A DNA stretch of 64,000 nucleotides from Rickettsiales endosymbiont of Stachyamoeba lipophora (GTDB lineage Bacteria; Pseudomonadota; Alphaproteobacteria; Rickettsiales; 33-17): positions 310,001 through 374,000 of the forward strand of contig NZ_CP033611.1 of assembly GCF_003932735.1 (NCBI RefSeq). Reading direction: 5' to 3'. The position numbers were made by a program, and so were the translations under genes. Below the pieces are notes generated by a model. The model searched no databases, was not told the origin of the DNA, and saw nothing but the letters and a program-made list of their open reading frames with translations. How positions within the stretch are numbered: the stretch's first letter is position 1; every line of letters starts with the position of its first letter. Shown here one piece after another: positions 1-64,000 of this stretch.

Positions 1-31
1 TCTTAAATCAATCAACTGGGCAGCTCATTAA
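1..31 (+). CDS. iscS: Cysteine desulfurase IscS, 3' end only
   Basis: The first 31 bases hold the last nine codons of an open frame, reading LKSINWAAH and then TAA at 29-31. This resembles the C-terminal tail of IscS, the pyridoxal-phosphate cysteine desulfurase that supplies sulfur to IscU, and it sits directly before iscU, where iscS is expected. The rest of the gene lies outside the window, so the call rests on the tail and the gene order. Confidence 0.65.
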   Translation, partial: LKSINWAAH

Positions 32-45
32 TTAGGAGAAAAACT

Positions 46-435
46 ATGGCTTATAGCGATAAAGTTATCGATCACTACGAAAATCCAAGAAATGTAGGAT
101 CATTAGACAAAAATGATCTTAATGTAGGCACCGGCCTAGTAGGAGCCCCAGCTTGCGGAGACGTGATGAAACTGCAAATTAGGGTAACACAGGAAGGCAT
201 TATTGAAGAAGCTAAATTTAAAACTTTCGGCTGTGGTTCTGCAATTGCTTCAAGTTCACTTGCAACCGAATGGTTAAAAGGCAAAAGTATTGATGAAGCT
301 CAAGAGATTAAAAATACTGATATTGCTCAAGAGCTAGCATTGCCTCCGGTTAAAATTCACTGTTCAATCCTCGCGGAAGATGCAATTAAGGCTGCAATCA
401 ACGACTATCAACAAAAAAAGCAACAAGATAAATAA
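46..435 (+). CDS. iscU: Iron-sulfur cluster scaffold protein IscU
   Basis: IscU is the scaffold on which [2Fe-2S] clusters are built from iron and IscS-derived sulfur before transfer by HscA/HscB. The 129-residue product has the normal length and keeps the three ligand cysteines Cys37, Cys63 and Cys106, Asp39 after Cys37, and the LPPVK motif (99-103) recognised by HscA. A strong AGGAG at 34-38 sits seven bases before the ATG. It is the first complete gene of a tightly packed isc operon; iscA follows after six bases. Nothing is unusual in it. Confidence 0.97.
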   Translation: MAYSDKVIDHYENPRNVGSLDKNDLNVGTGLVGAPACGDVMKLQIRVTQEGIIEEAKFKTFGCGSAIASSSLATEWLKGKSIDEAQEIKNTDIAQELALPPVKIHCSILAEDAIKAAINDYQQKKQQDK

Positions 436-441
436 TTAGCA

Positions 442-777
442 ATGACCCGCAATATTATCACCATCTCAGATAAAGCAATAACTCGCATCAATGAATTAAT
501 TGAACAGCGCGGGAAGGAAACCCCTGGCATTCGAGTAGGCATTAAGTCCGGCGGATGTTCAGGGCTGGCTTATATTGTAGAATATGCAGATACAATTGAA
601 CCAACCGACATTGTGGTAATTCAAGATGATGTGAAAGTAGTTATTGATCCTAAGGCTGAATTATTTTTAATCGGCACTACTATGGATTATATGGAAGAAA
701 AATTTAAGTCCGGCTTCGTGTTTGTTAATCCGAATGCCAAGGGACAATGTGGTTGCGGAGAATCTTTCCATACATAA
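442..777 (+). CDS. iscA: Iron-sulfur assembly protein IscA
   Basis: This A-type carrier accepts iron or clusters and passes them to target apoproteins. The 111-residue product has the full HesB/IscA fold length and the three conserved cysteines, Cys39 in SGGCSG and Cys103/Cys105 in the C-terminal CGCGESF motif. It lies between iscU and hscB in the usual isc order, with spacers under ten bases, so it is probably part of the same transcript. The neighbourhood favours IscA over ErpA or SufA, which have the same motifs. Confidence 0.93.
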   Translation: MTRNIITISDKAITRINELIEQRGKETPGIRVGIKSGGCSGLAYIVEYADTIEPTDIVVIQDDVKVVIDPKAELFLIGTTMDYMEEKFKSGFVFVNPNAKGQCGCGESFHT

Positions 778-786
778 GAAGTTAAT

Positions 787-1284
787 ATGCAATATAATAA
801 TTATTTTGAAATTTTTGGACTTAACCCTGAATTTAATGTTGATACGGACAACTTACACAATGAGTATCTAAAGTTACAGGAAAGATACCATCCAGATAAA
901 AATTCAGATCTGAACTCTGCTAGTTTTATTTTAGATATAAATAAAGCTTATAAAATTTTAAAAGACGAAGTTTCACGCGCTCTTTACTTATTAACTATGC
1001 ATAATATCTTTATTAGCGATGAAGCCAGTAGAATTAAACCTTCTCAACTGTTAGTACTAGAGATATTAGAAATTAAGGAAACAATTTACTCACTAGGCAG
1101 CTTAAGTGAACTTAAATTAGAAGAGCAAATTATCAAAAATAATTTAGCAGATTTTATTAAGCAATTTAGCACCTTTTATACCCAATATGACTTATTTAAT
1201 GCCACTGAAGTTGCTTTAAAAATGCAATATTATAAAAAGATATTAGAAGATATAAAAATTTGTAAGCAAAAATTATTAGATTAA
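787..1284 (+). CDS. hscB: Co-chaperone HscB, J-domain protein
   Basis: HscB is the J-type co-chaperone that brings IscU to HscA and stimulates its ATPase during cluster transfer. The 165-residue protein starts with a J domain carrying HPD at 35-37 in ERYHPDKN, followed by a helical C-terminal domain that in this family binds IscU. Its length is close to that of E. coli HscB (171). It lies between iscA and hscA, four bases upstream of the latter. The C-terminal half is divergent, as is usual in AT-rich intracellular bacteria. Confidence 0.93.
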
Positions 1285-1288
1285 CCTC

Positions 1289-3328
1289 ATGAAACTTTAT
1301 GAAATTTCAGAACCAGGCCGATCCCCCAATCCTCACCAAGATATGGCGAGCGATGTAATTGGCATAGATTTAGGCACCACCAATTCCCTAGTTGCTATTT
1401 TTACCAACAATACTGCCCAAATAATCTCTGATCAAAATGGTAACATCTTACCATCGGTAGTTCACTTTAATGAACAAGGTGATATTATTAGTACAAGTGA
1501 TGCTTTTATTACCGAGCATACTCAAATGATTTCTACAGAGTGGCAGGAGAAGAGCAATCTAGAAGCAGCAGCTACACAGCAATATTTGAGCATTGCAGGG
1601 TTTTCAACTTTGACTAACTCATCTTGTGAGAGCAACAGAGTATATAAAGTTAAATCTTTCAAAAGATTAATTGGTAAGAGTTTAGCTGAAACTAAAGCCC
1701 TTGCACTAGATAAATTTTTTAATTTAGATACACATTCTATAGATATTGCTCGTGTTAAAGTACAGGACAAAAGTTATTCTGCCATAGAACTATCCAGCAT
1801 TATTTTAAAGCAATTAAAAAACAAAGCTGAACAAGCTTTAGGCAAAAATATTACTAAAGCGGTAATTACAGTTCCTGCTTATTTTAATGATATTGAACGC
1901 CAAGCTACCAAAGAGGCTGCAATATTAGCAGGACTTGATGTAATGCGTTTAATCAACGAACCTACTGCAGCCGCACTTGCTTATGGGTTGGATCAAAAGG
2001 TTAGTGGTAATTATATTGTATATGATTTAGGTGGTGGTACTTTTGATATTTCCATTTTAGCTTTAAAAGAAAAAATATTTCATGTCATAGCTACCAAGGG
2101 AGATACCAACTTAGGCGGAGATGATTTTGATCACTTAATTGCCGGGTATTTAGCTAAAAAATATTCTATTACTTTAGGAAACAAGCAAGCCTTAGCAGTT
2201 GCTAGGAAGCTTAAAGAGACTCTTACTACGAACGACAATGCTCAAATTGATAATTATAAATTAACTACTCATGAGCTTGAGCAACTATCAAAGCCTTTGA
2301 TTAACAAAACCATTAAGCTACTATTACAAGCTATCAGCGATGCAAACTTAGAAGAAGAGCAAATTAATGGTATCATCCTAGTTGGCGGTTCAACTAGAAT
2401 GCCTATCATCCAACAGGCCTTAAAAGAAAATTTTGATATTACTATTTTAGATAATTTAAATCCTGATGAAATTGTAGCCAAGGGCGCTGCAATTCAAGCC
2501 CATAACCTAGCTTATGGTAGTGATAGCTTACTGATTGATGTAATTCCACTTTCAATTGGCATTGAACTTATGGGCGGAATTGTTGAGAGAATTATCCCTA
2601 GAAACAGCACCATTCCTGCAAGCTTTCATTATGAATATACCACTTATCAAGATGGCCAAACGGCAATGATCTTTAATATTGTACAGGGCGAAAGAGAATT
2701 AGCTCAAGATTGTAGGCTCTTAGGTAAATTTACTATTTCAGGCATTCCACCAATGAAAGCTGGTATGGCTAAAATTCAAGTTAAATTTGTAATTGATGCC
2801 GATGGAATCTTAACTGTTATTGCTACTGAAAAGAGCACAGGTAAATCACAAACTATTCATGTAAGCCCAGGACAAGGTTTACATAATGCTCAAATTCGAG
2901 AAATGCTTATTTCTTCCATTGAAAAAAGTGAGGAGGATTTTATCCAGCGCAAACTGATTGAGAGCAGGGTAGAAGCAGAAAGGGTTATCATGGCACTAGA
3001 ATCCATAATCAAAGAAGATATTGATTTGGTGAGTGAAAATGAAGCTAAACAAATTAAAGATCGTTTGACTATTTTAAAAAAAAGCATAATTTCTGCTGAC
3101 AGCGAACAAATAAGTGCTGATATGCAACAATTAGAAGAAGTAAGCGAAGTGTTAATTGAGCAAAAATTTTCCAAACAATTTGGTAAAGCTTTTAAAGGGA
3201 AATCTTTAGCGGAATTAAATAGATCTCTTTTGAATTCAAAAACAGCAAATCAAGTTCAAGGAGCATATGGAACGGAAACCCGCAATGGACATGCAGTACA
3301 TGAGGATCCGAACATCGGCGCAACATAG
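1289..3328 (+). CDS. hscA: Hsp70-type chaperone HscA for Fe-S transfer
   Basis: HscA is the specialised Hsp70 that, with HscB, releases clusters from IscU. The nucleotide-binding domain shows the phosphate-1 motif [10 protein letters not shown] (24-33), then [13 protein letters not shown] and [10 protein letters not shown]; a substrate-binding domain follows. At 679 residues it is about 60 longer than E. coli HscA (616). Some of this is the N-terminal extension [10 protein letters not shown], which resembles rickettsial HscA starts, and some is a C-terminal tail of roughly 50 residues that I do not recognise. Reading on past the TAG stop (3326-3328) the same frame stays open for 18 more codons to a TAA at 3383-3385. 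No start with a clear ribosome site was found nearer the ATPase domain. Confidence 0.95.
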
Positions 3329-3434
3329 AAATTGGCCACTGAATTAGAGTTGCATAAGAAATCTAACGAGCTTACCTCTAAATAATATTTGACCAAATCA
3401 ATTAATTTTATAATCTTCATATCCAGGAGGAAAT

Positions 3435-3764
3435 ATGCCAAAAATTACTTTTGTAAATAGAGACGGTTCAGAAAAGACAGTTAATGCACCAGCTGGCCTT
3501 TCAATTTTAGAAGCAGCCCATCAAAACGATATTGATCTTGAAGGGGCATGTGAAGGCTCACTCGCTTGTTCAACTTGTCATGTTTATGTAGAAGAAACCT
3601 GGCTTAATAAGTTGGATGAAGCAACCGAAGATGAAGAAGACATGCTTGATTTAGCTTTTGGTTTAACCGAACAATCAAGACTTGGGTGCCAAATTATTTT
3701 AACTGAAGAGCTTGATGGTATTAAAGTTAAACTGCCACCTGCTACTCGTAATATTAGTGTATAA
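3435..3764 (+). CDS. fdx: [2Fe-2S] ferredoxin of the isc operon
   Basis: This adrenodoxin-type ferredoxin supplies electrons for cluster assembly. The 109-residue protein has the cluster ligands Cys39, Cys45, Cys48 and Cys85 in the C-x5-C-x2-C...C pattern, as [14 protein letters not shown] and RLGCQ. A near-consensus AGGAGG lies just before the ATG, the strongest ribosome site in this operon. There is a 106-base gap after hscA, the only appreciable spacer in the cluster. The family also serves other oxygenases, but the location assigns it to iron-sulfur assembly. Confidence 0.95.
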
Positions 3765-3767
3765 ATT

Positions 3768-4862
3768 ATGTCCAGAGCCAATATTGTAAGAATTTTTGCA
3801 TTAATTGCATTTTTAATTGTATCTTATTCATTAGTATGGATAGGTTTTACTTACTTACTAACCAAAGAAATAACTGATTATGCTATTAAACACGATATTG
3901 GCTTTAGTGAAATTAAAAAAGGTGGCTTTCCTTTCAAAGTTAAAATTGAAATAACTCGCCCCAATATTCCCCTGGCAGTCAAGCAGCAAGGTATTGCTAA
4001 AATTAAGTCTGATGAAAGCATTATTTTAGATACTAACTTGCTATTATCTAAAATAAATTACTTTCTACCCACCCATTTAACTTATGTTACAGCCAATGGT
4101 AATGAATATAATATCAATACTACTAACAGCTTTATAGGCATTACTTTTAGTAGGTCTTTAATTATAAATTATTTGGTGAATAGAAAAGATTTTAAAACTC
4201 AGGAATTTTATCAACTTTATCTAGCCAATTTGCATTTAGATTTAGCTCATATTAAAATTTACGAAGGTGGCATAGAGGATAAAAATTTACTCACCGAAGT
4301 TAATGGCCTATTACTGAACTATCAACAAACTACCAATATTAAATTACCTGATAATTCTGAAGAATTTGTATCTATTGGTAAGGTTAATAGCACACTTAAA
4401 AAACTAGATTTCTTTAATCAACATAAAGACTTTTTAACCAGTAAGCTTAATCTAGATATTTTATTAAACAACCAACAAAAAACTGCTCTTGATATTAATA
4501 ATTCTTATATTGAGATTGCTGGAATCAAAATTGGCATTAAAGGAATTTACTACTTTAATACCAAAAATGGTGAAATGGATTTAAATTACCAGCTGACTTT
4601 AACTAATCCTGAAATTTTAAAAGAAAAACTTACCACTCGTTTAGGTTTTACTAGAGAACAAATCGAAAGGTTTTTAACGGATACAGCCTCAGAAGTTATT
4701 ACCGAAACAAAAGAGGATGATCAAAGCATAGTCCAAAAAGAAATAAGCTATCATTTTATTATCAAAAATCATGAAGTATCAGTTGGTAAGTTAAATATGC
4801 AACAAATACTTGCCTTAATGCTTCCTTTTATTATCTCCGAACAAATTTTGAAGTTAAAATAA
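3768..4862 (+). CDS. DUF2125-like membrane-anchored protein
   Basis: The 364-residue protein has one N-terminal hydrophobic segment (about residues 8-30) and a long, probably periplasmic region of alternating beta-type sequence. The layout, with an early helix followed by a GGFPFKVKIE motif, resembles the alphaproteobacterial DUF2125 family, whose function is unknown. It starts three bases after fdx and ends four bases before alaS, so it is probably co-transcribed. No catalytic motif is visible. The family call is from general pattern, not from a search. Confidence 0.6.
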   Translation: MSRANIVRIFALIAFLIVSYSLVWIGFTYLLTKEITDYAIKHDIGFSEIKKGGFPFKVKIEITRPNIPLAVKQQGIAKIKSDESIILDTNLLLSKINYFLPTHLTYVTANGNEYNINTTNSFIGITFSRSLIINYLVNRKDFKTQEFYQLYLANLHLDLAHIKIYEGGIEDKNLLTEVNGLLLNYQQTTNIKLPDNSEEFVSIGKVNSTLKKLDFFNQHKDFLTSKLNLDILLNNQQKTALDINNSYIEIAGIKIGIKGIYYFNTKNGEMDLNYQLTLTNPEILKEKLTTRLGFTREQIERFLTDTASEVITETKEDDQSIVQKEISYHFIIKNHEVSVGKLNMQQILALMLPFIISEQILKLK

Positions 4863-4866
4863 CCTT

Positions 4867-7494
4867 ATGAAAACTACTGATATTAGGAAAATTTTTTTAA
4901 ATTATTTTAAAAAAAATGAACATGAGATTGTTCAATCAAGCCCATTAATTCCTCATAATGACCCCAGCCTTATGTTTACTAGCGCAGGTATGGTTCAATT
5001 TAAAAATTTTTTTACAGGTATTGAGACTCCTAAATATAATAAAGCCTCTACAGCACAAAAATGTGTAAGAGCTGGTGGTAAACATAATGATTTAGAAAAT
5101 GTAGGATATACTGCCCGTCATCATACCTTTTTTGAAATGTTGGGCAATTTTTCTTTCGGGGATTATTTTAAAGAAAAAGCTATTTTTTATGCGTGGGATT
5201 TATTAGTTAATGAAATTAAACTTCCTAAAGAAAGATTATATTTTACCGTTTATCATACCGATGATGAGGCTTTTGAACTCTGGAAGAAACTAGGAGTGGA
5301 TCCTAGCCGTATCATTCGCATTGCAACTTCTGATAATTTTTGGTCAATGGGTGATACCGGTCCTTGTGGTCCTTGCTCTGAAATTTTTTATGATCATGGC
5401 GAAAGTTTAGAAGGTGGATTACCAGGAACTCCTACTGAAGGTGGCGATCGTTTTGTAGAAATTTGGAACTTAGTATTCATGCAATTTGAACAGCATAAAG
5501 ATGGTTCTCAAACTACCTTACCAAATCCAAGCATTGATACCGGCATGGGATTAGAGAGATTTGCTGCTGTATTACAAAATGTGCATGACAATTATGATAC
5601 TGATTTATTCAAAAATTTAATTAATGATACCCAGGAATTAATTGGCACTAAAATTACTAGTGATAACAAATCTTCCTTTAAGGTAATTGCTGATCATTTA
5701 AGATCAACCAGCTTTTTAATTGCAGACGGGGTCATGCCTTCCAATGAAGGACGTGGCTATGTGTTACGCAGGATTATAAGACGTGCAATGCGCCATGCTA
5801 ACTTTTTAGGTCATGCTAAGGAACCATTGCTTACCAAGCTAGTTTCTTCATTAATTCGGGAAATGGGTACAGCTTATCCAGAACTTGCTCGCGGTAATGA
5901 ATTAATCACTGAGACTTTAAAACTTGAAGAAAGTAAATTTCTTGAAACTCTTGATCGCGGTTTAAAATTATTAAATCAAGAAACTCACAATTTAAAAGCG
6001 AGCGACCCATTACCAGGCGAAGTGGCCTTTAAATTATATGATACTTATGGTTTTCCTCTTGATTTAACCTGCGATATTATGCGCAAAGAGCAACGTGAGG
6101 TAGATACTGCTAGATTTGATCAAGAGATGGAAAAACAAAAACAATTAGCACGCGCTTCATGGCAAGGATCAGGAGAACAAGCTACAGAAAATCTCTGGTT
6201 TGATTTACATGACAAATTAGGTACTACTGAGTTTTTAGGTTATACCCTTACTGAATCACAGGCTAAAATATTAGCAATCATTAACAAAGGCCAAGAGACT
6301 CATGCTTTAAATGAAATAGGAGCAGAGTTTCAATTTATTACTAACCAAACTCCTTTTTATGGTGAATCCGGCGGCCAAGCTGGTGATGTAGGACTTGCGT
6401 TAAATGATCAAGCTGAAATTGAAATTATTGGCACTAAAAAACAATTGAATAAACTCATAGTCCATCAAGCTATTTTAAAATCAGGCATAATTAGTATTGG
6501 CGATGAAATTAAATTAGCAGTCAATACTGAAAGACGAGATAATTTACGTAAGAACCACTCAGCCACTCATGTATTACATGCAGCACTTAGAAAAATTTTA
6601 GGTAATCATGTAACACAAAAAGGCTCATTAGTAGCAGAAGACCGCTTACGTTTTGATTTTAGTCATCACAAATCAATTTCAAAACAAGAGTTAGAACAAA
6701 TTGAATTTAAGGTAAATCAGATTATCTTAAACAATTCATTGGTCAACACTCAAGTTATGAATACCGAAGAAGCTGTCCAAAAAGGTGCGATGGCATTATT
6801 TGGTGAGAAATATGATGATCAGGTACGGGTAGTATCAATGGGTAGTGATCATGAAAATGATCACTATTCAACTGAATTATGCGGTGGTACCCACGTACAT
6901 TCCACTGGTGAGATTGGCTTATTTAAAATAACTAGCGAATCATCAATCGCTTCAGGGATTAGAAGAATTGAAGCAGTAACTGGTATTAATGCATTACAAT
7001 TTGTACAGCATCAAAGCAAGCTACTTGAGCAAACTTCTAACAATCTAAAAGTTCCTACTGACCAAATAACTAGTAAAATCAATAGCTTACAGGACGAAAT
7101 TAAGATTCAGCAAAAACAAATTATAAGCCTACAAAAAGAAGTTTTAACTTTTTTGAGCCAAGCTACCAAGCAAGTGGGATCTTATAAAATTCTTGCGGCA
7201 ATCGTTGATAAGTTTGATGCTAAAGAGCTTAGAAAATGGGCAGAACAAATTGAGGCAACTCCAATAGATTTAAGTATTGTCATTAATACAGCTGATGAAA
7301 AAATGTCCATTTTAGTTAGTACGGCACACTCAAGCTTAAATGCTAAAAATATCGCAGAAGAGTTGATTAAAGAGTTCGGAGGGTCCGGCTGCGGAGGAGA
7401 TGTAAAACTTGCTCAAGGTGGATTTTCTAAAACTAATAAAATAAATGAGCTCGACAAATTACTCGAAAAGATATTAAATAGAATTGCAACGTAA
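4867..7494 (+). CDS. alaS: Alanyl-tRNA synthetase
   Basis: AlaRS charges tRNA-Ala and edits mischarged serine and glycine. The 875-residue length matches the E. coli enzyme (876). The catalytic core begins with TSAGMVQFKNFFTG and RAGGKHNDLENVG (about residue 70); the editing domain has the zinc site HSATHVLH (about 564) and CGGTHV (about 671); and the C-Ala oligomerisation domain ends in GGSGCGGDVKLAQGG. All parts are present and intact. The last codons overlap the TTG start of comEC by 11 bases. Confidence 0.98.
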   Translation: MKTTDIRKIFLNYFKKNEHEIVQSSPLIPHNDPSLMFTSAGMVQFKNFFTGIETPKYNKASTAQKCVRAGGKHNDLENVGYTARHHTFFEMLGNFSFGDYFKEKAIFYAWDLLVNEIKLPKERLYFTVYHTDDEAFELWKKLGVDPSRIIRIATSDNFWSMGDTGPCGPCSEIFYDHGESLEGGLPGTPTEGGDRFVEIWNLVFMQFEQHKDGSQTTLPNPSIDTGMGLERFAAVLQNVHDNYDTDLFKNLINDTQELIGTKITSDNKSSFKVIADHLRSTSFLIADGVMPSNEGRGYVLRRIIRRAMRHANFLGHAKEPLLTKLVSSLIREMGTAYPELARGNELITETLKLEESKFLETLDRGLKLLNQETHNLKASDPLPGEVAFKLYDTYGFPLDLTCDIMRKEQREVDTARFDQEMEKQKQLARASWQGSGEQATENLWFDLHDKLGTTEFLGYTLTESQAKILAIINKGQETHALNEIGAEFQFITNQTPFYGESGGQAGDVGLALNDQAEIEIIGTKKQLNKLIVHQAILKSGIISIGDEIKLAVNTERRDNLRKNHSATHVLHAALRKILGNHVTQKGSLVAEDRLRFDFSHHKSISKQELEQIEFKVNQIILNNSLVNTQVMNTEEAVQKGAMALFGEKYDDQVRVVSMGSDHENDHYSTELCGGTHVHSTGEIGLFKITSESSIASGIRRIEAVTGINALQFVQHQSKLLEQTSNNLKVPTDQITSKINSLQDEIKIQQKQIISLQKEVLTFLSQATKQVGSYKILAAIVDKFDAKELRKWAEQIEATPIDLSIVINTADEKMSILVSTAHSSLNAKNIAEELIKEFGGSGCGGDVKLAQGGFSKTNKINELDKLLEKILNRIAT

Positions 7495-9520
7495 GTTGTT
7501 TAAGTTCCTCAACCAACAGTACTGGCGTTTAGACAAACTTTTAACTCATGAATATCATCAATTGGTTTTGTGGGTGCCAGTACTGTTAGGGGTGGGTAAT
7601 ATTATTTACCTTTCTCTCTCCTTTGAACCAAATTTTTTTTTCTGCTCCTTTTTACTTCTCTTATGGATCTTACTGATTACCATTAAGCTTTTTATAAAAA
7701 AACAATCCTTATTATTTTCAGTCATTATTTACTCATTGCTTGTGATCATAGCAGGAGTTTTAAATACTAAATTTCATACTGAACTTAAAAGAGGTGAAAA
7801 ATTATATAAAGAAGTTCGATATACTCAAATTACTGGTACGATTGAAAAGCTTAATTTTTTGCCTAAAGGCTGCAAAATCACTTTAACTAACCCGCTAATC
7901 ACTAAAAGGCCTAAATTAAAATTTACACGCATTAAAATTACAGCTAAAAATTGCAACCCTAAACAGCTTAATATTAGTGATACTATCAGTTTTTACGGTT
8001 ATTTAGGTCCTGTACCAGCCAGTCATTTTCCAGGGCTATATGATTACCGCATTACTGCTTATTTTGAGCAGATTGCAGCCACGGGCTACACGCTTTCTAA
8101 AATTGAAACTATAGCAAAAAATGCTGATAAATCATTGATTGATAAGCTACGCTCCTTTATTACCATACAATTTATAGATAATCTTTCTCATAAAAGCGCA
8201 AGCATTGCAACAGCTCTTATTATTGGTGAAACCAGCCTCATTACCAAAGAGGTGACCGAGCAAATCCGCATCTCAGGTCTTGCCCATATGCTAGCGGTGT
8301 CAGGCATGCATGTAAGCCTGGTAACTTTAATATGTTTTATAACTATTCGGTTTGTAGGAATTATTCTATTGCCTAATTACGCTCAAATTTATGATTTTAA
8401 AAAGATAGCCGCTGGCATGTCAATTATTGCTAGTTTTATTTATCTATTATTATCAGGTGCTCATGTTGCTGCGGTGCGCGCGTTTATAATGTCATTAATT
8501 ATCATGATTGGGATTATTTTTATTAGGCAAGTAACACCCATGAGAACTTTATCATTTGCAGCAATTATTATCTTGGTTTTAAACCCTCATGTAATATATC
8601 AACCCAGCTTTCAAATGTCATTTAGTGCAGTTTTAGGCCTTATTAGCTTATGTAAATTTTATGTCAAATATCTCCAACCAAAATTTACTACTTTAAATTT
8701 TATAAAAAAATTTATTCTTTATAGTATCGGCATCATTTCCAGTTCGATTATTGCTACTCTTTACACTCTTCCCTTTACTTTATACCATTTTGGTAATTTT
8801 GCGCCACTTGGAGTTATAGCTAACTTATTGGCTATACCGGTGTTATCATTTTTAGTCATGCCACTCCTAATTTTATGGTTATTTTTATTACCTTTAAATC
8901 TCCATAGTTTAATTAACCTCCCCTTAGATCTAGGTATTAATTTAATTGCTACTATTGCGGCCCAGGTAAGCGCGCTCAATTTTGATAATCTTACCATAAG
9001 ATTAAACTCGCCTTATCTGTTATCAATGATTACCTTAGGATTAATTTGGTTTAGCTTCTGGAATGGACAAAAACGGTGGTTAGGAATTATATTGATAATA
9101 CTTAGTATAGGAGGATCTAAGCTAATTACCCCTCCAGCAATTATTATTGATACAGTCCAACATAATTTAATTATCCTTAATCAAGAGAGTAATGAAAGCT
9201 TAGTTTCCAATCTTCACCTTAATAGAATTTATAAGGAACAACTTAAAAAAGTAACTTTAACCAATCATATTGCTTTACTGCCCAGTTATTTTCAAAACGA
9301 GTTAATTCAATGTGATAGTATGGGTTGCATAGTGAATTGCAAGGGACAACAAAATATACCAGTAATTTTTGATCCCATACTCACTTTACAGTTAAACAAT
9401 AAAGTTAATTTATTCATTTTGTTGACAAGTTATGATTATAAAAATAACATAAATAATAAGGAACTCAAAAATTGTAATATTATGCTTGTTTTGCCAACGC
9501 ATAACAGGCCATGGCATTAG
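7484..9520 (+). CDS. comEC: ComEC/Rec2-type competence channel protein
   Basis: ComEC forms the inner-membrane channel through which single-stranded DNA enters during natural transformation. The 678-residue protein has several N-terminal membrane segments, a DUF4131-like domain, and the Competence domain core HMLAVSGMHVSL at about 267-280 followed by many helices. The C-terminal 170 residues show no metallo-beta-lactamase HxHxDH motif, so the nuclease-like domain of long ComEC proteins is absent or degenerate. The start is a TTG (7484) inside the last codons of alaS. A prepilin-like gene follows directly, which supports a DNA-uptake role, although ComEC alone does not prove competence. Confidence 0.88.
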   Translation: MQRKLFKFLNQQYWRLDKLLTHEYHQLVLWVPVLLGVGNIIYLSLSFEPNFFFCSFLLLLWILLITIKLFIKKQSLLFSVIIYSLLVIIAGVLNTKFHTELKRGEKLYKEVRYTQITGTIEKLNFLPKGCKITLTNPLITKRPKLKFTRIKITAKNCNPKQLNISDTISFYGYLGPVPASHFPGLYDYRITAYFEQIAATGYTLSKIETIAKNADKSLIDKLRSFITIQFIDNLSHKSASIATALIIGETSLITKEVTEQIRISGLAHMLAVSGMHVSLVTLICFITIRFVGIILLPNYAQIYDFKKIAAGMSIIASFIYLLLSGAHVAAVRAFIMSLIIMIGIIFIRQVTPMRTLSFAAIIILVLNPHVIYQPSFQMSFSAVLGLISLCKFYVKYLQPKFTTLNFIKKFILYSIGIISSSIIATLYTLPFTLYHFGNFAPLGVIANLLAIPVLSFLVMPLLILWLFLLPLNLHSLINLPLDLGINLIATIAAQVSALNFDNLTIRLNSPYLLSMITLGLIWFSFWNGQKRWLGIILIILSIGGSKLITPPAIIIDTVQHNLIILNQESNESLVSNLHLNRIYKEQLKKVTLTNHIALLPSYFQNELIQCDSMGCIVNCKGQQNIPVIFDPILTLQLNNKVNLFILLTSYDYKNNINNKELKNCNIMLVLPTHNRPWH

Positions 9521-9528
9521 AGGATAAA

Positions 9529-10338
9529 ATGACTCAACAAAAATTAATTCATAAGAAATCTTTAAAAGCATTCACTTTAGTAGAACTAGCCATAGTATTA
9601 GTAATTATTGGTCTGATCATAGGTGGGGTGTTAGCCGGCCAAGATCTTATACGGCAAGCTGAGATTAGCGCCACTGTGAGACAAATGCAAAGTTTTAGCA
9701 CAGCTACCGCCACTTTCCGTACCAAATATAACGCCTTTCCAGGAGACATGGTTTATGATCTTGCCGCTTCTTTTGGTTTTAATACTACCAATATGAATGG
9801 CGCTACTGGTTTTAGGGATGGTAACTACATCTTGACTGATAATACCGGTGGTTATGGAGCTCAAGGTGAAAATCTGCTTTTTTGGCGTGATTTAAGAGAT
9901 GCACAATTAATTAGCGAACTTACTGATGCAGGAGCTGTTGATTATTCATCTATTACTGCTAGCAATACCACTGCTTTAAATAGCTATTTACCAGCTGCTA
10001 AGCTCGGTAGAAATAATTATTTTATAGTATATGGTGATACAGTAACTGGCATGAATTATATACAGATAGCACGTATACTAGGAATTGCAGGTAGCTCTTA
10101 TACTTCATTTGCCGTAGGTATAAATAGCACCCAGGCATATAATATCGATCTCAAACTTGATGATGGTAGACCAAATACAGGCATAGTAACTGCATATATA
10201 GGCACTGCTCCTAATAATACTCCGACAACTACCTCTGCTGGTCTCTGTGCATCAGCAACTACTAATACTGCTACTTATATTAGTAATATTTCTGATGCTG
10301 GCGTACCAACTTGTTCATTAAAAATTAGAATGGATTAA
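9529..10338 (+). CDS. Type IV prepilin-like protein
   Basis: The protein (269 residues from this start) has a classic prepilin leader: a short basic segment, then KSLKA/FTLVELAIVLVIIG with Glu at +5 and a hydrophobic helix, followed by a globular pilin domain with the FPGD motif seen in many such proteins. The residue before the cleavage site is Ala rather than the usual Gly. I chose the ATG at 9529 because AGAGG (9519-9523) lies five bases upstream; an in-frame ATG at 9511 would add six residues before the leader. It follows comEC by eight bases, which suggests a DNA-uptake pseudopilus or an adhesive pilus. Other pilus genes are not in the window. Confidence 0.85.
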   Translation: MTQQKLIHKKSLKAFTLVELAIVLVIIGLIIGGVLAGQDLIRQAEISATVRQMQSFSTATATFRTKYNAFPGDMVYDLAASFGFNTTNMNGATGFRDGNYILTDNTGGYGAQGENLLFWRDLRDAQLISELTDAGAVDYSSITASNTTALNSYLPAAKLGRNNYFIVYGDTVTGMNYIQIARILGIAGSSYTSFAVGINSTQAYNIDLKLDDGRPNTGIVTAYIGTAPNNTPTTTSAGLCASATTNTATYISNISDAGVPTCSLKIRMD

Positions 10339-10367
10339 TAAATATTCTTTCACTTTCTGATGTTTCT

Positions 10368-10407
10368 AAAGAATAATAGCTACCTTAATAGGTAGCTATT
10401 ATTCTTT
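10368..10407 (+). terminator. Perfect 17-bp hairpin after the prepilin gene
   Basis: Two perfectly complementary 17-base arms (10368-10384 and 10391-10407) flank a six-base TTAATA loop, 29 bases after the prepilin stop codon. There is no long T run after it, so it is a terminator-like or RNA-stabilising hairpin rather than a textbook intrinsic terminator. Confidence 0.6.
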
Positions 10408-10409
10408 GT

Positions 10410-11190
10410 AATGATATTTGCTATATTAGACTTCTTTCGAAATCGGAAGAAAATGCAACATATTATTATTTTTACATAAGGGCATCGCATGGCAATTTCA
10501 AGGCCAAAATCAGCTGGGCATTACACACCCACCATAAGATAGTAACAAAATAAAGGCATGAGAGGTATTATAGAGCCAAAAAAGGTTTTTATATGGATGG
10601 TAGATTTTGCGGTGGGGCAAATTAACAATAAGATTATCCCCAACAAAAGAGAAGCAGCTTCATAAATACAAAGTGCTACAACAAATATCTTAAACACATA
10701 TAACAAAGAAAGATATAAATCTTGTCATTCAAATGCAAACATTGAATAATGATCAAGGAGATATTGGGTTTTAAGACAGTAGCTAGGATCTTAAAACAAG
10801 CCTTACAGGGAAGATAATGGGCAAAGGGTAAAGTTAAAATAATAAAGCAAATAGCTAATAACAAACTATAGAAAGACTTAAAGCTATAGGAGTAGCTAGA
10901 GGACGGTAAGATGTGGGTGCTGTCTCGTCCACAATACGTGTCATGTATTTGCAATCGATTTTCGCAGTCAAAAAACGCTAAATAGACTTTTGGCCAAACT
11001 GTTTAGATATAGTAATCAGGCACTTTGGCCTCCATCATTAGAAGCTTTATCCGGCTTAATTCCTCAAAATAAATTGATTCAAAACACAAAATAAAACTTA
11101 TATTGTAGAAAATATAAACTACAATATATAAGACTTTACCTTGCTAGCTTTAGGCGTCGTTTTAATTGTTATTAATAACCATTCGTGAAA
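10410..11190. other. Non-coding spacer, possibly decayed sequence
   Basis: I see no supportable gene in these 780 bases. Two small minus-strand open frames (61 and 92 codons, at 10521-10706 and 10676-10954) are hydrophobic but lack ribosome sites and recognisable motifs. On the plus strand several short stretches of coding-like composition are broken by stops, for instance a frame of about 50 codons ending at about 11092 with no start. The texture is that of a decayed gene or mobile element, but no family could be named. Confidence 0.4.
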
Positions 11191-11191
11191 T

Positions 11192-11220
11192 AAAAAGGCC
11201 GCTAAAATAGCGGCCTTTTT
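11192..11220 (-). terminator. Symmetrical GC-rich terminator
   Basis: A 12-base perfect stem (arms 11192-11203 and 11209-11220, core GGCCGCT/AGCGGCC) with a five-base loop is flanked by A and T runs, so it can end transcription from either strand. It lies 13 bases past the stop of the minus-strand secreted-protein gene and is most likely its terminator. Confidence 0.85.
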
Positions 11221-11232
11221 AACTTTTTACTT

Positions 11233-13683
11233 TTAGCACGACGGAGAATTTGGTGCCGCTGATCCCTCGCAGGCTCCATTATCCGTCCACTCCCAATAAC
11301 GACCGTCATAACAATCTACACACTGATCAGGATAATAGTTTTCATTTAGACACCAATTACATCGTGGGAGAGCTGTCAGTGTTCCATGTCTTGAACAAGC
11401 AATCATTATTCCAGGTGTTGACACTGTGCTACCCCACACACACACTGCATCTTTCCAACAACAACTCTTCCAACGATCCTTACACAAACCAGAAGACGCT
11501 CTACATTGATAATAATCCCCGCCGCCTGCACGATGATAATAATTGGTATAGCCTGAATGCGGGTCAAAGTTATCTGAATAACCAAAAGTACTTCTCCAAT
11601 CTCGTCTCATATTAAGCAGCCTATTATAATCTCCGGAAATACCATTTTCAGCAACAGCTTGAGAAGCCCCGCTCTGCCATGGCCATACCGGCCACGCATC
11701 ACTGTTTTTCCATGGAGACCATTGCCATGTTCCAAATCCTACTGCCGCATGAAATATTACTTTGATGCCAGATCCTCCAAAAGAAATTTTATTATCACTT
11801 TCAAATCGGTAAGTACCTCCCGTTCTAAAACCTGAGCTAATATCACTGCCACTAGAGTACATATTACATTGACTACTAAGAGGAGCGACCGGCCATACTG
11901 GGTTTAAAGGGTATTCCATCTTATCTTTTACTATCCTTCTGGCAGGTGAATAATGCGGATTTAAGTAAAGGCCGTACTTAATGATATCATAATTCCATAG
12001 ATTGGAATCCATATCACTATCTTTCATCCCCATAAGAAGTGCTTCTCCTGGTGACCACCATTCATTTAGGAAAGCATGGTCAACTGGACTGTGCCCTACA
12101 GTCAATTTACAAGGATTATAGCTTTTGGTTTGATATCCATTATAACCATAAGCTATTTTTACTTTATTGGTAACCCAGGGCTCATACAAGCTAGCAAAAG
12201 TCACTTCAGTTTCATTATCACCAGCATAAAATATTCTGCCCCAATTATGTGCACGATCAGGCATAACGCGAGCAGATACCATTACTCCAAAGCCACCATC
12301 ATGGGCAATTCTAACATTACTGTTACCACCATACCACGAGGCAATAGTATTATCAAAAACCATACCTCCACCAGAGTAAGCTGCTGAATATCTAACATCT
12401 ACCCCCCTTAAGTCCATATGCTTATTAAGGGTTGAAAGATCAAGCCACCATAACACCTTATCTCCATCATTAGGTCTATCTCCTGCGCCGAAAGGATTAT
12501 CAGCTCTATAATAAAAGAGATGATCAGCATTTGACCAAGTATTACTCTGGCTTCTATAATAAGAAGAACTTCGCGGCTTACAATACATAAAACCCTTAAT
12601 TGTTCCTGTATTACCAGGAGCGTTATCAGTACCCCAAATATAGCTACCATTACCTCTATAAAAATTCATTACTGCTGCATCATTTCCCCCGGGGTCAACA
12701 CACTCTGTTTTAACAGATTTGATTAAATATTGACTCCCGTCTTTACATATTTCTCCCTGACTACCGGCATGAAATAACATTGAAGTACCAACCTTCATCT
12801 TACCTTGGCGTACAGATCCCGTATCAAATCCTTGGCACATCTTGGCACATCCCGGCCCTGATACTGCTTCCCAAGATACTTGCCCAAAACCATTATTAAC
12901 ACATTTCCTGGAAGTAGTATCGATCAGCTCTGCTCCAGGTGTATAGCATGGGCTATTACCATCTATAGCAGGACTATATGTTTTCATTTTAAAATTTACA
13001 CCCTCAACTGTTCCACCGGCCTCAGTACCATCCATTGATTGCATAGTCCAACTTATACCTTCAGCAACTTCTGCTGCACAAGAAGGCGCTACTACTTTAA
13101 ATTTAACTTTTGGCAAGTCGTTATAAGCTGTAGTAGTATCACCAGGCTGATTTCCGATAAGCCTTGGGGTAATCCAGCTCATTTGCGTTGCTGTAGCTGT
13201 CTCTCCATTCATATTACATAGCAAATCCGCAGGCTTTCCTGCCAAGTTGCCAATAAAAATTGAATATTCTCCTTGATATCTTGGAACATTAACACTCATA
13301 TCATTACCAGCAGCACTTAAATCGACTTTACCTCCTTTAGTAACATAGGTGCTTGCAGAACAAGCTGTATAAATCTTTTTACTTGTTTCCTCTAAAAATC
13401 CAAAAATTACGCCATTATTTTGGTTAGTATGATGATTGCCGAATTTACCGCTGCTAAGTAATACATAAAGCCTCTCACCTGAGATAGCCGTACCACAGTA
13501 TACTCCACTAGTATTAGAAGATAATTGGCAGGAAGTAGCACCAGTTAAACTGGCTAAATTATTACTGCGATTATATACTATACCATTAATGGCATCTAAA
13601 GGGTTAATAACCCAGAATTTAGAATCACCAAAAGAATAATTGGAAATGAACATTAATATTAGGAAAGCGCGTAAGAATAGCAT
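11233..13683 (-). CDS. Large secreted cysteine-rich protein, possible LamG-like domain
   Basis: I do not recognise this 816-residue protein. It begins with a signal peptide of about 19 residues (ending near SFG). The mature part carries 26 cysteines, 12 of them in the last 90 residues, where CNWC and CVDC pairs and a CC pair occur; this suggests disulfides and export. Around residues 400-590 the pattern of strands, with GFGVMVSARVMPD and GRIFYAGDN, resembles a LamG/concanavalin-like jelly roll, which in other proteins binds sugars or host surfaces. It is rich in Trp, Tyr and Gly. AAAGG lies a few bases before the ATG. It stands alone near the prepilin gene. A surface adhesin is plausible but is inference. 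Confidence 0.75.
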   Translation of the reverse strand: MLFLRAFLILMFISNYSFGDSKFWVINPLDAINGIVYNRSNNLASLTGATSCQLSSNTSGVYCGTAISGERLYVLLSSGKFGNHHTNQNNGVIFGFLEETSKKIYTACSASTYVTKGGKVDLSAAGNDMSVNVPRYQGEYSIFIGNLAGKPADLLCNMNGETATATQMSWITPRLIGNQPGDTTTAYNDLPKVKFKVVAPSCAAEVAEGISWTMQSMDGTEAGGTVEGVNFKMKTYSPAIDGNSPCYTPGAELIDTTSRKCVNNGFGQVSWEAVSGPGCAKMCQGFDTGSVRQGKMKVGTSMLFHAGSQGEICKDGSQYLIKSVKTECVDPGGNDAAVMNFYRGNGSYIWGTDNAPGNTGTIKGFMYCKPRSSSYYRSQSNTWSNADHLFYYRADNPFGAGDRPNDGDKVLWWLDLSTLNKHMDLRGVDVRYSAAYSGGGMVFDNTIASWYGGNSNVRIAHDGGFGVMVSARVMPDRAHNWGRIFYAGDNETEVTFASLYEPWVTNKVKIAYGYNGYQTKSYNPCKLTVGHSPVDHAFLNEWWSPGEALLMGMKDSDMDSNLWNYDIIKYGLYLNPHYSPARRIVKDKMEYPLNPVWPVAPLSSQCNMYSSGSDISSGFRTGGTYRFESDNKISFGGSGIKVIFHAAVGFGTWQWSPWKNSDAWPVWPWQSGASQAVAENGISGDYNRLLNMRRDWRSTFGYSDNFDPHSGYTNYYHRAGGGDYYQCRASSGLCKDRWKSCCWKDAVCVWGSTVSTPGIMIACSRHGTLTALPRCNWCLNENYYPDQCVDCYDGRYWEWTDNGACEGSAAPNSPSC

Positions 13684-14198
13684 ATCAAATGGCCTTTTAT
13701 AATAAATATCAAATATTTAAATATTATATATTATAAAATGATGCATTGTGAATATAAAATTAATATTATAATTATTTGGTAAAATGAGATCAGAATCTAT
13801 AGGAAATAAATCACACTTATGATATTATAAAAAACAGGGACTGGCCCCTGGCTTTAGATGAGTTAGTAGGATATCAGAATGTACGTAAAACCTTACATAA
13901 TCTTGAGAAAACAACTACTAAAATGGATATTTATCGTAATTCATTGGTTAGATACCAGACTTCATTCGAAACTATAATTTTCATTAAATTTGAAGTATAA
14001 GCATTTGATTACAGGAACTATTAAATACAAATAGATCAAAGTTTTAGCGGGCGGGAAGTGTCGTTGATTAACAGGAGCAAAGGCATTCAAATTTTATAAA
14101 GATGCTAGAGGTTAAGATAAGCTGAGCAAAAAAAGTAAATGGTGATAGGAAAAGCAAATTTGAGCCTGAAGATCAGTAGCTTCGAAAGAGATCCATTT
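13684..14198. other. AT-rich spacer with a start-less open frame
   Basis: The part next to the secreted-protein gene (13684-13800) is extremely AT-rich and probably holds its promoter. From about 13822 to 13989 the plus strand has an open frame with coding-like composition, including ELVGYQNVRKTLHNLEK, but no usable start codon or ribosome site. It looks like a gene fragment of unknown origin. I see nothing identifiable in the remaining 200 bases before the giant gene. Confidence 0.35.
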
Positions 14199-17100
14199 TT
14201 ATAAATTGCGAGAATATTTAGAAGAATTTTTTACTGCATCTTGAAATTTTTTTGTATAACTATGCTCATATATATAACTCTTAAGAGCAACTTTTTCCTC
14301 AGTAGTTAATTTAAAAGATTGATCCATAGCTTTAATAAATGATCTAACATTTTTCTCAAAATCAGGTGAGCTGAAATCAAAAATAACTTTATCTTTTAAA
14401 TTATCCCTATTACCTACAAAAGTAACATTATGAAATTTAACCTTACCGCTGATTAGAACATTCTCACAATTATCTAAATTGATTTTAATAGCAGAAATAT
14501 CAATGTCTGCCAACCTAACATTTTTGAAAATCACCTGACTTAAATCTAATCCTCTTAAATTTCTTCGCTCAATCTGCTGGACCTCTAAAAATCTTATTGC
14601 TTCTTGTGCAGCAGGAATATGCTGCGCTAATGAATCTTGAGCATTTTTCAGATATAATTGAAGATCCAATCTGTTATCTTTAATGAAATATTGAACTACA
14701 GCACGTCCTTCTTCATTTAAATTATTAAATCTGCTAATAATTTCATTTAAATTATTATCCAATTTCAATAATTGTTGATATACAACCGTTTTTATAGGTA
14801 TTAAAGACGCATTGGCCTTGTGTTCCTTTCCTAATACTAAATTATAAAATGTATTGAATCCTGCTTCCAAAAGATTAGCAATCAAAGTAATAATACCAAA
14901 AGCCATGGTAAATACATGGTTAGCTAATATTGCAAGATTCTTAGGTTGCAACAGTGAAAGCTTAGGATGGGTCAAAGCATTTAGTAAATTATACCATGCA
15001 CTAAAGGTAGTAGCTAAAGCCTTATTAGTAAGCGCTTTAAAAACTAGAGTACTATCCATCCACTTAGGTACAATGCTAGCGATTAATTGTATACATTCTG
15101 CCCGTTTTTGTGGATCCTGCTTTGCTTGAAGCAAAAAGTGATAAAAAGGATTATCTTTATTGCCATAATTATATAAAAATGGATGTAATAAAGCGACCAT
15201 TGCTCGCGCTGTATGGATACTACTAACCATTACTTGAGGCAGACCTGCAGCCTTTGATAACAAAGATCGTTTGGGGTTAGGAGTAGTATTTCCTTTACCC
15301 ATTAAGCCTAAATCATGTAACTGATCAAGCAAATGGAATATAGGCGGTATATTTTTTCCAAATATTGTTTTTAAATTTTCGCCATAATTTTGATCCAAAT
15401 ATGGTAAGTTCGAGGCCATTTTTATTAAGTCCTCAGCAATATTATCAATTTTTATATTAAACTCTTTGGCATAGCTAGCAATACTTACCGCTGCTGCTTT
15501 AGTTAAACTCTCCTTATCAGTAGGATCTAATTCTATAGAATTAAGCAAATCTAAGGTGTTATCAATTAGCTTGATAAGCTTTACAGATTTATTATTTTGC
15601 TGATCGCTCACTTGCTCAAGTTGCGGCTCAGGAGTTAATAAATATTGCATTATATGCTGTAGGTTTTGCGTAAAATTTGCTCTCTGACTATCAACAATAT
15701 TTGGATTAGTTAAAACTTTTGCAAGGATAGTGGAAATTGACTCTATCAGCTGATCATTTAAAATATACCCATCTCTAACCAACTTCATTTGGCTATGAAT
15801 AGCCCTTATTTTCTGTTTATCAACACTCTCTTCACTTTCTAATTGCTTAAGTTGATACTTATATTCTGCAATCTGGGATCCAACCTCAATTATTTGCCAT
15901 TGAAAATTATTAATATTCTTGCCAGCATTGGCTCCAGCTTGGTTCTCCGTTAATTGCTTTTGCAATACAACTCGGAATTTTTGTAATTGATCTAACTTTT
16001 GATTTAGCAAATCTACGTTTACTTGTTCCTCTAACATGGCTAAATAATAATCACGCCCAAACGGTATAACTGCCTTAATTGCATCCCTAAACTTATTAAA
16101 TTCTTCTTGCTTATTAGCACTTTCACCTAGCTTTTCTAACCTAATTTGAACTGAAGTAGCAAGATTAATTAGCGGCCCCATAAAATCCATATTATTTTGA
16201 GCCCTCATCTCAATTTCTTTAGGCTCAACTACCAAAGGAGGCTGTAAACCTTTAAAAAAATCAGCTATTTGAATATAAAGTTGTTGCTCATCACTTACTG
16301 GGGAAAAAGAAGAAAAAGCATCCACTATCATTGGGGTAAGATTATCTAAACAAAAGTTATATAATCTTCCTTCCCCTTGATATTGCTCCATTTGTACCAT
16401 AGCAGGATTAATAAATTGAATATTTCCGGCTATTATTTCACTTAAAAGCTGTTTAGCTTCTTCTGAAGCTATATAGGGTCTTGCTAACTTTATCACCTCA
16501 CCAAGCTTTTGCCAAAATTCTATAGCATGGATTAACGGCTGGTTATCAGGTCTATTTTTAAGTATCTCAACCATTAGGTCTTTTAAGTTGCTAGCAAAGT
16601 TTTGCTTTTGCTGCTCTGTCATTGTCTTATGAGTTAAAATTTCTGCAGCTATCTCACTAATACATTTTATACCCTTTTCGCCAAAAAAAAGTTGAGTATT
16701 AAATTCAGCTATAGAAAGAGGTGCTTGAGTGTTAGTATTAAATTTATTAATCCCCGTTTTTAGTAGCTTTTCAAATTGTGTTTTTAATTCCTGCTTATTA
16801 CTCAAATTCAATGTTGAGAGTAGTAAAAACCCATTTTCAACCATTTTTGATACATCTTCAACTGGCTCATTAAGCACCAATATACTTTCAAAAAAATTGG
16901 CTAGATATAATGAAATATTATTTGAACCTACCATGCCACTTTCTAATAACTCAGCCATAAGAGGCAGCAAATTATCATTAATGTTTTTTCTAACATCTTG
17001 TTTCTGCGCATCGGTTGCATTTTCAGGGTAAAAAAAGTTAACTGCAATTAATTCGGTGAGTATACGCTTATTATCATCATTGGTTATAATAGTTTTTATT

Positions 17101-18746
17101 TCACTTCCGATTACTTGCAATACTTGCCATAATTCAGGCTGACTCAGAAGCAAAGGAATAGTAACATCTATATTTGCAGAAAAAGCTTTGAGGGCCGCAA
17201 GAACATTAAACGGAGTATTATAAGCTCTTACTAGCAAGTTTGAATCTCCGTGCGATAAAGCAGATAAATTTCTAATAATGCTGCCCACCTTAAAGTCTCC
17301 TCGCCTTAAGTGCGTCAAATCTTTATCATTTTTTATTTTTTTAACACCATTTATTATCTTATCTAAATTTATTTCATCATACTTTTCTAGTATTATTAAA
17401 CTTATTCCACTAAGCAAAGAGGTGAGATTCTTTTTATCTTGGCCTAAAAAATAATTAATGGATTCTGTAACTTCTTTAATTTCTTGCGATGAAGAAAGCT
17501 GGGAAGCAAAAGCTTTTAAAATTTGTTCCCCATTATGCGCTGACCTAGCACTTGTTTTATCTCTCTTAAATTCATTGAGTAATGGAGATTTTTCCTTAAA
17601 AATATACTCAGATAATTCTTTTTTAATTTTATTTTGACGAGATATAGCATCTTTAATTGCTTCTTCTTGCTTCTCAATATCTTCAACAAATTTTTCCTCG
17701 GCTTCTATTCTTAGCTTATTAATATATAAATGATCATGTTGATCACCAGTACCATCAGTTGATAATTGCTTAATACTTTTTAATCTGTATTTTTCTGGAT
17801 TGCATCTCTCAAAACACTTAAATCTAATCCATTGATTAAACTCTATCACGGTATGGTTAGCATCTGAGGTAACAATATTACCACTGTTCCACTGTGGCCA
17901 TTTACCATTTATTTGATTTAGCATACTTGCTGCTAAATTATCTAGATCTTTGCTGTTAACTTTATCTGTATGAGCTTTGGTTAAATCTTTTAGTGATGGT
18001 ATCTGCTCCACTCTACCAAACCACCGTGAAAAGAAACCTGGAGTAGGTTGTTTATAAATATAGCAATAATTGTCTAAAACTCGTATGTTTGCTGCTTTAA
18101 TATTATTAGTAGCCCCATCCAATGCTTTTTGGAGCGCTTCCTGTCTACTTTCGATGCTCAAAATGTCACTATCAAAATCTTCTAATAGATCTATTCTAGT
18201 AATTTTCCCTTCATCGGCCAGCTCTTCTAAAATTTTTTGCTCATTCAGAATTGCTAATTTTTCAATGATTTCCTTTTTTAATACTTTTTTATCCTGATTA
18301 AAATCAAGTTCGCTTAATAAATCATAATTCCAGAAAAATTTTTCGTCATAAGTTTGAAAGGATTCTTTTTTTAGTAGATCATTAAGAACCTCGCTGATGA
18401 AAGGCTTTTTTACTTCCTCAGCATACTCTTTCAATAGCTCTCTAAAAACTTTCTTTTCTTCTTCTGTTAAATTACGGGTAAGCCAATCAGCATCTTCTGT
18501 ATTAATATATTCATATCTAAACCCAATCTGCCTAGATTCTAATTCACCTTTAAAAGTATTTTGAATTTCTTCATCACGTAATAATTGCAAACGCAAAAAC
18601 TCTGCTCTAGCAGCAGTTTCTAAAGCCTCTTGTGATGCCCTTTCTGGTTCCAGTGTATTTCTTTGAGACTGAATTTTACCATTGATTGCTTTTATTTTAT
18701 CAACAAAAGAATCAGTCTGAAGTGCAAGTGAAATAGGCTGCGACAT
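14199..18746 (-). CDS. Giant protein of unknown function with pentapeptide-like C-terminal region
   Basis: I do not recognise this 1515-residue protein. It starts with a highly charged, probably coiled-coil region (roughly 1-450), has mostly helical, leucine-rich sequence through the middle, and one hydrophobic stretch near residues 1280-1310. Close to the C terminus (about 1395-1450) the sequence LRGLDLSQVIFKNVRLADID matches the A(D/N)Lxx spacing of pentapeptide repeats for a few turns. There is no signal peptide and no clear ribosome site before the ATG. Size, isolation and composition fit a lineage-specific, possibly host-directed protein, but that is inference. The frame is intact throughout. 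Confidence 0.7.
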   Translation of the reverse strand: MSQPISLALQTDSFVDKIKAINGKIQSQRNTLEPERASQEALETAARAEFLRLQLLRDEEIQNTFKGELESRQIGFRYEYINTEDADWLTRNLTEEEKKVFRELLKEYAEEVKKPFISEVLNDLLKKESFQTYDEKFFWNYDLLSELDFNQDKKVLKKEIIEKLAILNEQKILEELADEGKITRIDLLEDFDSDILSIESRQEALQKALDGATNNIKAANIRVLDNYCYIYKQPTPGFFSRWFGRVEQIPSLKDLTKAHTDKVNSKDLDNLAASMLNQINGKWPQWNSGNIVTSDANHTVIEFNQWIRFKCFERCNPEKYRLKSIKQLSTDGTGDQHDHLYINKLRIEAEEKFVEDIEKQEEAIKDAISRQNKIKKELSEYIFKEKSPLLNEFKRDKTSARSAHNGEQILKAFASQLSSSQEIKEVTESINYFLGQDKKNLTSLLSGISLIILEKYDEINLDKIINGVKKIKNDKDLTHLRRGDFKVGSIIRNLSALSHGDSNLLVRAYNTPFNVLAALKAFSANIDVTIPLLLSQPELWQVLQVIGSEIKTIITNDDNKRILTELIAVNFFYPENATDAQKQDVRKNINDNLLPLMAELLESGMVGSNNISLYLANFFESILVLNEPVEDVSKMVENGFLLLSTLNLSNKQELKTQFEKLLKTGINKFNTNTQAPLSIAEFNTQLFFGEKGIKCISEIAAEILTHKTMTEQQKQNFASNLKDLMVEILKNRPDNQPLIHAIEFWQKLGEVIKLARPYIASEEAKQLLSEIIAGNIQFINPAMVQMEQYQGEGRLYNFCLDNLTPMIVDAFSSFSPVSDEQQLYIQIADFFKGLQPPLVVEPKEIEMRAQNNMDFMGPLINLATSVQIRLEKLGESANKQEEFNKFRDAIKAVIPFGRDYYLAMLEEQVNVDLLNQKLDQLQKFRVVLQKQLTENQAGANAGKNINNFQWQIIEVGSQIAEYKYQLKQLESEESVDKQKIRAIHSQMKLVRDGYILNDQLIESISTILAKVLTNPNIVDSQRANFTQNLQHIMQYLLTPEPQLEQVSDQQNNKSVKLIKLIDNTLDLLNSIELDPTDKESLTKAAAVSIASYAKEFNIKIDNIAEDLIKMASNLPYLDQNYGENLKTIFGKNIPPIFHLLDQLHDLGLMGKGNTTPNPKRSLLSKAAGLPQVMVSSIHTARAMVALLHPFLYNYGNKDNPFYHFLLQAKQDPQKRAECIQLIASIVPKWMDSTLVFKALTNKALATTFSAWYNLLNALTHPKLSLLQPKNLAILANHVFTMAFGIITLIANLLEAGFNTFYNLVLGKEHKANASLIPIKTVVYQQLLKLDNNLNEIISRFNNLNEEGRAVVQYFIKDNRLDLQLYLKNAQDSLAQHIPAAQEAIRFLEVQQIERRNLRGLDLSQVIFKNVRLADIDISAIKINLDNCENVLISGKVKFHNVTFVGNRDNLKDKVIFDFSSPDFEKNVRSFIKAMDQSFKLTTEEKVALKSYIYEHSYTKKFQDAVKNSSKYSRNL

Positions 18747-18803
18747 AACAATACTATAATATTATCTAATTAAAATTCTAACAAAAAAAATATAATTTAG
18801 CAA

Positions 18804-19715
18804 CTACGTTAATACTTTATTAACCACCTTAATAACAAATAAGGAATAAACTAAACATAAAGTACTCATGATAATTTCACGATTAATCAGCAATAGACTA
18901 ACAAAACTATTTGACCAAAACATTATTACCAATAATAAAACCAGGCTACCAACTACCATTGCCGGCGTTGAAGCTATAATACTAGCACGTATTAATTGCA
19001 TATAATTTAACCCTAAAGAACGAAAAATATTTATTATTGATAAAATAAGCAAAGTTAAAATTATTTTTGGAATAAACTGCAAATAAAGCATAAAATACAC
19101 CATCATTACCATAGTTACAATTGAACCAACCAAAACTTTACTAAGTTTATCAAACAATGTAACAATATCAGATTTAGTAACAATTAAATTGGCATTATGC
19201 GGGACTCTTAAATCTTCATTTAACAAAAATTCATTTCCTAAAATTTGAATATTGTTTTTATGAACTTGTATTAATGTATCATTAGTAGATAAATCCGGCT
19301 TAGATCTAGTATCAAATTCTATTATAGGCTTATTGTTTATAGTAGAATTAATAATGGTTTTATGATTATTATTAACTTCAAGCTCTCCGGCCTTAATTTC
19401 TATTTTTGGCAACTGAGTAAGTATATCAAGAATATATTGGGCGTATTTTACAGTTTGCTGGTCACTTTCTAAATCATGAAAATTACCTTGCTCTATTTTT
19501 ACTATATTGCGCATAGTTTGAAATATATCATAATAATAATCGGTAATTATTAACATAATAGGCAAATTAATAACGAAAAAGGATATCAGGAAAAATTTTA
19601 TCCCCGCCCCTACCCAATTATGAACAACCTGCCAATATAACCTTGGATCATAAAAGCTTCTTACAATAATATTAAATAGGGAGATGAAGTAATATTTGAT
19701 GGATTTTATGGACAT
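18804..19715 (-). CDS. DUF1189-like membrane protein
   Basis: The 303-residue protein begins with a motif typical of DUF1189, SFYDPRLYWQVV, followed by a membrane helix (about 38-60). A soluble domain of about 120 residues follows, then four or five helices to the end. DUF1189 proteins are uncharacterised inner-membrane proteins, and nothing in the sequence suggests a substrate. It lies 57 bases upstream of the giant gene on the same strand, so the two may be co-transcribed. It is divergent from tkt with 125 bases between them, which must hold both promoters. Confidence 0.65.
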   Translation of the reverse strand: MSIKSIKYYFISLFNIIVRSFYDPRLYWQVVHNWVGAGIKFFLISFFVINLPIMLIITDYYYDIFQTMRNIVKIEQGNFHDLESDQQTVKYAQYILDILTQLPKIEIKAGELEVNNNHKTIINSTINNKPIIEFDTRSKPDLSTNDTLIQVHKNNIQILGNEFLLNEDLRVPHNANLIVTKSDIVTLFDKLSKVLVGSIVTMVMMVYFMLYLQFIPKIILTLLILSIINIFRSLGLNYMQLIRASIIASTPAMVVGSLVLLLVIMFWSNSFVSLLLINREIIMSTLCLVYSLFVIKVVNKVLT

Positions 19716-19840
19716 TGATTTATGCTCTGGTAAATTTTAATGACTTGTAAACTGATATTAACTCTTGTATAGCTTTTATTGTTTAAATAATAAGTAAATT
19801 CACAAAAATTTTCAATCATCTTAATAGGGTTGCAAGCATA

Positions 19841-21838
19841 ATGTTATTTAATAAGCAAACATTTTCTTATTCTGATTTAAGTAATGCCATTAGATTTTTA
19901 AGCATAGATGCAGTTGAAAAAGCAAAATCTGGGCATCCAGGAATGCCCATGGGAATGGCTGACATAGCCACCATATTATTCACAAAGTTTTTAAAATTTA
20001 ACCCCACCGATCCCGCCTGGCTTAACCGCGATCGATTTATTCTTTCTAACGGCCATGGCTCAATGCTGCTTTATTCTTTATTATATTTAACTGGCTATGA
20101 TTTAACTTTAGAAGATCTTAAAAATTTTAAGCAGCTTCATTCTAAAACTCCTGGCCATCCTGAATTTGGACATACAGTAGGAGTAGAAACTACCACCGGT
20201 CCTCTAGGACAAGGTATAGCAAATGCAATTGGCATGAGCATTGCGGCCAAACAAATGCAAGCTAAACATAGTGAGGATTTATTTAATCATAAAATATACT
20301 GCTTCTTAGGTGATGGATGTTTAATGGAAGGTATTAGCCATGAAGCTTGCTCTTTAGCAGGCCATCTTCAACTTAATAATCTTATAGTTATTTTTGATGA
20401 CAATGAAATTTCCATTGATGGAGAAACATTACTTTCCACCTCAGATAATGTAAAATTACGCTTCCAAAGCTATGGATGGGAATATTTTAATATCGATGGC
20501 CATGATTATCAACAAATAGAAGAGGCACTGGAACAAGCTCAAAACATTAACAAACCAGTATTAATTGCTGCAAAAACTAAAATTGGTTTCGGCTCTCCTA
20601 ATAAGGAAGGGTCAGCGAAAGCACATGGTTCCCCGCTAGGCAAGGAGGAGATAAAACTAGTACGAGAAAAACTAGGATGGCCTCATAAAGAATTTGAAAT
20701 TCCAGATAATATTTTAAAAGCTTGGCGGAAAGCAGGAACTAAAAATTTAACCGAATATAAATTTTGGAAAGATGAATTTGCAAAGCTAGCTAATCATAAA
20801 AAACTTGAAATTGAAAGAATTTATAATAAAGAACTTCCTAATGATCTAACCAATATTTTTGCAGAACTTAAACGTGAATTTACCACCCGACAGACCAACG
20901 AAGCTACACGCAAATCGTCCGGCAGGGTAATTGAAAAGATAGTTGATTATCTACCAGAATTATTTGGAGGATCAGCTGATTTGAGTGAATCAAACAATAC
21001 TCTTTCTAGCAAGCATCAGATATTTAATCATAATAATTACTCAGGAAACTATCTGCATTACGGTGTTAGAGAGCACGCCATGGCCTCCATCATGAATGGA
21101 ATGAGCGCTTATGGCACACATATACCTTATGCAGGAACTTTTTTAATTTTCTCTGATTATATGAGACCAAGCATTAGGCTTGCTGCACTTATGCAAGTAA
21201 AAGTGATATATATTTTAACCCATGATTCAATAGGGCTAGGAGGAGATGGGCCTACCCATCAGCCGGTTGAGCACTTGGCAGCCCTTAGAGCCATACCCAA
21301 TCTTTTAGTATTAAGACCAATGGATTCTGTAGAAGTAGCTGAATGCTGGCAAATTGCATTAGAATATCAAGGACCTAGCATACTAGCTTTAAGCAGACAA
21401 AATTTAACCTTTTTGCGTACCGAATTTAATGAACAAAATTTATGCAAGAAAGGTGCATATGAGATTATCCAAGAAGATAACCCTCAAGTAACTATATTTG
21501 CCACCGGTTCAGAAGTTGAAATTGCAGTAAAGGCAGCACAACTGCTTCAAGAAAAGCACATTACCACCAGAGTTCTATCTATGCCATCAAAAGAATTATT
21601 TTTAAAGCAAGATTCAAGTTATATTACACAATTTTTATGCAACAACTCTATTAAGGTAGCAGTTGAAGCCGGAATAAATTTAGGATGGCATGAAATTATA
21701 GGACCTCATGGAATTTTTGTAGGAATGCATAGCTTTGGAGCTTCCGCCCCTGAAGATGAGCTATATAAATATTTTAATATAACAGCTGCGCAAATTGTTC
21801 AGCAAGTCATAACTAAGCTTGAGAAAAAACATGATTAA
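19841..21838 (+). CDS. tkt: Transketolase
   Basis: Transketolase moves two-carbon units between sugar phosphates in the non-oxidative pentose phosphate pathway, using thiamine diphosphate. The 665-residue length matches E. coli TktA (663). Visible features are SGHPGMPMGMAD near the start, the TPP-binding motif GDGCLMEG (about 156), HDSIGLGGDGPTHQPVE, and the C-terminal regulatory domain. It starts a tkt-gap-pgk operon. Its retention is informative, because many Rickettsia have lost this pathway; here it probably makes pentose phosphates or erythrose 4-phosphate. Confidence 0.97.
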   Translation: MLFNKQTFSYSDLSNAIRFLSIDAVEKAKSGHPGMPMGMADIATILFTKFLKFNPTDPAWLNRDRFILSNGHGSMLLYSLLYLTGYDLTLEDLKNFKQLHSKTPGHPEFGHTVGVETTTGPLGQGIANAIGMSIAAKQMQAKHSEDLFNHKIYCFLGDGCLMEGISHEACSLAGHLQLNNLIVIFDDNEISIDGETLLSTSDNVKLRFQSYGWEYFNIDGHDYQQIEEALEQAQNINKPVLIAAKTKIGFGSPNKEGSAKAHGSPLGKEEIKLVREKLGWPHKEFEIPDNILKAWRKAGTKNLTEYKFWKDEFAKLANHKKLEIERIYNKELPNDLTNIFAELKREFTTRQTNEATRKSSGRVIEKIVDYLPELFGGSADLSESNNTLSSKHQIFNHNNYSGNYLHYGVREHAMASIMNGMSAYGTHIPYAGTFLIFSDYMRPSIRLAALMQVKVIYILTHDSIGLGGDGPTHQPVEHLAALRAIPNLLVLRPMDSVEVAECWQIALEYQGPSILALSRQNLTFLRTEFNEQNLCKKGAYEIIQEDNPQVTIFATGSEVEIAVKAAQLLQEKHITTRVLSMPSKELFLKQDSSYITQFLCNNSIKVAVEAGINLGWHEIIGPHGIFVGMHSFGASAPEDELYKYFNITAAQIVQQVITKLEKKHD

Positions 21839-22838
21839 TATTGGTATTAATGGTCTAGGTAGGGTTGGCAGAGGCATATTAAGAGCACTACTTGAATATG
21901 ATGAAAAATATAACAACATTAATTTAGTGGCTATCAATAGTCCTGCAAGACTTGAGGAACAATTACATTTAATTAAATATGATTCCGTTTTTGGCCGGTT
22001 AACTCATCAAATTCATGTCGCAGATGATACATTAGTGATCGGAAGACATACTATTAAAATTACCCATGAAAAAGAGATTAATAAACTTCATTGGCAACAA
22101 AAACACGCGGATATAGTATTAGAATGTTCTGGAAAGTTTAATAGTAAAAATTTAGCAAAAGATCATTTAAAACAAGGTGCAAAGAAAATTATTATTTCCG
22201 CTCCTTGTGAGGGAGCTGATAAAACAATTATATTGGGAGTAAATGAAAATGATTTAACCCCAATTGATCAAATAATTTCTATAGGTTCCTGCACTACCAA
22301 TTGTGTAGCTCCTGTAGTTAATATTATTCAACAAAAAATTGGTATACTATCAGGATTTATGACTACCGTTCATTCTTATACTAATGATCAAAATATTATT
22401 GACGCAAGCCATAAAGATTTAAGACGAGCAAGAGCAGCAGGACTTTCAATAATTCCTACTACTACTGGAGCTACCAAAATTATTGGGCAAGTAATACCAG
22501 CACTTAACGGCAAACTTAAAGGCGCAGCTATTAGAATTCCCACGCCTAATGTTTCTTTGATTGATCTTACCCTCCAAGTAGCTGAAGAAACTTCTGTTGA
22601 AGAGATCAACCAAACTTTAAAAAACGCAAGCTTGTCTAATCCAGAAATTTTAGGCATTACTGAGGAACCTTTAGTATCAATAGACTTTATTAAGGATCCG
22701 CGCAGCGCTATAATCGATTTGCAAGAAACCCAAGTAGTAGGTAATAATTTAGTAAGAATTGTTGCATGGTATGATAATGAATGGGGGTTTTCCTGCCGTA
22801 TGCTTGACATGGTTCATTTAATGAGAAATTTTTCATGA
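21831..22838 (+). CDS. gap: Glyceraldehyde-3-phosphate dehydrogenase
   Basis: GAPDH interconverts glyceraldehyde 3-phosphate and 1,3-bisphosphoglycerate with NAD(P). From the ATG at 21831 the product has 335 residues and begins MINIGINGLGRVGRG, the Rossmann nucleotide motif; the catalytic Cys is in SCTTNC (about residue 153). A TTG at 21819 would add four residues and is less likely. The ATG overlaps the end of tkt by eight bases, which suggests translational coupling, and pgk overlaps the end by four. The phosphate-binding and C-terminal WYDNEWGFS motifs are intact. Confidence 0.96.
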   Translation: MINIGINGLGRVGRGILRALLEYDEKYNNINLVAINSPARLEEQLHLIKYDSVFGRLTHQIHVADDTLVIGRHTIKITHEKEINKLHWQQKHADIVLECSGKFNSKNLAKDHLKQGAKKIIISAPCEGADKTIILGVNENDLTPIDQIISIGSCTTNCVAPVVNIIQQKIGILSGFMTTVHSYTNDQNIIDASHKDLRRARAAGLSIIPTTTGATKIIGQVIPALNGKLKGAAIRIPTPNVSLIDLTLQVAEETSVEEINQTLKNASLSNPEILGITEEPLVSIDFIKDPRSAIIDLQETQVVGNNLVRIVAWYDNEWGFSCRMLDMVHLMRNFS

Positions 22839-24058
22839 ATAAAATAACCACTCATGATTTTACTAAATATAATTTAAGTGGCAAAAGAGTATTGTTACGA
22901 CTAGATTTAAATTTATCTATTAGTAATACAGGAGAAATATTAGATGATACGCGGCTCAGGCGATCACTCATCTCAATTAATCAATTAATAAAACAAAAAG
23001 CAAAAATTATTATTTTAAGCCATTTAGGAAGGCCAAAAGGTAAAAAAAACCCTAAAGAAAGCTTAACCCCTATTTTTAAACGTCTTAAAAAATTTTATCC
23101 CGAAAGTATATTTATTGAAGATATTGATAATACTACCGAGCTTGATACCCTTAAAGAGGGCAATATCGCTTTACTAGAGAATTTACGATTTTGGCAAGGT
23201 GAACAAGATAATGATATTAATTTTGCCATGAAGCTATCTAGCCTGGCTGACTTTTTTATTAATGATGCCTTCGCTTGCTGCCATCGCAACCATTCATCTA
23301 TAACCAAGCTCCCTATGTTACTCCCCTCAGCCCCCGGTTTACTTATGATAGAAGAAGTAACTCATTTACATCAAATTTTAGAAAACAATCTCAAACCAAG
23401 TATTGCAATTTTAGGAGGAAATAAAGTTTCAACCAAAATTGACCTGTTGAAATCCTTAGTCACTAAAATGGACTATCTATTTATTGGAGGTGCAATGGCT
23501 AATAATTTTTTATCTTCAATAGGTTTTCAAATAGGAAATTCCATCAAGGAAGAAAGCATTAAAGAAACTTGTACAGAAATTATCGCACTTGCAAGAAATC
23601 ATCACTGCCAAATAATGCTACCTGTTGATGCTGTAGTAACCCCTGAGTTAAAAAGTGATGCTATAGCTCAAGTTGTAAGTATTGATAAAATTAACGACCA
23701 AGACATTATTGCAGATATTGGCCCACAAACATTAGCTAATATTGATTTAATATTATCCCAAGCTAAGTTGGTTATTTGGAATGGCCCTGTTGGTGCCTAT
23801 GAATTTTCTTCATTTTCTTTGGGATCAATTACCATTTCTCAAATGATAACTCATTATACCAACAAAGGTACATTAACTAGCATAGCAGGAGGCGGTGATG
23901 TCATCAGTGCCATTAATATGGGAGGCAACAAGCATAATTTTAGTTACCTTTCAACTGCCGGGGGAGCATTTTTAGAATGGCTAGAGGGAAAGTCCCTAGT
24001 CGGAATTACAGCATTATCTCAAGAAAATATTGATGAATCATGCAGAATGGAATTATAG
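22835..24058 (+). CDS. pgk: Phosphoglycerate kinase
   Basis: PGK transfers phosphate between 1,3-bisphosphoglycerate and ADP. The 407-residue product (usual length about 395) has the N-terminal substrate motif LLRLDLNLS, the hinge segment NDAFACCHRNHSS, NGPVGAYE, and the C-terminal nucleotide motif GGGDVISAI. The hinge motif is usually NDAFGTAHRAHAS, so GTAHRA here reads ACCHRN; this is unusual but keeps His and Arg. The start codon overlaps the gap stop by four bases (ATGA). With gap it links triose phosphates to 3-phosphoglycerate, in either direction. Confidence 0.94.
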   Translation: MNKITTHDFTKYNLSGKRVLLRLDLNLSISNTGEILDDTRLRRSLISINQLIKQKAKIIILSHLGRPKGKKNPKESLTPIFKRLKKFYPESIFIEDIDNTTELDTLKEGNIALLENLRFWQGEQDNDINFAMKLSSLADFFINDAFACCHRNHSSITKLPMLLPSAPGLLMIEEVTHLHQILENNLKPSIAILGGNKVSTKIDLLKSLVTKMDYLFIGGAMANNFLSSIGFQIGNSIKEESIKETCTEIIALARNHHCQIMLPVDAVVTPELKSDAIAQVVSIDKINDQDIIADIGPQTLANIDLILSQAKLVIWNGPVGAYEFSSFSLGSITISQMITHYTNKGTLTSIAGGGDVISAINMGGNKHNFSYLSTAGGAFLEWLEGKSLVGITALSQENIDESCRMEL

Positions 24059-24444
24059 TTCACAATTTAGGTGATATCGAATATATTGCAGCACAGCAGC
24101 ATTTTAACGGTTTAATTGTAAATGCTGGATATATGAGTCATGCATTAGGTCCTGTACTTATTGACACATTATTAAAAACTGCCGTTAATCAATATAATGT
24201 AAATATTGATTATATAGCTTGTGATGTACATAATAATATTTATTATATTGAATATTTATATAAGAAGGGTTTTAACCAATTTTTAATAACCGACTTAAAT
24301 GCAAATCAACAAGAAATGCTGAATTTTGCTATAAAAACTTATGGGATTAAAATCCTCAATAAAGAGCAATTAGATTTATACGATTTTAATTTTTTTGAGC
24401 AAACCAGTTTTAATAACTTTATTGCTAATCATAATACACTTTAA
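24040..24444 (+). CDS. Unknown protein between pgk and the oxidoreductase
   Basis: I do not recognise this 134-residue protein. It is predicted soluble, with a pattern of short strands and helices (LIVNAGYMSHALGPVLID, IDYIACD, FLITDLNANQQ) that would fit a small alpha/beta fold such as a Rossmann-like domain. Its ATG lies 19 bases inside pgk in another frame and the next gene starts three bases after its stop, so it is embedded in the operon and probably translated by coupling. No catalytic motif is clear. Confidence 0.65.
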   Translation: MQNGIIVHNLGDIEYIAAQQHFNGLIVNAGYMSHALGPVLIDTLLKTAVNQYNVNIDYIACDVHNNIYYIEYLYKKGFNQFLITDLNANQQEMLNFAIKTYGIKILNKEQLDLYDFNFFEQTSFNNFIANHNTL

Positions 24445-24447
24445 AAA

Positions 24448-27400
24448 ATGACACTAAATTTAGGATTTGGGCTTACTTTCCAAGATCTATATGATCTTTC
24501 TGGCTTAAATAAAATTGATACCCTATTTATTGGCTACTTAAACAATATACACCCTGAACTTGCAAATAATCTAGTTCATACCAGAAATCTTTATGCTAAA
24601 AATCAAGCTATTTCTTCTAAAGAATTTTCCAATCTCATTATTACACTTAGTCCAGTAGTCGAACAATTTTTAGGGGAACTTTTTAATATAAGTAATCAAC
24701 TAGCTGCACTTTCACAATCTTTTACAACCTTAGAACCCTTGTTTATTTTCAAGCGTACCTTTGTTCAAAAAATTGTTTCTCGTAAATTAACTCAAATCAA
24801 CTTAGCTTTAGAAAATATTACTCAAGCTAAAAATTATTTAAGTAATATTGTTAATATTGAAGATATTTTAGCTTTTGCGCAAGTAGTTAATTCGTGGCTT
24901 AGCTCTCCTGAACAATACTCACAAGAACTAGCATCTGCTGAGATAATTGTAGCAGAAATTTTAAAAAACAATCCTAAAAAATTTGATAATATCGTCTATT
25001 TCCTGCCTAAAAAGATAGACTATAATCACTTAGTAACCCATACACTCCATACCAATGATGTGGATTACTTATACAGCACTGAAGCAAAAAAAAATAATAG
25101 ATATGGGTTCAGCTTACAAGACCAGGGTGGAAGCAAAGAATATGTGCTAGATCAAATCCATTATTGTATTTACTGTCATAATCAAGATAAAGATTCATGC
25201 TCTAAAGGATTAAAAGATAAAGAAAATCATTTTAAGATAAATGAACTTAATATACCGCTGGCCGGTTGCCCACTGGGTCAAAAAATTTCCGAGATGAATT
25301 ATTTAAAAAATCTTGGATTTAATCTTTCTTCCTTAGCTGTAGCAATGATCGACAATCCTCTAATTGCAGCAACCGGGCACAGAATATGCAATGATTGCAT
25401 GAAGGCTTGCATATATCAAAAACAAAATCCTGTAGATATTCCACAAATTGAGAGCAGTATATTAAAAGATGTTTTAAATCTGGAATATGGTTTTGAAATT
25501 TATTCATTACTCAGCAGATGGAATCCTTTAAATTTTACTCGCCCTTTACCCCACATTAATACCAATAAAAATGTTTTAGTAGTTGGTATGGGGCCAGCTG
25601 GTTTCAACCTCTCATATCATTTATTACAAGAAGGTCATAATGTAGTTGGTATTGATGGATTAAAAATAGAGGGATTGGATCATGATTTAAGCGGCATAGA
25701 TTTAGATGGTAAACTTCATAATTTTAGGCCAATCCATAAAATTAGTGATATTACAGAAGATTTAGATACCAGGATTCCAGCAGGTTTTGGAGGAGTAGCA
25801 GAATACGGCATCACTTCACGGTGGGATAAGAATAATTTAACAATCATTAGGTTATTACTTGAACGGCATCGAAATTTTCGACTATACGGAGGTGTAAGAT
25901 TTGGAAGCAACATCACCAAAAGCCAAGCATTCGATCTTAGTTTCCATCATATTGCCTTATGTGTAGGAGCGGGGCGACCAAATATATTAACCATACCTAA
26001 TATCTTAGCTAAGGGTGTACGAACAGCTTCTGATTTTTTAATGTCTTTACAACTTAGTGGTGCATTTAATGATAAGCTGCTTACCAACCTAAGCTTAAGG
26101 CTACCGATTATAGTAATTGGCGGGGGTTTAACTGCTATTGATACCGCAACAGAAAGCCTGTTTTATTATTCTAAATTAGTTAACCGTACAGTAAAAAGAT
26201 TTTATGATTTATGCAAAATTCATACTGAGGCACAAATTAGAGCCAGCTTAAACGAAGAAGAACAATCTATTTTAGATGAATATCTTACTCATTATAAGCT
26301 ATTTAAAAAGAAGCCTACAAAGGAAATTAACCGCATTATTCGTGAGGATTTAGGTGGTGTTACTATCCTATATCGCCAAGAACTAAAGGACGCTCCAAGC
26401 TATAGATTTAATCATGAAGAAGTATCACTAGCTTTTGAACAGGGTATTAAATTTGCTATAAATGTTATTCCTCTTAAACTTCATACCGATAAATTTGGTG
26501 CAGTAGACAAAATTTCCATTATACAACATGGCAAAGAAATTAATCTTAATGCACGAACTGTTTTACTCGCAATTGGCACTAACCCTAACACTACTATCGC
26601 TCATGAGTTTGAAAATGAATTTTATCTTGACCAGCAAGGATATTTTAGAACGATAACCAATGATTTTAAAGAAGCTGATTCTAAAACAATAAACGCACCG
26701 CACAAGAATGATATTTTCAGCGAAATTAACTCAGATCAAACGAGTATGAGCTTCTTAGGAGATGCCCATCCTTCTTTTGCTGGTAATGTAGTTAAAGCTA
26801 TGGCTAGCAGCAAGCATGCTTATCCCTTTATTACTGCTCAATTAGCCAAAGTTACTTCATATTCAGATCCTGACTTTTTTAGCAAAGTTACTAGCCACCT
26901 ACTAAGCCGTGTAAAGAAAATAAATTTTATTACCTCAAATATTGTGGAATTAATTGTTGAATCAAAGTCGGCAGCAGAAAACTTTAAACCTGGCCAATTT
27001 TTTAGGCTACAAAATTATTCTAAAAATGCACTTAAAACAAAAGAGCAAACTTTGCTAATGGAAGGGCTAGCACTTAGCGGAACTATAGTGGATAAAACAA
27101 AAGGATTAATTTCTCTTATCATTTTTGAAACTCAAGGATCTTCTAAATTATGCAAATTTTTACAGCCCAATGAACGTGTAATACTAATGGGCCCTACAGG
27201 TAGCCCAACTGAAATTCCAAAAAACAAAAAAGTATTACTAATTGGTAATGGCTTTGGTAATGTCGTTTTATTTTCTCTAGCTAAAGCACTTAAAGAAAAT
27301 GGATGCCAGGTATTATTCTTTGCCGGATATAAACAAGCAAGTGAAGTTTATCTTCCCGGCAATCTTAATGAGATGAGTGACACGATGGTTTGGTGTTGCG

Positions 27401-27855
27401 ATCAACAGCAGATTATAATTACTAGAGAAGGGGATTATAGCTACAATCAAAATATTATTAATGGGCTGATTAGTTATAGTAAAACACCTAACGTTCATAT
27501 AAAATTGGAAGATATAGAGCATATAATAGTAATTGGATCTAGCCAAATGATGGGCGGTGTAGCCCATGAGATCAACAACAGACTTAAACCTTATTTGCAA
27601 CAAGCACATACTGCAATAGCGCGTATTAATTCACCAATGCAATGTATGATGAAAAAAGTTTGTGCTCAATGTCTACAAGAACATATTGACCCTAATACCC
27701 AGGAAAAATATTATGTCTATTCTTGTTACAAACAAGACCAAGAATTAGATAAAGTAAATTTCAAGCATTTAACAGATAGACTTAGTCAAAATAGTTTACT
27801 GGAAAAGATAACGGGACTAAAACTTAAACACCTTTTAGAGAATGAAATAAATTAA
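24448..27855 (+). CDS. Multidomain flavin and iron-sulfur oxidoreductase
   Basis: The 1135-residue protein combines several redox modules. A helical N-terminal region of about 230 residues has no clear match. Cysteine motifs follow (CIYCHNQDKDSC at about 240, CNDCMKAC near 315) and resemble the GltD-type 4Fe-4S N-terminal domain. Next come two dinucleotide-binding motifs, VVGMGPAGFN (about 375) and VIGGGLTAID (about 555), then a ferredoxin-reductase-like domain with LLIGNGFGNVV (about 930), and last a Cys cluster MQCMMKKVCAQC (about 1064), as in dihydroorotate dehydrogenase B electron-transfer subunits. It probably passes electrons between NAD(P)H and an unknown partner. A glutamate synthase subunit was considered, but no large subunit is nearby. 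Confidence 0.75.
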   Translation: MTLNLGFGLTFQDLYDLSGLNKIDTLFIGYLNNIHPELANNLVHTRNLYAKNQAISSKEFSNLIITLSPVVEQFLGELFNISNQLAALSQSFTTLEPLFIFKRTFVQKIVSRKLTQINLALENITQAKNYLSNIVNIEDILAFAQVVNSWLSSPEQYSQELASAEIIVAEILKNNPKKFDNIVYFLPKKIDYNHLVTHTLHTNDVDYLYSTEAKKNNRYGFSLQDQGGSKEYVLDQIHYCIYCHNQDKDSCSKGLKDKENHFKINELNIPLAGCPLGQKISEMNYLKNLGFNLSSLAVAMIDNPLIAATGHRICNDCMKACIYQKQNPVDIPQIESSILKDVLNLEYGFEIYSLLSRWNPLNFTRPLPHINTNKNVLVVGMGPAGFNLSYHLLQEGHNVVGIDGLKIEGLDHDLSGIDLDGKLHNFRPIHKISDITEDLDTRIPAGFGGVAEYGITSRWDKNNLTIIRLLLERHRNFRLYGGVRFGSNITKSQAFDLSFHHIALCVGAGRPNILTIPNILAKGVRTASDFLMSLQLSGAFNDKLLTNLSLRLPIIVIGGGLTAIDTATESLFYYSKLVNRTVKRFYDLCKIHTEAQIRASLNEEEQSILDEYLTHYKLFKKKPTKEINRIIREDLGGVTILYRQELKDAPSYRFNHEEVSLAFEQGIKFAINVIPLKLHTDKFGAVDKISIIQHGKEINLNARTVLLAIGTNPNTTIAHEFENEFYLDQQGYFRTITNDFKEADSKTINAPHKNDIFSEINSDQTSMSFLGDAHPSFAGNVVKAMASSKHAYPFITAQLAKVTSYSDPDFFSKVTSHLLSRVKKINFITSNIVELIVESKSAAENFKPGQFFRLQNYSKNALKTKEQTLLMEGLALSGTIVDKTKGLISLIIFETQGSSKLCKFLQPNERVILMGPTGSPTEIPKNKKVLLIGNGFGNVVLFSLAKALKENGCQVLFFAGYKQASEVYLPGNLNEMSDTMVWCCDQQQIIITREGDYSYNQNIINGLISYSKTPNVHIKLEDIEHIIVIGSSQMMGGVAHEINNRLKPYLQQAHTAIARINSPMQCMMKKVCAQCLQEHIDPNTQEKYYVYSCYKQDQELDKVNFKHLTDRLSQNSLLEKITGLKLKHLLENEIN

Positions 27856-27859
27856 AGTT

Positions 27860-28540
27860 ATGGCAAATTTAAATAGTAGAAACCAAAAAGTTAAAGTTAA
27901 AACGGCTAAAGGAAGAAAATTATCTTCAACTCGCTGGCTTGAAAGGCAGCTAAATGATCCGTTTGTACAGCAAGCCAAAATAGATGGATATAGATCACGC
28001 GCGGCTTATAAATTAATTCAAATTAATGAAAAATTTGGGTTGTTACACCCTGGGCAGCTTGTTATTGATCTTGGTGCTGCCCCAGGAGGCTGGACTCAAG
28101 TAGCTGCAAAATCACTAAATCCTTCAAAAACCCCTTCTTCACATATTATTGGAATAGACCTCCAACCGATGGAACCTATGGCTGATGCTACTATCATTTT
28201 AGGTGATTTTAATGATTTAGAGGTTTACGAGCAACTTATAGAGCAAATGCATGGCAGAAAAGCTGATGTAATCTTAAGCGATATGGCATCCCCTGCGTGT
28301 GGTAATTCTCAAGTAGATCATGATAGAATTATAGTATTATGCGAAATGGTCTTTGATTTTGCCTATAAATATCTTAATCATGGTGGTAGCGTAGTAGTAA
28401 AAGTACTAAGAGGTGGCACTGAACAAGAACTATTAACTAAAATAAAACACACTTTTGAAATAGTAAAACATTTCAAACCAGATGCAAGCCGTAAAGATTC
28501 TGCAGAAATGTATTTAGTAGCCCAAGGCTTTAGAGGATAA
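27860..28540 (+). CDS. rlmE: 23S rRNA 2'-O-methyltransferase RlmE (FtsJ)
   Basis: RlmE methylates the 2'-OH of U2552 in the A loop of 23S rRNA, a late step of 50S assembly. The 226-residue protein shows GYRSRAAYKL, the SAM-binding motif DLGAAPGGWTQ (about 70), the catalytic Asp in LSDMASPACG, and VVKVLRG, so the K-D-K-E tetrad of the FtsJ family appears present. It follows the oxidoreductase by four bases and precedes the ELM1-like gene by one. Confidence 0.94.
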   Translation: MANLNSRNQKVKVKTAKGRKLSSTRWLERQLNDPFVQQAKIDGYRSRAAYKLIQINEKFGLLHPGQLVIDLGAAPGGWTQVAAKSLNPSKTPSSHIIGIDLQPMEPMADATIILGDFNDLEVYEQLIEQMHGRKADVILSDMASPACGNSQVDHDRIIVLCEMVFDFAYKYLNHGGSVVVKVLRGGTEQELLTKIKHTFEIVKHFKPDASRKDSAEMYLVAQGFRG

Positions 28541-28541
28541 T

Positions 28542-29528
28542 ATGGTAAACATTTTAGTGCTGCAAGATAATCGGGCAGGCAATAACAAACAAGCATTAAG
28601 CGTTGCAGAACTAATTGCTAGAGAGATTCCAAGCAACATTGAAATTAAGAAAGTAGATTACAACTCTCTAAATATAGTACCTAACATTTTAGGAATTATG
28701 CCCAAATTTTATCATATAGCTAACAAAAAAGAAGTATTAGAGTTAAAACATAAACCTGATTTAATTATTGCAGCTGGCAGAAAGCTAGCCTCTGTAGCAC
28801 TTGGCATTAAAAACATTTATGATTGCAAGTGGCTACAATTAATGTGGCCAGGAAGTATAGCCCACCATACAGATTTATTATTAATTCCTAAGCATGATAA
28901 TTTGCGCAATTGGTTTTATAAAAATAAAATTATCCCTACTCTAGGTACCCCCACTATTATCAACGATGCTAAGCTTAAAGGTGAAGCTGCTCAATTCCCT
29001 AATCTTAATTTAATTCAAAAACGTAAAATAGCGGTTTTAGTGGGTGGCAAGCATAAACAAGGCGAACTTACCGTTGAGGCTACCAGGTCCCTAGCCAATA
29101 TGCTAGATGCTATTAATCAAGACAGCAAGATTCACTATCTAATTACCACTAGTAGAAGAACAGGAACCAGCCAAACCAGCGTCCTTAAGCAGAGCATTTG
29201 TTCAGATTATGAACTTTTTGAACCAAACAACAATAATATTTTAAATCCTTACAATGCTTATCTTTATTATGCTGATGAAATCATTGTAACCACCGACTCA
29301 ATTGCAATGTTAAGTGAGGCTATAACTCTTAATAAGCCCGTATATTATTTTGATGCGCCTCAACTTAGCTCTCCGAAACATAAAAGATTTTATAAAGAGC
29401 TTGAAGACTTAGAATTAATAAAAAACATATATAATTATGGTAATCAAGAATTTCATCCTAAAATTAATTTTAACGATTTAAATATACAGATTGCTCAGAA
29501 GATTATAAATAGGCTAGCTCTAAACTAA
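28542..29528 (+). CDS. ELM1-like (DUF1022) family protein
   Basis: The 328-residue protein resembles the ELM1/DUF1022 family, named for a plant mitochondrial fission factor and common in alphaproteobacteria, with a glycosyltransferase B-like fold. The diagnostic stretches are the N-terminal LVLQDNRAGNNKQALSVA, the central LQLMWPG, and the C-terminal VTTDSIAMLSEA and PVYYFDAP. No function is established in bacteria; an envelope sugar-transfer role has been suggested from the fold. It ends the tkt-led gene run. Confidence 0.75.
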   Translation: MVNILVLQDNRAGNNKQALSVAELIAREIPSNIEIKKVDYNSLNIVPNILGIMPKFYHIANKKEVLELKHKPDLIIAAGRKLASVALGIKNIYDCKWLQLMWPGSIAHHTDLLLIPKHDNLRNWFYKNKIIPTLGTPTIINDAKLKGEAAQFPNLNLIQKRKIAVLVGGKHKQGELTVEATRSLANMLDAINQDSKIHYLITTSRRTGTSQTSVLKQSICSDYELFEPNNNNILNPYNAYLYYADEIIVTTDSIAMLSEAITLNKPVYYFDAPQLSSPKHKRFYKELEDLELIKNIYNYGNQEFHPKINFNDLNIQIAQKIINRLALN

Positions 29529-29587
29529 AACAGATTTAAATTTAGCCCTCAATTAATTGGGAGCAAAACTAATCCTTAAACAATAAA

Positions 29588-29618
29588 AAAAATCCTGCAA
29601 ATTTATTGCAGGATTTTT
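29588..29618. terminator. Bidirectional terminator between the ELM1-like gene and ctrA
   Basis: A perfect 13-base stem (29588-29600 and 29606-29618, core TCCTGCAA/TTGCAGGA) with a five-base loop is flanked by A and T runs. It lies between convergent genes and serves both. Confidence 0.88.
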
Positions 29619-29648
29619 AATAAGTATATAGGTAAATAACAACAAAAA

Positions 29649-30380
29649 CTAGTTTGCTACAGCATCATCCATTACATTTTCAATCGGATCAGCATCTACT
29701 GGATTCTCACGAAGCATGTAACCACGGCCCCAAACGGTTTCAATATAATTTCTACCACCTGCTGCATCTGAAAGTTTCTTACGAAGCTTACATACAAACA
29801 CATCAATAATTTTGAGTTCAGGCTCATCAATACCACCATAAAGATGATTTAAGAACATTTCTTTAGTAAGAACTGTACCTTTGCGCATAGCAAGCAATTC
29901 AAGAATTGCATATTCTTTGCTAGTAAGATGGAGTGGCTGGCTGTTAACTTCCACTGTTCTGGTATCAATATTGATTGCTACTTGGTCAAATCTAATTACT
30001 GATTCTGAATAACCTTTTGATCTACGTACAATTGCATGGATACGAGCAAGAAGCTCACTACGATCAAATGGTTTAGTAACATAATCATCTGCACCGAAAC
30101 CAAAACCTTTAACTTTTTGCTCAGAATTAGTAAGGCCAGAAAGGATCATAACAGGAGTTTTAATTTTATTATTACGAAGCCTTAATAATACTTCATAACC
30201 ATTAATATCTGGAAGCATAAGATCTAAAATAATTAGATCATAGTTACCATTATATACTTTACTAATTTGCAAACCTTCTTCACCTAAATGAGCGGTATCA
30301 TATTTAATCCCATCAGATTCCAGGAGAAGCTGCAACGACATCGCAGTGGGTCTATCGTCTTCAATTATCAAAACTTTCAC
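29649..30380 (-). CDS. ctrA: Cell-cycle response regulator CtrA
   Basis: CtrA is the OmpR-type master transcription factor of the alphaproteobacterial cell cycle. The 243-residue protein has a receiver domain with the acidic pair Glu7/Asp8-Asp9, phosphoacceptor Asp53 in LILDLMLPD, Lys in VTKPFD, and a winged-helix domain containing [15 protein letters not shown] and [11 protein letters not shown], which are characteristic of CtrA. The C terminus ends in VAN rather than the AA that ClpXP recognises in Caulobacter, so proteolysis may differ. It is transcribed alone, divergent from folC, with 244 AT-rich bases between. No CckA or ChpT is in the window. Confidence 0.95.
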
Positions 30381-30624
30381 GTTGATACTCCATTAACTAT
30401 TTTTTGTTTAATATAATGCTCGTTTCATAATTTGCAATATAAATTTGATAAAAAATTTACTTTTCGTGTAAACTTTTTATTAATTCAATCTTTTTGTGAA
30501 ATTAATTTATACAGCATAAAAAGTTAAAATAACTATTTTTTATACAAACTTTATAATTCAATTTACCAAATTATGCAAATGATTTATTAATAATATTTAA
30601 CAATAATTAATTTCGGAAGAATGC

Positions 30625-31920
30625 ATGGTAAGAATGCCTCATTGGCCAAAACCCTTTTGGTACAACAGAATTCAGTTTGGATTTGAAAGGATTGCTCCTC
30701 TTTTAAATGCTTTGGACAACCCACATCTTAAAATGCCACCTGCAATTCATGTATCAGGTACCAATGGTAAGGGATCAACTTTATCATATATTCGTTATAT
30801 ATTAGAAACAGCCGGATATAGTGTACATACTTATATTTCTCCTCATATTGTTAGGTTTAATGAGCGTATAGTACTTGCGGGAAAAGAAATTTCCGATGAA
30901 TATTTATATAATATTATGGAACGTACCCGTCTTGCAGAAATGGCAAGCGGTAAACAAGTTACTTTTTTTGAAGGCACTACAGCTGCAGCTTTTCTTGCCT
31001 TTTCTGAACATCCAGCTGACTTTTTAATTATGGAAACCGGAATGGGTGGCAGGCTTGATGCAACCAACATGGTTGAAAATAAATTAATAAATGTTATTGC
31101 TTCAATTTCTTATGATCATATGGAATTTCTAGGAGATACTCTTAGCAAGATTGCCACTGAAAAATCAGGAATTATGCGTCCAAATCTTCCTACTATAGTT
31201 GCCGCTCAAACTGAGGAAGTAATAGAAACTTTATCTCAACAAGCTGCCAAAATAAATTGCCCCACCTCGATGCACGGTGAGGATTTCGGACTTTCATTTA
31301 GAGAAGATGGCGTTTATTACGTCAGCGATGCACATGAATTTAAAATGGCAAAACCCGGCCTTGAAGGAGATCATCAATATTTAAATGCCGCAGCTGCCAT
31401 TACGGCTATATTAAATCTTAATTTAGGTATTAATTATGCACAAATTAATGAGGGACTCAAAAAAACCAGCTGGCCGGGAAGACTGCAACAAATAACTTCA
31501 GGTAATTTAAGACAAATAATACCGGATGATTGGGAAGTTTGGATAGATGGTGCTCATAATCCAGGTGGCGGCCAAATTTTAGGCGTGTGGGCATATGAAT
31601 TACAGCAGCAAGATCCCAAACCATTATACGCCATTTTAGGCATTACCAGAAATCGTGATGTACCATCCCTCCTCCAATTTTTAGCCCCAAGCATTACCAA
31701 AGCTTTTACTGTATATGTAGAAGATGAAGCATCCAGCTATAAATCCGAAGTACTTGCTGAAAAAGTTGCGGCTATGGGAATTCCTGCTGAAGCTTGCGAA
31801 AGCCTGGAAGAAGCAGTAGAGAAGATTTCAAAAGAGCCAGGACCCGCCAGAATTTTACTGTGCGGATCCTTATTCTTAGCCGGTATGTTTTTACGCAAAA
31901 ACGGCGAGATGGCTAGATAG
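30625..31920 (+). CDS. folC: Folylpolyglutamate/dihydrofolate synthase FolC
   Basis: FolC adds glutamate to dihydropteroate or folates. The 431-residue Mur-ligase-type protein has the N-terminal ATP loop VSGTNGKGST (about 43), METGMGGRLDATN, SYDHMEFLG with metal ligands, IDGAHNPGG, and a C-terminal Mur ligase domain ending with LLCGSLFLAG. GGAAG a few bases before the ATG supports the start; an out-of-frame ATG lies four bases upstream. It is a single-gene unit, divergent from ctrA. Confidence 0.93.
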   Translation: MVRMPHWPKPFWYNRIQFGFERIAPLLNALDNPHLKMPPAIHVSGTNGKGSTLSYIRYILETAGYSVHTYISPHIVRFNERIVLAGKEISDEYLYNIMERTRLAEMASGKQVTFFEGTTAAAFLAFSEHPADFLIMETGMGGRLDATNMVENKLINVIASISYDHMEFLGDTLSKIATEKSGIMRPNLPTIVAAQTEEVIETLSQQAAKINCPTSMHGEDFGLSFREDGVYYVSDAHEFKMAKPGLEGDHQYLNAAAAITAILNLNLGINYAQINEGLKKTSWPGRLQQITSGNLRQIIPDDWEVWIDGAHNPGGGQILGVWAYELQQQDPKPLYAILGITRNRDVPSLLQFLAPSITKAFTVYVEDEASSYKSEVLAEKVAAMGIPAEACESLEEAVEKISKEPGPARILLCGSLFLAGMFLRKNGEMAR

Positions 31921-31928
31921 AGTTTAAG

Positions 31929-32235
31929 CTATACCCTTCCTCCAACTTGACCTTGGGTAGTAGGTGTCAAGGCTTTTTGAGTACGAGCATGCATAGCTTG
32001 ATCAGCCTTAATTAACCCTTCAGATAATTTATGCACAACGCCACCAGCTTTAGTTAAAGCTGGGTCTACTACATATTTATCACCAAGCTTTTTAGCGTCT
32101 TGTGCTTTACTTAAGGTAAGGTTTATGGATTAGTAAGAAGTTTTTTATCTGCAAACCTTATCTCACCGAATAAACCCGTTTTAGCCATTATAACCATTTT
32201 TTTTATACTTTATTATGACTTTCCTTTTTTACCAT
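31929..32235 (-). pseudogene. Frameshifted remnant of a small gene
   Basis: A GGGAG ribosome site at about 32243-32249 precedes an ATG (32235) that runs only ten codons before a stop. A second frame (from the ATG at 32197, MVIMAKTGLFGEIRFADKK) continues the coding texture for 24 codons. A third frame holds about 65 codons with clear coding composition (KLGDKYVVDPALTKAGG, EGLIKADQAMHARTQKAL) to a TAG at 31929-31931, but it has no start. The three frames differ, so two frameshifts are needed to join everything. The protein family is not recognised. The leader is like that of the next gene upstream, so the two may be relatives in regulation or origin. Confidence 0.55.
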
Positions 32236-32239
32236 TTTT

Positions 32240-32252
32240 ATTCTCCCTTTGA
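32240..32252 (-). repeat. 13-bp leader element, copy 1
   Basis: On the minus strand this reads TCAAAGGGAGAAT, four bases before an ATGGT start. The identical 13 bases occur at 33831-33843 with the same spacing and the same ATGGT. It contains the ribosome-binding site, so the shared sequence may reflect duplication or a common way of setting translation. Confidence 0.5.
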
Positions 32253-32374
32253 ATCAATAAATTAACCTTTGTATTTGTAATGCAGCATGGCTAAACAAGT
32301 AGGAAAAATGAAAAAATTTACAGCAGGCAGGAGAAAGGGCTAGATAGCTGGATAATATACAAGTATTGTAATCC

Positions 32375-32404
32375 AAAGGACCTGTAAAATTATACAAGTC
32401 CTTT
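32375..32404 (-). terminator. Hairpin after the 463-residue gene
   Basis: Arms of 11 bases (32375-32385, 32394-32404) pair fully on the minus-strand RNA if one G-U pair is allowed; on the plus strand the same position would be a mismatch, so it is oriented for the minus-strand gene ending at 32435. Only three T follow, so the signal is moderate. Confidence 0.6.
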
Positions 32405-32434
32405 ATTCGGAAGGTTTTTATCTAAGATAAAAAG

Positions 32435-33826
32435 TTATTTAGATGGGCCTTTATTTGCAGTTGCAGCTTGTTGTGCTTTTACTTTTGCTGCATGCTCTAT
32501 AATATAGCCCTTAGTAACCTTTACATTACCATGGCCTTGATTAATTGTCTTTTCTAACTTTTGTTGTACTTTAGCTACTTTACCTTTAGGAAGATTTAAA
32601 TGATCCAGATCACCTGATGTCTTAGTCATCTCGACCCTAAAATGCTTGGAACGATTAATTCCTTTATGGCTATTTCTTTCTACAACCTTACTATTAGTAA
32701 AAGTTTTAATCTTAGCATCCTTTTCTGTGACTGGCACATATGATATTTGTTGCTTCAAGCTAGTTACAGCTTTTACCGGAGGCTCAATTAGGCCCTGGCC
32801 TTGTAAGCTCTTCTCAAGTTTTGCTTCAAGCTTTGCTAAACGCTCAATCTCTTCTTTTGCAACATAACCTTTTAAACCTCTTCTACCAGCTTCAATTCCC
32901 TTAGCAATAGTATTACCTAACGCCTTTAATGCTGTTCCTGGGAAAGTAATGGCTTTATAAGCACCCTTACTAACAAATTTAGCAATATTAGAAACTAAAT
33001 CCATTACATTGGCAGTCAATGTAATTACCAAAGCAAATAACTTACCTAAATTTGCTTTCATTTTAACACCACCAAGTACAGCAGTATTTTTAATAAAAGA
33101 TGCAGTTGAGCTGATTAAGTTGCCAGCAGCAAAGGTTACGGCATTTGTTGCAACCTTGCCAAACACATCTTTAAAGGCTACTCCTAAAGCTTTTTCACCT
33201 TTCTCAAACTCAGCTTTTAATTTGCTTAAGTTTTCATCAGCTTTTGAAATATGTTCAGCATTCCTAGATTTTTTTGCTTCAGATAATTCTTTCTCAGCAT
33301 ATTTGATTTGATTTTGAAGTGTAGTTAAACGCTCTATAGCAGCTTTGTTACCAGAAAAAATTTCTATAAAGCTGGCAAATTTCTTACTATAATTATTATA
33401 CTGATTTTTCTTAGACTGAATGTTAGTTAATAGCTCTTTCTTTTTGCTTTCATCTTTTTCATCTCTATATTCTCTTCCAAGTGCTTGTATTTCTTTATCA
33501 AGATTTATTAATGGTTTAGAGATATTTGTATAAAAAGCTTGCGAAGCAGCAAATGCACTAACAGGAGGTAATATTCCCATCCAACCTTTCAGCGCATCCA
33601 TTAAATATCCATTAAATCTTTTCATATCTCTATAATCTTCAACTGCACTTTGAGCTGGGCTGTTAGCTTCGATTAGCACTTTATTTCTACTAGAAGCTAT
33701 AGCCTTACCCTTCTCAAAAATTAAACTTTCTGGAATAGATTTAGTTACATTTGAAGCTTGTTTGTAAATAGCATCATATTGAATTTTTAAATTTTTAGCG
33801 TAATCTTTCATGGTGCTTGTAACCAT
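32435..33826 (-). CDS. Coiled-coil protein of unknown function
   Basis: I do not recognise this 463-residue protein. Residues about 90-220 are highly charged and probably form coiled coils (KKNQYNNYSKKF, KYAEKELSEAKKSRN). A hydrophobic, glycine- and alanine-rich part follows (about 225-310), with LFALVITLTANVMDLV as a possible membrane helix. The C-terminal 150 residues are basic and low in hydrophobic residues. No signal peptide is seen. GGGAG lies ten bases before the ATG. It stands alone with its own terminator. A membrane-associating, host-directed protein is possible but unsupported by any motif. Confidence 0.7.
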   Translation of the reverse strand: MVTSTMKDYAKNLKIQYDAIYKQASNVTKSIPESLIFEKGKAIASSRNKVLIEANSPAQSAVEDYRDMKRFNGYLMDALKGWMGILPPVSAFAASQAFYTNISKPLINLDKEIQALGREYRDEKDESKKKELLTNIQSKKNQYNNYSKKFASFIEIFSGNKAAIERLTTLQNQIKYAEKELSEAKKSRNAEHISKADENLSKLKAEFEKGEKALGVAFKDVFGKVATNAVTFAAGNLISSTASFIKNTAVLGGVKMKANLGKLFALVITLTANVMDLVSNIAKFVSKGAYKAITFPGTALKALGNTIAKGIEAGRRGLKGYVAKEEIERLAKLEAKLEKSLQGQGLIEPPVKAVTSLKQQISYVPVTEKDAKIKTFTNSKVVERNSHKGINRSKHFRVEMTKTSGDLDHLNLPKGKVAKVQQKLEKTINQGHGNVKVTKGYIIEHAAKVKAQQAATANKGPSK

Positions 33827-33830
33827 AATA

Positions 33831-33843
33831 ATTCTCCCTTTGA
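33831..33843 (-). repeat. 13-bp leader element, copy 2
   Basis: This is identical to 32240-32252 and has the same four-base spacing to an ATGGT start, here the real start of the 463-residue gene. Outside these bases the two leaders are not alike. Confidence 0.5.
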
Positions 33844-34023
33844 TTATCCATTTTAAATAACTAACAAAGATTAGTTAATTTATTAACAATAACATGAGGG
33901 GTTTAAATTTACAAACGAAAAGTTAATTAATTAACCTTTTAAAATAAAGGAGAAGAATTGTCGGTACCATCTATGGTTCACTTGTTGTGCCTAACAAGCG
34001 GCGTTAGCATTAAGCGCAAAAAC

Positions 34024-34944
34024 TTAATTATTTTCGTAATTAAAGCCTGCTATTCGGAAAGTTTCTTTAAAATGATCAGGCAAGGGAGCTGTAACTTCAA
34101 TTTGCTTGCCATTTAAACTAAAAGCTATTTTTCTTGCATGTAAATGGAGTTTATTGCCAAAGCCTTCTACATATGCCAGCTCTCTACCATACTCGAAATC
34201 TGCAAGTATTGGCGCATCTAAGCTATGTGCGGCATGAATTCTTAATTGATGTTTTCTTCCAGTTGACGGCATAAATTCTACTAAGCTTATGCAGCCTTTA
34301 AGATAATCTAACACTTGATATTCGGTATGCGCAGCTTTAGACTGGCCGGTTTCTTTATCAATAATTGGCTGCTTAATAAAACCACTACCTCTTATATCTC
34401 CTACTACCACGGCTAAGTAAACTTTTTGAACTTCTTTAGCTTTAAATAACTGGGTGAGGTTGGTTGCTACTTCACGGGTTCTAGCTAAAATTAGCACCCC
34501 ACTGGTTTCTTTATCAAGTCTATGTACTAATTTAGGTCTCTCCGGATAACCTTCTTGATAAATTTCAAGTAAATCATCAATTGATTGAGTAATGCCCGTA
34601 CCACCTTGGACTGCTACGCCAATCGGCTTATTAATAATAATAATATCTTTATCTTTATAAAGAACTTGTTCAAGCCAAAACTTAAGCTTCTTCTCCGGCA
34701 GATTTAATTTTGATTTAACCGGTTTACTTGCATCCTCTTTAGCCAAAAATTCAGCCACTGCTATTTGATCATTTTCTTTTATATGATCTTTAGCTACAAC
34801 TTTAGCTGCATTTAACTTAATTAAACCTTTTCTTAAAGCTTGTTCAATATTAATTTGGTTTAAATGAGGTAAGGTCTTACGTAGATATCTATCAATACGT
34901 TGATTTGCTTCATGAGATTGAACGGTTAAAATTTCAAATTGCAT
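34024..34944 (-). CDS. RluC/RluD-type pseudouridine synthase
   Basis: This enzyme isomerises uridines in 23S rRNA. The 306-residue protein has an N-terminal S4-like RNA-binding domain (QRIDRYLRKTLPHLNQ, about 15-30) and a catalytic domain with the signature HRLDKETSGVLILA (about 140), where Asp is the nucleophile. The motif GRKHQLRIHAA is also present. Lengths and domain order fit RluC (positions 955/2504/2580) or RluD, and I cannot choose firmly; RluC is more usual in this group. It is divergent from kdsB with 70 bases between. Confidence 0.9.
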   Translation of the reverse strand: MQFEILTVQSHEANQRIDRYLRKTLPHLNQINIEQALRKGLIKLNAAKVVAKDHIKENDQIAVAEFLAKEDASKPVKSKLNLPEKKLKFWLEQVLYKDKDIIIINKPIGVAVQGGTGITQSIDDLLEIYQEGYPERPKLVHRLDKETSGVLILARTREVATNLTQLFKAKEVQKVYLAVVVGDIRGSGFIKQPIIDKETGQSKAAHTEYQVLDYLKGCISLVEFMPSTGRKHQLRIHAAHSLDAPILADFEYGRELAYVEGFGNKLHLHARKIAFSLNGKQIEVTAPLPDHFKETFRIAGFNYENN

Positions 34945-35014
34945 TTTCTTAAATTAGTCTTAAATTTCGTTACAGCTTTATAAAGCAATTTAATTAAAAG
35001 ATAAAGGAAGAAAA

Positions 35015-35782
35015 GTGAGCATTAAAAATAATACAGTAATCATTATCCCCGCCCGTCTTGCAGCCACCAGGCTTCCCAACAAGCCACTGCTTAAAATTGC
35101 AGGCCGTGAGATGATCTTACATGTACTTGAAAGGGCAATGAGTGCTAATGTTGCCGAAGTTTATGTAGCCTGCTGCTCAGAAGAAATTGCAGGTATTGTT
35201 ACTTCCTTTGGTGGTAAGGCTGTAATAACTGACCCTAACTTACCAAGTGGTACTGACCGTGTTTATGCAGGGTTACTTGCAATTGAAGGCCATGAACGGT
35301 TCACTAATATTATTAACCTTCAGGGTGATATGCCTAACTTCAACCCTGAAATTATCATTAAAACAGTTGAAATTTTAGAAAAGTCTAATTGTGATATTGC
35401 TACAGTTGCCAGTCCTTGCACTTACGGCGAAGCTTTAAAAGAAAGTGTAGTTAAACCAGTATTTGGCAGTACAGCTCAAGGTTTTGCTAAAGCTTTATAT
35501 TTCTCACGTAATTTAGTTCCTCATAATGCTACTCAATATTACCATCATATTGGCATTTATGGATATAGAAGAGCGGCACTTGAGAAATTTGTAAATCTTC
35601 CGGTTTCTCAACTTGAACAACATGAAAGATTGGAGCAACTTAGAGCTTTAGAACATGGGATGAATATTAACATCAGTGTCGTACAACATACTCCTATTTC
35701 AGTTGATACCCCTGATGATTTAACACTTGCCGATAGCTTACTGAGTGAAGAAGTTATAGCACTTAGAAATTATGGATTTTAG
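35015..35782 (+). CDS. kdsB: CMP-Kdo synthetase KdsB
   Basis: KdsB activates Kdo with CTP to give CMP-Kdo for the lipopolysaccharide inner core. The 255-residue protein shows the nucleotidyltransferase motif IPARLAATRLPNKPL at the start, NLQGDMPN for metal binding, and HHIGIYGYRR. The start is GTG at 35015 with AAGGAAG eight bases upstream. Its presence implies a Kdo-containing outer membrane, as in Rickettsia and unlike Anaplasma or Ehrlichia. Nothing is missing. Confidence 0.93.
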   Translation: MSIKNNTVIIIPARLAATRLPNKPLLKIAGREMILHVLERAMSANVAEVYVACCSEEIAGIVTSFGGKAVITDPNLPSGTDRVYAGLLAIEGHERFTNIINLQGDMPNFNPEIIIKTVEILEKSNCDIATVASPCTYGEALKESVVKPVFGSTAQGFAKALYFSRNLVPHNATQYYHHIGIYGYRRAALEKFVNLPVSQLEQHERLEQLRALEHGMNINISVVQHTPISVDTPDDLTLADSLLSEEVIALRNYGF

Positions 35783-35806
35783 TTAACTGGTTTAAACTTG
35801 AAACAT

Positions 35807-35841
35807 CAGGTACTTTAAGGCTCACAATTTTAAAGTACCTG
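35807..35841 (+). terminator. Perfect 12-bp hairpin after kdsB
   Basis: Arms 35807-35818 and 35830-35841 are fully complementary (core AGGTACTTTAA) around an 11-base loop, 24 bases after the kdsB stop. No T tract follows; it is similar in style to the hairpin after the prepilin gene. Confidence 0.55.
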
Positions 35842-36003
35842 CTAGCTATTAATAAGTTATTAACAAAATTTATTTAGCTCTTACAGCAAAAAATATTATT
35901 AATTTACCTATACTAAAACCCTCCAAATAAAGATTTTATTATGGTGCTTTTACAACTTACAATTTTTTAACATTTTTAGCTTTCTTAAATACGATTTTTG
36001 TGG

Positions 36004-36009
36004 TATAAT
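36004..36009 (+). promoter_or_regulatory. Extended -10 promoter for carD
   Basis: A perfect TATAAT preceded by TGG (the TGN extended -10 form) lies 71 bases before the carD start. The -35 region is weak, as is usual with an extended -10. It would give a leader of about 65 bases. Confidence 0.55.
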
Positions 36010-36080
36010 CCAAACAACTTATAGGGAAATGGCGCCATTACCTACTATATACACATTTAAGCTTTAAGAGGAATTAAAAT

Positions 36081-36587
36081 ATGGTTAAGGTTAGCTTCGT
36101 AGTAAATGATGCTGTAGTATATCCATCCCATGGGGTTGGTTACATTATTGCTGAAGAAGTTCAAAATATTGCGGGTGTTGAGCTCAAAGTATTTGTAGTT
36201 GAATTTACTAAGGAAAAAATGACCCTTCGCGTACCTATACATCGCGCGACAGCTTGCGGCCTAAGACCAGTGCTAACAGCAGAAGAATTCAATAGAATAT
36301 TTGAGATTTTAAACAGCAAGGCAAAGATCCAAAAAGGCATGTGGAGTAGACGCGCTGTAGAGTATGAAAATAAAATAAATTCTGGCAACTTAGAAGGCAC
36401 TGCAGAAGTTGTAAGAGATTTGTTTAAGAACGTTAATGAAAACCCTGATTGCTCCTATAGTGAACGTATGATCTACGAAATGGCCATTACTCGCTTATCT
36501 TCTGAGTATGCTGCCGTACAAAAACAAGAAGTAGCACAATCAATAGAATATTTTACCCAACTTTTGCGCGAAAAAGAGATTGCATAA
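36081..36587 (+). CDS. carD: CarD-family transcription regulator
   Basis: CarD/CdnL proteins bind the RNA polymerase beta subunit and stabilise open promoter complexes, often at rRNA promoters. The 168-residue protein has the N-terminal Tudor-like RNA polymerase-interacting domain (VVYPSHGVGYIIAEE, LRVPIHRATACGLRPV) followed by an all-helical DNA-binding domain, in the family's normal length. AAGAGG lies ten bases upstream. It stands alone, with a promoter upstream and a hairpin after. Confidence 0.92.
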   Translation: MVKVSFVVNDAVVYPSHGVGYIIAEEVQNIAGVELKVFVVEFTKEKMTLRVPIHRATACGLRPVLTAEEFNRIFEILNSKAKIQKGMWSRRAVEYENKINSGNLEGTAEVVRDLFKNVNENPDCSYSERMIYEMAITRLSSEYAAVQKQEVAQSIEYFTQLLREKEIA

Positions 36588-36594
36588 TTTGATC

Positions 36595-36641
36595 AAAGGT
36601 GTAATTTAACACTAATAGATTTAGTTTAAAATTATACCTTT
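36595..36641 (+). terminator. Hairpin between carD and the response regulator
   Basis: Thirteen-base arms (36595-36607 and 36629-36641) pair with one G-U on the plus-strand RNA around a 21-base loop. The right arm ends nine bases before the next start codon, so the hairpin might also mask that gene's ribosome site. Confidence 0.45.
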
Positions 36642-36650
36642 ATTGAACAT

Positions 36651-37043
36651 ATGCAGCCAAAAACCATATTATTAGTTGATGATGAACAAATATGCATAGA
36701 TAGTGTAGAGATGATTCTCGATGGCACTGACTATAAATTAATGGCAGCGGCGAGCGGAAGTCAAGCAATGGAAATTTTAAATGAACATGGCAGTAAGGTT
36801 AATTTAATTTTATTAGATTTAATGATGCTCGATTGCCATGGACTTGAGCTACTTCAACAAATAAAAGATAATCCTAAACTTACTACCATACCTATAATCC
36901 TTCAAACAGGCTCTCATAACGAACGAGATATTGCTATGGGAATATCTCTGGGGGCTGCATCTTGTATCTATAAGCCTTTTAAACGCGCAGCTTTAATTAA
37001 TATGATCGATAGCGTATTAAATCCTCATAAATTAAACAGCTAA
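36651..37043 (+). CDS. Single-domain response regulator (CheY-like)
   Basis: The 130-residue protein is a lone receiver domain: LLVDDEQ at the start, phosphoacceptor Asp56 in LILLDLMM, Gln-Thr at 85-86, and Lys108 in IYKPFKR. It lacks an output domain, so it acts by protein contact or as a phosphorelay intermediate. No partner kinase is adjacent; the nearest histidine kinase is the symporter fusion at 52419-55265. No good ribosome site is visible; the hairpin just upstream comes close to the start. Confidence 0.9.
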   Translation: MQPKTILLVDDEQICIDSVEMILDGTDYKLMAAASGSQAMEILNEHGSKVNLILLDLMMLDCHGLELLQQIKDNPKLTTIPIILQTGSHNERDIAMGISLGAASCIYKPFKRAALINMIDSVLNPHKLNS

Positions 37044-37381
37044 TATAATAATTCTATTTAGACAGCAATTGACAAAAAGTTCAATTTTAATAAGAGAGAT
37101 TAACTTTAGTTCCTATTAAATTATTTAACTTATTAATTAACCAAATTGTTAATCTAACTTTACTTTTAAGCTATTTTAAATTATTTATATATTAAGTTGT
37201 GTGCAGGAAATTTTATTAAGTTGTATTTGTTCTTATTAGTTGAGTTTCTATATAGATTTTTTTATAAATAGGGCTTATTATCCCATAAGAATCTACTTGA
37301 AAACCAAATTTATTTTTTTAAATTTTATTAATAAAATTTCCTTCACATAACCTAATATTTGAACAATCTATTTTATTATAT
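37044..37381. other. AT-rich intergenic region before mtaB
   Basis: About 340 bases of very AT-rich sequence without open frames of note. It probably holds the mtaB-ftsY promoter, but no convincing -35/-10 pair was picked out. Several TTAA tetramers occur as expected from composition. Confidence 0.4.
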
Positions 37382-38650
37382 ATGTCGGAAGAATCACATC
37401 AAGTTATTAATTTTGGATGCCGCCTAAATGCTTATGAAAGCGAAGTTATGCGCAATGAACTAGATTCCCTTAAGAGTGAATCTCAGGTTTTTGTGTTTAA
37501 TACTTGTGCTGTAACTAAAGAGGCTGAAAGGCAAGCAAAGCAATCTATTCGTAAAATTGCCAGAAATCACCCAAAAGCTAAAATAATTGTTACCGGATGT
37601 GCCGCACAAATCAATCCACAGCAATTTGTTAATATGCCTGAGGTTGATCAAGTATTGGGCAATGAAGAGAAAATGAAGCTCAGCTTTTATATTAATAACA
37701 CTACAGAAAAAGCTATTGTAAACGATATCATGTCGGTTACCGAAACTGCATCTCATATGATTAACAGCTTTGACGGTAAAGCACGGAGCTTTATTCAAGT
37801 ACAAAATGGCTGCAATCATCGCTGTACTTTTTGCATTATCCCTTATGGCAGAGGTAATTCACGAAGTGTGCCTATGGGTGAAATTGTTCAACAAATCAAA
37901 ATATTAGTTGACCAAGGTTATAACGAAGTAGTGTTAACCGGGGTAGATATAACTGATTACGGACTAGATTTACCTGGAACACCTAATCTAGGACAAATGA
38001 TAACTAGGTTACTTAATTTAACTCCAGAATTAAAACGACTTAGGCTTTCTTCAATTGACGTTGCTGAAATTGACGATGAATTGATTCAGCTATATAAAAC
38101 CAATGAGAGATTAATGCCCCATTTTCATATTAGCTTACAAGCTGGGGATAATATGATTTTAAAACGCATGAAAAGAAGGCATACTAGAGAACAGGTTTTA
38201 GAATTTACTCAATTAATGAGAGAAATTCGACCAGAAACCAGCTTTGGCGCCGATATTATCGCCGGATTCCCCACTGAAACTGAAGAAATGTTTGATAATA
38301 GCTTAAAATTAATCAGCGAGGCTGGTCTTACTCATCTGCATGTATTTCCTTACTCCGAACGGGAAGGAACTCCTGCTGCTAAAATTCCTAGCAATCGCCA
38401 AGTACCAAAGGACATAAGAAAAGAACGGGCACGTATGCTACGGGAAGCTGGTGAAAAACAGTTAAATCAATTTTTTACTAATTTTAAAGGTACTACTCAA
38501 AAAATTTTACTTGAGGCAGGCAATAATTCTAAAACTGAAAATTATTTACCAGTTAAGCTGAATAATTTTGACCTTGATGAGCAAATTGGCAAAATTATTG
38601 AAGTAAAAATTACTGATACAGATCAAAACAACTTAATTGGCACATTATAA
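37382..38650 (+). CDS. mtaB: tRNA methylthiotransferase MtaB
   Basis: MtaB adds a methylthio group to t6A37 in ANN-decoding tRNAs, giving ms2t6A. The 422-residue protein has the N-terminal UPF0004 domain with cluster cysteines (NFGCRLNAYES, FNTCAVTKEAERQ, VTGCAAQ), the radical-SAM motif CNHRCTFCIIPYGRG (about 143), and a C-terminal TRAM-like region. The CRLN and TCAVT forms separate MtaB from MiaB. The stop codon shares one base with the ftsY start. Confidence 0.93.
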   Translation: MSEESHQVINFGCRLNAYESEVMRNELDSLKSESQVFVFNTCAVTKEAERQAKQSIRKIARNHPKAKIIVTGCAAQINPQQFVNMPEVDQVLGNEEKMKLSFYINNTTEKAIVNDIMSVTETASHMINSFDGKARSFIQVQNGCNHRCTFCIIPYGRGNSRSVPMGEIVQQIKILVDQGYNEVVLTGVDITDYGLDLPGTPNLGQMITRLLNLTPELKRLRLSSIDVAEIDDELIQLYKTNERLMPHFHISLQAGDNMILKRMKRRHTREQVLEFTQLMREIRPETSFGADIIAGFPTETEEMFDNSLKLISEAGLTHLHVFPYSEREGTPAAKIPSNRQVPKDIRKERARMLREAGEKQLNQFFTNFKGTTQKILLEAGNNSKTENYLPVKLNNFDLDEQIGKIIEVKITDTDQNNLIGTL

Positions 38651-39570
38651 TGACAGAAAATCTCAGTTGGTTTAACAGGATTAAGCAAGGCTTAAATGCT
38701 ACTTCTAATAAAATATCTAGCAAAATTACAGAAGTATTTAAAAATCGCAAGCTTGATCAAGAAACCCTAGATGAGTTACAAGAAGTTTTAATTCAAGCAG
38801 ATTTAGGGGTGAAAACTAGCGACTTTATTATTAACGAACTTGCTAGCAGAAAATATAACCAAGATATCAGCATTGAAGAAGTAAAGCTGCTACTTAAAGA
38901 TATTATTATAGATATTTTAGATGATAAGATTGAAGAACTGAACATCACCGGACATCCTCATGTAATTATGGTATGTGGAGTGAATGGCAATGGTAAAACC
39001 ACCAGCATCGCCAAGCTTGCTAATTATTATCAGCAACAAGGCAAAAAAGTATTACTTGCAGCTTGCGACACTTTTCGTGCTGCAGCAATTGAGCAACTGC
39101 TCGCTTGGGCAAATAGAATAAACTGTCCAGTAGAACACAAAGAACCAGAAAGCGATCCAGCAAGCGTTGCCTACAAGGCAGTAGAACGAGCAAAGAATGA
39201 AGGCTTTGACGTGGTCATTATTGATACCGCCGGTAGACTACACAACAAAACCAATTTAATGGAAGAACTTGCTAAAATAAAGCGGGTAATTCAAAAAATA
39301 GAACCTAATGCACCTAATGACACTATTTTAGTGCTAGATGGTACTACCGGACAAAACGCTTTTAGGCAACTTGAAGAATTTCAAAAGATTGTTGAAATCA
39401 ACGGCCTGATTATTACTAAACTTGATGGCACCGCTAAAGGTGGAGTAGTAATCGGCCTGGCTAAGCAATATAATGTAAAGCTTCGCGCTATTGGAGTTGG
39501 TGAAAAGATTGATGATTTACGTCCATTTAACGCCCAGGATTTTGCTAAGTCAATTGTAGGACTGGAATAA
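38650..39570 (+). CDS. ftsY: Signal recognition particle receptor FtsY
   Basis: FtsY is the GTPase receptor that docks SRP-ribosome complexes at the membrane. The 306-residue protein has only the N and G domains: G1 GVNGNGKTT (about 111), DTFRAAA, DTAGRLHNKTNLMEEL, TKLDGTAKGG and the C-terminal GVGEKIDDLRPF. The acidic A domain of E. coli FtsY is absent, as in most alphaproteobacteria. The start overlaps mtaB by one base. Confidence 0.96.
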   Translation: MTENLSWFNRIKQGLNATSNKISSKITEVFKNRKLDQETLDELQEVLIQADLGVKTSDFIINELASRKYNQDISIEEVKLLLKDIIIDILDDKIEELNITGHPHVIMVCGVNGNGKTTSIAKLANYYQQQGKKVLLAACDTFRAAAIEQLLAWANRINCPVEHKEPESDPASVAYKAVERAKNEGFDVVIIDTAGRLHNKTNLMEELAKIKRVIQKIEPNAPNDTILVLDGTTGQNAFRQLEEFQKIVEINGLIITKLDGTAKGGVVIGLAKQYNVKLRAIGVGEKIDDLRPFNAQDFAKSIVGLE

Positions 39571-39606
39571 TTTAACTTCCATTAACTAAAAAATTGCTTA
39601 GCTCTA

Positions 39607-39641
39607 TTTTTTGCGCCACATATTACAAACAGCGCAAAAAA
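39607..39641 (+). terminator. Hairpin after ftsY
   Basis: Ten-base arms TTTTTTGCGC (39607-39616) and GCGCAAAAAA (39632-39641) enclose a 15-base loop, 36 bases after the ftsY stop. The A run follows the GC core, so termination efficiency is uncertain. Confidence 0.4.
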
Positions 39642-40057
39642 TATTTTCTTGTAATAATTAGTTTAGACACCCGCATTGCTATTATTTAGTATCTGTTTTA
39701 ATACAAAAGCAAATCTAATATATATAATTTGTTCAGAATAATACGGCGCCTTTAATACCTATTATACCTGCCTTTAGTAAGTCTATGAATATAATAAGAG
39801 CTTTAATTCGAACAAAATTTTACCAAACTAAAGCGTTTACAGGCGTCAACCAATAAAAGTTACATATATAAAATAAATATTGAATAAAAACGGCTTTTTC
39901 TATCATTTATACTTAGCTTATAAGCTCTTCTTATCTATAACGCCTTGACTCTTAAAAATATGTCGTTTTTAGACTTTTTACGGATTTCGCTGTGATATCA
40001 ATCAAAACAACATTATATTTAAATGCCCTTTTAGAGACTTTTAAAAGCTTTTGGCTT

Positions 40058-40088
40058 AAGGATATATTTTAAAAATATATCCTTTTTT
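40058..40088 (+). terminator. Orphan plus-strand intrinsic terminator
   Basis: Perfect 13-base arms (40058-40070, 40072-40084) are followed by four more T, giving TTTTTT from 40083 to 40088. The T run is only on the plus strand, so it ends plus-strand transcripts, yet the nearest upstream gene (ftsY) ended almost 490 bases earlier. Confidence 0.7.
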
Positions 40089-40253
40089 ATAAGCAATTGA
40101 CAATAGCGATCGTCCTTGCAACAAAATTGCTTTTTATGTTCTTTTGATGCTTTATTTTTTTTTATTTAGCATAAGATTATACAGCTGCGCTGCTTTCCTT
40201 ACGGCTTTAGCACAAGCTATTTCATTCTTTGATTATTTTGCGTTTTAATTTGA

Positions 40254-40259
40254 TATAAT
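40254..40259 (+). promoter_or_regulatory. Orphan extended -10 box
   Basis: TGATATAAT gives a perfect TATAAT with the TG extension. It would start a plus-strand RNA near 40266 running towards, and antisense to, the minus-strand gene at 40542. A TTGATT lies upstream with a long 19-base spacer. Confidence 0.4.
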
Positions 40260-40471
40260 TCATAAAGAAAGTGGATTTAATTTCTATTAATATCTAGAGC
40301 AATTCAAGCGCCCCAGCCAGGAACCTAAGTAACTGCCTTACCTTAAAGCAATAGTGATCTTTATAGATACCCTTCTACCAAATCTAAACAAAAATAATAA
40401 GCACTATAAACTATGCAAATTCAAGCCATTAGAAAATTATTTTTAGCTTACAAAGTATCAATTACAATAAC

Positions 40472-40507
40472 AAAAAAGGACTTAAAGCTTAGTAAAGCCT
40501 TAAGTCC
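40472..40507 (-). terminator. Intrinsic terminator of the Ser/Pro-rich gene
   Basis: On the minus strand the 12-base arms (40496-40507 and 40478-40489) pair with one G-U and are followed by six T (40477-40472). It lies 35 bases past the stop at 40542 and closes the znuA-led minus-strand run. Confidence 0.85.
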
Positions 40508-40541
40508 AGAAAGAAACCAAGCTAAGTTAACAACTATCCTA

Positions 40542-40970
40542 CTACTTTGTTAGAGAAGAAGATGGATCTTGAGTTTTTGATACAAAAGATGAAGACCTAC
40601 CTCTTGGGCTCGCTTGAGCAGCTCTAGAGGTTGATCTACTTCTTGGAGTAACTTGAGTAGCATTTGATGCTGATCTACTTCTTAAATTTGGTTCTCTTGG
40701 AGAATTAAGTATCTGAGCAAGAGAGCTCACTCTAGGGTCTCTAGGAGATAACGATATTAACTCTGGACTAGATGTAGGCAATTGCAAGCTTGTGCTAGCA
40801 GAACGCGGTGAAGAAACCAATTCAGAATGATGCCCCTTAGGCTTACGGGCAAACAACTCTTTTATCTTAGTTTTGAATGAAGGACTTTTAGGAGCATTTT
40901 GTTCTAAATAATCTTTGCCCAGCAGTTGGGTTAGTTTATTTTGTCTACGCAATATAGCATCAAGGCTGTC
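40542..40970 (-). pseudogene. 3' part of a stop-interrupted Ser/Pro/Arg-rich gene
   Basis: This open frame continues, in the same frame, directly after the TAA (40971-40973) that ends the gene at 40971-41357. The first codons read DSLDAILRRQNKLTQLLG. The only candidate start is a TTG at 40952 without a ribosome site, which would give 136 residues. The sequence has a basic N-terminal part and then a low-complexity tail rich in Ser, Pro and Arg with repeated SPR units (LSPRDPR, NSPREPN, TPRSRS, SPRGRS). I recognise no family. Most likely it is the second half of one protein of about 270 residues cut by a nonsense mutation; internal initiation or readthrough are alternatives. Confidence 0.6.
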
Positions 40971-41357
40971 TTAAGTCGTAATAGGTGAATGAACATCAAC
41001 AGAAGGCTGTTGAACAGCACTAGAAGCCTTTGCCTGTTTAATCTCACTTGCTAGCTTGGCGCTAACTACCATATCTGCAAATTCTTCGTCAGTAAGGCTT
41101 GCATGCAATCTCTGCGCAATAAGCTCAACTTTACTACTTTGCCTGCCGAAAGATGGCGATACAGACGAACCAGCTGATGATCCAACTTGCGTTAATAATG
41201 ATTGATCATCACTATATAAAATTTCATCAATGTCTTCCTCACTAAGAAGCGTACTTAATGTCATATTTAGACTTTTAACCATTTTTTCAGCTAAAGCTGC
41301 CGAAGATGAATTTGCATCTTCTAATGGTAGATAAGTAGTATTTTTGTTTGCCATCAT
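40971..41357 (-). CDS. 5' part of a stop-interrupted gene, unknown function
   Basis: The 128-residue product is acidic and serine-rich, predicted soluble, with a helical region (MTLSTLLSEEDIDEILY and LTDEEFADMVVSAKLASEI). No family is recognised. GAGG lies ten bases before the ATG at 41357. Its TAA stop is followed in frame by a further coding-like stretch of about 142 codons, so this is probably the N-terminal half of a longer protein. It comes 39 bases after the DUF2610-like gene. Confidence 0.6.
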   Translation of the reverse strand: MMANKNTTYLPLEDANSSSAALAEKMVKSLNMTLSTLLSEEDIDEILYSDDQSLLTQVGSSAGSSVSPSFGRQSSKVELIAQRLHASLTDEEFADMVVSAKLASEIKQAKASSAVQQPSVDVHSPITT

Positions 41358-41396
41358 GTTATTTAATCCTCATTTTGATGAAAGATTAAAAAACCA

Positions 41397-41672
41397 CTAT
41401 TCCTGCCCTTCTGGAGCACCTTCTTCCTCTTGACCACTACTAATGGCATATACACATAAATCCTCAAAGGATACACCGTTCTTTTCAGCTAAATCTTTTA
41501 ATTTACCGATACTGTCCATTACTTCAGGTGGAATTTGGCCTCCTCGTTCTTTTGAAAGCCAATCAGCCTGAAAATGCAATGGATGATGCGTACCTTCCGG
41601 GTTACCTATATATATAGTAAATGGTGACGTTTGATTACCAAAAATACAAGGAACAGAAAATTTTTTAACCAT
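41397..41672 (-). CDS. DUF2610-like small protein
   Basis: The 91-residue protein resembles DUF2610, a short family of unknown function seen mainly in Rickettsiales and other alphaproteobacteria: MVKKFSVPCIFGNQTSPFTIYIGNP at the start is the diagnostic part, given here from 41672 down. The middle has HPLHFQADWLSKERGG, and the C terminus is acidic. It lies nine bases after the preceding membrane-protein gene and belongs to the znuA-led run. Assigned from memory of the family, not a search. Confidence 0.6.
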   Translation of the reverse strand: MVKKFSVPCIFGNQTSPFTIYIGNPEGTHHPLHFQADWLSKERGGQIPPEVMDSIGKLKDLAEKNGVSFEDLCVYAISSGQEEEGAPEGQE

Positions 41673-41681
41673 TGTTTTTAC

Positions 41682-42110
41682 CTATATTCCGCGATTGATA
41701 TCTTTACTACTACGAGTTGCTGTAACCAAATTAACCCAAAACCCTTTACTGCCAAAGTTAAGCAATTTGAATAAAAATCCACGCTGATGTCTAATTAGCT
41801 TAGTAAAGTGACCAACATCTTCTGCTAGTCCTACTATACTTGCCTCATCATCAATCCCATATTCATGAAGGTTAGCTTCAGGATTATGAAAATTGTGGTT
41901 ATATACTTGTTTTATTGGGCTATTTTTTAACTTTATTAGCTGATACTCAGGAGTAACCGGCTTTTTATAACTATTATCTGACTGATCATGCCATTTTTTC
42001 AGTTTCGTTTTACGCCTGGCAAGCAAGGTATTATTACGATTACCCTTTAAAATCAGCCAAACTAGAATTATAAAAATTGTAACAGCTAATAATACAAACC
42101 CTAATTTCAT
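41682..42110 (-). CDS. Small membrane-anchored protein, unknown
   Basis: The 142-residue protein has one N-terminal hydrophobic helix (about 3-21), then a basic stretch (ARRKTKLKKWHDQ), so the rest is likely cytoplasmic. The C-terminal half includes DDEASIVGLAEDVGHFTKLIRHQRG. No family is recognised. Its ATG starts one base after the znuA stop, which implies co-transcription and coupling. A link with zinc uptake is possible from position only. Confidence 0.7.
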   Translation of the reverse strand: MKLGFVLLAVTIFIILVWLILKGNRNNTLLARRKTKLKKWHDQSDNSYKKPVTPEYQLIKLKNSPIKQVYNHNFHNPEANLHEYGIDDEASIVGLAEDVGHFTKLIRHQRGFLFKLLNFGSKGFWVNLVTATRSSKDINRGI

Positions 42111-42111
42111 A

Positions 42112-43047
42112 TTAAAGTAAACAATCCGATATTCGTGTTAAGACATTATTTAACATTTTAACATAAGAATTTTCAGAAATATAGTTTTTTTGATTATTTA
42201 TTTCAACATTCTCCATTTCAAGCAATGTTGGAACTAGTCCTATCTTTTTGTAAATTTCATTAGTTTTATTTGTATTAAATTCTACCTCCATTAACGCACA
42301 TTTAACCTTATTTTGTTTAACTTTATCAGTTAATTTTTTGATTCTAGATAGGCTTACTTGCTGATAATGATTAGAAAAAAGTGTATCAACTAAAGTTAGT
42401 CCTAAATCCTTCTCTAAATATTGAAGAGAATCATGCGTGATAAAATATTGTTTATCTTTATTTAAGTGAGTTTGTTCAAAGTTTGCTTTAATCCCTTCTA
42501 AGTCTTGCTTAAAAGCAGCCAAGTTTGCTTTAATTGCTTGTTCAGCGTTTGGAATTTGCTTAATAATTACTTGAGCAATAGCTTCTGCAATAATTTGCGC
42601 ATTACTCACATCTAACCAGTAATGACCATCTGCTGAATGCTCATGTTTTTTACCATGATGGTGTCCCTTACAATCATGACGCTGATCCAGCAGCTTTATT
42701 TTCTCAATTTTGCTTAAATTTAATACCTTATCACTGGGCTTAACCTTTATATATTTAGCTAAGTTAGGCTCAAACTCCTCCCCTACGATAATCATTTTAT
42801 CTGAATCGGTAATTCTTCTTAAGTCTCCTACTAATAAGGTATAATTATGAGGGTCTTGGTTTGGTCTAACCAAATAATCAACTTGCACATACTCCTTAGC
42901 AATATCTTGTACAATTCCTGCAATTGGCCTGATAGTGGTAATTATTTTAATTTTTGGTCCAACATAAGCTTGCGCGCTTGCCGAAGTGTTAAATATAGTT
43001 AATATAACAAACAATGATAAAATAAAATTTTTAAAAAAAATACTCAT
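42112..43047 (-). CDS. znuA: Zinc-binding periplasmic protein ZnuA
   Basis: ZnuA captures zinc in the periplasm for the ZnuBC importer. From the ATG at 43047 it has 311 residues: a signal peptide (MSIFFKNFILSLFVIL to about SASA, 24 residues), the TTIRPIAGIVQDI start of the fold, metal-ligand histidines (QDPHNYTL, HYWLDV, THDSLQYL), and a histidine-rich loop (HDCKGHHHGKKHEH, about 119-133) typical of zinc rather than manganese. AGGAG lies ten bases before this ATG; an upstream in-frame start would put 31 extra residues before the signal peptide. The start codon overlaps that of znuC. Confidence 0.92.
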   Translation of the reverse strand: MSIFFKNFILSLFVILTIFNTSASAQAYVGPKIKIITTIRPIAGIVQDIAKEYVQVDYLVRPNQDPHNYTLLVGDLRRITDSDKMIIVGEEFEPNLAKYIKVKPSDKVLNLSKIEKIKLLDQRHDCKGHHHGKKHEHSADGHYWLDVSNAQIIAEAIAQVIIKQIPNAEQAIKANLAAFKQDLEGIKANFEQTHLNKDKQYFITHDSLQYLEKDLGLTLVDTLFSNHYQQVSLSRIKKLTDKVKQNKVKCALMEVEFNTNKTNEIYKKIGLVPTLLEMENVEINNQKNYISENSYVKMLNNVLTRISDCLL

Positions 43048-43780
43048 GACCGACAATCTCCTATTAAGTTTAAACGATGTTGGCCTCAAATTGAATAACA
43101 AGATTGTTTTAGAACATATTAATTTTGAATTAAAAAGCAATCAAATTATTACAATTATTGGCCCTAATGGCAGCGGCAAAACTAGTCTAATTAAACTAAT
43201 CATTAGATTAATCAAGCCTAGTAGCGGACAAATTTATATTAAAAAAAATTTAAAAATTGGTTACGTACCACAAAAATTTATTGCCAACCCCATTATCCCT
43301 ATAACTGCAGGAAATTTTCTGAAAATTCAATGTAAATTAAGCAAATCTACCCACTTATTTACTAAAATAATAGAAATTTTCCGAGTGACCCACCTACTTG
43401 ACCACCAACTAAGCACTCTTTCAGGTGGTGAACTACAAAAAATTATGCTAGCTCGCAGCATGCTAGTAAGCCCAGATGTATTAATTCTGGATGAACCCAC
43501 CCAAGGAGTGGATACTCCAGGACAGATCTATTTTTATAAATTAATGAATGAGCTTAAAGATCAATTTAACTTAAGTATTATCTTAGTTTCACATGATTTG
43601 CATTTTGTGATGAAGCAAACTAATTTAGTATTATGCTTAAACAAACATATTTGCTGCATGGGTACGCCGCTTGAAATCAGTAATAATGTTAATTATCAAC
43701 ATTTATTTGGCAGAGATGCCGCTAATGTTATGTCGCTTTACTCACATGAACATGATCATCAACATAATTTTGCTGACTAA
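43046..43780 (+). CDS. znuC: Zinc ABC transporter ATPase ZnuC
   Basis: ZnuC powers zinc import through ZnuB. From the ATG at 43046 it has 244 residues with Walker A GPNGSGKT (about 38), signature LSGGELQ (about 125), Walker B LILDEPT (about 146) and the switch His in VSHDLHF. A GTG at 42986 is an alternative start that adds 20 residues; neither has a good ribosome site. The ATG and the znuA ATG share the tetranucleotide CATG at 43045-43048. The permease gene znuB is not in the window, so it must be elsewhere. Confidence 0.9.
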   Translation: MTDNLLLSLNDVGLKLNNKIVLEHINFELKSNQIITIIGPNGSGKTSLIKLIIRLIKPSSGQIYIKKNLKIGYVPQKFIANPIIPITAGNFLKIQCKLSKSTHLFTKIIEIFRVTHLLDHQLSTLSGGELQKIMLARSMLVSPDVLILDEPTQGVDTPGQIYFYKLMNELKDQFNLSIILVSHDLHFVMKQTNLVLCLNKHICCMGTPLEISNNVNYQHLFGRDAANVMSLYSHEHDHQHNFAD

Positions 43781-43950
43781 AAAAATATAAATATAGCCAA
43801 AATTTACTAACCAAGCTATGCAACAAGGAGAAAAATACTAATTTTTATCCTAAGTTTCTGCTTGATACAGCCCTCCAATCCTTTTAAGGTTTTATTAACT
43901 TTTGTTACATTAGAGCAAAATTTAATAAACTTGAATCACAGGAGAACTCT

Positions 43951-44340
43951 ATGGCTTATAAACATATGACTCAAAATGACTTTTTTAGTCCTAACAATAA
44001 TTTAGGCTTTAACCTCTCTGGTAATCTGTATACCAAAGGAAATTGGGCAGTTAAAAATGAGCAAGAAATTAATCTTGATCATGCAAACACTGCAGCAGAA
44101 AAAGTTATTTCATTTAAAACTGATAAAGCAATTCATGTTGATAATAGCACTGTTACCGCTCAAGAAGCATTATTTTTTGATAGCCCTAACATGCATGCTC
44201 ATCAATCTACTTTCAATGCCCCACATATATATTTTCTTAAAACTGCTCAGCAAGATGTAGAGGACAATGTTTATAATGGATTAGTTGAATTAGTTGAAGA
44301 TTCGGCTCACATGAACGATATTTATAATTCTTATCTTTAA
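43951..44340 (+). CDS. Small repeat protein, possible beta-helix
   Basis: I do not recognise this 129-residue protein. Residues about 18-100 can be read as four tandem units of about 20 residues, beginning FNLSGNLYTKG, INLDHANTAAEK, IHVDNSTVTAQEA and MHAHQSTFNAPH, each with a similar run of alternating hydrophobic residues. That spacing is typical of right-handed beta-helix repeats in secreted adhesins and haemagglutinins, but here there is no signal peptide. AGGAG lies seven bases before the ATG. It stands alone, with a terminator just after it. Confidence 0.7.
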   Translation: MAYKHMTQNDFFSPNNNLGFNLSGNLYTKGNWAVKNEQEINLDHANTAAEKVISFKTDKAIHVDNSTVTAQEALFFDSPNMHAHQSTFNAPHIYFLKTAQQDVEDNVYNGLVELVEDSAHMNDIYNSYL

Positions 44341-44346
44341 AAAAAT

Positions 44347-44378
44347 AATCACCAAGAAGTTTAGACCTCTTGGTGATT
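44347..44378. terminator. Terminator between convergent genes
   Basis: Eleven-base perfect arms (44347-44357 and 44368-44378, core ATCACCAAGA) around a ten-base loop, six bases after the stop of the repeat-protein gene. A run of A precedes it and TTAAAT follows, so it may serve both strands. Confidence 0.7.
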
Positions 44379-44405
44379 TAAATACCTGTATGGCTTTAAG
44401 TATAG

Positions 44406-44696
44406 CTAAAATACATATAAGTAATTGATGATAATGCTTTTAGTTAAATCAAGCATTAAAAACAACAGGATTGGTGAAATATCCACCACCCCTAAATTCG
44501 GCAAAATACTACGCAATTTATTTAGCACCGGTTCATATAACTTATCAAGCGCATAACTTATTCTATTTACAATAATATTGTAACGGTTAACAATTTCAAA
44601 AGTAACCAGCAAATTAACGATAATATTTATAATTAAACCAAATTTATAGATACTAACTATACTAATTATAAAATCTAAAAATGGATTAATATTCAT
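44406..44696 (-). CDS. yggT: YggT-family membrane protein
   Basis: The 96-residue protein has two hydrophobic regions with a middle segment (LDKLYEPVLNKLRSILPNLGVVDISPILLFL) whose P-x-L...P...D-x-SP pattern is diagnostic of YggT. Members are small inner-membrane proteins often linked to division or osmotic shock; the function is unclear. It is seven bases downstream of lolA in a minus-strand run. Confidence 0.85.
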   Translation of the reverse strand: MNINPFLDFIISIVSIYKFGLIINIIVNLLVTFEIVNRYNIIVNRISYALDKLYEPVLNKLRSILPNLGVVDISPILLFLMLDLTKSIIINYLYVF

Positions 44697-44703
44697 CTTA
44701 CCT

Positions 44704-45546
44704 CTATTGTTTTTTGATTATCGTAGGATTTTTAAATGTAAACAATTTATTATCAACAGCAACATTAAATTTCATATTATGAAATGAAACTGAAGTTTGC
44801 TGATTATTTTGATCAGTAAATTCTAATTTTTTTAGCTCAAACGGCGCTTCAGTAAATACTAAGGTAATTTTCTTAAAACCCTGCTTGTTTTTACTTAATT
44901 TATTTTTAGTTACGATAAATTTCAATAATCCATATTTTTTAACATGCTCAGTTCGAATATTATCATCTTTAAAATCTATCACTTTAGCAGTTAAGAACGA
45001 ACCCATAACCTCATCAACATTAGTATAAGTCGCCTCATTTAGCTCGTAATCATAATATATTAAAAATCCACCATTAATAATAATTAATACAGGGATAGGT
45101 GGATGATAATGCCATCTAAGCTTACCCGGCCTACTTAAAAAAAACTGGCCTTCATTACTGCTACCATCTGGTGCAATTTGAATAAAATCAGCAACTAAGG
45201 TTTTAATACTATTTAAGTAATTTACAACTTTGGTATATTCGCTGCATTGATTGCAGCCACCTTGCTTCCCAAGTTCAGTACTAATATCTTCTTGATTAAC
45301 TTGCTCTACAAAATCATCAATAAATCTCTTGTTAGATTTTAATTCGGCGGTCAACTGCAGTCCAACGCTCGAATCCTCCCGTACTCCATATACACTGAGA
45401 TGGTCCTCTGTTGTTCCATATACTTCTTCTTGAACTTGACTACCAAAATCGAGTTGTGAAAGAGGTTTAACCTTCTCTGCATTGACTGAAAAACTGATAA
45501 GCCCACAAGCCATTAATAAAATAAAGCATAATATTTTTTTATTCAT
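44704..45546 (-). CDS. lolA: Outer-membrane lipoprotein carrier LolA
   Basis: LolA ferries lipoproteins across the periplasm from LolCDE to the outer membrane. The 280-residue protein has a signal peptide (about 23 residues, ending VNA) and a LolA-type core with YLNSIKTLVADFIQ, GQFFLSRPGKLRWHY and the C-terminal LFTF. It is longer than usual (about 200) because about 75 residues containing a CNQC pair lie between the signal peptide and the core; I recognise nothing in this insert. The gene overlaps the ftsK end by eight bases. Confidence 0.88.
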   Translation of the reverse strand: MNKKILCFILLMACGLISFSVNAEKVKPLSQLDFGSQVQEEVYGTTEDHLSVYGVREDSSVGLQLTAELKSNKRFIDDFVEQVNQEDISTELGKQGGCNQCSEYTKVVNYLNSIKTLVADFIQIAPDGSSNEGQFFLSRPGKLRWHYHPPIPVLIIINGGFLIYYDYELNEATYTNVDEVMGSFLTAKVIDFKDDNIRTEHVKKYGLLKFIVTKNKLSKNKQGFKKITLVFTEAPFELKKLEFTDQNNQQTSVSFHNMKFNVAVDNKLFTFKNPTIIKKQ

Positions 45547-47797
45547 TGTCGCTATTTAATAAAATTTCTCTTTTTCCAACGTGATTGGCAGCACTGATTA
45601 TACCTTCTCTTTCCATTTGTTCAATGATATTTGCCGCCCTATTATAACCAATTTTTAAACATCTTTGAATGTAGCTAGTAGAAGCTTTTTTGTCTCTTAA
45701 AATAATTTGTACAGCTTGACTATATAAAGAATCACCACCTTCACCACCAAAATCTCCGAAATTGTCCTCAGTATTTTGTTCTTTAGTAATATCATCAATA
45801 TAATTTGGTTCACCTTGTGTTTTAAGTAGGCTAACTACCTTTTCTACTTCTTGATCACTAACAAATGGACCATGAACACGAGTTATTTTACTTCCTCCCG
45901 CCATATATAACATATCACCCATTCCCAGTAACTGCTCTGCCCCTTGCTCTCCTAGAATGGTTCTACTATCAATTTTAGAAGTCACCTGAAAACTAATTCT
46001 AGTTGGAAAGTTAGCTTTAATCACCCCAGTAATAACATCCACCGAAGGACGTTGGGTTGCCATAACGATATGGATTCCAGCCGCGCGAGCCATTTGAGCT
46101 AAACGTTGAATTGAAGCTTCAATATCTTTACCTGCAACTAACATCAAATCAGCCATTTCATCTACAATTACAACAATATATGGTAAGGCATTATCATCTA
46201 TTTCATATTTTTCATAGAGCGGTTTGCCAGTCTCCATATCAAAGCCAGTTTGCAGACTACGGGTAAGTTTTAGTCCTTGGCGTTTTGCATTAATTATTTT
46301 CTCATTAAATCCGTCTATATTTCTTACGCCAATACTAGACATAAGTTTATAACGATTTTCCATTTCTCTTACTACCCATTTTAAGGCTACTACAGCCTTA
46401 CCGGGCTCTGTTACCACTGGTGATAGTAAATGTGGAATTCCATCATAAACTGATAATTCTAACATCTTGGGATCAATCATGATAAACCTACACTGCTCAG
46501 GAGTAAGTTTATATAGCAGCGATAAAATCATGGTGTTAATTGCCACTGATTTACCTGAACCGGTAGTACCTGCTACTAGCAAATGAGGCATACGTGCCAG
46601 GTCGGCAATTACCGCCTCCCCTCCAATATTTTTTCCTAGAGCAAGAGGTAGCTTGGATGTAGAGTTTTTAAAAGAGTCCTGTTCTAAAATTTCCCTAAGC
46701 AATACTACTTCACGTTCTTTATTAGGCAACTCAATTCCAATAAGATTTTTTCCTGGCACTACTGCAATCCTAGCAGAGAGAGCACTCATTGAGCGCGAAA
46801 TATCATCTGCTAAACCAATAATACGCGAAGATTTAGTGCCAGCAGCAGGCTCGAGTTCATAAAGGGTAACCACCGGCCCTGGCTTAACATCGATCATATC
46901 TCCTTTAATACCAAAATCGTTTAATACTCCACTTAATCTTTCAAGCTGCTGATCAAGAAAAACTTTGCTAATAACTACTACTTTCTTACCTGCCTTAGCT
47001 AAAAGATCAATATCAGGTAAAATATAGCGTTTATTTAAAATTTCTTCCTCAATAGGTGATTTTATCTTGGTTTTAGTAAGTTTTGTTTTAACCTTATCAG
47101 TAAATTTGGCGAGTGTATGCTCCTCATCATTTTTAAAAATAATATCATCTTCCAATTGGTAATCATCATTAAAATCAGATAGCTCACTATTTTCATCATC
47201 AGCTAAAGCGGCATTTTTATTCCGTTTAAACTTAAAATTTAGTCTTGTAATAATTTGAATTAAGTTAATGATAAATTTAATAAATTTTAGAGGATTTAAA
47301 CTAATTATAGCAAAAAATAATCCCACTCCTATTATCCACAAGGCAGGTAAAATAAATTTTTGATATTGATATATTATGGTTGCAAATTTTGATTTCACAT
47401 ACCAACCGACCCATCCCCCACCACTGATAATATCAAATTTTTCAATAATAGGAAGAAAGCTAAATGCTACGCAAACTATAGTTAAAGTGATCGGTAAAAG
47501 TAACAACCTAAATTTAATAAACTTAGGCTGAGTATTTTTTAACAAATGTAGACTATAAGTAACTATTACCAGAGGAATTAAAAACGAAGAGTAACCAAAA
47601 GGTTGTAATATTAAATCTGCTAAATGTGCACCTACCTTACCTAAAAAATTGTGATATTTATCGATAGTAGTTGCATGGCTAAACGAAGGATCTGCTGGGT
47701 CGTAAGTAATTATAGATGTAAAAAACATTAAGCCCACACTTAACAGGCTCATACTTAAAAGAATTTTTTTAAACTGTAATTTGCTTAACAGATTCAT
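45539..47797 (-). CDS. ftsK: DNA translocase FtsK
   Basis: FtsK pumps chromosome DNA at the division septum and aids dimer resolution. The 752-residue protein has four N-terminal membrane helices (within about 1-170), a short charged linker (190-250), the alpha/beta motor with Walker A GTTGSGKS (about 408) and Walker B IVVIVDEMADL, and the C-terminal gamma winged helix ending near KREILL, which reads KOPS sequences. The linker is much shorter than that of E. coli, as in most bacteria. It overlaps lolA by eight bases and follows infA by 16. Confidence 0.96.
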   Translation of the reverse strand: MNLLSKLQFKKILLSMSLLSVGLMFFTSIITYDPADPSFSHATTIDKYHNFLGKVGAHLADLILQPFGYSSFLIPLVIVTYSLHLLKNTQPKFIKFRLLLLPITLTIVCVAFSFLPIIEKFDIISGGGWVGWYVKSKFATIIYQYQKFILPALWIIGVGLFFAIISLNPLKFIKFIINLIQIITRLNFKFKRNKNAALADDENSELSDFNDDYQLEDDIIFKNDEEHTLAKFTDKVKTKLTKTKIKSPIEEEILNKRYILPDIDLLAKAGKKVVVISKVFLDQQLERLSGVLNDFGIKGDMIDVKPGPVVTLYELEPAAGTKSSRIIGLADDISRSMSALSARIAVVPGKNLIGIELPNKEREVVLLREILEQDSFKNSTSKLPLALGKNIGGEAVIADLARMPHLLVAGTTGSGKSVAINTMILSLLYKLTPEQCRFIMIDPKMLELSVYDGIPHLLSPVVTEPGKAVVALKWVVREMENRYKLMSSIGVRNIDGFNEKIINAKRQGLKLTRSLQTGFDMETGKPLYEKYEIDDNALPYIVVIVDEMADLMLVAGKDIEASIQRLAQMARAAGIHIVMATQRPSVDVITGVIKANFPTRISFQVTSKIDSRTILGEQGAEQLLGMGDMLYMAGGSKITRVHGPFVSDQEVEKVVSLLKTQGEPNYIDDITKEQNTEDNFGDFGGEGGDSLYSQAVQIILRDKKASTSYIQRCLKIGYNRAANIIEQMEREGIISAANHVGKREILLNSDNE

Positions 47798-47813
47798 TCC
47801 TTCAAAACTTAAC

Positions 47814-48035
47814 TTAGCTTTTATGACGATGAATTACGCGCCCTTTAGTTAAATCATATGGGGTCATCTCGATAGTGACTTTATCTCCTGCGAGAACTTT
47901 AATACGATTTTTGCGCATTTTACCTGAAGTATGGGCTATAATCTCATGGCCATTATCTAATTTAACCCTAAAGGTAGCATTAGGCAACAACTCAACAACT
48001 TGCCCTTCAAATTCTATAAGCTCTTCTTTAGCCAT
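47814..48035 (-). CDS. infA: Translation initiation factor IF-1
   Basis: IF-1 binds the ribosomal A site during initiation. The 73-residue OB-fold protein ([11 protein letters not shown]..., [40 protein letters not shown]) matches the family along its whole length. AAGGAA lies about seven bases before the ATG. It is the first of the ftsK-lolA-yggT run; 200 bases separate it from hslO. Confidence 0.97.
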
Positions 48036-48240
48036 TTTTATTCCTTCTTTATTTAACAGATCTCTTAGAAAACCTACTTTCTGAAGACAATTTTATTATC
48101 CAATCCGGATTAAGCTTCGAAAAATACTATCTGGTATTCTCCGGTGCTCGCTTCCGATTTCTCTATCAACCCTGCTTCATTATTTGGTTTTGTAAAAGAT
48201 CTAATATTTATTAATTATTGCTAAATATAGCAAAATTATA

Positions 48241-49092
48241 TTATATGTCTTCTAAAATCATTTCTTTTTTACAAAATTCGCATTTAACTGAGATTTTACC
48301 ATCTATCTTTAAACTATCGATCTCTTCTTGCGGCAATGATTTGATTACTTTCAATGCTCTTAAATGAGAACAACGGCATTTATTTCCTAAAGGCTTTTTG
48401 TCAAATACCATTACATCATGCTCATTATAAAGCTTTTTTAGCAAGCCCTTGCCATCTATATTTTCTTCTAACAGCTCTTCCTGAGTAATGGTATTGGTAA
48501 ACATCTCTACCTCACGCCAGTCTTCATTAGTAGCTAAAATACTAGAATTTCCAGGTATATATTGCACCATTAAAGCACCACCTCGGTAATCTCCGTCATC
48601 AGAGATTGCTATTTTAATAATAGTAGGCAATTGCTCGGAATTACTAATATAATTCATAAATATTTCAGCAACTCCGCTTCCAGTGATTTCCGCAATACCT
48701 TGATATCTATCATAACCCTCACCTAAATCGATCGTAATGGTTATATTCCCCTGCCCTAATAAATCTTCAAAATTGGGGTTTTGCGCTTCTGCTAATTCTT
48801 GTGGATCAAAACTTACATATCCTCGTAAATCCAGCTTATCAGTTGCATCCACGACCAAGTGTTTAATGATTTTATTACTCACCATTTGGATAGTAATAAT
48901 ACCATCCTTTTTTAAATCGCTCCCAAACATACTCGCAATCATTAAAGCTTCAAATAAAATATTTGAAATAGCTTGAGGGTATCTATGCTTATCAATAATT
49001 TCTGATAAATTTTTACCGGCTTTAACAATCTTACCGCGAATATTACTTGAGCCAACCAAAAATGGTCTTAAATAATCTAATTCATCAACCAT
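48241..49092 (-). CDS. hslO: Redox-regulated chaperone Hsp33
   Basis: Hsp33 holds unfolded proteins when oxidised. From the ATG at 49092 the product has 283 residues, with the dimeric holdase domain (RGKIVKAGKNL, ELLEENIDGKG) and the C-terminal zinc-binding cysteines CRC (about 236) and CEFC (about 274). A start ten residues upstream would lie deep in murA; the chosen ATG overlaps the murA stop by eight bases (ATGGTTGA), as is typical of coupled genes. The usual spacing CxC-x27-34-CxxC holds. Confidence 0.9.
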   Translation of the reverse strand: MVDELDYLRPFLVGSSNIRGKIVKAGKNLSEIIDKHRYPQAISNILFEALMIASMFGSDLKKDGIITIQMVSNKIIKHLVVDATDKLDLRGYVSFDPQELAEAQNPNFEDLLGQGNITITIDLGEGYDRYQGIAEITGSGVAEIFMNYISNSEQLPTIIKIAISDDGDYRGGALMVQYIPGNSSILATNEDWREVEMFTNTITQEELLEENIDGKGLLKKLYNEHDVMVFDKKPLGNKCRCSHLRALKVIKSLPQEEIDSLKIDGKISVKCEFCKKEMILEDI

Positions 49093-50380
49093 TAACTGAC
49101 CTAATTCTACTAATATTAGCACCTAGCTTCTGTAACTTGGCCTCAATACGATCATAACCGCGATCAAGATGGTATACACGGTTTATCGCCGTCTCTTTAG
49201 GAGAAGAAAGTGCTGCGATAATCAGGCTCACTGAAGCTCTTAAGTCGGTCGACATTACCTCTGCACCATTTAAAGCATTTACCCCATTTATTACTGCCGT
49301 GTTACCAGAAATACCAATATCTGCGCCCATTCTAATTAACTCAGGTACATGCATAAACCGATTTTCGAATACCGTTTCAGTAATAATAGATTTACCTTTG
49401 GCGATGGTCATCATTGCCATAAATTGCGCTTGCGCATCCGTAGGGAACCCCGGAAAAGGATTAGTAGTAATTTCTAAAGGTCTTAAATGAGATTCAGATC
49501 TTTTAATAACTAGTTTACCTTGATCCTCAGCAATGGTTATTCCAGCCTCTACAAAAAATTCCTTTACTCCGTTAAATACTTCAGCAGTAATATGGTGCAA
49601 ATGAATTTCACCATTAGTAATACCTGCAATTGCTGCAAAAGTAGCTGCTTCGATGCGATCAGGGATGATGGTATGTGCCGCAGAACGTAACTTATTAACA
49701 CCCTCAATAATAATTTGCTCGGTTCCTTCGCCAGTAATCTTCGCGCCCATACTATTTAAGCATCTGGCTAAATCAATGATTTCTGGTTCACGGGCAGCAT
49801 TATTAATAATAGTTTTGCCAGAAGCTAAGCTTGCTGCCATCATAATATTTTCAGTTGCACCCACGGAAGCTTTAGCAAAATTGATTTCCGCGCCACTTAA
49901 ACCGTTTGGAGCATCGGCGTAAATATACCCTTCTTCAATTTTAATATTAGCTCCCATTAATTTTAAAGCTTCAAGATGCAAATCTACCGGACGCGTACCA
50001 ATAGCACAACCACCAGGAAGGGAAACTACCGCCCTACCAAACCTAGCAAGCAATGGACCTAAAACAATAATTGAAGCACGCATTTTTCGCACCAACTCAT
50101 AAGGTGCTGTAAAATCATTAATATTATCCCCTGAAATTACCAGTTTTTTAGACCAGGTTTCATATTCAGTAGTATAGCCATTAACTTGTATTTCTACACC
50201 GAGTTGCAGTAGTAAGCGATTCATTGAAACTATGTCTGCCAAAAACGGAATATTATCAATAGTAAGTTCACCAGAACAAAGGATACTGGCAGTCATAATA
50301 GGCAAAGCTGCATTCTTAGCCCCACTTATTACCACTTCACCATAAAGAGGTTTACCACCTGTTATAACAAATTTATCCAT
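49085..50380 (-). CDS. murA: UDP-GlcNAc enolpyruvyl transferase MurA
   Basis: MurA performs the first committed step of peptidoglycan synthesis. The 431-residue protein has the start [18 protein letters not shown], the active-site Cys in [14 protein letters not shown] (about 122), and the terminal region [11 protein letters not shown]. With kdsB and lolA it shows that the cell envelope pathways are at least partly kept. The start overlaps dcd by eight bases and the stop overlaps hslO by eight. Confidence 0.96.
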
Positions 50381-50951
50381 TTACAACCTTAGGTAAGGTA
50401 ACGCCAGTTTGCCCCATATATTTACCCGCGCGATCTGCATATGAAACTTCGCATATTTCAGAACCTTTTAAGAATAAGAACTGGCACACACCTTCATTAG
50501 CATAAATTTTGGCAGGAAGTGGTGTAGTATTAGAAAATTCTAATGTAACATGCCCTTCCCATTCCGGCTCAAGCGGGGTTACATTAACAATGATGCCACA
50601 ACGAGCATAAGTAGATTTACCTACGCATATAACTAACACATCACGTGGGATACGAAAATATTCCACTGTACGAGCCAATACAAAACTATTGGGAGGAATA
50701 ATACACGCTTCACTTTCGCGCTTCACAAAACTTGAGTTGCTAAAATTTTTAGGATCAACCACATCATTATCTACGTTAGTGAAAATTTTAAATTCTGGCG
50801 CAACTCTGGCATCATAACCGTATGAAGAAAGTCCGTAAGAAATAATTCCCTTATTTTTATTATCAAGTTTTTGCTGGGTATCAACAAACGGCTCTATCAT
50901 TCCTTGTTCTAAAGCCATTTGTCTGATCCAACTATCAGCCATTATTGCCAT
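50373..50951 (-). CDS. dcd: dCTP deaminase
   Basis: Dcd converts dCTP to dUTP, the main source of thymidylate in many bacteria. The 192-residue protein matches the alphaproteobacterial form closely ([64 protein letters not shown]). The catalytic Glu in TLEFSN is present. It heads the dcd-murA-hslO group. MAIMADS or the internal ATG at residue 4 could be the start. Confidence 0.95.
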
Positions 50952-51170
50952 GTTTATTTCCTAAAGTTAATTTACAAACAAAATAAACTAAGATAGTTGA
51001 AAATCAAGGATTTTTTCCTGCAGTAAAGAAGTGATTCTTTATAAAAGCTTGTAACTTCAAGCTTAATCGTAACTTAAAATTTTTGGTTAAAATTATCTTT
51101 GTTTAACCTATATAACCTCCAAAATTTTTATAAGATTTCTTTAATATGCTTGAATAAAAGGAACGTATGT

Positions 51171-51575
51171 ATGACTATTGCAAATCTGGCTAAACAGTAT
51201 AACGCTTTTCAACATAAAGTTGGAAAATCTTTAGATGATAGTTTCAAACAAGAAATACCTATCCTTTTTGCAGAAAATTTCAAAAAACTCGTTAATGGTG
51301 TTGAGTTAGTAAGCGATAGATCAGCTATTAGCAAGCAACTTGCAGATGTAAAGTTAATAGCCGGATGCTGGGTTGTGGAACTCAAAGAGCATCTTCCTTG
51401 CATTGATAATATCCATTGCACTTTGCGATATTATTTAATTACCAAAAACCTAGGAAGCTTTGATGTCATTGCTATATTAAAATCTCATGATGGCAATTTA
51501 CTGGATGAAGTGAATGAAATATATTATCAAATGGACATGGATGTGGATAATATCGAACACCACACTTCTAATTAA
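51171..51575 (+). CDS. Unknown small protein, possible SnoaL/NTF2-like fold
   Basis: The 134-residue protein (from the ATG at 51171, MTIANLAKQYNAF) has AAAGG about nine bases upstream; an in-frame start at 51099 would add 24 residues that look non-coding. The order of segments (KQEIPILFAENFKKLVNG, WVVELKEHLPCIDN, CTLRYYLITKN, FDVIAILKSH, VNEIYYQMD) suggests a small alpha+beta cone such as SnoaL/NTF2, but this is only shape. It is alone between dcd (divergent) and the tRNA. Confidence 0.65.
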   Translation: MTIANLAKQYNAFQHKVGKSLDDSFKQEIPILFAENFKKLVNGVELVSDRSAISKQLADVKLIAGCWVVELKEHLPCIDNIHCTLRYYLITKNLGSFDVIAILKSHDGNLLDEVNEIYYQMDMDVDNIEHHTSN

Positions 51576-51830
51576 AATTTTTAGGTTATAGCTGATGTCC
51601 ACAAAATTGTACCAATGAGATTTTGAGGATAATTTTTAAAATTTTTAGCAAATGTTAAAAAGTATTTTGATATCTGTAAATACACAATAGTTTAAAATAG
51701 CTTTAAGCAACAACCCTTTACTATAACTCAGATAATTTATTGCACTGCAGCCCTTAGTTAAATAAAAATAAAGTTAATTGGCAGGTAGCCACCTTGAAAT
51801 GAGAATTTATACTTAGGAAAATTATAAAGA

Positions 51831-51905
51831 TGGTGACCCCTACGGGACTCGAACCCGTGTTACCACCGTGAAAGGGTGGTGTCCTAACCGCTAGACGAAG
51901 GGGCC
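51831..51905 (-). tRNA. tRNA-Glu (anticodon TTC)
   Basis: The minus strand folds as a 75-base cloverleaf including an encoded CCA: acceptor GGCCCCT with AGGGGTC (one G-U), D arm with TAGCGGTTAGGA, anticodon stem CCACC/GGTGG around CTTTCAC (anticodon TTC), T arm ACGGG-TTCGAGT-CCCGT. The other side of the tRNA faces the symporter-kinase gene, about 510 bases away. Confidence 0.97.
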
Positions 51906-52418
51906 ATAAATTTGGATAGGTTCTTTTTAAGTTAATTTAAATAATAAAGCAAGTAAATTTTGAAGCTACGTTAAAATATTTTCATCTTGATTTTTAATTA
52001 GAGCTATTACCCAATATATTTTGGGTTTAAGTTTAGGAGGGATATAAGGTTATACCCTCAGGATTCGAATAAGATATTTAGCCTAACCAGTTGGCTTATT
52101 ATGTAGATTTCATGGTAAGCAAAAGCTATTATTTTCTTAAAAAGTCTATTGATAACGCAAAAATTCATCCTCCAAATTTTATTAGATCCTTTGCTCAACC
52201 AGGAAGATGCACAAAATCTTTAAAAAAAGATAAATAAGGCGGAGAATTTTCCAAGCAACTAACCCACCTAGAGCTTAAATTCGGCACTGTAATCACCCAA
52301 ATTGCACTAGAATAAATTGAACAAACTTTACTAACTACAATCTATACTTCTCAAATGGTTTTTAAGCATTTTATTAAACTTACTCAAGTCTATTAAAAAT
52401 TTCCCCTCTATTTATGGG
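51906..52418. other. Spacer with a decayed open frame
   Basis: The plus strand from about 52240 to 52395 holds a coding-like frame (GEFSKQLTHLELKFGTV then IEQTLLTTIYTSQMVFK) interrupted by at least two stops. No start or family was found. It is probably a gene remnant. The rest of the spacer is AT-rich without clear signals. Confidence 0.35.
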
Positions 52419-55265
52419 TTATACAAAGGACTTATCAATTATACCTTGAGTAACTTTACTATATCTTATTGGCAGTACAAAAGTAAAGACCGAGCCTTTA
52501 TCCTGATTATTATCAGCCCATATTCTACCTTGGTGTAGTTCAATTACTTTTTTACATAAAGCAAGACCTATACCCCTGCCGCCAGCCATATTGCGAGTTT
52601 TTGACCCGATAGTAAAAGGCTCAAAAATTTCAATTAACTCTTCTTTAGGTATCCCCAGACCTTGATCAGCAATGCTAAATTCTATCTGGGAATTGCTTGC
52701 TGTTTTTTTAAGGGTAATAATGATAGTGCCTTCATTACTATATTGGATTGCATTATTGATTAAATTATCGAACACCTGCTGAATATAATATGGATCACAT
52801 TCTGCTGTAATATCAGGCTCTACATCTATTACCAATTCAAACTGTTCACTCTTTTGATTAATTTGACACCCTTCCCTAATACGCTCATCTACTAAATTGC
52901 TTAAATTAGTTTCTCTAATATCCAATTTGGTTTGTAAACTACTTAAGTTAGATAAATCTAAAATATTGTTCATAAGTGTTATAAGGCGATCAGAGCTATC
53001 AGCGATAGTTTTTGCAAGATGATAACGTTTTTCATCATTTAATTTATAATAATTATCATATAAAACTTCTCCTAAGCTAGTGATACCAGTTATAGGTGTT
53101 CTCACCTCATGGTTGAGATTATTTAAAAACTCATTTTTAAGCTCTAAAGATTTAATCAACTCTTCTTTATATTGGCGCAATTGCCCATCTAAGTGGCTAC
53201 TACGCAAGATTTCAAGCGCTTGCTGGTCTTGCTTAGGTTTAAAGAATACTACTACCATAGCGCTAATCATCAGTAATATATAGCTTATCCTTAATTTTAA
53301 ATCATAGGCATCAATATTGGTATCTATATCTCCCAAATAAAGTTGGTGATAAATTGCAGCAGAACTAGCCCCTATAATGATCATCGGTAAAGCTATTTGC
53401 CATTTAATAAGCAAGCTAATCATAACTAAATTAAGAACATAAATTATTAAGTTGGTTTCAGCAAAATGGCTAATTATAACTAAAAAACTACTGGCAAAAG
53501 CAAGTGTTATAAACACTGCGATATGCCAGACAAAACCTAAATATTTAACTCTAATACTTTCTGACCATAAGGCATTACAAATCAAACCAGTACCTATAAA
53601 CAAAGTGCCCGCTTCAATAAGATTGATAGTATTCGCATAAAATTGATAAGTAGCTTTATCTAACAGAAAAATGCTAAGCATGATTGAAATAATACTAAAA
53701 ACACCATAAGCGGTATAGGTCATACTTTCTTTTGGAGAATTAACTGCACAATATCTAACAAAATTAGGATGGAGAAGATTATTAAACATATTACTTAAAA
53801 ATTTTTGCCTCATTTGCTTTTGATATTTGCGTTGAAACTCCATTTCCTTAAGTAATGCTACATTTTTAGTACCAATCCAGCCTCCTGGCTCACCTAAGCC
53901 ATAATGAGCTGCAAGCAAAAATATTATGTTAGCAAGCATGGCCGGCACCAAACTATCAACCCCTAAGCTAGGTTGGATAAATGTCCGCCAAATCACTACG
54001 GTAACAAATCCTGCAAACATACCGGTCAGCACGGCACGGGCAGAAGTTCTAAAACCTAAAATGGCAAATAACAGCGGGATAGTTACAATAGGCTTATAGA
54101 AGTTAGCTTGCAATAACAGCAACTTAAGCAAATTGGTTGCTGATAATGCTAGAAAAATTGCTCCTATACCAATGGCTATAGCTAAGAAACGAGTAAGTAA
54201 CAATTCATTGTTAATTTTTATACCAATTGACTTACAAAAGTCATTCACAAAAATGACTGAACCAGTATTAATCCACGAATCAGCAGTGGACATAATCATT
54301 GCCATAATGCCAACTATAGCAAATCCTTTAAGGCCAGAGAAGGTATAATTATCAATGATATACATGGCAACATTATTAGGATCTAAATTAGGATTGTAAG
54401 ATAAAATTACTATGCCGCAAAAACATACAAATACACGAATAAATAAGACTATAATTGCAGCTGCTGTAAATGATGTACGAATTTGCTTAACATTTTTTGC
54501 CATCAAACTCCTTTGAAAAATAGTAGAACTAGAACCTGGTATTGCAAAATATATAAACAAACAGAAATATTCCCAGAATTTTACATTATGAATATCAAAA
54601 ACTTTGCTAACATTAAAGTTAGGATTAGTCTGCAATGTATTGATAATTAGCTCCTTACTACCAAAAGCCTGCCAAAGAAAAATAGCAAACATCGGGATAA
54701 ATACTCCAAATGCTATAAATTGTACTGCATCAGTAAAAGTAACCGCCTTAATTCCACCAAAAGCAGAATATACAATCACTACAAAGCTACTAATAAACAC
54801 TGCATACATACTTTCAATACCAAAAAAATGGCTAAAAATAGTTGAAAACACTTTAATTTGTAAGGCGGTCATGCCCACTGCTTGCGCTAAGGCGGCAATA
54901 GAAGTAATTAATCTAACTTTATTACCATTTAAATCACCCATGACCTCGGCAACCGATAATTTACCAAAAAACTCTTTCATTCTTGGACCTAATACCCATC
55001 CTTCTATTAAAAGATACAAGACGTTTCCTAATAGAGCCGATAAATACCATAAACCATTTTGATAAGTTTCAGAAATACCAACAGCAAAAGTACTACCACT
55101 GATCCAGGTGGCAACAATAGTAGCAGTAAGAGCGGGAGTTGAAAAATTACGGTTAGCTATGGCATATTCTTTAATATTTTTAATACCCCTACCGGTATAA
55201 AGACCAACAAATAAATTTATAGCTAAAAAAGCTAAGATAATAACAATATCAATATTAAAATTCAT
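52419..55265 (-). CDS. Sodium:solute symporter fused to a sensor histidine kinase
   Basis: The 948-residue protein (ATG at 55265; AAGG six bases before it) joins an SSF-type transporter, about 13 helices (1-465), to a second membrane region with about five helices (510-670) and a kinase. The kinase has an H box NHEVRTPITG (His at about 717), N box DNLINNAIQYS, G1 DQGLGIP and G2 GGRGIGLALC, so it should be active. Layout is like CbrA-type sensors but without a PAS domain. The transporter part closely matches the separate symporter just upstream, whose stop overlaps this start by 11 bases. The substrate is unknown, and no adjacent response regulator is present. Confidence 0.9.
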   Translation of the reverse strand: MNFNIDIVIILAFLAINLFVGLYTGRGIKNIKEYAIANRNFSTPALTATIVATWISGSTFAVGISETYQNGLWYLSALLGNVLYLLIEGWVLGPRMKEFFGKLSVAEVMGDLNGNKVRLITSIAALAQAVGMTALQIKVFSTIFSHFFGIESMYAVFISSFVVIVYSAFGGIKAVTFTDAVQFIAFGVFIPMFAIFLWQAFGSKELIINTLQTNPNFNVSKVFDIHNVKFWEYFCLFIYFAIPGSSSTIFQRSLMAKNVKQIRTSFTAAAIIVLFIRVFVCFCGIVILSYNPNLDPNNVAMYIIDNYTFSGLKGFAIVGIMAMIMSTADSWINTGSVIFVNDFCKSIGIKINNELLLTRFLAIAIGIGAIFLALSATNLLKLLLLQANFYKPIVTIPLLFAILGFRTSARAVLTGMFAGFVTVVIWRTFIQPSLGVDSLVPAMLANIIFLLAAHYGLGEPGGWIGTKNVALLKEMEFQRKYQKQMRQKFLSNMFNNLLHPNFVRYCAVNSPKESMTYTAYGVFSIISIMLSIFLLDKATYQFYANTINLIEAGTLFIGTGLICNALWSESIRVKYLGFVWHIAVFITLAFASSFLVIISHFAETNLIIYVLNLVMISLLIKWQIALPMIIIGASSAAIYHQLYLGDIDTNIDAYDLKLRISYILLMISAMVVVFFKPKQDQQALEILRSSHLDGQLRQYKEELIKSLELKNEFLNNLNHEVRTPITGITSLGEVLYDNYYKLNDEKRYHLAKTIADSSDRLITLMNNILDLSNLSSLQTKLDIRETNLSNLVDERIREGCQINQKSEQFELVIDVEPDITAECDPYYIQQVFDNLINNAIQYSNEGTIIITLKKTASNSQIEFSIADQGLGIPKEELIEIFEPFTIGSKTRNMAGGRGIGLALCKKVIELHQGRIWADNNQDKGSVFTFVLPIRYSKVTQGIIDKSFV

Positions 55266-56751
55266 ATTTAACCTTAGTATAAGCACTATTAGTGCTAGAT
55301 TTATTAAGTTGAAGTTTTTTCAATAATAGTTTTTTTTTAGTATGAGTCCAGCCCCCTGATTCACCTAACAGATAATGAGAGATAACTAAAAATATCAGAT
55401 TAACAAGCATGCCAGGAACCAGGCTATCTATTGTTATAATAGGTTGGATAAACGCTTTCCAAATGATCACAGTTAAAAAGCCTGCGGCCATGCCAATTAA
55501 CACACATCTGGTAGAAGTTCTAAAACCTAAAATGGCAAGTAAAAGCGGAATGGTTACAATTGGTTTATAAAAATTAGCTTGCAATAACAGCAACTCAAGC
55601 AAATTAGTTGCAGAAAGCGCCAATATAACCGCAAAAGTTCCAATAAAGGCCGCAAAAACCCTTATAAATAACAATTCATTTTTAATTTTTATATTTAATG
55701 ATTTACAAAAATCATTCACAAAAATTACTGATCCAGTGTTAATCCAAGAATCAGCTGTGGACATGATCATTGCCATAATCCCTGCAATGGCCAACCAGCC
55801 TTTAAGGCCAATAGTGCTGTAAAGATCTAACACATATATTGCTATATTATTAGGATCTAAATTAAGGTTATGAGATAATACTATAAAACCAATAAAGCAG
55901 ATAAATATATGAATGAATAATACTATGATAGCGGCCCTAGTAAAAGCCTGCGAGATTTGCGTAAGGTTTTTTGCCATCAATATTCGCTGAAAAATGGTAG
56001 AGCTTGAACTGGGTATTGCACAGTATATAAATAGAGTTAGATATTCCCAAAATTTAAGCTGATGAAAATTAAATATTTTGCCTAAATCAAAATTAGGATT
56101 AGTCTGCCAGGTACTGATAATTAATTCTTTATCGCCTAAAAACTGCCAAACAAACAACGTAAATAAGGGGATAAATATTATGAAAATAATAAATTGCAGT
56201 ACATCAGTAAATGTAATCGCCCTTATTCCGCCAAAAGCAGCATAAGCAATTACTACAAAGCTACTAACAATAACGGCATAGACACTACCCACCCCTAAAA
56301 AATGGCTAAAAATAGTTGAAAATACTTTAATTTGCAAAGCGGTCATGCCCACTGCCTGCGCTATTGCAGTAATAGCGGTGATGAGCCTTATATTTTTACC
56401 ATATAAATCACCCATTACTTCTGCAACTGATAATTTGCCTAAAAATTCTTTCATTCTTGGAGCAAATACTAGCCCAATAATGAGAAGATATAAAATAAGC
56501 CCTAAAGAAGAAGTCACATACCACAAACCATTTTTATACACTTCTGAAACCGCAATAGCAAAATAACTACCGCTAATCCAGGTGGCAACAATGGCGGCGG
56601 TTAAAGTTCCGGTAGTAAAATCCCTGTTACCAATGGCATATTCTTTAAGAGTAGCAACACTGCGCCCAGCATATAGGCCAACCAATAAATTTATAAGTAG
56701 AAAAACTATTATTATCAGCCCATCTACATTAAAAAATTTAATTGATTCCAT
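55255..56751 (-). CDS. Sodium:solute symporter (SSF family)
   Basis: The 498-residue protein is an SLC5/SSF-type secondary transporter with about 13 helices, including ATWISGSYFAIAVSEVYKNG and the core MIMSTADSWINTGSVIFVNDF. By eye roughly two thirds of its residues equal those of the N-terminal half of the kinase fusion downstream, so the two arose by duplication. The substrate cannot be told from the sequence (proline, pantothenate and other small solutes are family possibilities). It is translated just before the fusion gene and probably co-transcribed with it. Confidence 0.9.
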   Translation of the reverse strand: MESIKFFNVDGLIIIVFLLINLLVGLYAGRSVATLKEYAIGNRDFTTGTLTAAIVATWISGSYFAIAVSEVYKNGLWYVTSSLGLILYLLIIGLVFAPRMKEFLGKLSVAEVMGDLYGKNIRLITAITAIAQAVGMTALQIKVFSTIFSHFLGVGSVYAVIVSSFVVIAYAAFGGIRAITFTDVLQFIIFIIFIPLFTLFVWQFLGDKELIISTWQTNPNFDLGKIFNFHQLKFWEYLTLFIYCAIPSSSSTIFQRILMAKNLTQISQAFTRAAIIVLFIHIFICFIGFIVLSHNLNLDPNNIAIYVLDLYSTIGLKGWLAIAGIMAMIMSTADSWINTGSVIFVNDFCKSLNIKIKNELLFIRVFAAFIGTFAVILALSATNLLELLLLQANFYKPIVTIPLLLAILGFRTSTRCVLIGMAAGFLTVIIWKAFIQPIITIDSLVPGMLVNLIFLVISHYLLGESGGWTHTKKKLLLKKLQLNKSSTNSAYTKVKYEF

Positions 56752-56860
56752 ATGTCTAAAAATATAATTAACAATATATTATTAATTATATTTTTATTGA
56801 AATTTTGTAAATAGAGAATGAGTATTTTTATTAATTACGTGAAATATTATAATATTTCAT

Positions 56861-57214
56861 CTAAGCAGTTTCTAAAGCCTGATTAGTTTCAGCTATGTTT
56901 TCTTCAGTTTTTTTAGCCACAACATCATCTTGATTAGTAGGCTGGTTTTCATTGCTATTTCGTGCAGATTCTTGAGTTTTAGGTTTGTTATAAGATTTAC
57001 GGTTTACGTCATTAAGGATGCGCGTATAATGATCAGCATGCTGAAAACAATTTTCTGCTGCCACTCTATCTCCTTGGGCAATCATGTCTCTAGCCAGATC
57101 TAAGTAATTCTGCCTAGCAGATTTAGCTTTTTCATAATATTTTTGCCCCATATATGCATTATTATCATCATGCTCATGATAACTTTTTGAATAACTTTTA
57201 TGTCTTTTTTTCAT
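56861..57214 (-). CDS. DUF4167 protein
   Basis: The 117-residue protein has the DUF4167 pattern: a basic start ([12 protein letters not shown]), then KYYEKAKSARQNYLDLARDMIAQGDRVAAENCFQHADHYTRIL, written here from 57140 to 57020, and a low-complexity Asn/Gln/Glu tail. It is common in alphaproteobacteria next to prmC, exactly as here (four-base overlap, ATGA). Function is unknown; a ribosome or RNA link has been supposed from the neighbourhood. Confidence 0.85.
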   Translation of the reverse strand: MKKRHKSYSKSYHEHDDNNAYMGQKYYEKAKSARQNYLDLARDMIAQGDRVAAENCFQHADHYTRILNDVNRKSYNKPKTQESARNSNENQPTNQDDVVAKKTEENIAETNQALETA

Positions 57215-58101
57215 ACAATCCCTTTGGTTTTTGAAAAAGCAATTACACGCGTAACATCATTTAGATCACTATATGAATTTTCATGTTTAAAATCGGAATT
57301 TTGTTCGATTATAGTAATCACATCTTGTTCTTGATTAATACCTATCTCACAAACAAAATAAGCACCTAAATTTGTAATATAGTTTAAATTGTTAGCGATT
57401 AAACAATAACAGTCAAGCCCATTTTCACCACCATCTAATGCTAGCATCGGATCAAATTCTTTTACTTCCTTTTGTAAATCGGCAATAACATCGCTTTTAA
57501 TATAAGGTGGATTGCTAACCACCAAATCAAATTTTTCAGTAATATTTTCTAACCAGTTATTAATTTTAAACTTAGCCCTATCTTCTAGTTTTAAATTTTT
57601 AGCATTAAGCTTAGCAACGTTTAATGCTTGCTCACTAAGATCAATTCCTACTCCTGTAGCATGAGGAAATTCATGCAGCAACGATAATAAAATGCATCCT
57701 GATCCCACCCCTAAATCTAAAATACTAAGGCTTTCGTTGGTTTTGTTTTTCAGCAGCTTGCACACATTTTCAATTAAACACTCGGTATCCGGACGAGGAT
57801 CCAACACATGTTCATTAACTATAAATTCATCTTGCCAGAAAAATTTCTTGCCCGTTATCTTAGAAATTGGTTTACCGTTTAACCGTTGCTCTATTAAATC
57901 AGCAAGCTTGTTGGCTTGTAGCTCACTTAGGCTGGTTTTATGATTTTTAATAAGCTCTTCAATTGAGAACGAACTTACTTCCATCAGCAATAGTCTTGCA
58001 TCTAAATTAGGAGAAGCTATTGCGGCGTTTTTAAGAAGATTAGTTGTAAATTTCAACAAATAATCAATATCATATTGCTTCGGATAGTTTGATTGCTTCA
58101 T
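57211..58101 (-). CDS. prmC: Release factor glutamine methyltransferase PrmC
   Basis: PrmC methylates the Gln of the GGQ motif in RF1 and RF2. The 296-residue protein has an N-terminal helical domain, [14 protein letters not shown], the SAM-binding [16 protein letters not shown] (about 122), and the catalytic NPPY at about 197. The start lies 32 bases inside prfA, its substrate's gene, and the end overlaps DUF4167 by four; the three form one coupled unit. Confidence 0.95.
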
Positions 58102-59143
58102 CTTCTGTTCTTAATGCTTCTATTAATTCGTCTAGTTCGCCTTGCTCTAAAATTTCTTGAATTTTATGTAAAGTAAGGTTGATACGATGATCGGTAATTC
58201 TCCCTTGGGGGAAATTATAAGTTCTAATTCGTTCAGAACGGTCTCCTGATCCTACTTGGCCTTTTCTTTGAGCGGCACGCTCTTTATCTTTTTGCTCACG
58301 CTCATGCTCATATAGCCTGGCCATCAACACCTTCATCGCTTTAGCACGATTCTTATGCTGAGACTTTTCATCTTGCATAGCTACGGTAATACCGGTAGGA
58401 ATATGTACAATTCTAACCGCACTTTCGGTGGTGTTCACGTGCTGACCACCAGCACCACTTGCGCGATAAACGTCGATACGCAGATCTTTTTCTTCGATCT
58501 TAATATCCACCTCTTCTACTGCCGGCAATACTGCTACGGTGGCTGCTGAAGTATGGATACGCCCACTAGATTCAGTTTCAGGCACTCTTTGCACCCGATG
58601 CACACCAGATTCAAATTTAAGACGAGCAAATACCCCACTGCCTGCAATAGAAGCTGAAGCCTCTTTAAGTCCACCCATACCAGTATCAGAAATTTCTAAA
58701 ACCTCAAATCTCCATCCTCTGATATCCGCATAACGTTGATACATTCTAAAAAGATTTGCTGCAAATAATGCTGCTTCTTCACCACCAGTTCCTGCTCTTA
58801 CCTCAAGAATAGCATTCTTCTCATCATCTTCATCTTTAGGAAGTAGAGAGAGTTTTACCTTTTTTTCTAACGATGGAAACATTCCTTCAAGCTCTAACAA
58901 TTCATCTAAAGTAAATTGCTTCATCTCTCTATCAAGTGAAGGATCTTTAAGCATTGCCTTTAAATCATCAATCTCTTTTTTAGCTTTGTCATATTCATTA
59001 ATAACCTCAACCATTTGGGATAAATCTGAATATTCTTTAGAGAGCTTGTTAAAATCTTGGCCTGCTATTTCACCACTGGCTAATCTTTCTCCAATAACAT
59101 GATGTTTTTCAATTATTTTTCCTAAGCTTGCTTCAAAACTCAA
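58070..59143 (-). CDS. prfA: Peptide chain release factor 1
   Basis: RF1 reads UAA and UAG and triggers release. The 357-residue protein has the anticodon-like tripeptide region ([14 protein letters not shown]), the GGQ at about 231 in [18 protein letters not shown], and the C-terminal [17 protein letters not shown]; size and motif identify RF1 rather than RF2. It is followed by prmC and starts nine bases after hisS. Confidence 0.97.
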
Positions 59144-59152
59144 GGTTTTCTC

Positions 59153-60418
59153 CTAATTTCTAAAATTTGCCAGATAATCTATCAATTGGCTTATATTTAC
59201 TACTTCCTCTGTAGAAGCTAATAAATTTTTGACTTTCACTTGATTTTTTTCAAGTTCATCTTTGCCAAAAATAATGGCCGCAACTGCATTTATTTTGTTA
59301 GCAAATTGTAATTTTTTCGCAATATCTTTTTTGTTATAAGGTACTTCGATATAAAAATCTTGCTCTCTTAATACTTTGGCAAGCTTAATTTCAAGTTGCT
59401 TGGCCTCATCCCCAATTGCTGCAATTACAATCGGTTTTTTTGATTTTATATTAATATTACTGCTAAACAACTCTAATAATCTTTCAATTCCTGCTGCAAA
59501 GCCAATCGCCGGTACATCATCACCGCCCATCATTTGGTATAAACCATTATATCTTCCACCTGCAAGAATTGTACCCTGCGCACCAAGTTGCGTAGTAGTA
59601 AATTCAAAAATAGTGTGGTCGTAATAATCTAACCCTCGCACCAATTTATCATTCACCTTATAGCCGATTTCTAAATTATCTAAAAGAGCTAGCACTCGTG
59701 CAAAATACCCTTGAGATTCTTGATCTAGAGAATCAGCAAGAATTGGGGCATTCACTATAATTTTTCTATCACCTTCATCTTTTGAATCTAAAATTCTTAG
59801 TGGATTTTGTATCAACCTCTTTTGACTATCCTCTGAAAGATCGTTTGTGAAATCCTTTAAATATTCTACTAAAGTTTTACGATAACTTGCTCTTGAAATA
59901 CTATTGCCCAATGAGTTGATTTCTAACGTGACATGTTCAAGATTATTTTTTGAAAGCTTGAGCAATATATCATAAGCACAGGAAATAAGCTCTGCATCCA
60001 CGAAAGCATCATTAATGCCTAAAAATTCCACATTTAATTGATGAAATTGCCTAAATCTACCACGTTGGGGCCGTTCATATCTAAAAACTGGTCCATAACT
60101 AAAAAGCTTAAGTGGCAAATGTTGTTTAAATCCATTAGCGAAAAATGCTCGTACCAAGCCTGCAGTAAATTCAGGCCTCAAGGTAAGTAGCTCTCCGCCC
60201 TTATCATTAAGAGTATACATCTCCTTGCCTACCACATCGGAAGTTTCACCAAGGCTTTTAGTAAACACCTCAGCAAATTCAAAAATAGGCGTAGCTAAAT
60301 CTTTACATCCGTAATTTAAGGCAACATTACGCGCTTGAGTTACTAATTCTAAAAATTGTTCAAATTCTTGAGCAAACCAATCTTTAGTGCCCCTAACTGC
60401 CTGCAATTTTTTAGTCAT
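59153..60418 (-). CDS. hisS: Histidyl-tRNA synthetase
   Basis: HisRS charges tRNA-His. The 421-residue class II enzyme has motif 2 YERPQRGRFRQFHQLN (about 113), LVRGLDYYDHTIFEF, and motif 3 AIGFAAGIERLLELF (about 309), then the anticodon-binding domain. The length is close to that of E. coli HisRS (424). It lies between the permease and prfA, with small spacers on both sides. Confidence 0.97.
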   Translation of the reverse strand: MTKKLQAVRGTKDWFAQEFEQFLELVTQARNVALNYGCKDLATPIFEFAEVFTKSLGETSDVVGKEMYTLNDKGGELLTLRPEFTAGLVRAFFANGFKQHLPLKLFSYGPVFRYERPQRGRFRQFHQLNVEFLGINDAFVDAELISCAYDILLKLSKNNLEHVTLEINSLGNSISRASYRKTLVEYLKDFTNDLSEDSQKRLIQNPLRILDSKDEGDRKIIVNAPILADSLDQESQGYFARVLALLDNLEIGYKVNDKLVRGLDYYDHTIFEFTTTQLGAQGTILAGGRYNGLYQMMGGDDVPAIGFAAGIERLLELFSSNINIKSKKPIVIAAIGDEAKQLEIKLAKVLREQDFYIEVPYNKKDIAKKLQFANKINAVAAIIFGKDELEKNQVKVKNLLASTEEVVNISQLIDYLANFRN

Positions 60419-60426
60419 TATAAATA

Positions 60427-61815
60427 CTATTCGGTTAAATTATTTAATTTGCTATTTTTATAGCCATATGCGAAGTAAAAAATAATCCCTAGTACCAGCC
60501 AAACTAAACAAACATCCCAGGTTGTAACTAATAAATCACTTAATAAATACATACATATTATAAACGATAATGGTGCAACAATCCACACTAAAGGACATTT
60601 AAAAGAACGTTGAAATGTTGGTATTTTAATCCTGAATATTAGCACCCCTATTGCTACTGTTAAAAATGATACTAAAATTCCAATACTAGCTAGCTTGCTT
60701 ATAAACTCTAACGGCACCAATCCCGCTACTAATGCAATTATTATTCCAACAAAAACAGTACTAATATAGGGTGTATGATATCTTTTATGAACTACAGATA
60801 ATTTATTAGGAATAAGTCCATCCCGCGCAATAGCAAACAACACTCTTGATTGGCCGAATATTTGTACAATTAAAGAAGTTGTAATCCCAGCAACAGCACC
60901 AACTGCTATAATAATTGCACCATATTTATTACCAATAGCCCGCAATGCATAAGCCATAGGCTCAGCATTATCTAAAGTATAATACGGCACAATTAAAGTT
61001 AAGGAAGCTGAAACGCTCATATATATTAAAATACAAATTAGCAATGATACTATAATCGCTATAGGTAAATCTCTTTTAGGGTTAATACTTTCTTCCGTTG
61101 CGCTAGCTAAAGCATCAAACCCTACATAAGCTAAAATTACCGTAGCAGTGCCAGTTACCAAACCCTTTGCTCCAAAAGGCATGAAATTTTCCCAATATTC
61201 AAAATTTAAATTAGGAAATGCAAACACTACAAACAATATCAGCGCCAAAGTCTTAATTACCACTAATATGATATTTATAATAGAGCTTTCCTTGGTTCCT
61301 TTAATCAAAAGCATTGTCAGCACAAGGGTAATTAATACTGGAGGTAAATTAATAATCCCGCCTTCCCATGGAGTAGTAAGAAAATCTTTAGGAATAAAAA
61401 TTCCATATCCTGATTCAAGTATACCGTTAATATAGCCACCCCACCCTATGGCGATAAGGCTTGAACCGGTGGTATATTCCATCATCATGAACCAAAAAAC
61501 TATCCAAGCAACAATTTCTCCCATTGAGGCATAAGCATAGCTATAAGAACTCCCAGAAGTTGGTATAATTGCTGCAAGCTCCAAGTATAACAATCCGGTT
61601 AGAATACACACAATCCCTGCAAGCAAATAAGAGAGCACTATTGCAGGACCGGCAAATTTTGCGGCAGCAATACCGGTCAGCACAAAGGCGCCCACCCCAA
61701 TAATGGCGCCGATACTTAGCATGGTCAAATCAGTAACAGTAAGGGTTTTTTTAAGGTTATTTTCAACAAATTCGGCTTTAATGGTAGTAAGATCAATTTT
61801 TCTTAACAAACTCAT
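60427..61815 (-). CDS. Amino-acid permease (APC family), copy 2
   Basis: The protein (462 residues from the ATG at 61815, MSLLRKIDLTT) is an APC-family transporter with 12 or more helices: IGAIIGVGAFVLTGIAAAKFAGPAIVLS, spread over 61680-61600, SGSSYSYAYASMGEIVAWI, and FDALASATEES. It starts one base after the stop of the previous permease; a start at 61836 would overlap it by 20. About half of its residues look identical to the first copy by eye. Amino-acid uptake from the host is likely; the substrate cannot be told. Confidence 0.9.
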   Translation of the reverse strand: MSLLRKIDLTTIKAEFVENNLKKTLTVTDLTMLSIGAIIGVGAFVLTGIAAAKFAGPAIVLSYLLAGIVCILTGLLYLELAAIIPTSGSSYSYAYASMGEIVAWIVFWFMMMEYTTGSSLIAIGWGGYINGILESGYGIFIPKDFLTTPWEGGIINLPPVLITLVLTMLLIKGTKESSIINIILVVIKTLALILFVVFAFPNLNFEYWENFMPFGAKGLVTGTATVILAYVGFDALASATEESINPKRDLPIAIIVSLLICILIYMSVSASLTLIVPYYTLDNAEPMAYALRAIGNKYGAIIIAVGAVAGITTSLIVQIFGQSRVLFAIARDGLIPNKLSVVHKRYHTPYISTVFVGIIIALVAGLVPLEFISKLASIGILVSFLTVAIGVLIFRIKIPTFQRSFKCPLVWIVAPLSFIICMYLLSDLLVTTWDVCLVWLVLGIIFYFAYGYKNSKLNNLTE

Positions 61816-61816
61816 A

Positions 61817-63220
61817 TTAGTCGCCACCCGTTTCAAAAATGCTCACTTTATTTAACTCACTATGTTTAATTCCATAAACAAAGTAAAATACTAAAGCAAC
61901 CACCAAACAAAGGATAAAAGCAATACCCACTTCATAGATTAACTTTTGAATAAGATATATGCATGCAATAATTGAAATAGGCGCTATTACAAAAATATAA
62001 GGACACTTAAACGGGCGCTTGACTTCCGGATGCTTAATTCTCATCTTCATAGCAGCAAGTGCTACAAATACAAAAGAGCACAGTACCGAAAGACTGGTTA
62101 TATTATTAATTGTTGCAAGTGGGAAAAAGCCAACAATCAACGCTATTAATGATCCAACGAGCAAAATACCAAATACAGGAGTGGAAAACTTGCTATGAAG
62201 CCGGGCAAGTATCTTAGGCAACAAACCATCACGCGCAATAGAATATAATACTCTTGAGGTTGCATAGATTTGCACAATTAATACAGTAGTCATCCCTGTA
62301 ACAGCTCCTACTGCTACTAGCAATGAACCAATATTACTGCCGGTTTTACGCAATGCATATGCCATGGGTTCTGCATTATTTAATTCAAAATATGGTACTA
62401 TTCCAGTTAAAATACCAGAAACAACCACGTAAATAATACCACTAATGACTAATGAACCGATAATACCAATAGGTAAATCACGGTTAGGATTTTTACACTC
62501 CTCAGCTGCTGTGGCTACCGCATCAAAACCAGTGTAAGCTAAAAATAGCGAGGCCGCACCTACTACCACTCCATCAAATCCAAAAGGCATAAAATTGGCC
62601 CAATTATCCAAATTAAATGAAGGAAGAGCTACCACTATGAAAAATCCAATTGCCGCCATTTTCACAACTACCAAAATAGTGTTTACCAATGCGGACTCTT
62701 TGGTCCCTCTAATAAGCAACAAAGAAATTATTAAAGTAATTATAATCGCTGGCAGATTGATCATCCCACCCTGCTCAGGTATAGCAGTAATAGCCAGTGG
62801 AATATTCACCCCCGCTGCTTGTAAAATACCTATAACATAACCAGACCATCCTACAGCAACTGCAGCCGCACCAAATATTAACATCATGCACACTAAGCAA
62901 CCGACAATCCATGCAAAAACTTCACCAAGTGTAACATAACAATAAGAATACGCACCTCCAGAAGTGGGAATCATCGCTGCAAGCTCAGAATAAGCCAAAG
63001 CTGTAACTATACATACTAAACACGCAATTAAAAATGAAACTGTAATTGCCGGACCTGAATATTTTGCTGCAATGGCTCCGATAATTACAAAAACCCCCAC
63101 TCCAATAATTGCGCCGATACCCATCATAATTAAATCAAAGGCTGAAAGAGTTTTTTTAAGCTCACTTTTTTCAACTGATTTTATAACTGCTTCTAAATTT
63201 TTAATGCGAAAAATATTCAT
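61817..63220 (-). CDS. Amino-acid permease (APC family), copy 1
   Basis: The 467-residue APC transporter has 12 or more helices and the motifs GIGAIIGVGVFVIIGAIAA, SGGAYSYCYVTLGEVFAWI and FDAVATAAEECKNPNRDLP. The last is typical of the cationic-type subfamily (CAT/YfnA-like). It is directly upstream of its paralogue (copy 2), so the pair arose by tandem duplication or is kept as a two-gene uptake unit. The start ATG follows ribosome-like GGGAA. Confidence 0.9.
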   Translation of the reverse strand: MNIFRIKNLEAVIKSVEKSELKKTLSAFDLIMMGIGAIIGVGVFVIIGAIAAKYSGPAITVSFLIACLVCIVTALAYSELAAMIPTSGGAYSYCYVTLGEVFAWIVGCLVCMMLIFGAAAVAVGWSGYVIGILQAAGVNIPLAITAIPEQGGMINLPAIIITLIISLLLIRGTKESALVNTILVVVKMAAIGFFIVVALPSFNLDNWANFMPFGFDGVVVGAASLFLAYTGFDAVATAAEECKNPNRDLPIGIIGSLVISGIIYVVVSGILTGIVPYFELNNAEPMAYALRKTGSNIGSLLVAVGAVTGMTTVLIVQIYATSRVLYSIARDGLLPKILARLHSKFSTPVFGILLVGSLIALIVGFFPLATINNITSLSVLCSFVFVALAAMKMRIKHPEVKRPFKCPYIFVIAPISIIACIYLIQKLIYEVGIAFILCLVVALVFYFVYGIKHSELNKVSIFETGGD

Positions 63221-63387
63221 TTTTTATTCCCTAAATGGAAAATTGATATGGATTTATGATGCCAAAATGATGCCAAAAATCTAAGATGGTAGTTATAAAA
63301 TATTTATAAGGTTTAAGCAACTCTAAAAATCTGGTTAATGATTAACAATCTAAACTTATAAATATTTTACGCTCTCACCTTTTTTGT

Positions 63388-64000
63388 TTAAACAGCTACT
63401 GTATTTTGATTTATACTCTGCTTTTTCTGATTAGATTTAACTTGTTGAGCAAAGCTATGGTTAGATGGAGTAAATTGCAAGGTCGTTTTAACCTCACCCT
63501 GCTTGGCAGCGTTATTGCCAATCTTGTCTTTTTCTTTTCCAACCTCTGTAGCAAATTGCTCCAACACTACGCCCTTACCTTCTAAAGAATGAGCAAATCT
63601 AGTTAATACTGAAGGAACTTCAGGATTACCTTGCTCCCATATTCCTGAGGCCTTAAGTGCTGCAATTCGCCTGTTGGCTTCTTGGTTATGGGCGGTTATC
63701 ACTAAACTTAATTTGTAGGCAATAATAAAAATACTTGTATAAGCTTCTTGCCAATCATCTAATTGTTTTTGAAATACAGGATCTTTCATTATTACTGATT
63801 TTTCAAGCAAAGCAGTCAATCTTTTAATTTCAGCAAATAAATTTCTTCCCACGCCACACAAGAAGATAATATTTTGGCAAGCTTTAAGCTCTTCCTCATT
63901 AATCCCCACATGGCTTTTATACTTATCACACATATCTTGCATTAAATGGAGATTAGGTAAGTTAATACAATCTTTTAGTAATTCAAAATAAATACTAATC
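63388..64000 (-). CDS. Partial unknown protein, open at the window edge
   Basis: The first ATG inside the window (63942) gives 184 residues, but the frame stays open with no stop upstream to base 64000 (…YFELLKDCINLPNLHLMQDM), and that upstream stretch looks coding, so the gene probably starts outside. The visible part has helical segments, a hydrophobic region (about 90-105 of the visible part, SIFIIAYKLSLVITAHNQEA) and a polar tail with KDKIGNNAAKQG and many Gln. No family is recognised. Confidence 0.65.
   Translation of the reverse strand, partial: ISIYFELLKDCINLPNLHLMQDMCDKYKSHVGINEEELKACQNIIFLCGVGRNLFAEIKRLTALLEKSVIMKDPVFQKQLDDWQEAYTSIFIIAYKLSLVITAHNQEANRRIAALKASGIWEQGNPEVPSVLTRFAHSLEGKGVVLEQFATEVGKEKDKIGNNAAKQGEVKTTLQFTPSNHSFAQQVKSNQKKQSINQNTVAV

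Follow-up and report, generated by a model that had tools for sequence, protein, structure and literature searches.

A rickettsial SSF-kinase fusion with a CqsS-like membrane domain beside a kinase-less copy of its transporter

The question raised by this locus is why a symporter fused to a histidine kinase is encoded directly beside a closely related symporter that has no kinase. The window (the whole stretch of DNA that was analysed, 64,000 nucleotides) is from a Rickettsiales endosymbiont of Stachyamoeba lipophora, a bacterium that is probably intracellular. An earlier note on this DNA proposed that a plain transporter had been duplicated and that one copy had become the sensor of the substrate imported by the other. 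Absent from the note were the membrane domain between transporter and kinase, additional paralogues encoded by the genome, and two response regulators that lie in other parts of the window. The features discussed here are listed in Table 1.

Table 1. Features of the gene pair and of the candidate partner (window coordinates; fusion residues numbered from the ATG).
Feature	Coordinates	Strand	Remarks
Standalone SSF (SLC5-type) symporter gene	55255..56751	minus	498 aa; the upstream gene of the two
SSF-6TM-HisKA-HATPase fusion gene	52419..55265	minus	948 aa from ATG
SSF domain of the fusion	53856..55265	minus	residues 1-470
CqsS-like six-helix membrane domain of the fusion	53196..53780	minus	residues about 496-690; unrecognised by Pfam
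HisKA domain of the fusion	52941..53138	minus	residues 710-775; H719 is the predicted phospho-acceptor
HATPase_c domain of the fusion	52467..52796	minus	residues 824-933
11-base overlap	55255..55265	minus	fusion ATG, with AAGG right before it, within the final codons of the upstream gene
Candidate partner, single-domain response regulator	36651..37043	plus	130 aa

Two adjoining minus-strand open reading frames with an 11-base overlap were found, as the earlier note had described. The fusion ends with a stop at 52419 and may start at ATG 55265 (948 aa, 11 bases of overlap) or at the upstream GTG 55286 (955 aa, 32 bases of overlap). The ATG is the better supported start because starts of the same kind occur in the six homologous fusion ORFs inspected and AAGG lies just before it. 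The 11-base overlap with AAGG suggests translational coupling and co-translation of the pair, and we infer that both genes form one operon.

Both proteins match the SSF family of Pfam (2.9e-20 for the fusion and 1.1e-17 for the standalone protein). The profile is covered whole at 73 and 64.5 bits in the window copies versus a cut-off of 22.8. HisKA (2.8e-12) and HATPase_c (5.2e-27) were matched above the cut-off in the fusion and not in the standalone protein, so the kinase is confined to the downstream gene. Its motifs are complete, with the H, N, D/G1, F and G2 boxes all present in order (HEVRTP from 719, NLINNAIQ from 834, DQGLGIP from 867, FEPF from 881, and GGRGIGLALCK from 895). From these matches the architecture of the fusion is read as SSF-6TM-HisKA-HATPase. 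The AlphaFold model of the fusion (mean pLDDT of 61.5, mostly below 55 in the six-helix part) matches PDB structures of SLC5 transporters and of histidine kinases, and what it backs is limited to the SSF and kinase folds. The PutP residues A53, D187, S340, and T341 are taken here to be sodium-site positions, and the residues aligned with them (A, D, S, and T) are kept in both window copies. Passages of PMC7918813 are consistent with these roles. Sodium-driven solute transport by the SSF parts is a prediction.

The SSF tree was constructed from 57 rows picked from 116 matching ORFs, each row standing for a distinct, unfragmented copy among the loci before L141-L200. The standalone SSF, the fusion, and a second fusion of the same genome (L050) form a three-row clade (100/99). 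The SSF halves of the two window proteins are identical at 323 of 470 residues (69%), and the close kinship claimed for them is borne out. The earlier note had named a placement of the two SSF parts in different outside families as evidence against it; in the tree the parts group together.

The direction proposed for the duplication fared otherwise. The standalone gene lies inside a 36-row clade that contains 30 fusions; of its six remaining rows, four are split or broken genes. The fusion thus seems to be the older form, and the simplest reading of the standalone gene is as a derivative without a kinase; the tree suggests the reverse of a plain transporter that was duplicated to yield a sensor. 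The standalone SSF is probably a fusion copy that lost its kinase. The count of changes covered the rows other than four split or broken ones (L104, L105, L121, and L122). Two tandem pairs are present in G189, where the upstream fusion copy has neither the H-box nor the end of the ATPase domain, and these pairs could be a half-way state toward a kinase-less copy.

Within the three-row clade the tree joins the L050 fusion to that of the window (96/62). A grouping of the standalone SSF with the window fusion is not rejected (AU p = 0.35), and it is favoured by synonymous differences (pS of 0.57 vs 0.69 and 0.75). A single clade of the six standalone rows (five tandem and L052) is rejected (p-AU 9.8e-48). 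The comparison of the standalone and fusion SSF parts gives a dN/dS of 0.20 at a dS of about 1.05, which indicates that the standalone copy is kept under purifying selection. No near-identical tract was found between the two parts in 30-codon windows (at most 0.87 of bases), so nothing points to gene conversion in the very recent past, although older conversion may have occurred.

The segment of the fusion after the SSF domain is hydrophobic with predicted membrane helices, and no Pfam family matches it between the SSF domain and the kinase. CqsS is a quorum-sensing receptor of Vibrio, and its membrane domain is the ligand-binding part. In profile-profile comparison, the window-type 6TM domains match three intermediates (E 6.3e-10), the own-genome paralogues L051/L053 (E 3.5e-10), and eight CqsS-type domains directly (E 6.7e-6). 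L051/L053 match the CqsS-type domains at E 1.7e-16 and the intermediates match them at E 4.5e-33; the best value among the reversed-profile and SSF-segment controls was 0.034. The CqsS-type profile was built from seven of 13 records matched by the CqsS membrane part together with the reference CqsS record. When all ORFs were searched with this profile, the window's own domain was not among the matches at E 1e-3. It scored 11.6 bits in a small test set in which 34 of 42 family domains scored above the best reversed or shuffled control and eight did not. By these scores the window's domain is strongly diverged, and as a single sequence it gives no confident CqsS match. The homology rests on the intermediates because of this weak score and the eight domains that did not beat the controls; through them, residues about 496-690 are homologous by profile comparison to the sensor domain of CqsS-type kinases.

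The fusion resembles CqsS and LqsS in the six-helix sensor domain that runs into HisKA/HATPase, the profile comparison having been made with CqsS-type proteins, and differs from them in the SSF transporter fused in front. The same genome has 6TM-kinases without SSF (L053, L226, and L227). Two pairs of a 6TM-kinase and a regulator in this genome are arranged in an Lqs-like way; LqsS and LqsR were compared by layout only (passages of PMC3376566). The reference CqsS adjoins a gene that passes the autoinducer-synthase cut-off (697 bits for the Vibrio reference vs a cut-off of 428). No CqsA-type synthase was recognised in the rickettsial genome, where the only relatives are BioF-like and ALAS-type proteins (199 and 188 bits vs 428), and thus there is no indication that the bacterium makes such an autoinducer itself.

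CbrA, CrbS (MxtR), and RpuS also have an N-terminal SLC5/SSF domain fused to a HisKA/HATPase kinase and are a precedent for how the fusion may work (passages of PMC13022988, PMC9100948, and PMC7918813). The CbrA type carries a cytoplasmic STAC four-helix bundle, whereas the window fusion carries a hydrophobic CqsS-like membrane domain. A CbrA-type STAC linker was rejected for the segment because it is membrane-like and matches CqsS-type domains; STAC was set apart by description. The CbrA type also has a PAS domain before HisKA, whereas none was matched by Pfam in the fusion up to E 1. The sodium-site residues kept in the window copies are reported not to be conserved in CbrA, which was compared from its description (passages of PMC7918813). 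According to the same sources, CbrA is a transporter as well as a signalling protein (PMC13022988, PMC7918813), and the pyruvate symporter MctP is under the control of RpuS/R (PMC9100948). Growth on histidine was not supported by the SLC5 part of CbrA on its own (PMC13022988), so the two activities may be separable.

SSF-kinase fusions, named SLC5sbd+HK, have been reported to have proliferated in Rickettsiaceae (PMC5615194), and an Orientia 'PutP' with HisKA, HATPase, and REC has been described (PMC10732058). Going by the passages concerned, the window family is very probably the same. Those passages name no middle domain, CqsS kinship, standalone/fusion pair or partner regulator, and no mention of a CqsS-like part of rickettsial SLC5-kinase fusions was found in the portions of the literature searched. 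The fusions themselves were already in print.

The SSF-6TM-HisKA-HATPase proteins form a large family in this order, which is taken as Rickettsiales. Matches to the fusion of E 1e-40 or better, whole or partial, occur in at least 76 of 262 genomes of the order, with at most three candidates scored per genome for most genomes. One scan of genome contigs yielded four loci. The kinase profile was built from four sequences. An unfused form is present in G494 (same class, other order), where three genes follow one another, for SSF, a separate 6TM-kinase, and a response regulator. Of 95 distinct fusion ORFs, four are immediately preceded by an intact standalone SSF; the sample is non-random because the loci were fetched for matching (wide loci, identical proteins counted once, at least 1.5 kb on both sides in 85 of 95). 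Each of the four pairs forms a clade of bootstrap 100 with its own neighbour, exclusively in three of four. A standalone partner in so few fusions means that the pair is not needed for function. Short SSF pieces upstream at L153 and L188, read as broken starts, are separate from the four intact partners, and SSF stretches downstream at L177 and L195 are cut by the fetched end or the contig end.

No response regulator adjoins the pair, as had been noted: the receiver profile finds two receivers in the window, each at least 15 kb away. The receiver at 36651-37043 lies about 15 kb off on the strand opposite to the fusion. In the receiver tree, whose bootstrap was not settled, it groups with receivers near SSF-6TM-kinases in G017, G038, and G210 (96/87). 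This group lies within a 14-row set (90/85, drawn open), whose other rows come from hybrid SSF-6TM-kinases (nine receivers) and from a 6TM-kinase (one). By BLAST it is the best match among the receivers of this genome for only four of 12 receivers from relatives. The receiver located 138 bases from a same-family fusion at L107 matches CtrA and others better, and the G210 receiver adjoins another kinase fragment. Single-domain receiver matches at E 1e-12 occur in 150 of 262 genomes; this spread is not decisive because so many match and the search does not separate other receivers. The 36651-37043 receiver is the best candidate partner on mixed evidence. The two LqsR-like regulators of the genome were rejected as orphan partners since each adjoins its own 6TM-kinase; a third LqsR-like match is a short fragment. 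An LqsR-like regulator gene starts 2 bases after its SSF-6TM-kinase in G033, so that partner type is used elsewhere.

The explanation that we prefer, at a probability of about 0.48, is a transporter-receptor fusion with a kinase-less importer twin. The SSF conformational cycle or substrate occupancy of the fusion would be passed on to the kinase, through the CqsS-type domain that runs into the kinase dimerisation helix, and on to HisKA/HATPase. The overlapping SSF would be a tandem derivative of the same gene, most likely a non-signalling importer of the same solute or one like it, and one operon would yield both importer and sensor. The phosphoryl group would most likely pass to a single-domain receiver encoded elsewhere, with that at 36651-37043 as the best candidate. 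Architecture, middle-domain homology via intermediates, SSF kinship, sodium-site retention, and recurrence of the pair were computed; we infer transport, sensing, phosphotransfer, and a common substrate. A two-input version is possible, if somewhat unlikely: kinase output would be set jointly by the state of the transporter and by either a CqsS-type ligand or the state of the membrane, and the kinase-less twin would have been re-created independently in several lineages, so that neighbouring genes would serve to import a host solute and to report on it.

The signal might instead be read by the six-helix domain, with a small hydrophobic molecule or the state of the membrane as its input and with the SSF part supplying or removing the ligand or serving as an anchor. 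Homology to the ligand-binding part of CqsS and the SSF-less 6TM-kinases of the same genome agree with this, but the SSF part retains its sodium-site residues and the genome's CqsA relatives are far below the synthase cut-off; we consider it unlikely. An improbable role for the standalone SSF is that of a decoy or regulator, which would bind the solute or form mixed dimers with the fusion and tune the kinase. SSF proteins are usually plain transporters and the standalone copy keeps the sodium-site residues, against which stand the overlap with possibly coupled synthesis, an identity that would permit mixed dimers, and the broken kinase retained by the upstream partner in G189, as a regulatory subunit might retain it. 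More improbable still, the pair could be neutral debris, with the standalone SSF a decaying truncated copy from a proliferating family. Broken, split, and truncated members are common in these genomes; however, the standalone gene has an uninterrupted frame of 498 codons and a low dN/dS against the fusion, and intact pairs with the standalone gene upstream occur in several lineages.

Rickettsiales rely on host metabolites, and few of the ways in which they sense these are known. The SSF-kinase beside a kinase-less copy suggests that a signalling transporter is paired with a plain one, and the most likely function is a transporter-receptor that would report a host solute beside a plain importer. 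With the middle domain recognised as CqsS-like, an input mechanism can be put to the test. The recurring pair also offers a natural matched control for testing whether, in general, a transporter can become a receptor, since the same transporter is present with and without a kinase, side by side.

The window lies at positions 310001-374000 of a genome of 1,738,386 bases in one contig. The two symporter genes overlap by 11 bases, and the ATG of the fusion is located inside the final codons of the standalone gene. Pfam finds SSF in both genes, and HisKA and HATPase_c in the fusion alone, which also carries the H, N, G1, F, and G2 boxes. The SSF parts are identical at 323 of 470 residues (69%). 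The earlier note had described this overlapping arrangement, with a complete kinase in the downstream gene only and two closely related transporters, and the coordinates, domains, identity, and common clade of both SSF parts agree with it. The window also has a second adjacent pair of duplicate transporters, namely overlapping minus-strand ORFs (60427-61836 and 61817-63220) that by eye resemble similar amino-acid permeases.

Coordinates of the gene pair, the regulators of the window, and the Lqs-like pairs elsewhere in the genome
Feature	Position	Strand	Remarks
Standalone SSF symporter gene	55255-56751	minus	498 aa, Pfam SSF
Fusion gene (SSF + kinase)	52419-55265	minus	948 aa counted from ATG
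CtrA	29649-30380		over NCBIfam cut-off
Single-domain receiver, candidate partner	36651-37043
CqsS-type 6TM-kinase + LqsR-like regulator	L226:11069-13367		C1 about 1311069-1313367
CqsS-type 6TM-kinase + LqsR-like regulator	L227:6557-8995		C1 about 1331557-1333995

The two-part view of the fusion as symporter plus kinase holds for both named parts and overlooked a CqsS-like domain between them. About 200 hydrophobic residues separate SSF from the kinase, and Pfam recognised no family in this segment. The own-genome kinase L053, which lacks SSF, matched the fusion over the six-helix (6TM) part and the kinase. The matches of L053 among named plasmid records include a low-scoring Vibrio campbellii 6TM-kinase with a receiver. 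Its record is unannotated; the name CqsS is given here because of the layout of the protein and because the gene next to it exceeds the cut-off of the autoinducer-synthase model. For this reason, the comparison was confined to the membrane parts. The profile-profile comparison of L051/L053 with eight CqsS-type domains gave E 1.7e-16, that of 40 window-type domains with L051/L053 gave E 3.5e-10, and the direct comparison of these 40 with the CqsS-type domains gave E 6.7e-6. Three intermediate kinases (L085, L086, and L088) matched the CqsS-type domains at E 4.5e-33 and the window-type domains at E 6.3e-10. The best control (reversed profiles, SSF segments) reached E 0.034. The signal is weaker with single sequences, where 34 of 42 domains beat the best reversed or shuffled control, eight do not, and the fusion's own domain scores only 11.6 bits. 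The AlphaFold model exhibits six helices in the middle domain at low confidence.

The SSF tree (57 rows) bears out the idea of duplication, since both window SSF parts form a three-row clade (100/99) with that of the fusion L050. This clade is nested in a 36-row clade of 30 fusions and six other rows, which are the standalone genes of the window and L068 and four split or broken genes. Because that clade consists mostly of fusions, the fusion is most simply read as old, and the standalone gene as a copy that has no kinase. The direction proposed earlier, from transporter copy to sensor, is thus probably reversed. Within the three-row clade, the two fusions are sisters in the tree (96/62); the grouping of the two window copies is compatible with the AU test (p 0.35), and synonymous differences are lowest between them.

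An intact standalone SSF gene is located directly upstream of four of the 95 fusions (the window's, L051 with two in a row, L068, and L109). Each standalone gene shares a clade of bootstrap 100 with its neighbour; of these four clades, three contain that locus alone, and the window's contains L050 too. A single clade forced on six standalone rows (five tandem and L052) was rejected (p 9.8e-48), therefore the pairs arose repeatedly or their likeness is kept by conversion. The genome G189 has two tandem fusion pairs (L117:6481-11952 and L141:3348-8803), near copies of one another, in which the upstream member's kinase has neither an H-box nor the end of its ATPase domain; these members are plausibly a half-way stage toward a kinase-less copy. 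In G494, of the same class and another order, the SSF gene, 6TM-kinase gene, and LqsR-like regulator gene are unfused and operon-like (L131:1043-5039). An overlapping row of three standalone SSF genes was also observed in G105 (L192:52-4363), with no kinase among the matched ORFs.

At a threshold of E 1e-40, 76 of 262 genomes of the order match the fusion, partial matches included. We take the order to be Rickettsiales from the labels of the four named records that carry a relative (Rickettsiaceae, Rickettsiales, Rickettsia endosymbiont, and Alphaproteobacteria). The fusions counted are 95 distinct ORFs with SSF, 830 aa or longer, among the loci fetched because they matched; a match to the six-helix profiles is seen in 91 of them, to the kinase profile in 83, and to a receiver profile in 11. 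In the same-order relatives L042, L045, L048, and L068, HisKA is not recognised by Pfam and its ATPase match is weak or absent. They are possible pseudokinases, although some of them do match a local kinase profile. Fusions are also borne on Megaera/Megaira plasmids (L073:3504-6299 and L103:3995-6784), where the annotation 'alkaline phosphatase' is evidently a misnomer. Pfam finds no kinase in two SSF proteins from Cardinium plasmids (L099:3941-7408 and L098:3929-7072). The former ends in an HD_4 domain, so that its output domain seems exchanged, and a distinct gene with an HD domain annotation comes after the latter.

Both window SSF parts keep A, S, T, and D aligned to A53, S340, T341, and D187 of PutP, which we take to be the sodium-site positions. 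PMC7918813 is consistent with this and, in contrast, reports CbrA without these residues. CbrA and its kin consist of SLC5, a cytoplasmic STAC bundle, PAS, and kinase, as described in PMC13022988, PMC9100948, and PMC7918813. The fusion has a membrane-like linker instead of that bundle and no Pfam match to PAS up to E 1, and membership of the CbrA family was rejected on both grounds. By analogy, it may nevertheless work like CbrA.

As noted earlier, no receiver gene is adjacent to the pair. CtrA and a single-domain receiver are the two regulators in the window, and the latter is a candidate partner on evidence that is mixed by BLAST. In the receiver tree (42 rows, the two own-genome LqsR-like regulators not among them), it clusters with the receivers of L107, L108, and L189 (96/87, from a bootstrap that had not settled). 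These are located 138 bases upstream of a fusion (G017), about 5 kb from one (G038), and about 3.5 kb from one and beside another kinase fragment (G210), respectively. The four fall inside a 14-row set (90/85, drawn open) completed by nine receivers of hybrid SSF-6TM-kinases and one of a 6TM-kinase; the nine other own-genome receiver domains in the tree fall outside it. By BLAST, four of 12 receivers from relatives (L108, L164, L189, and L200) match it best among own-genome receivers, and the other eight, including that of L107, match another best. Among the matches listed, three G006 kinases, aligned over the kinase and over the 6TM stretch either whole or in part, share their open frame with a receiver of this type. 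Regulators of LqsR layout, as outlined in PMC3376566, come after 6TM-kinases in G494 and G033. The own genome, in which no autoinducer synthase was recognised, has two, each next to a 6TM-kinase of its own.

The SSF part of the fusion would bind or transport a host solute, its state would act through the CqsS-like domain on the kinase, and the standalone SSF would import that solute. We infer substrate, transport, sensing, and phosphotransfer for the pair, and this explanation as a whole, with the single-domain receiver as partner, is tentative (probability about 0.48). That the pair is neutral debris, with the standalone SSF a decaying truncated copy, is improbable: dN/dS between the two copies is 0.20, which together with the kept sodium site argues that the standalone copy matters.

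Rickettsial SLC5-kinase fusions are already in print as 'data not shown' (PMC5615194), and full-length PutP of Orientia is reported to consist of symporter, HisKA, HATPase, and REC (PMC10732058). The literature searched, as far as its text was available, made no mention of the CqsS-like part or the standalone/fusion pair. No CqsA-type synthase was recognised in the own genome, hence sensing of a self-made alpha-hydroxyketone is unsupported. The CqsS-like domain is the most interesting part of the fusion, and the input could be a molecule of the host or a neighbour, or the transporter itself.
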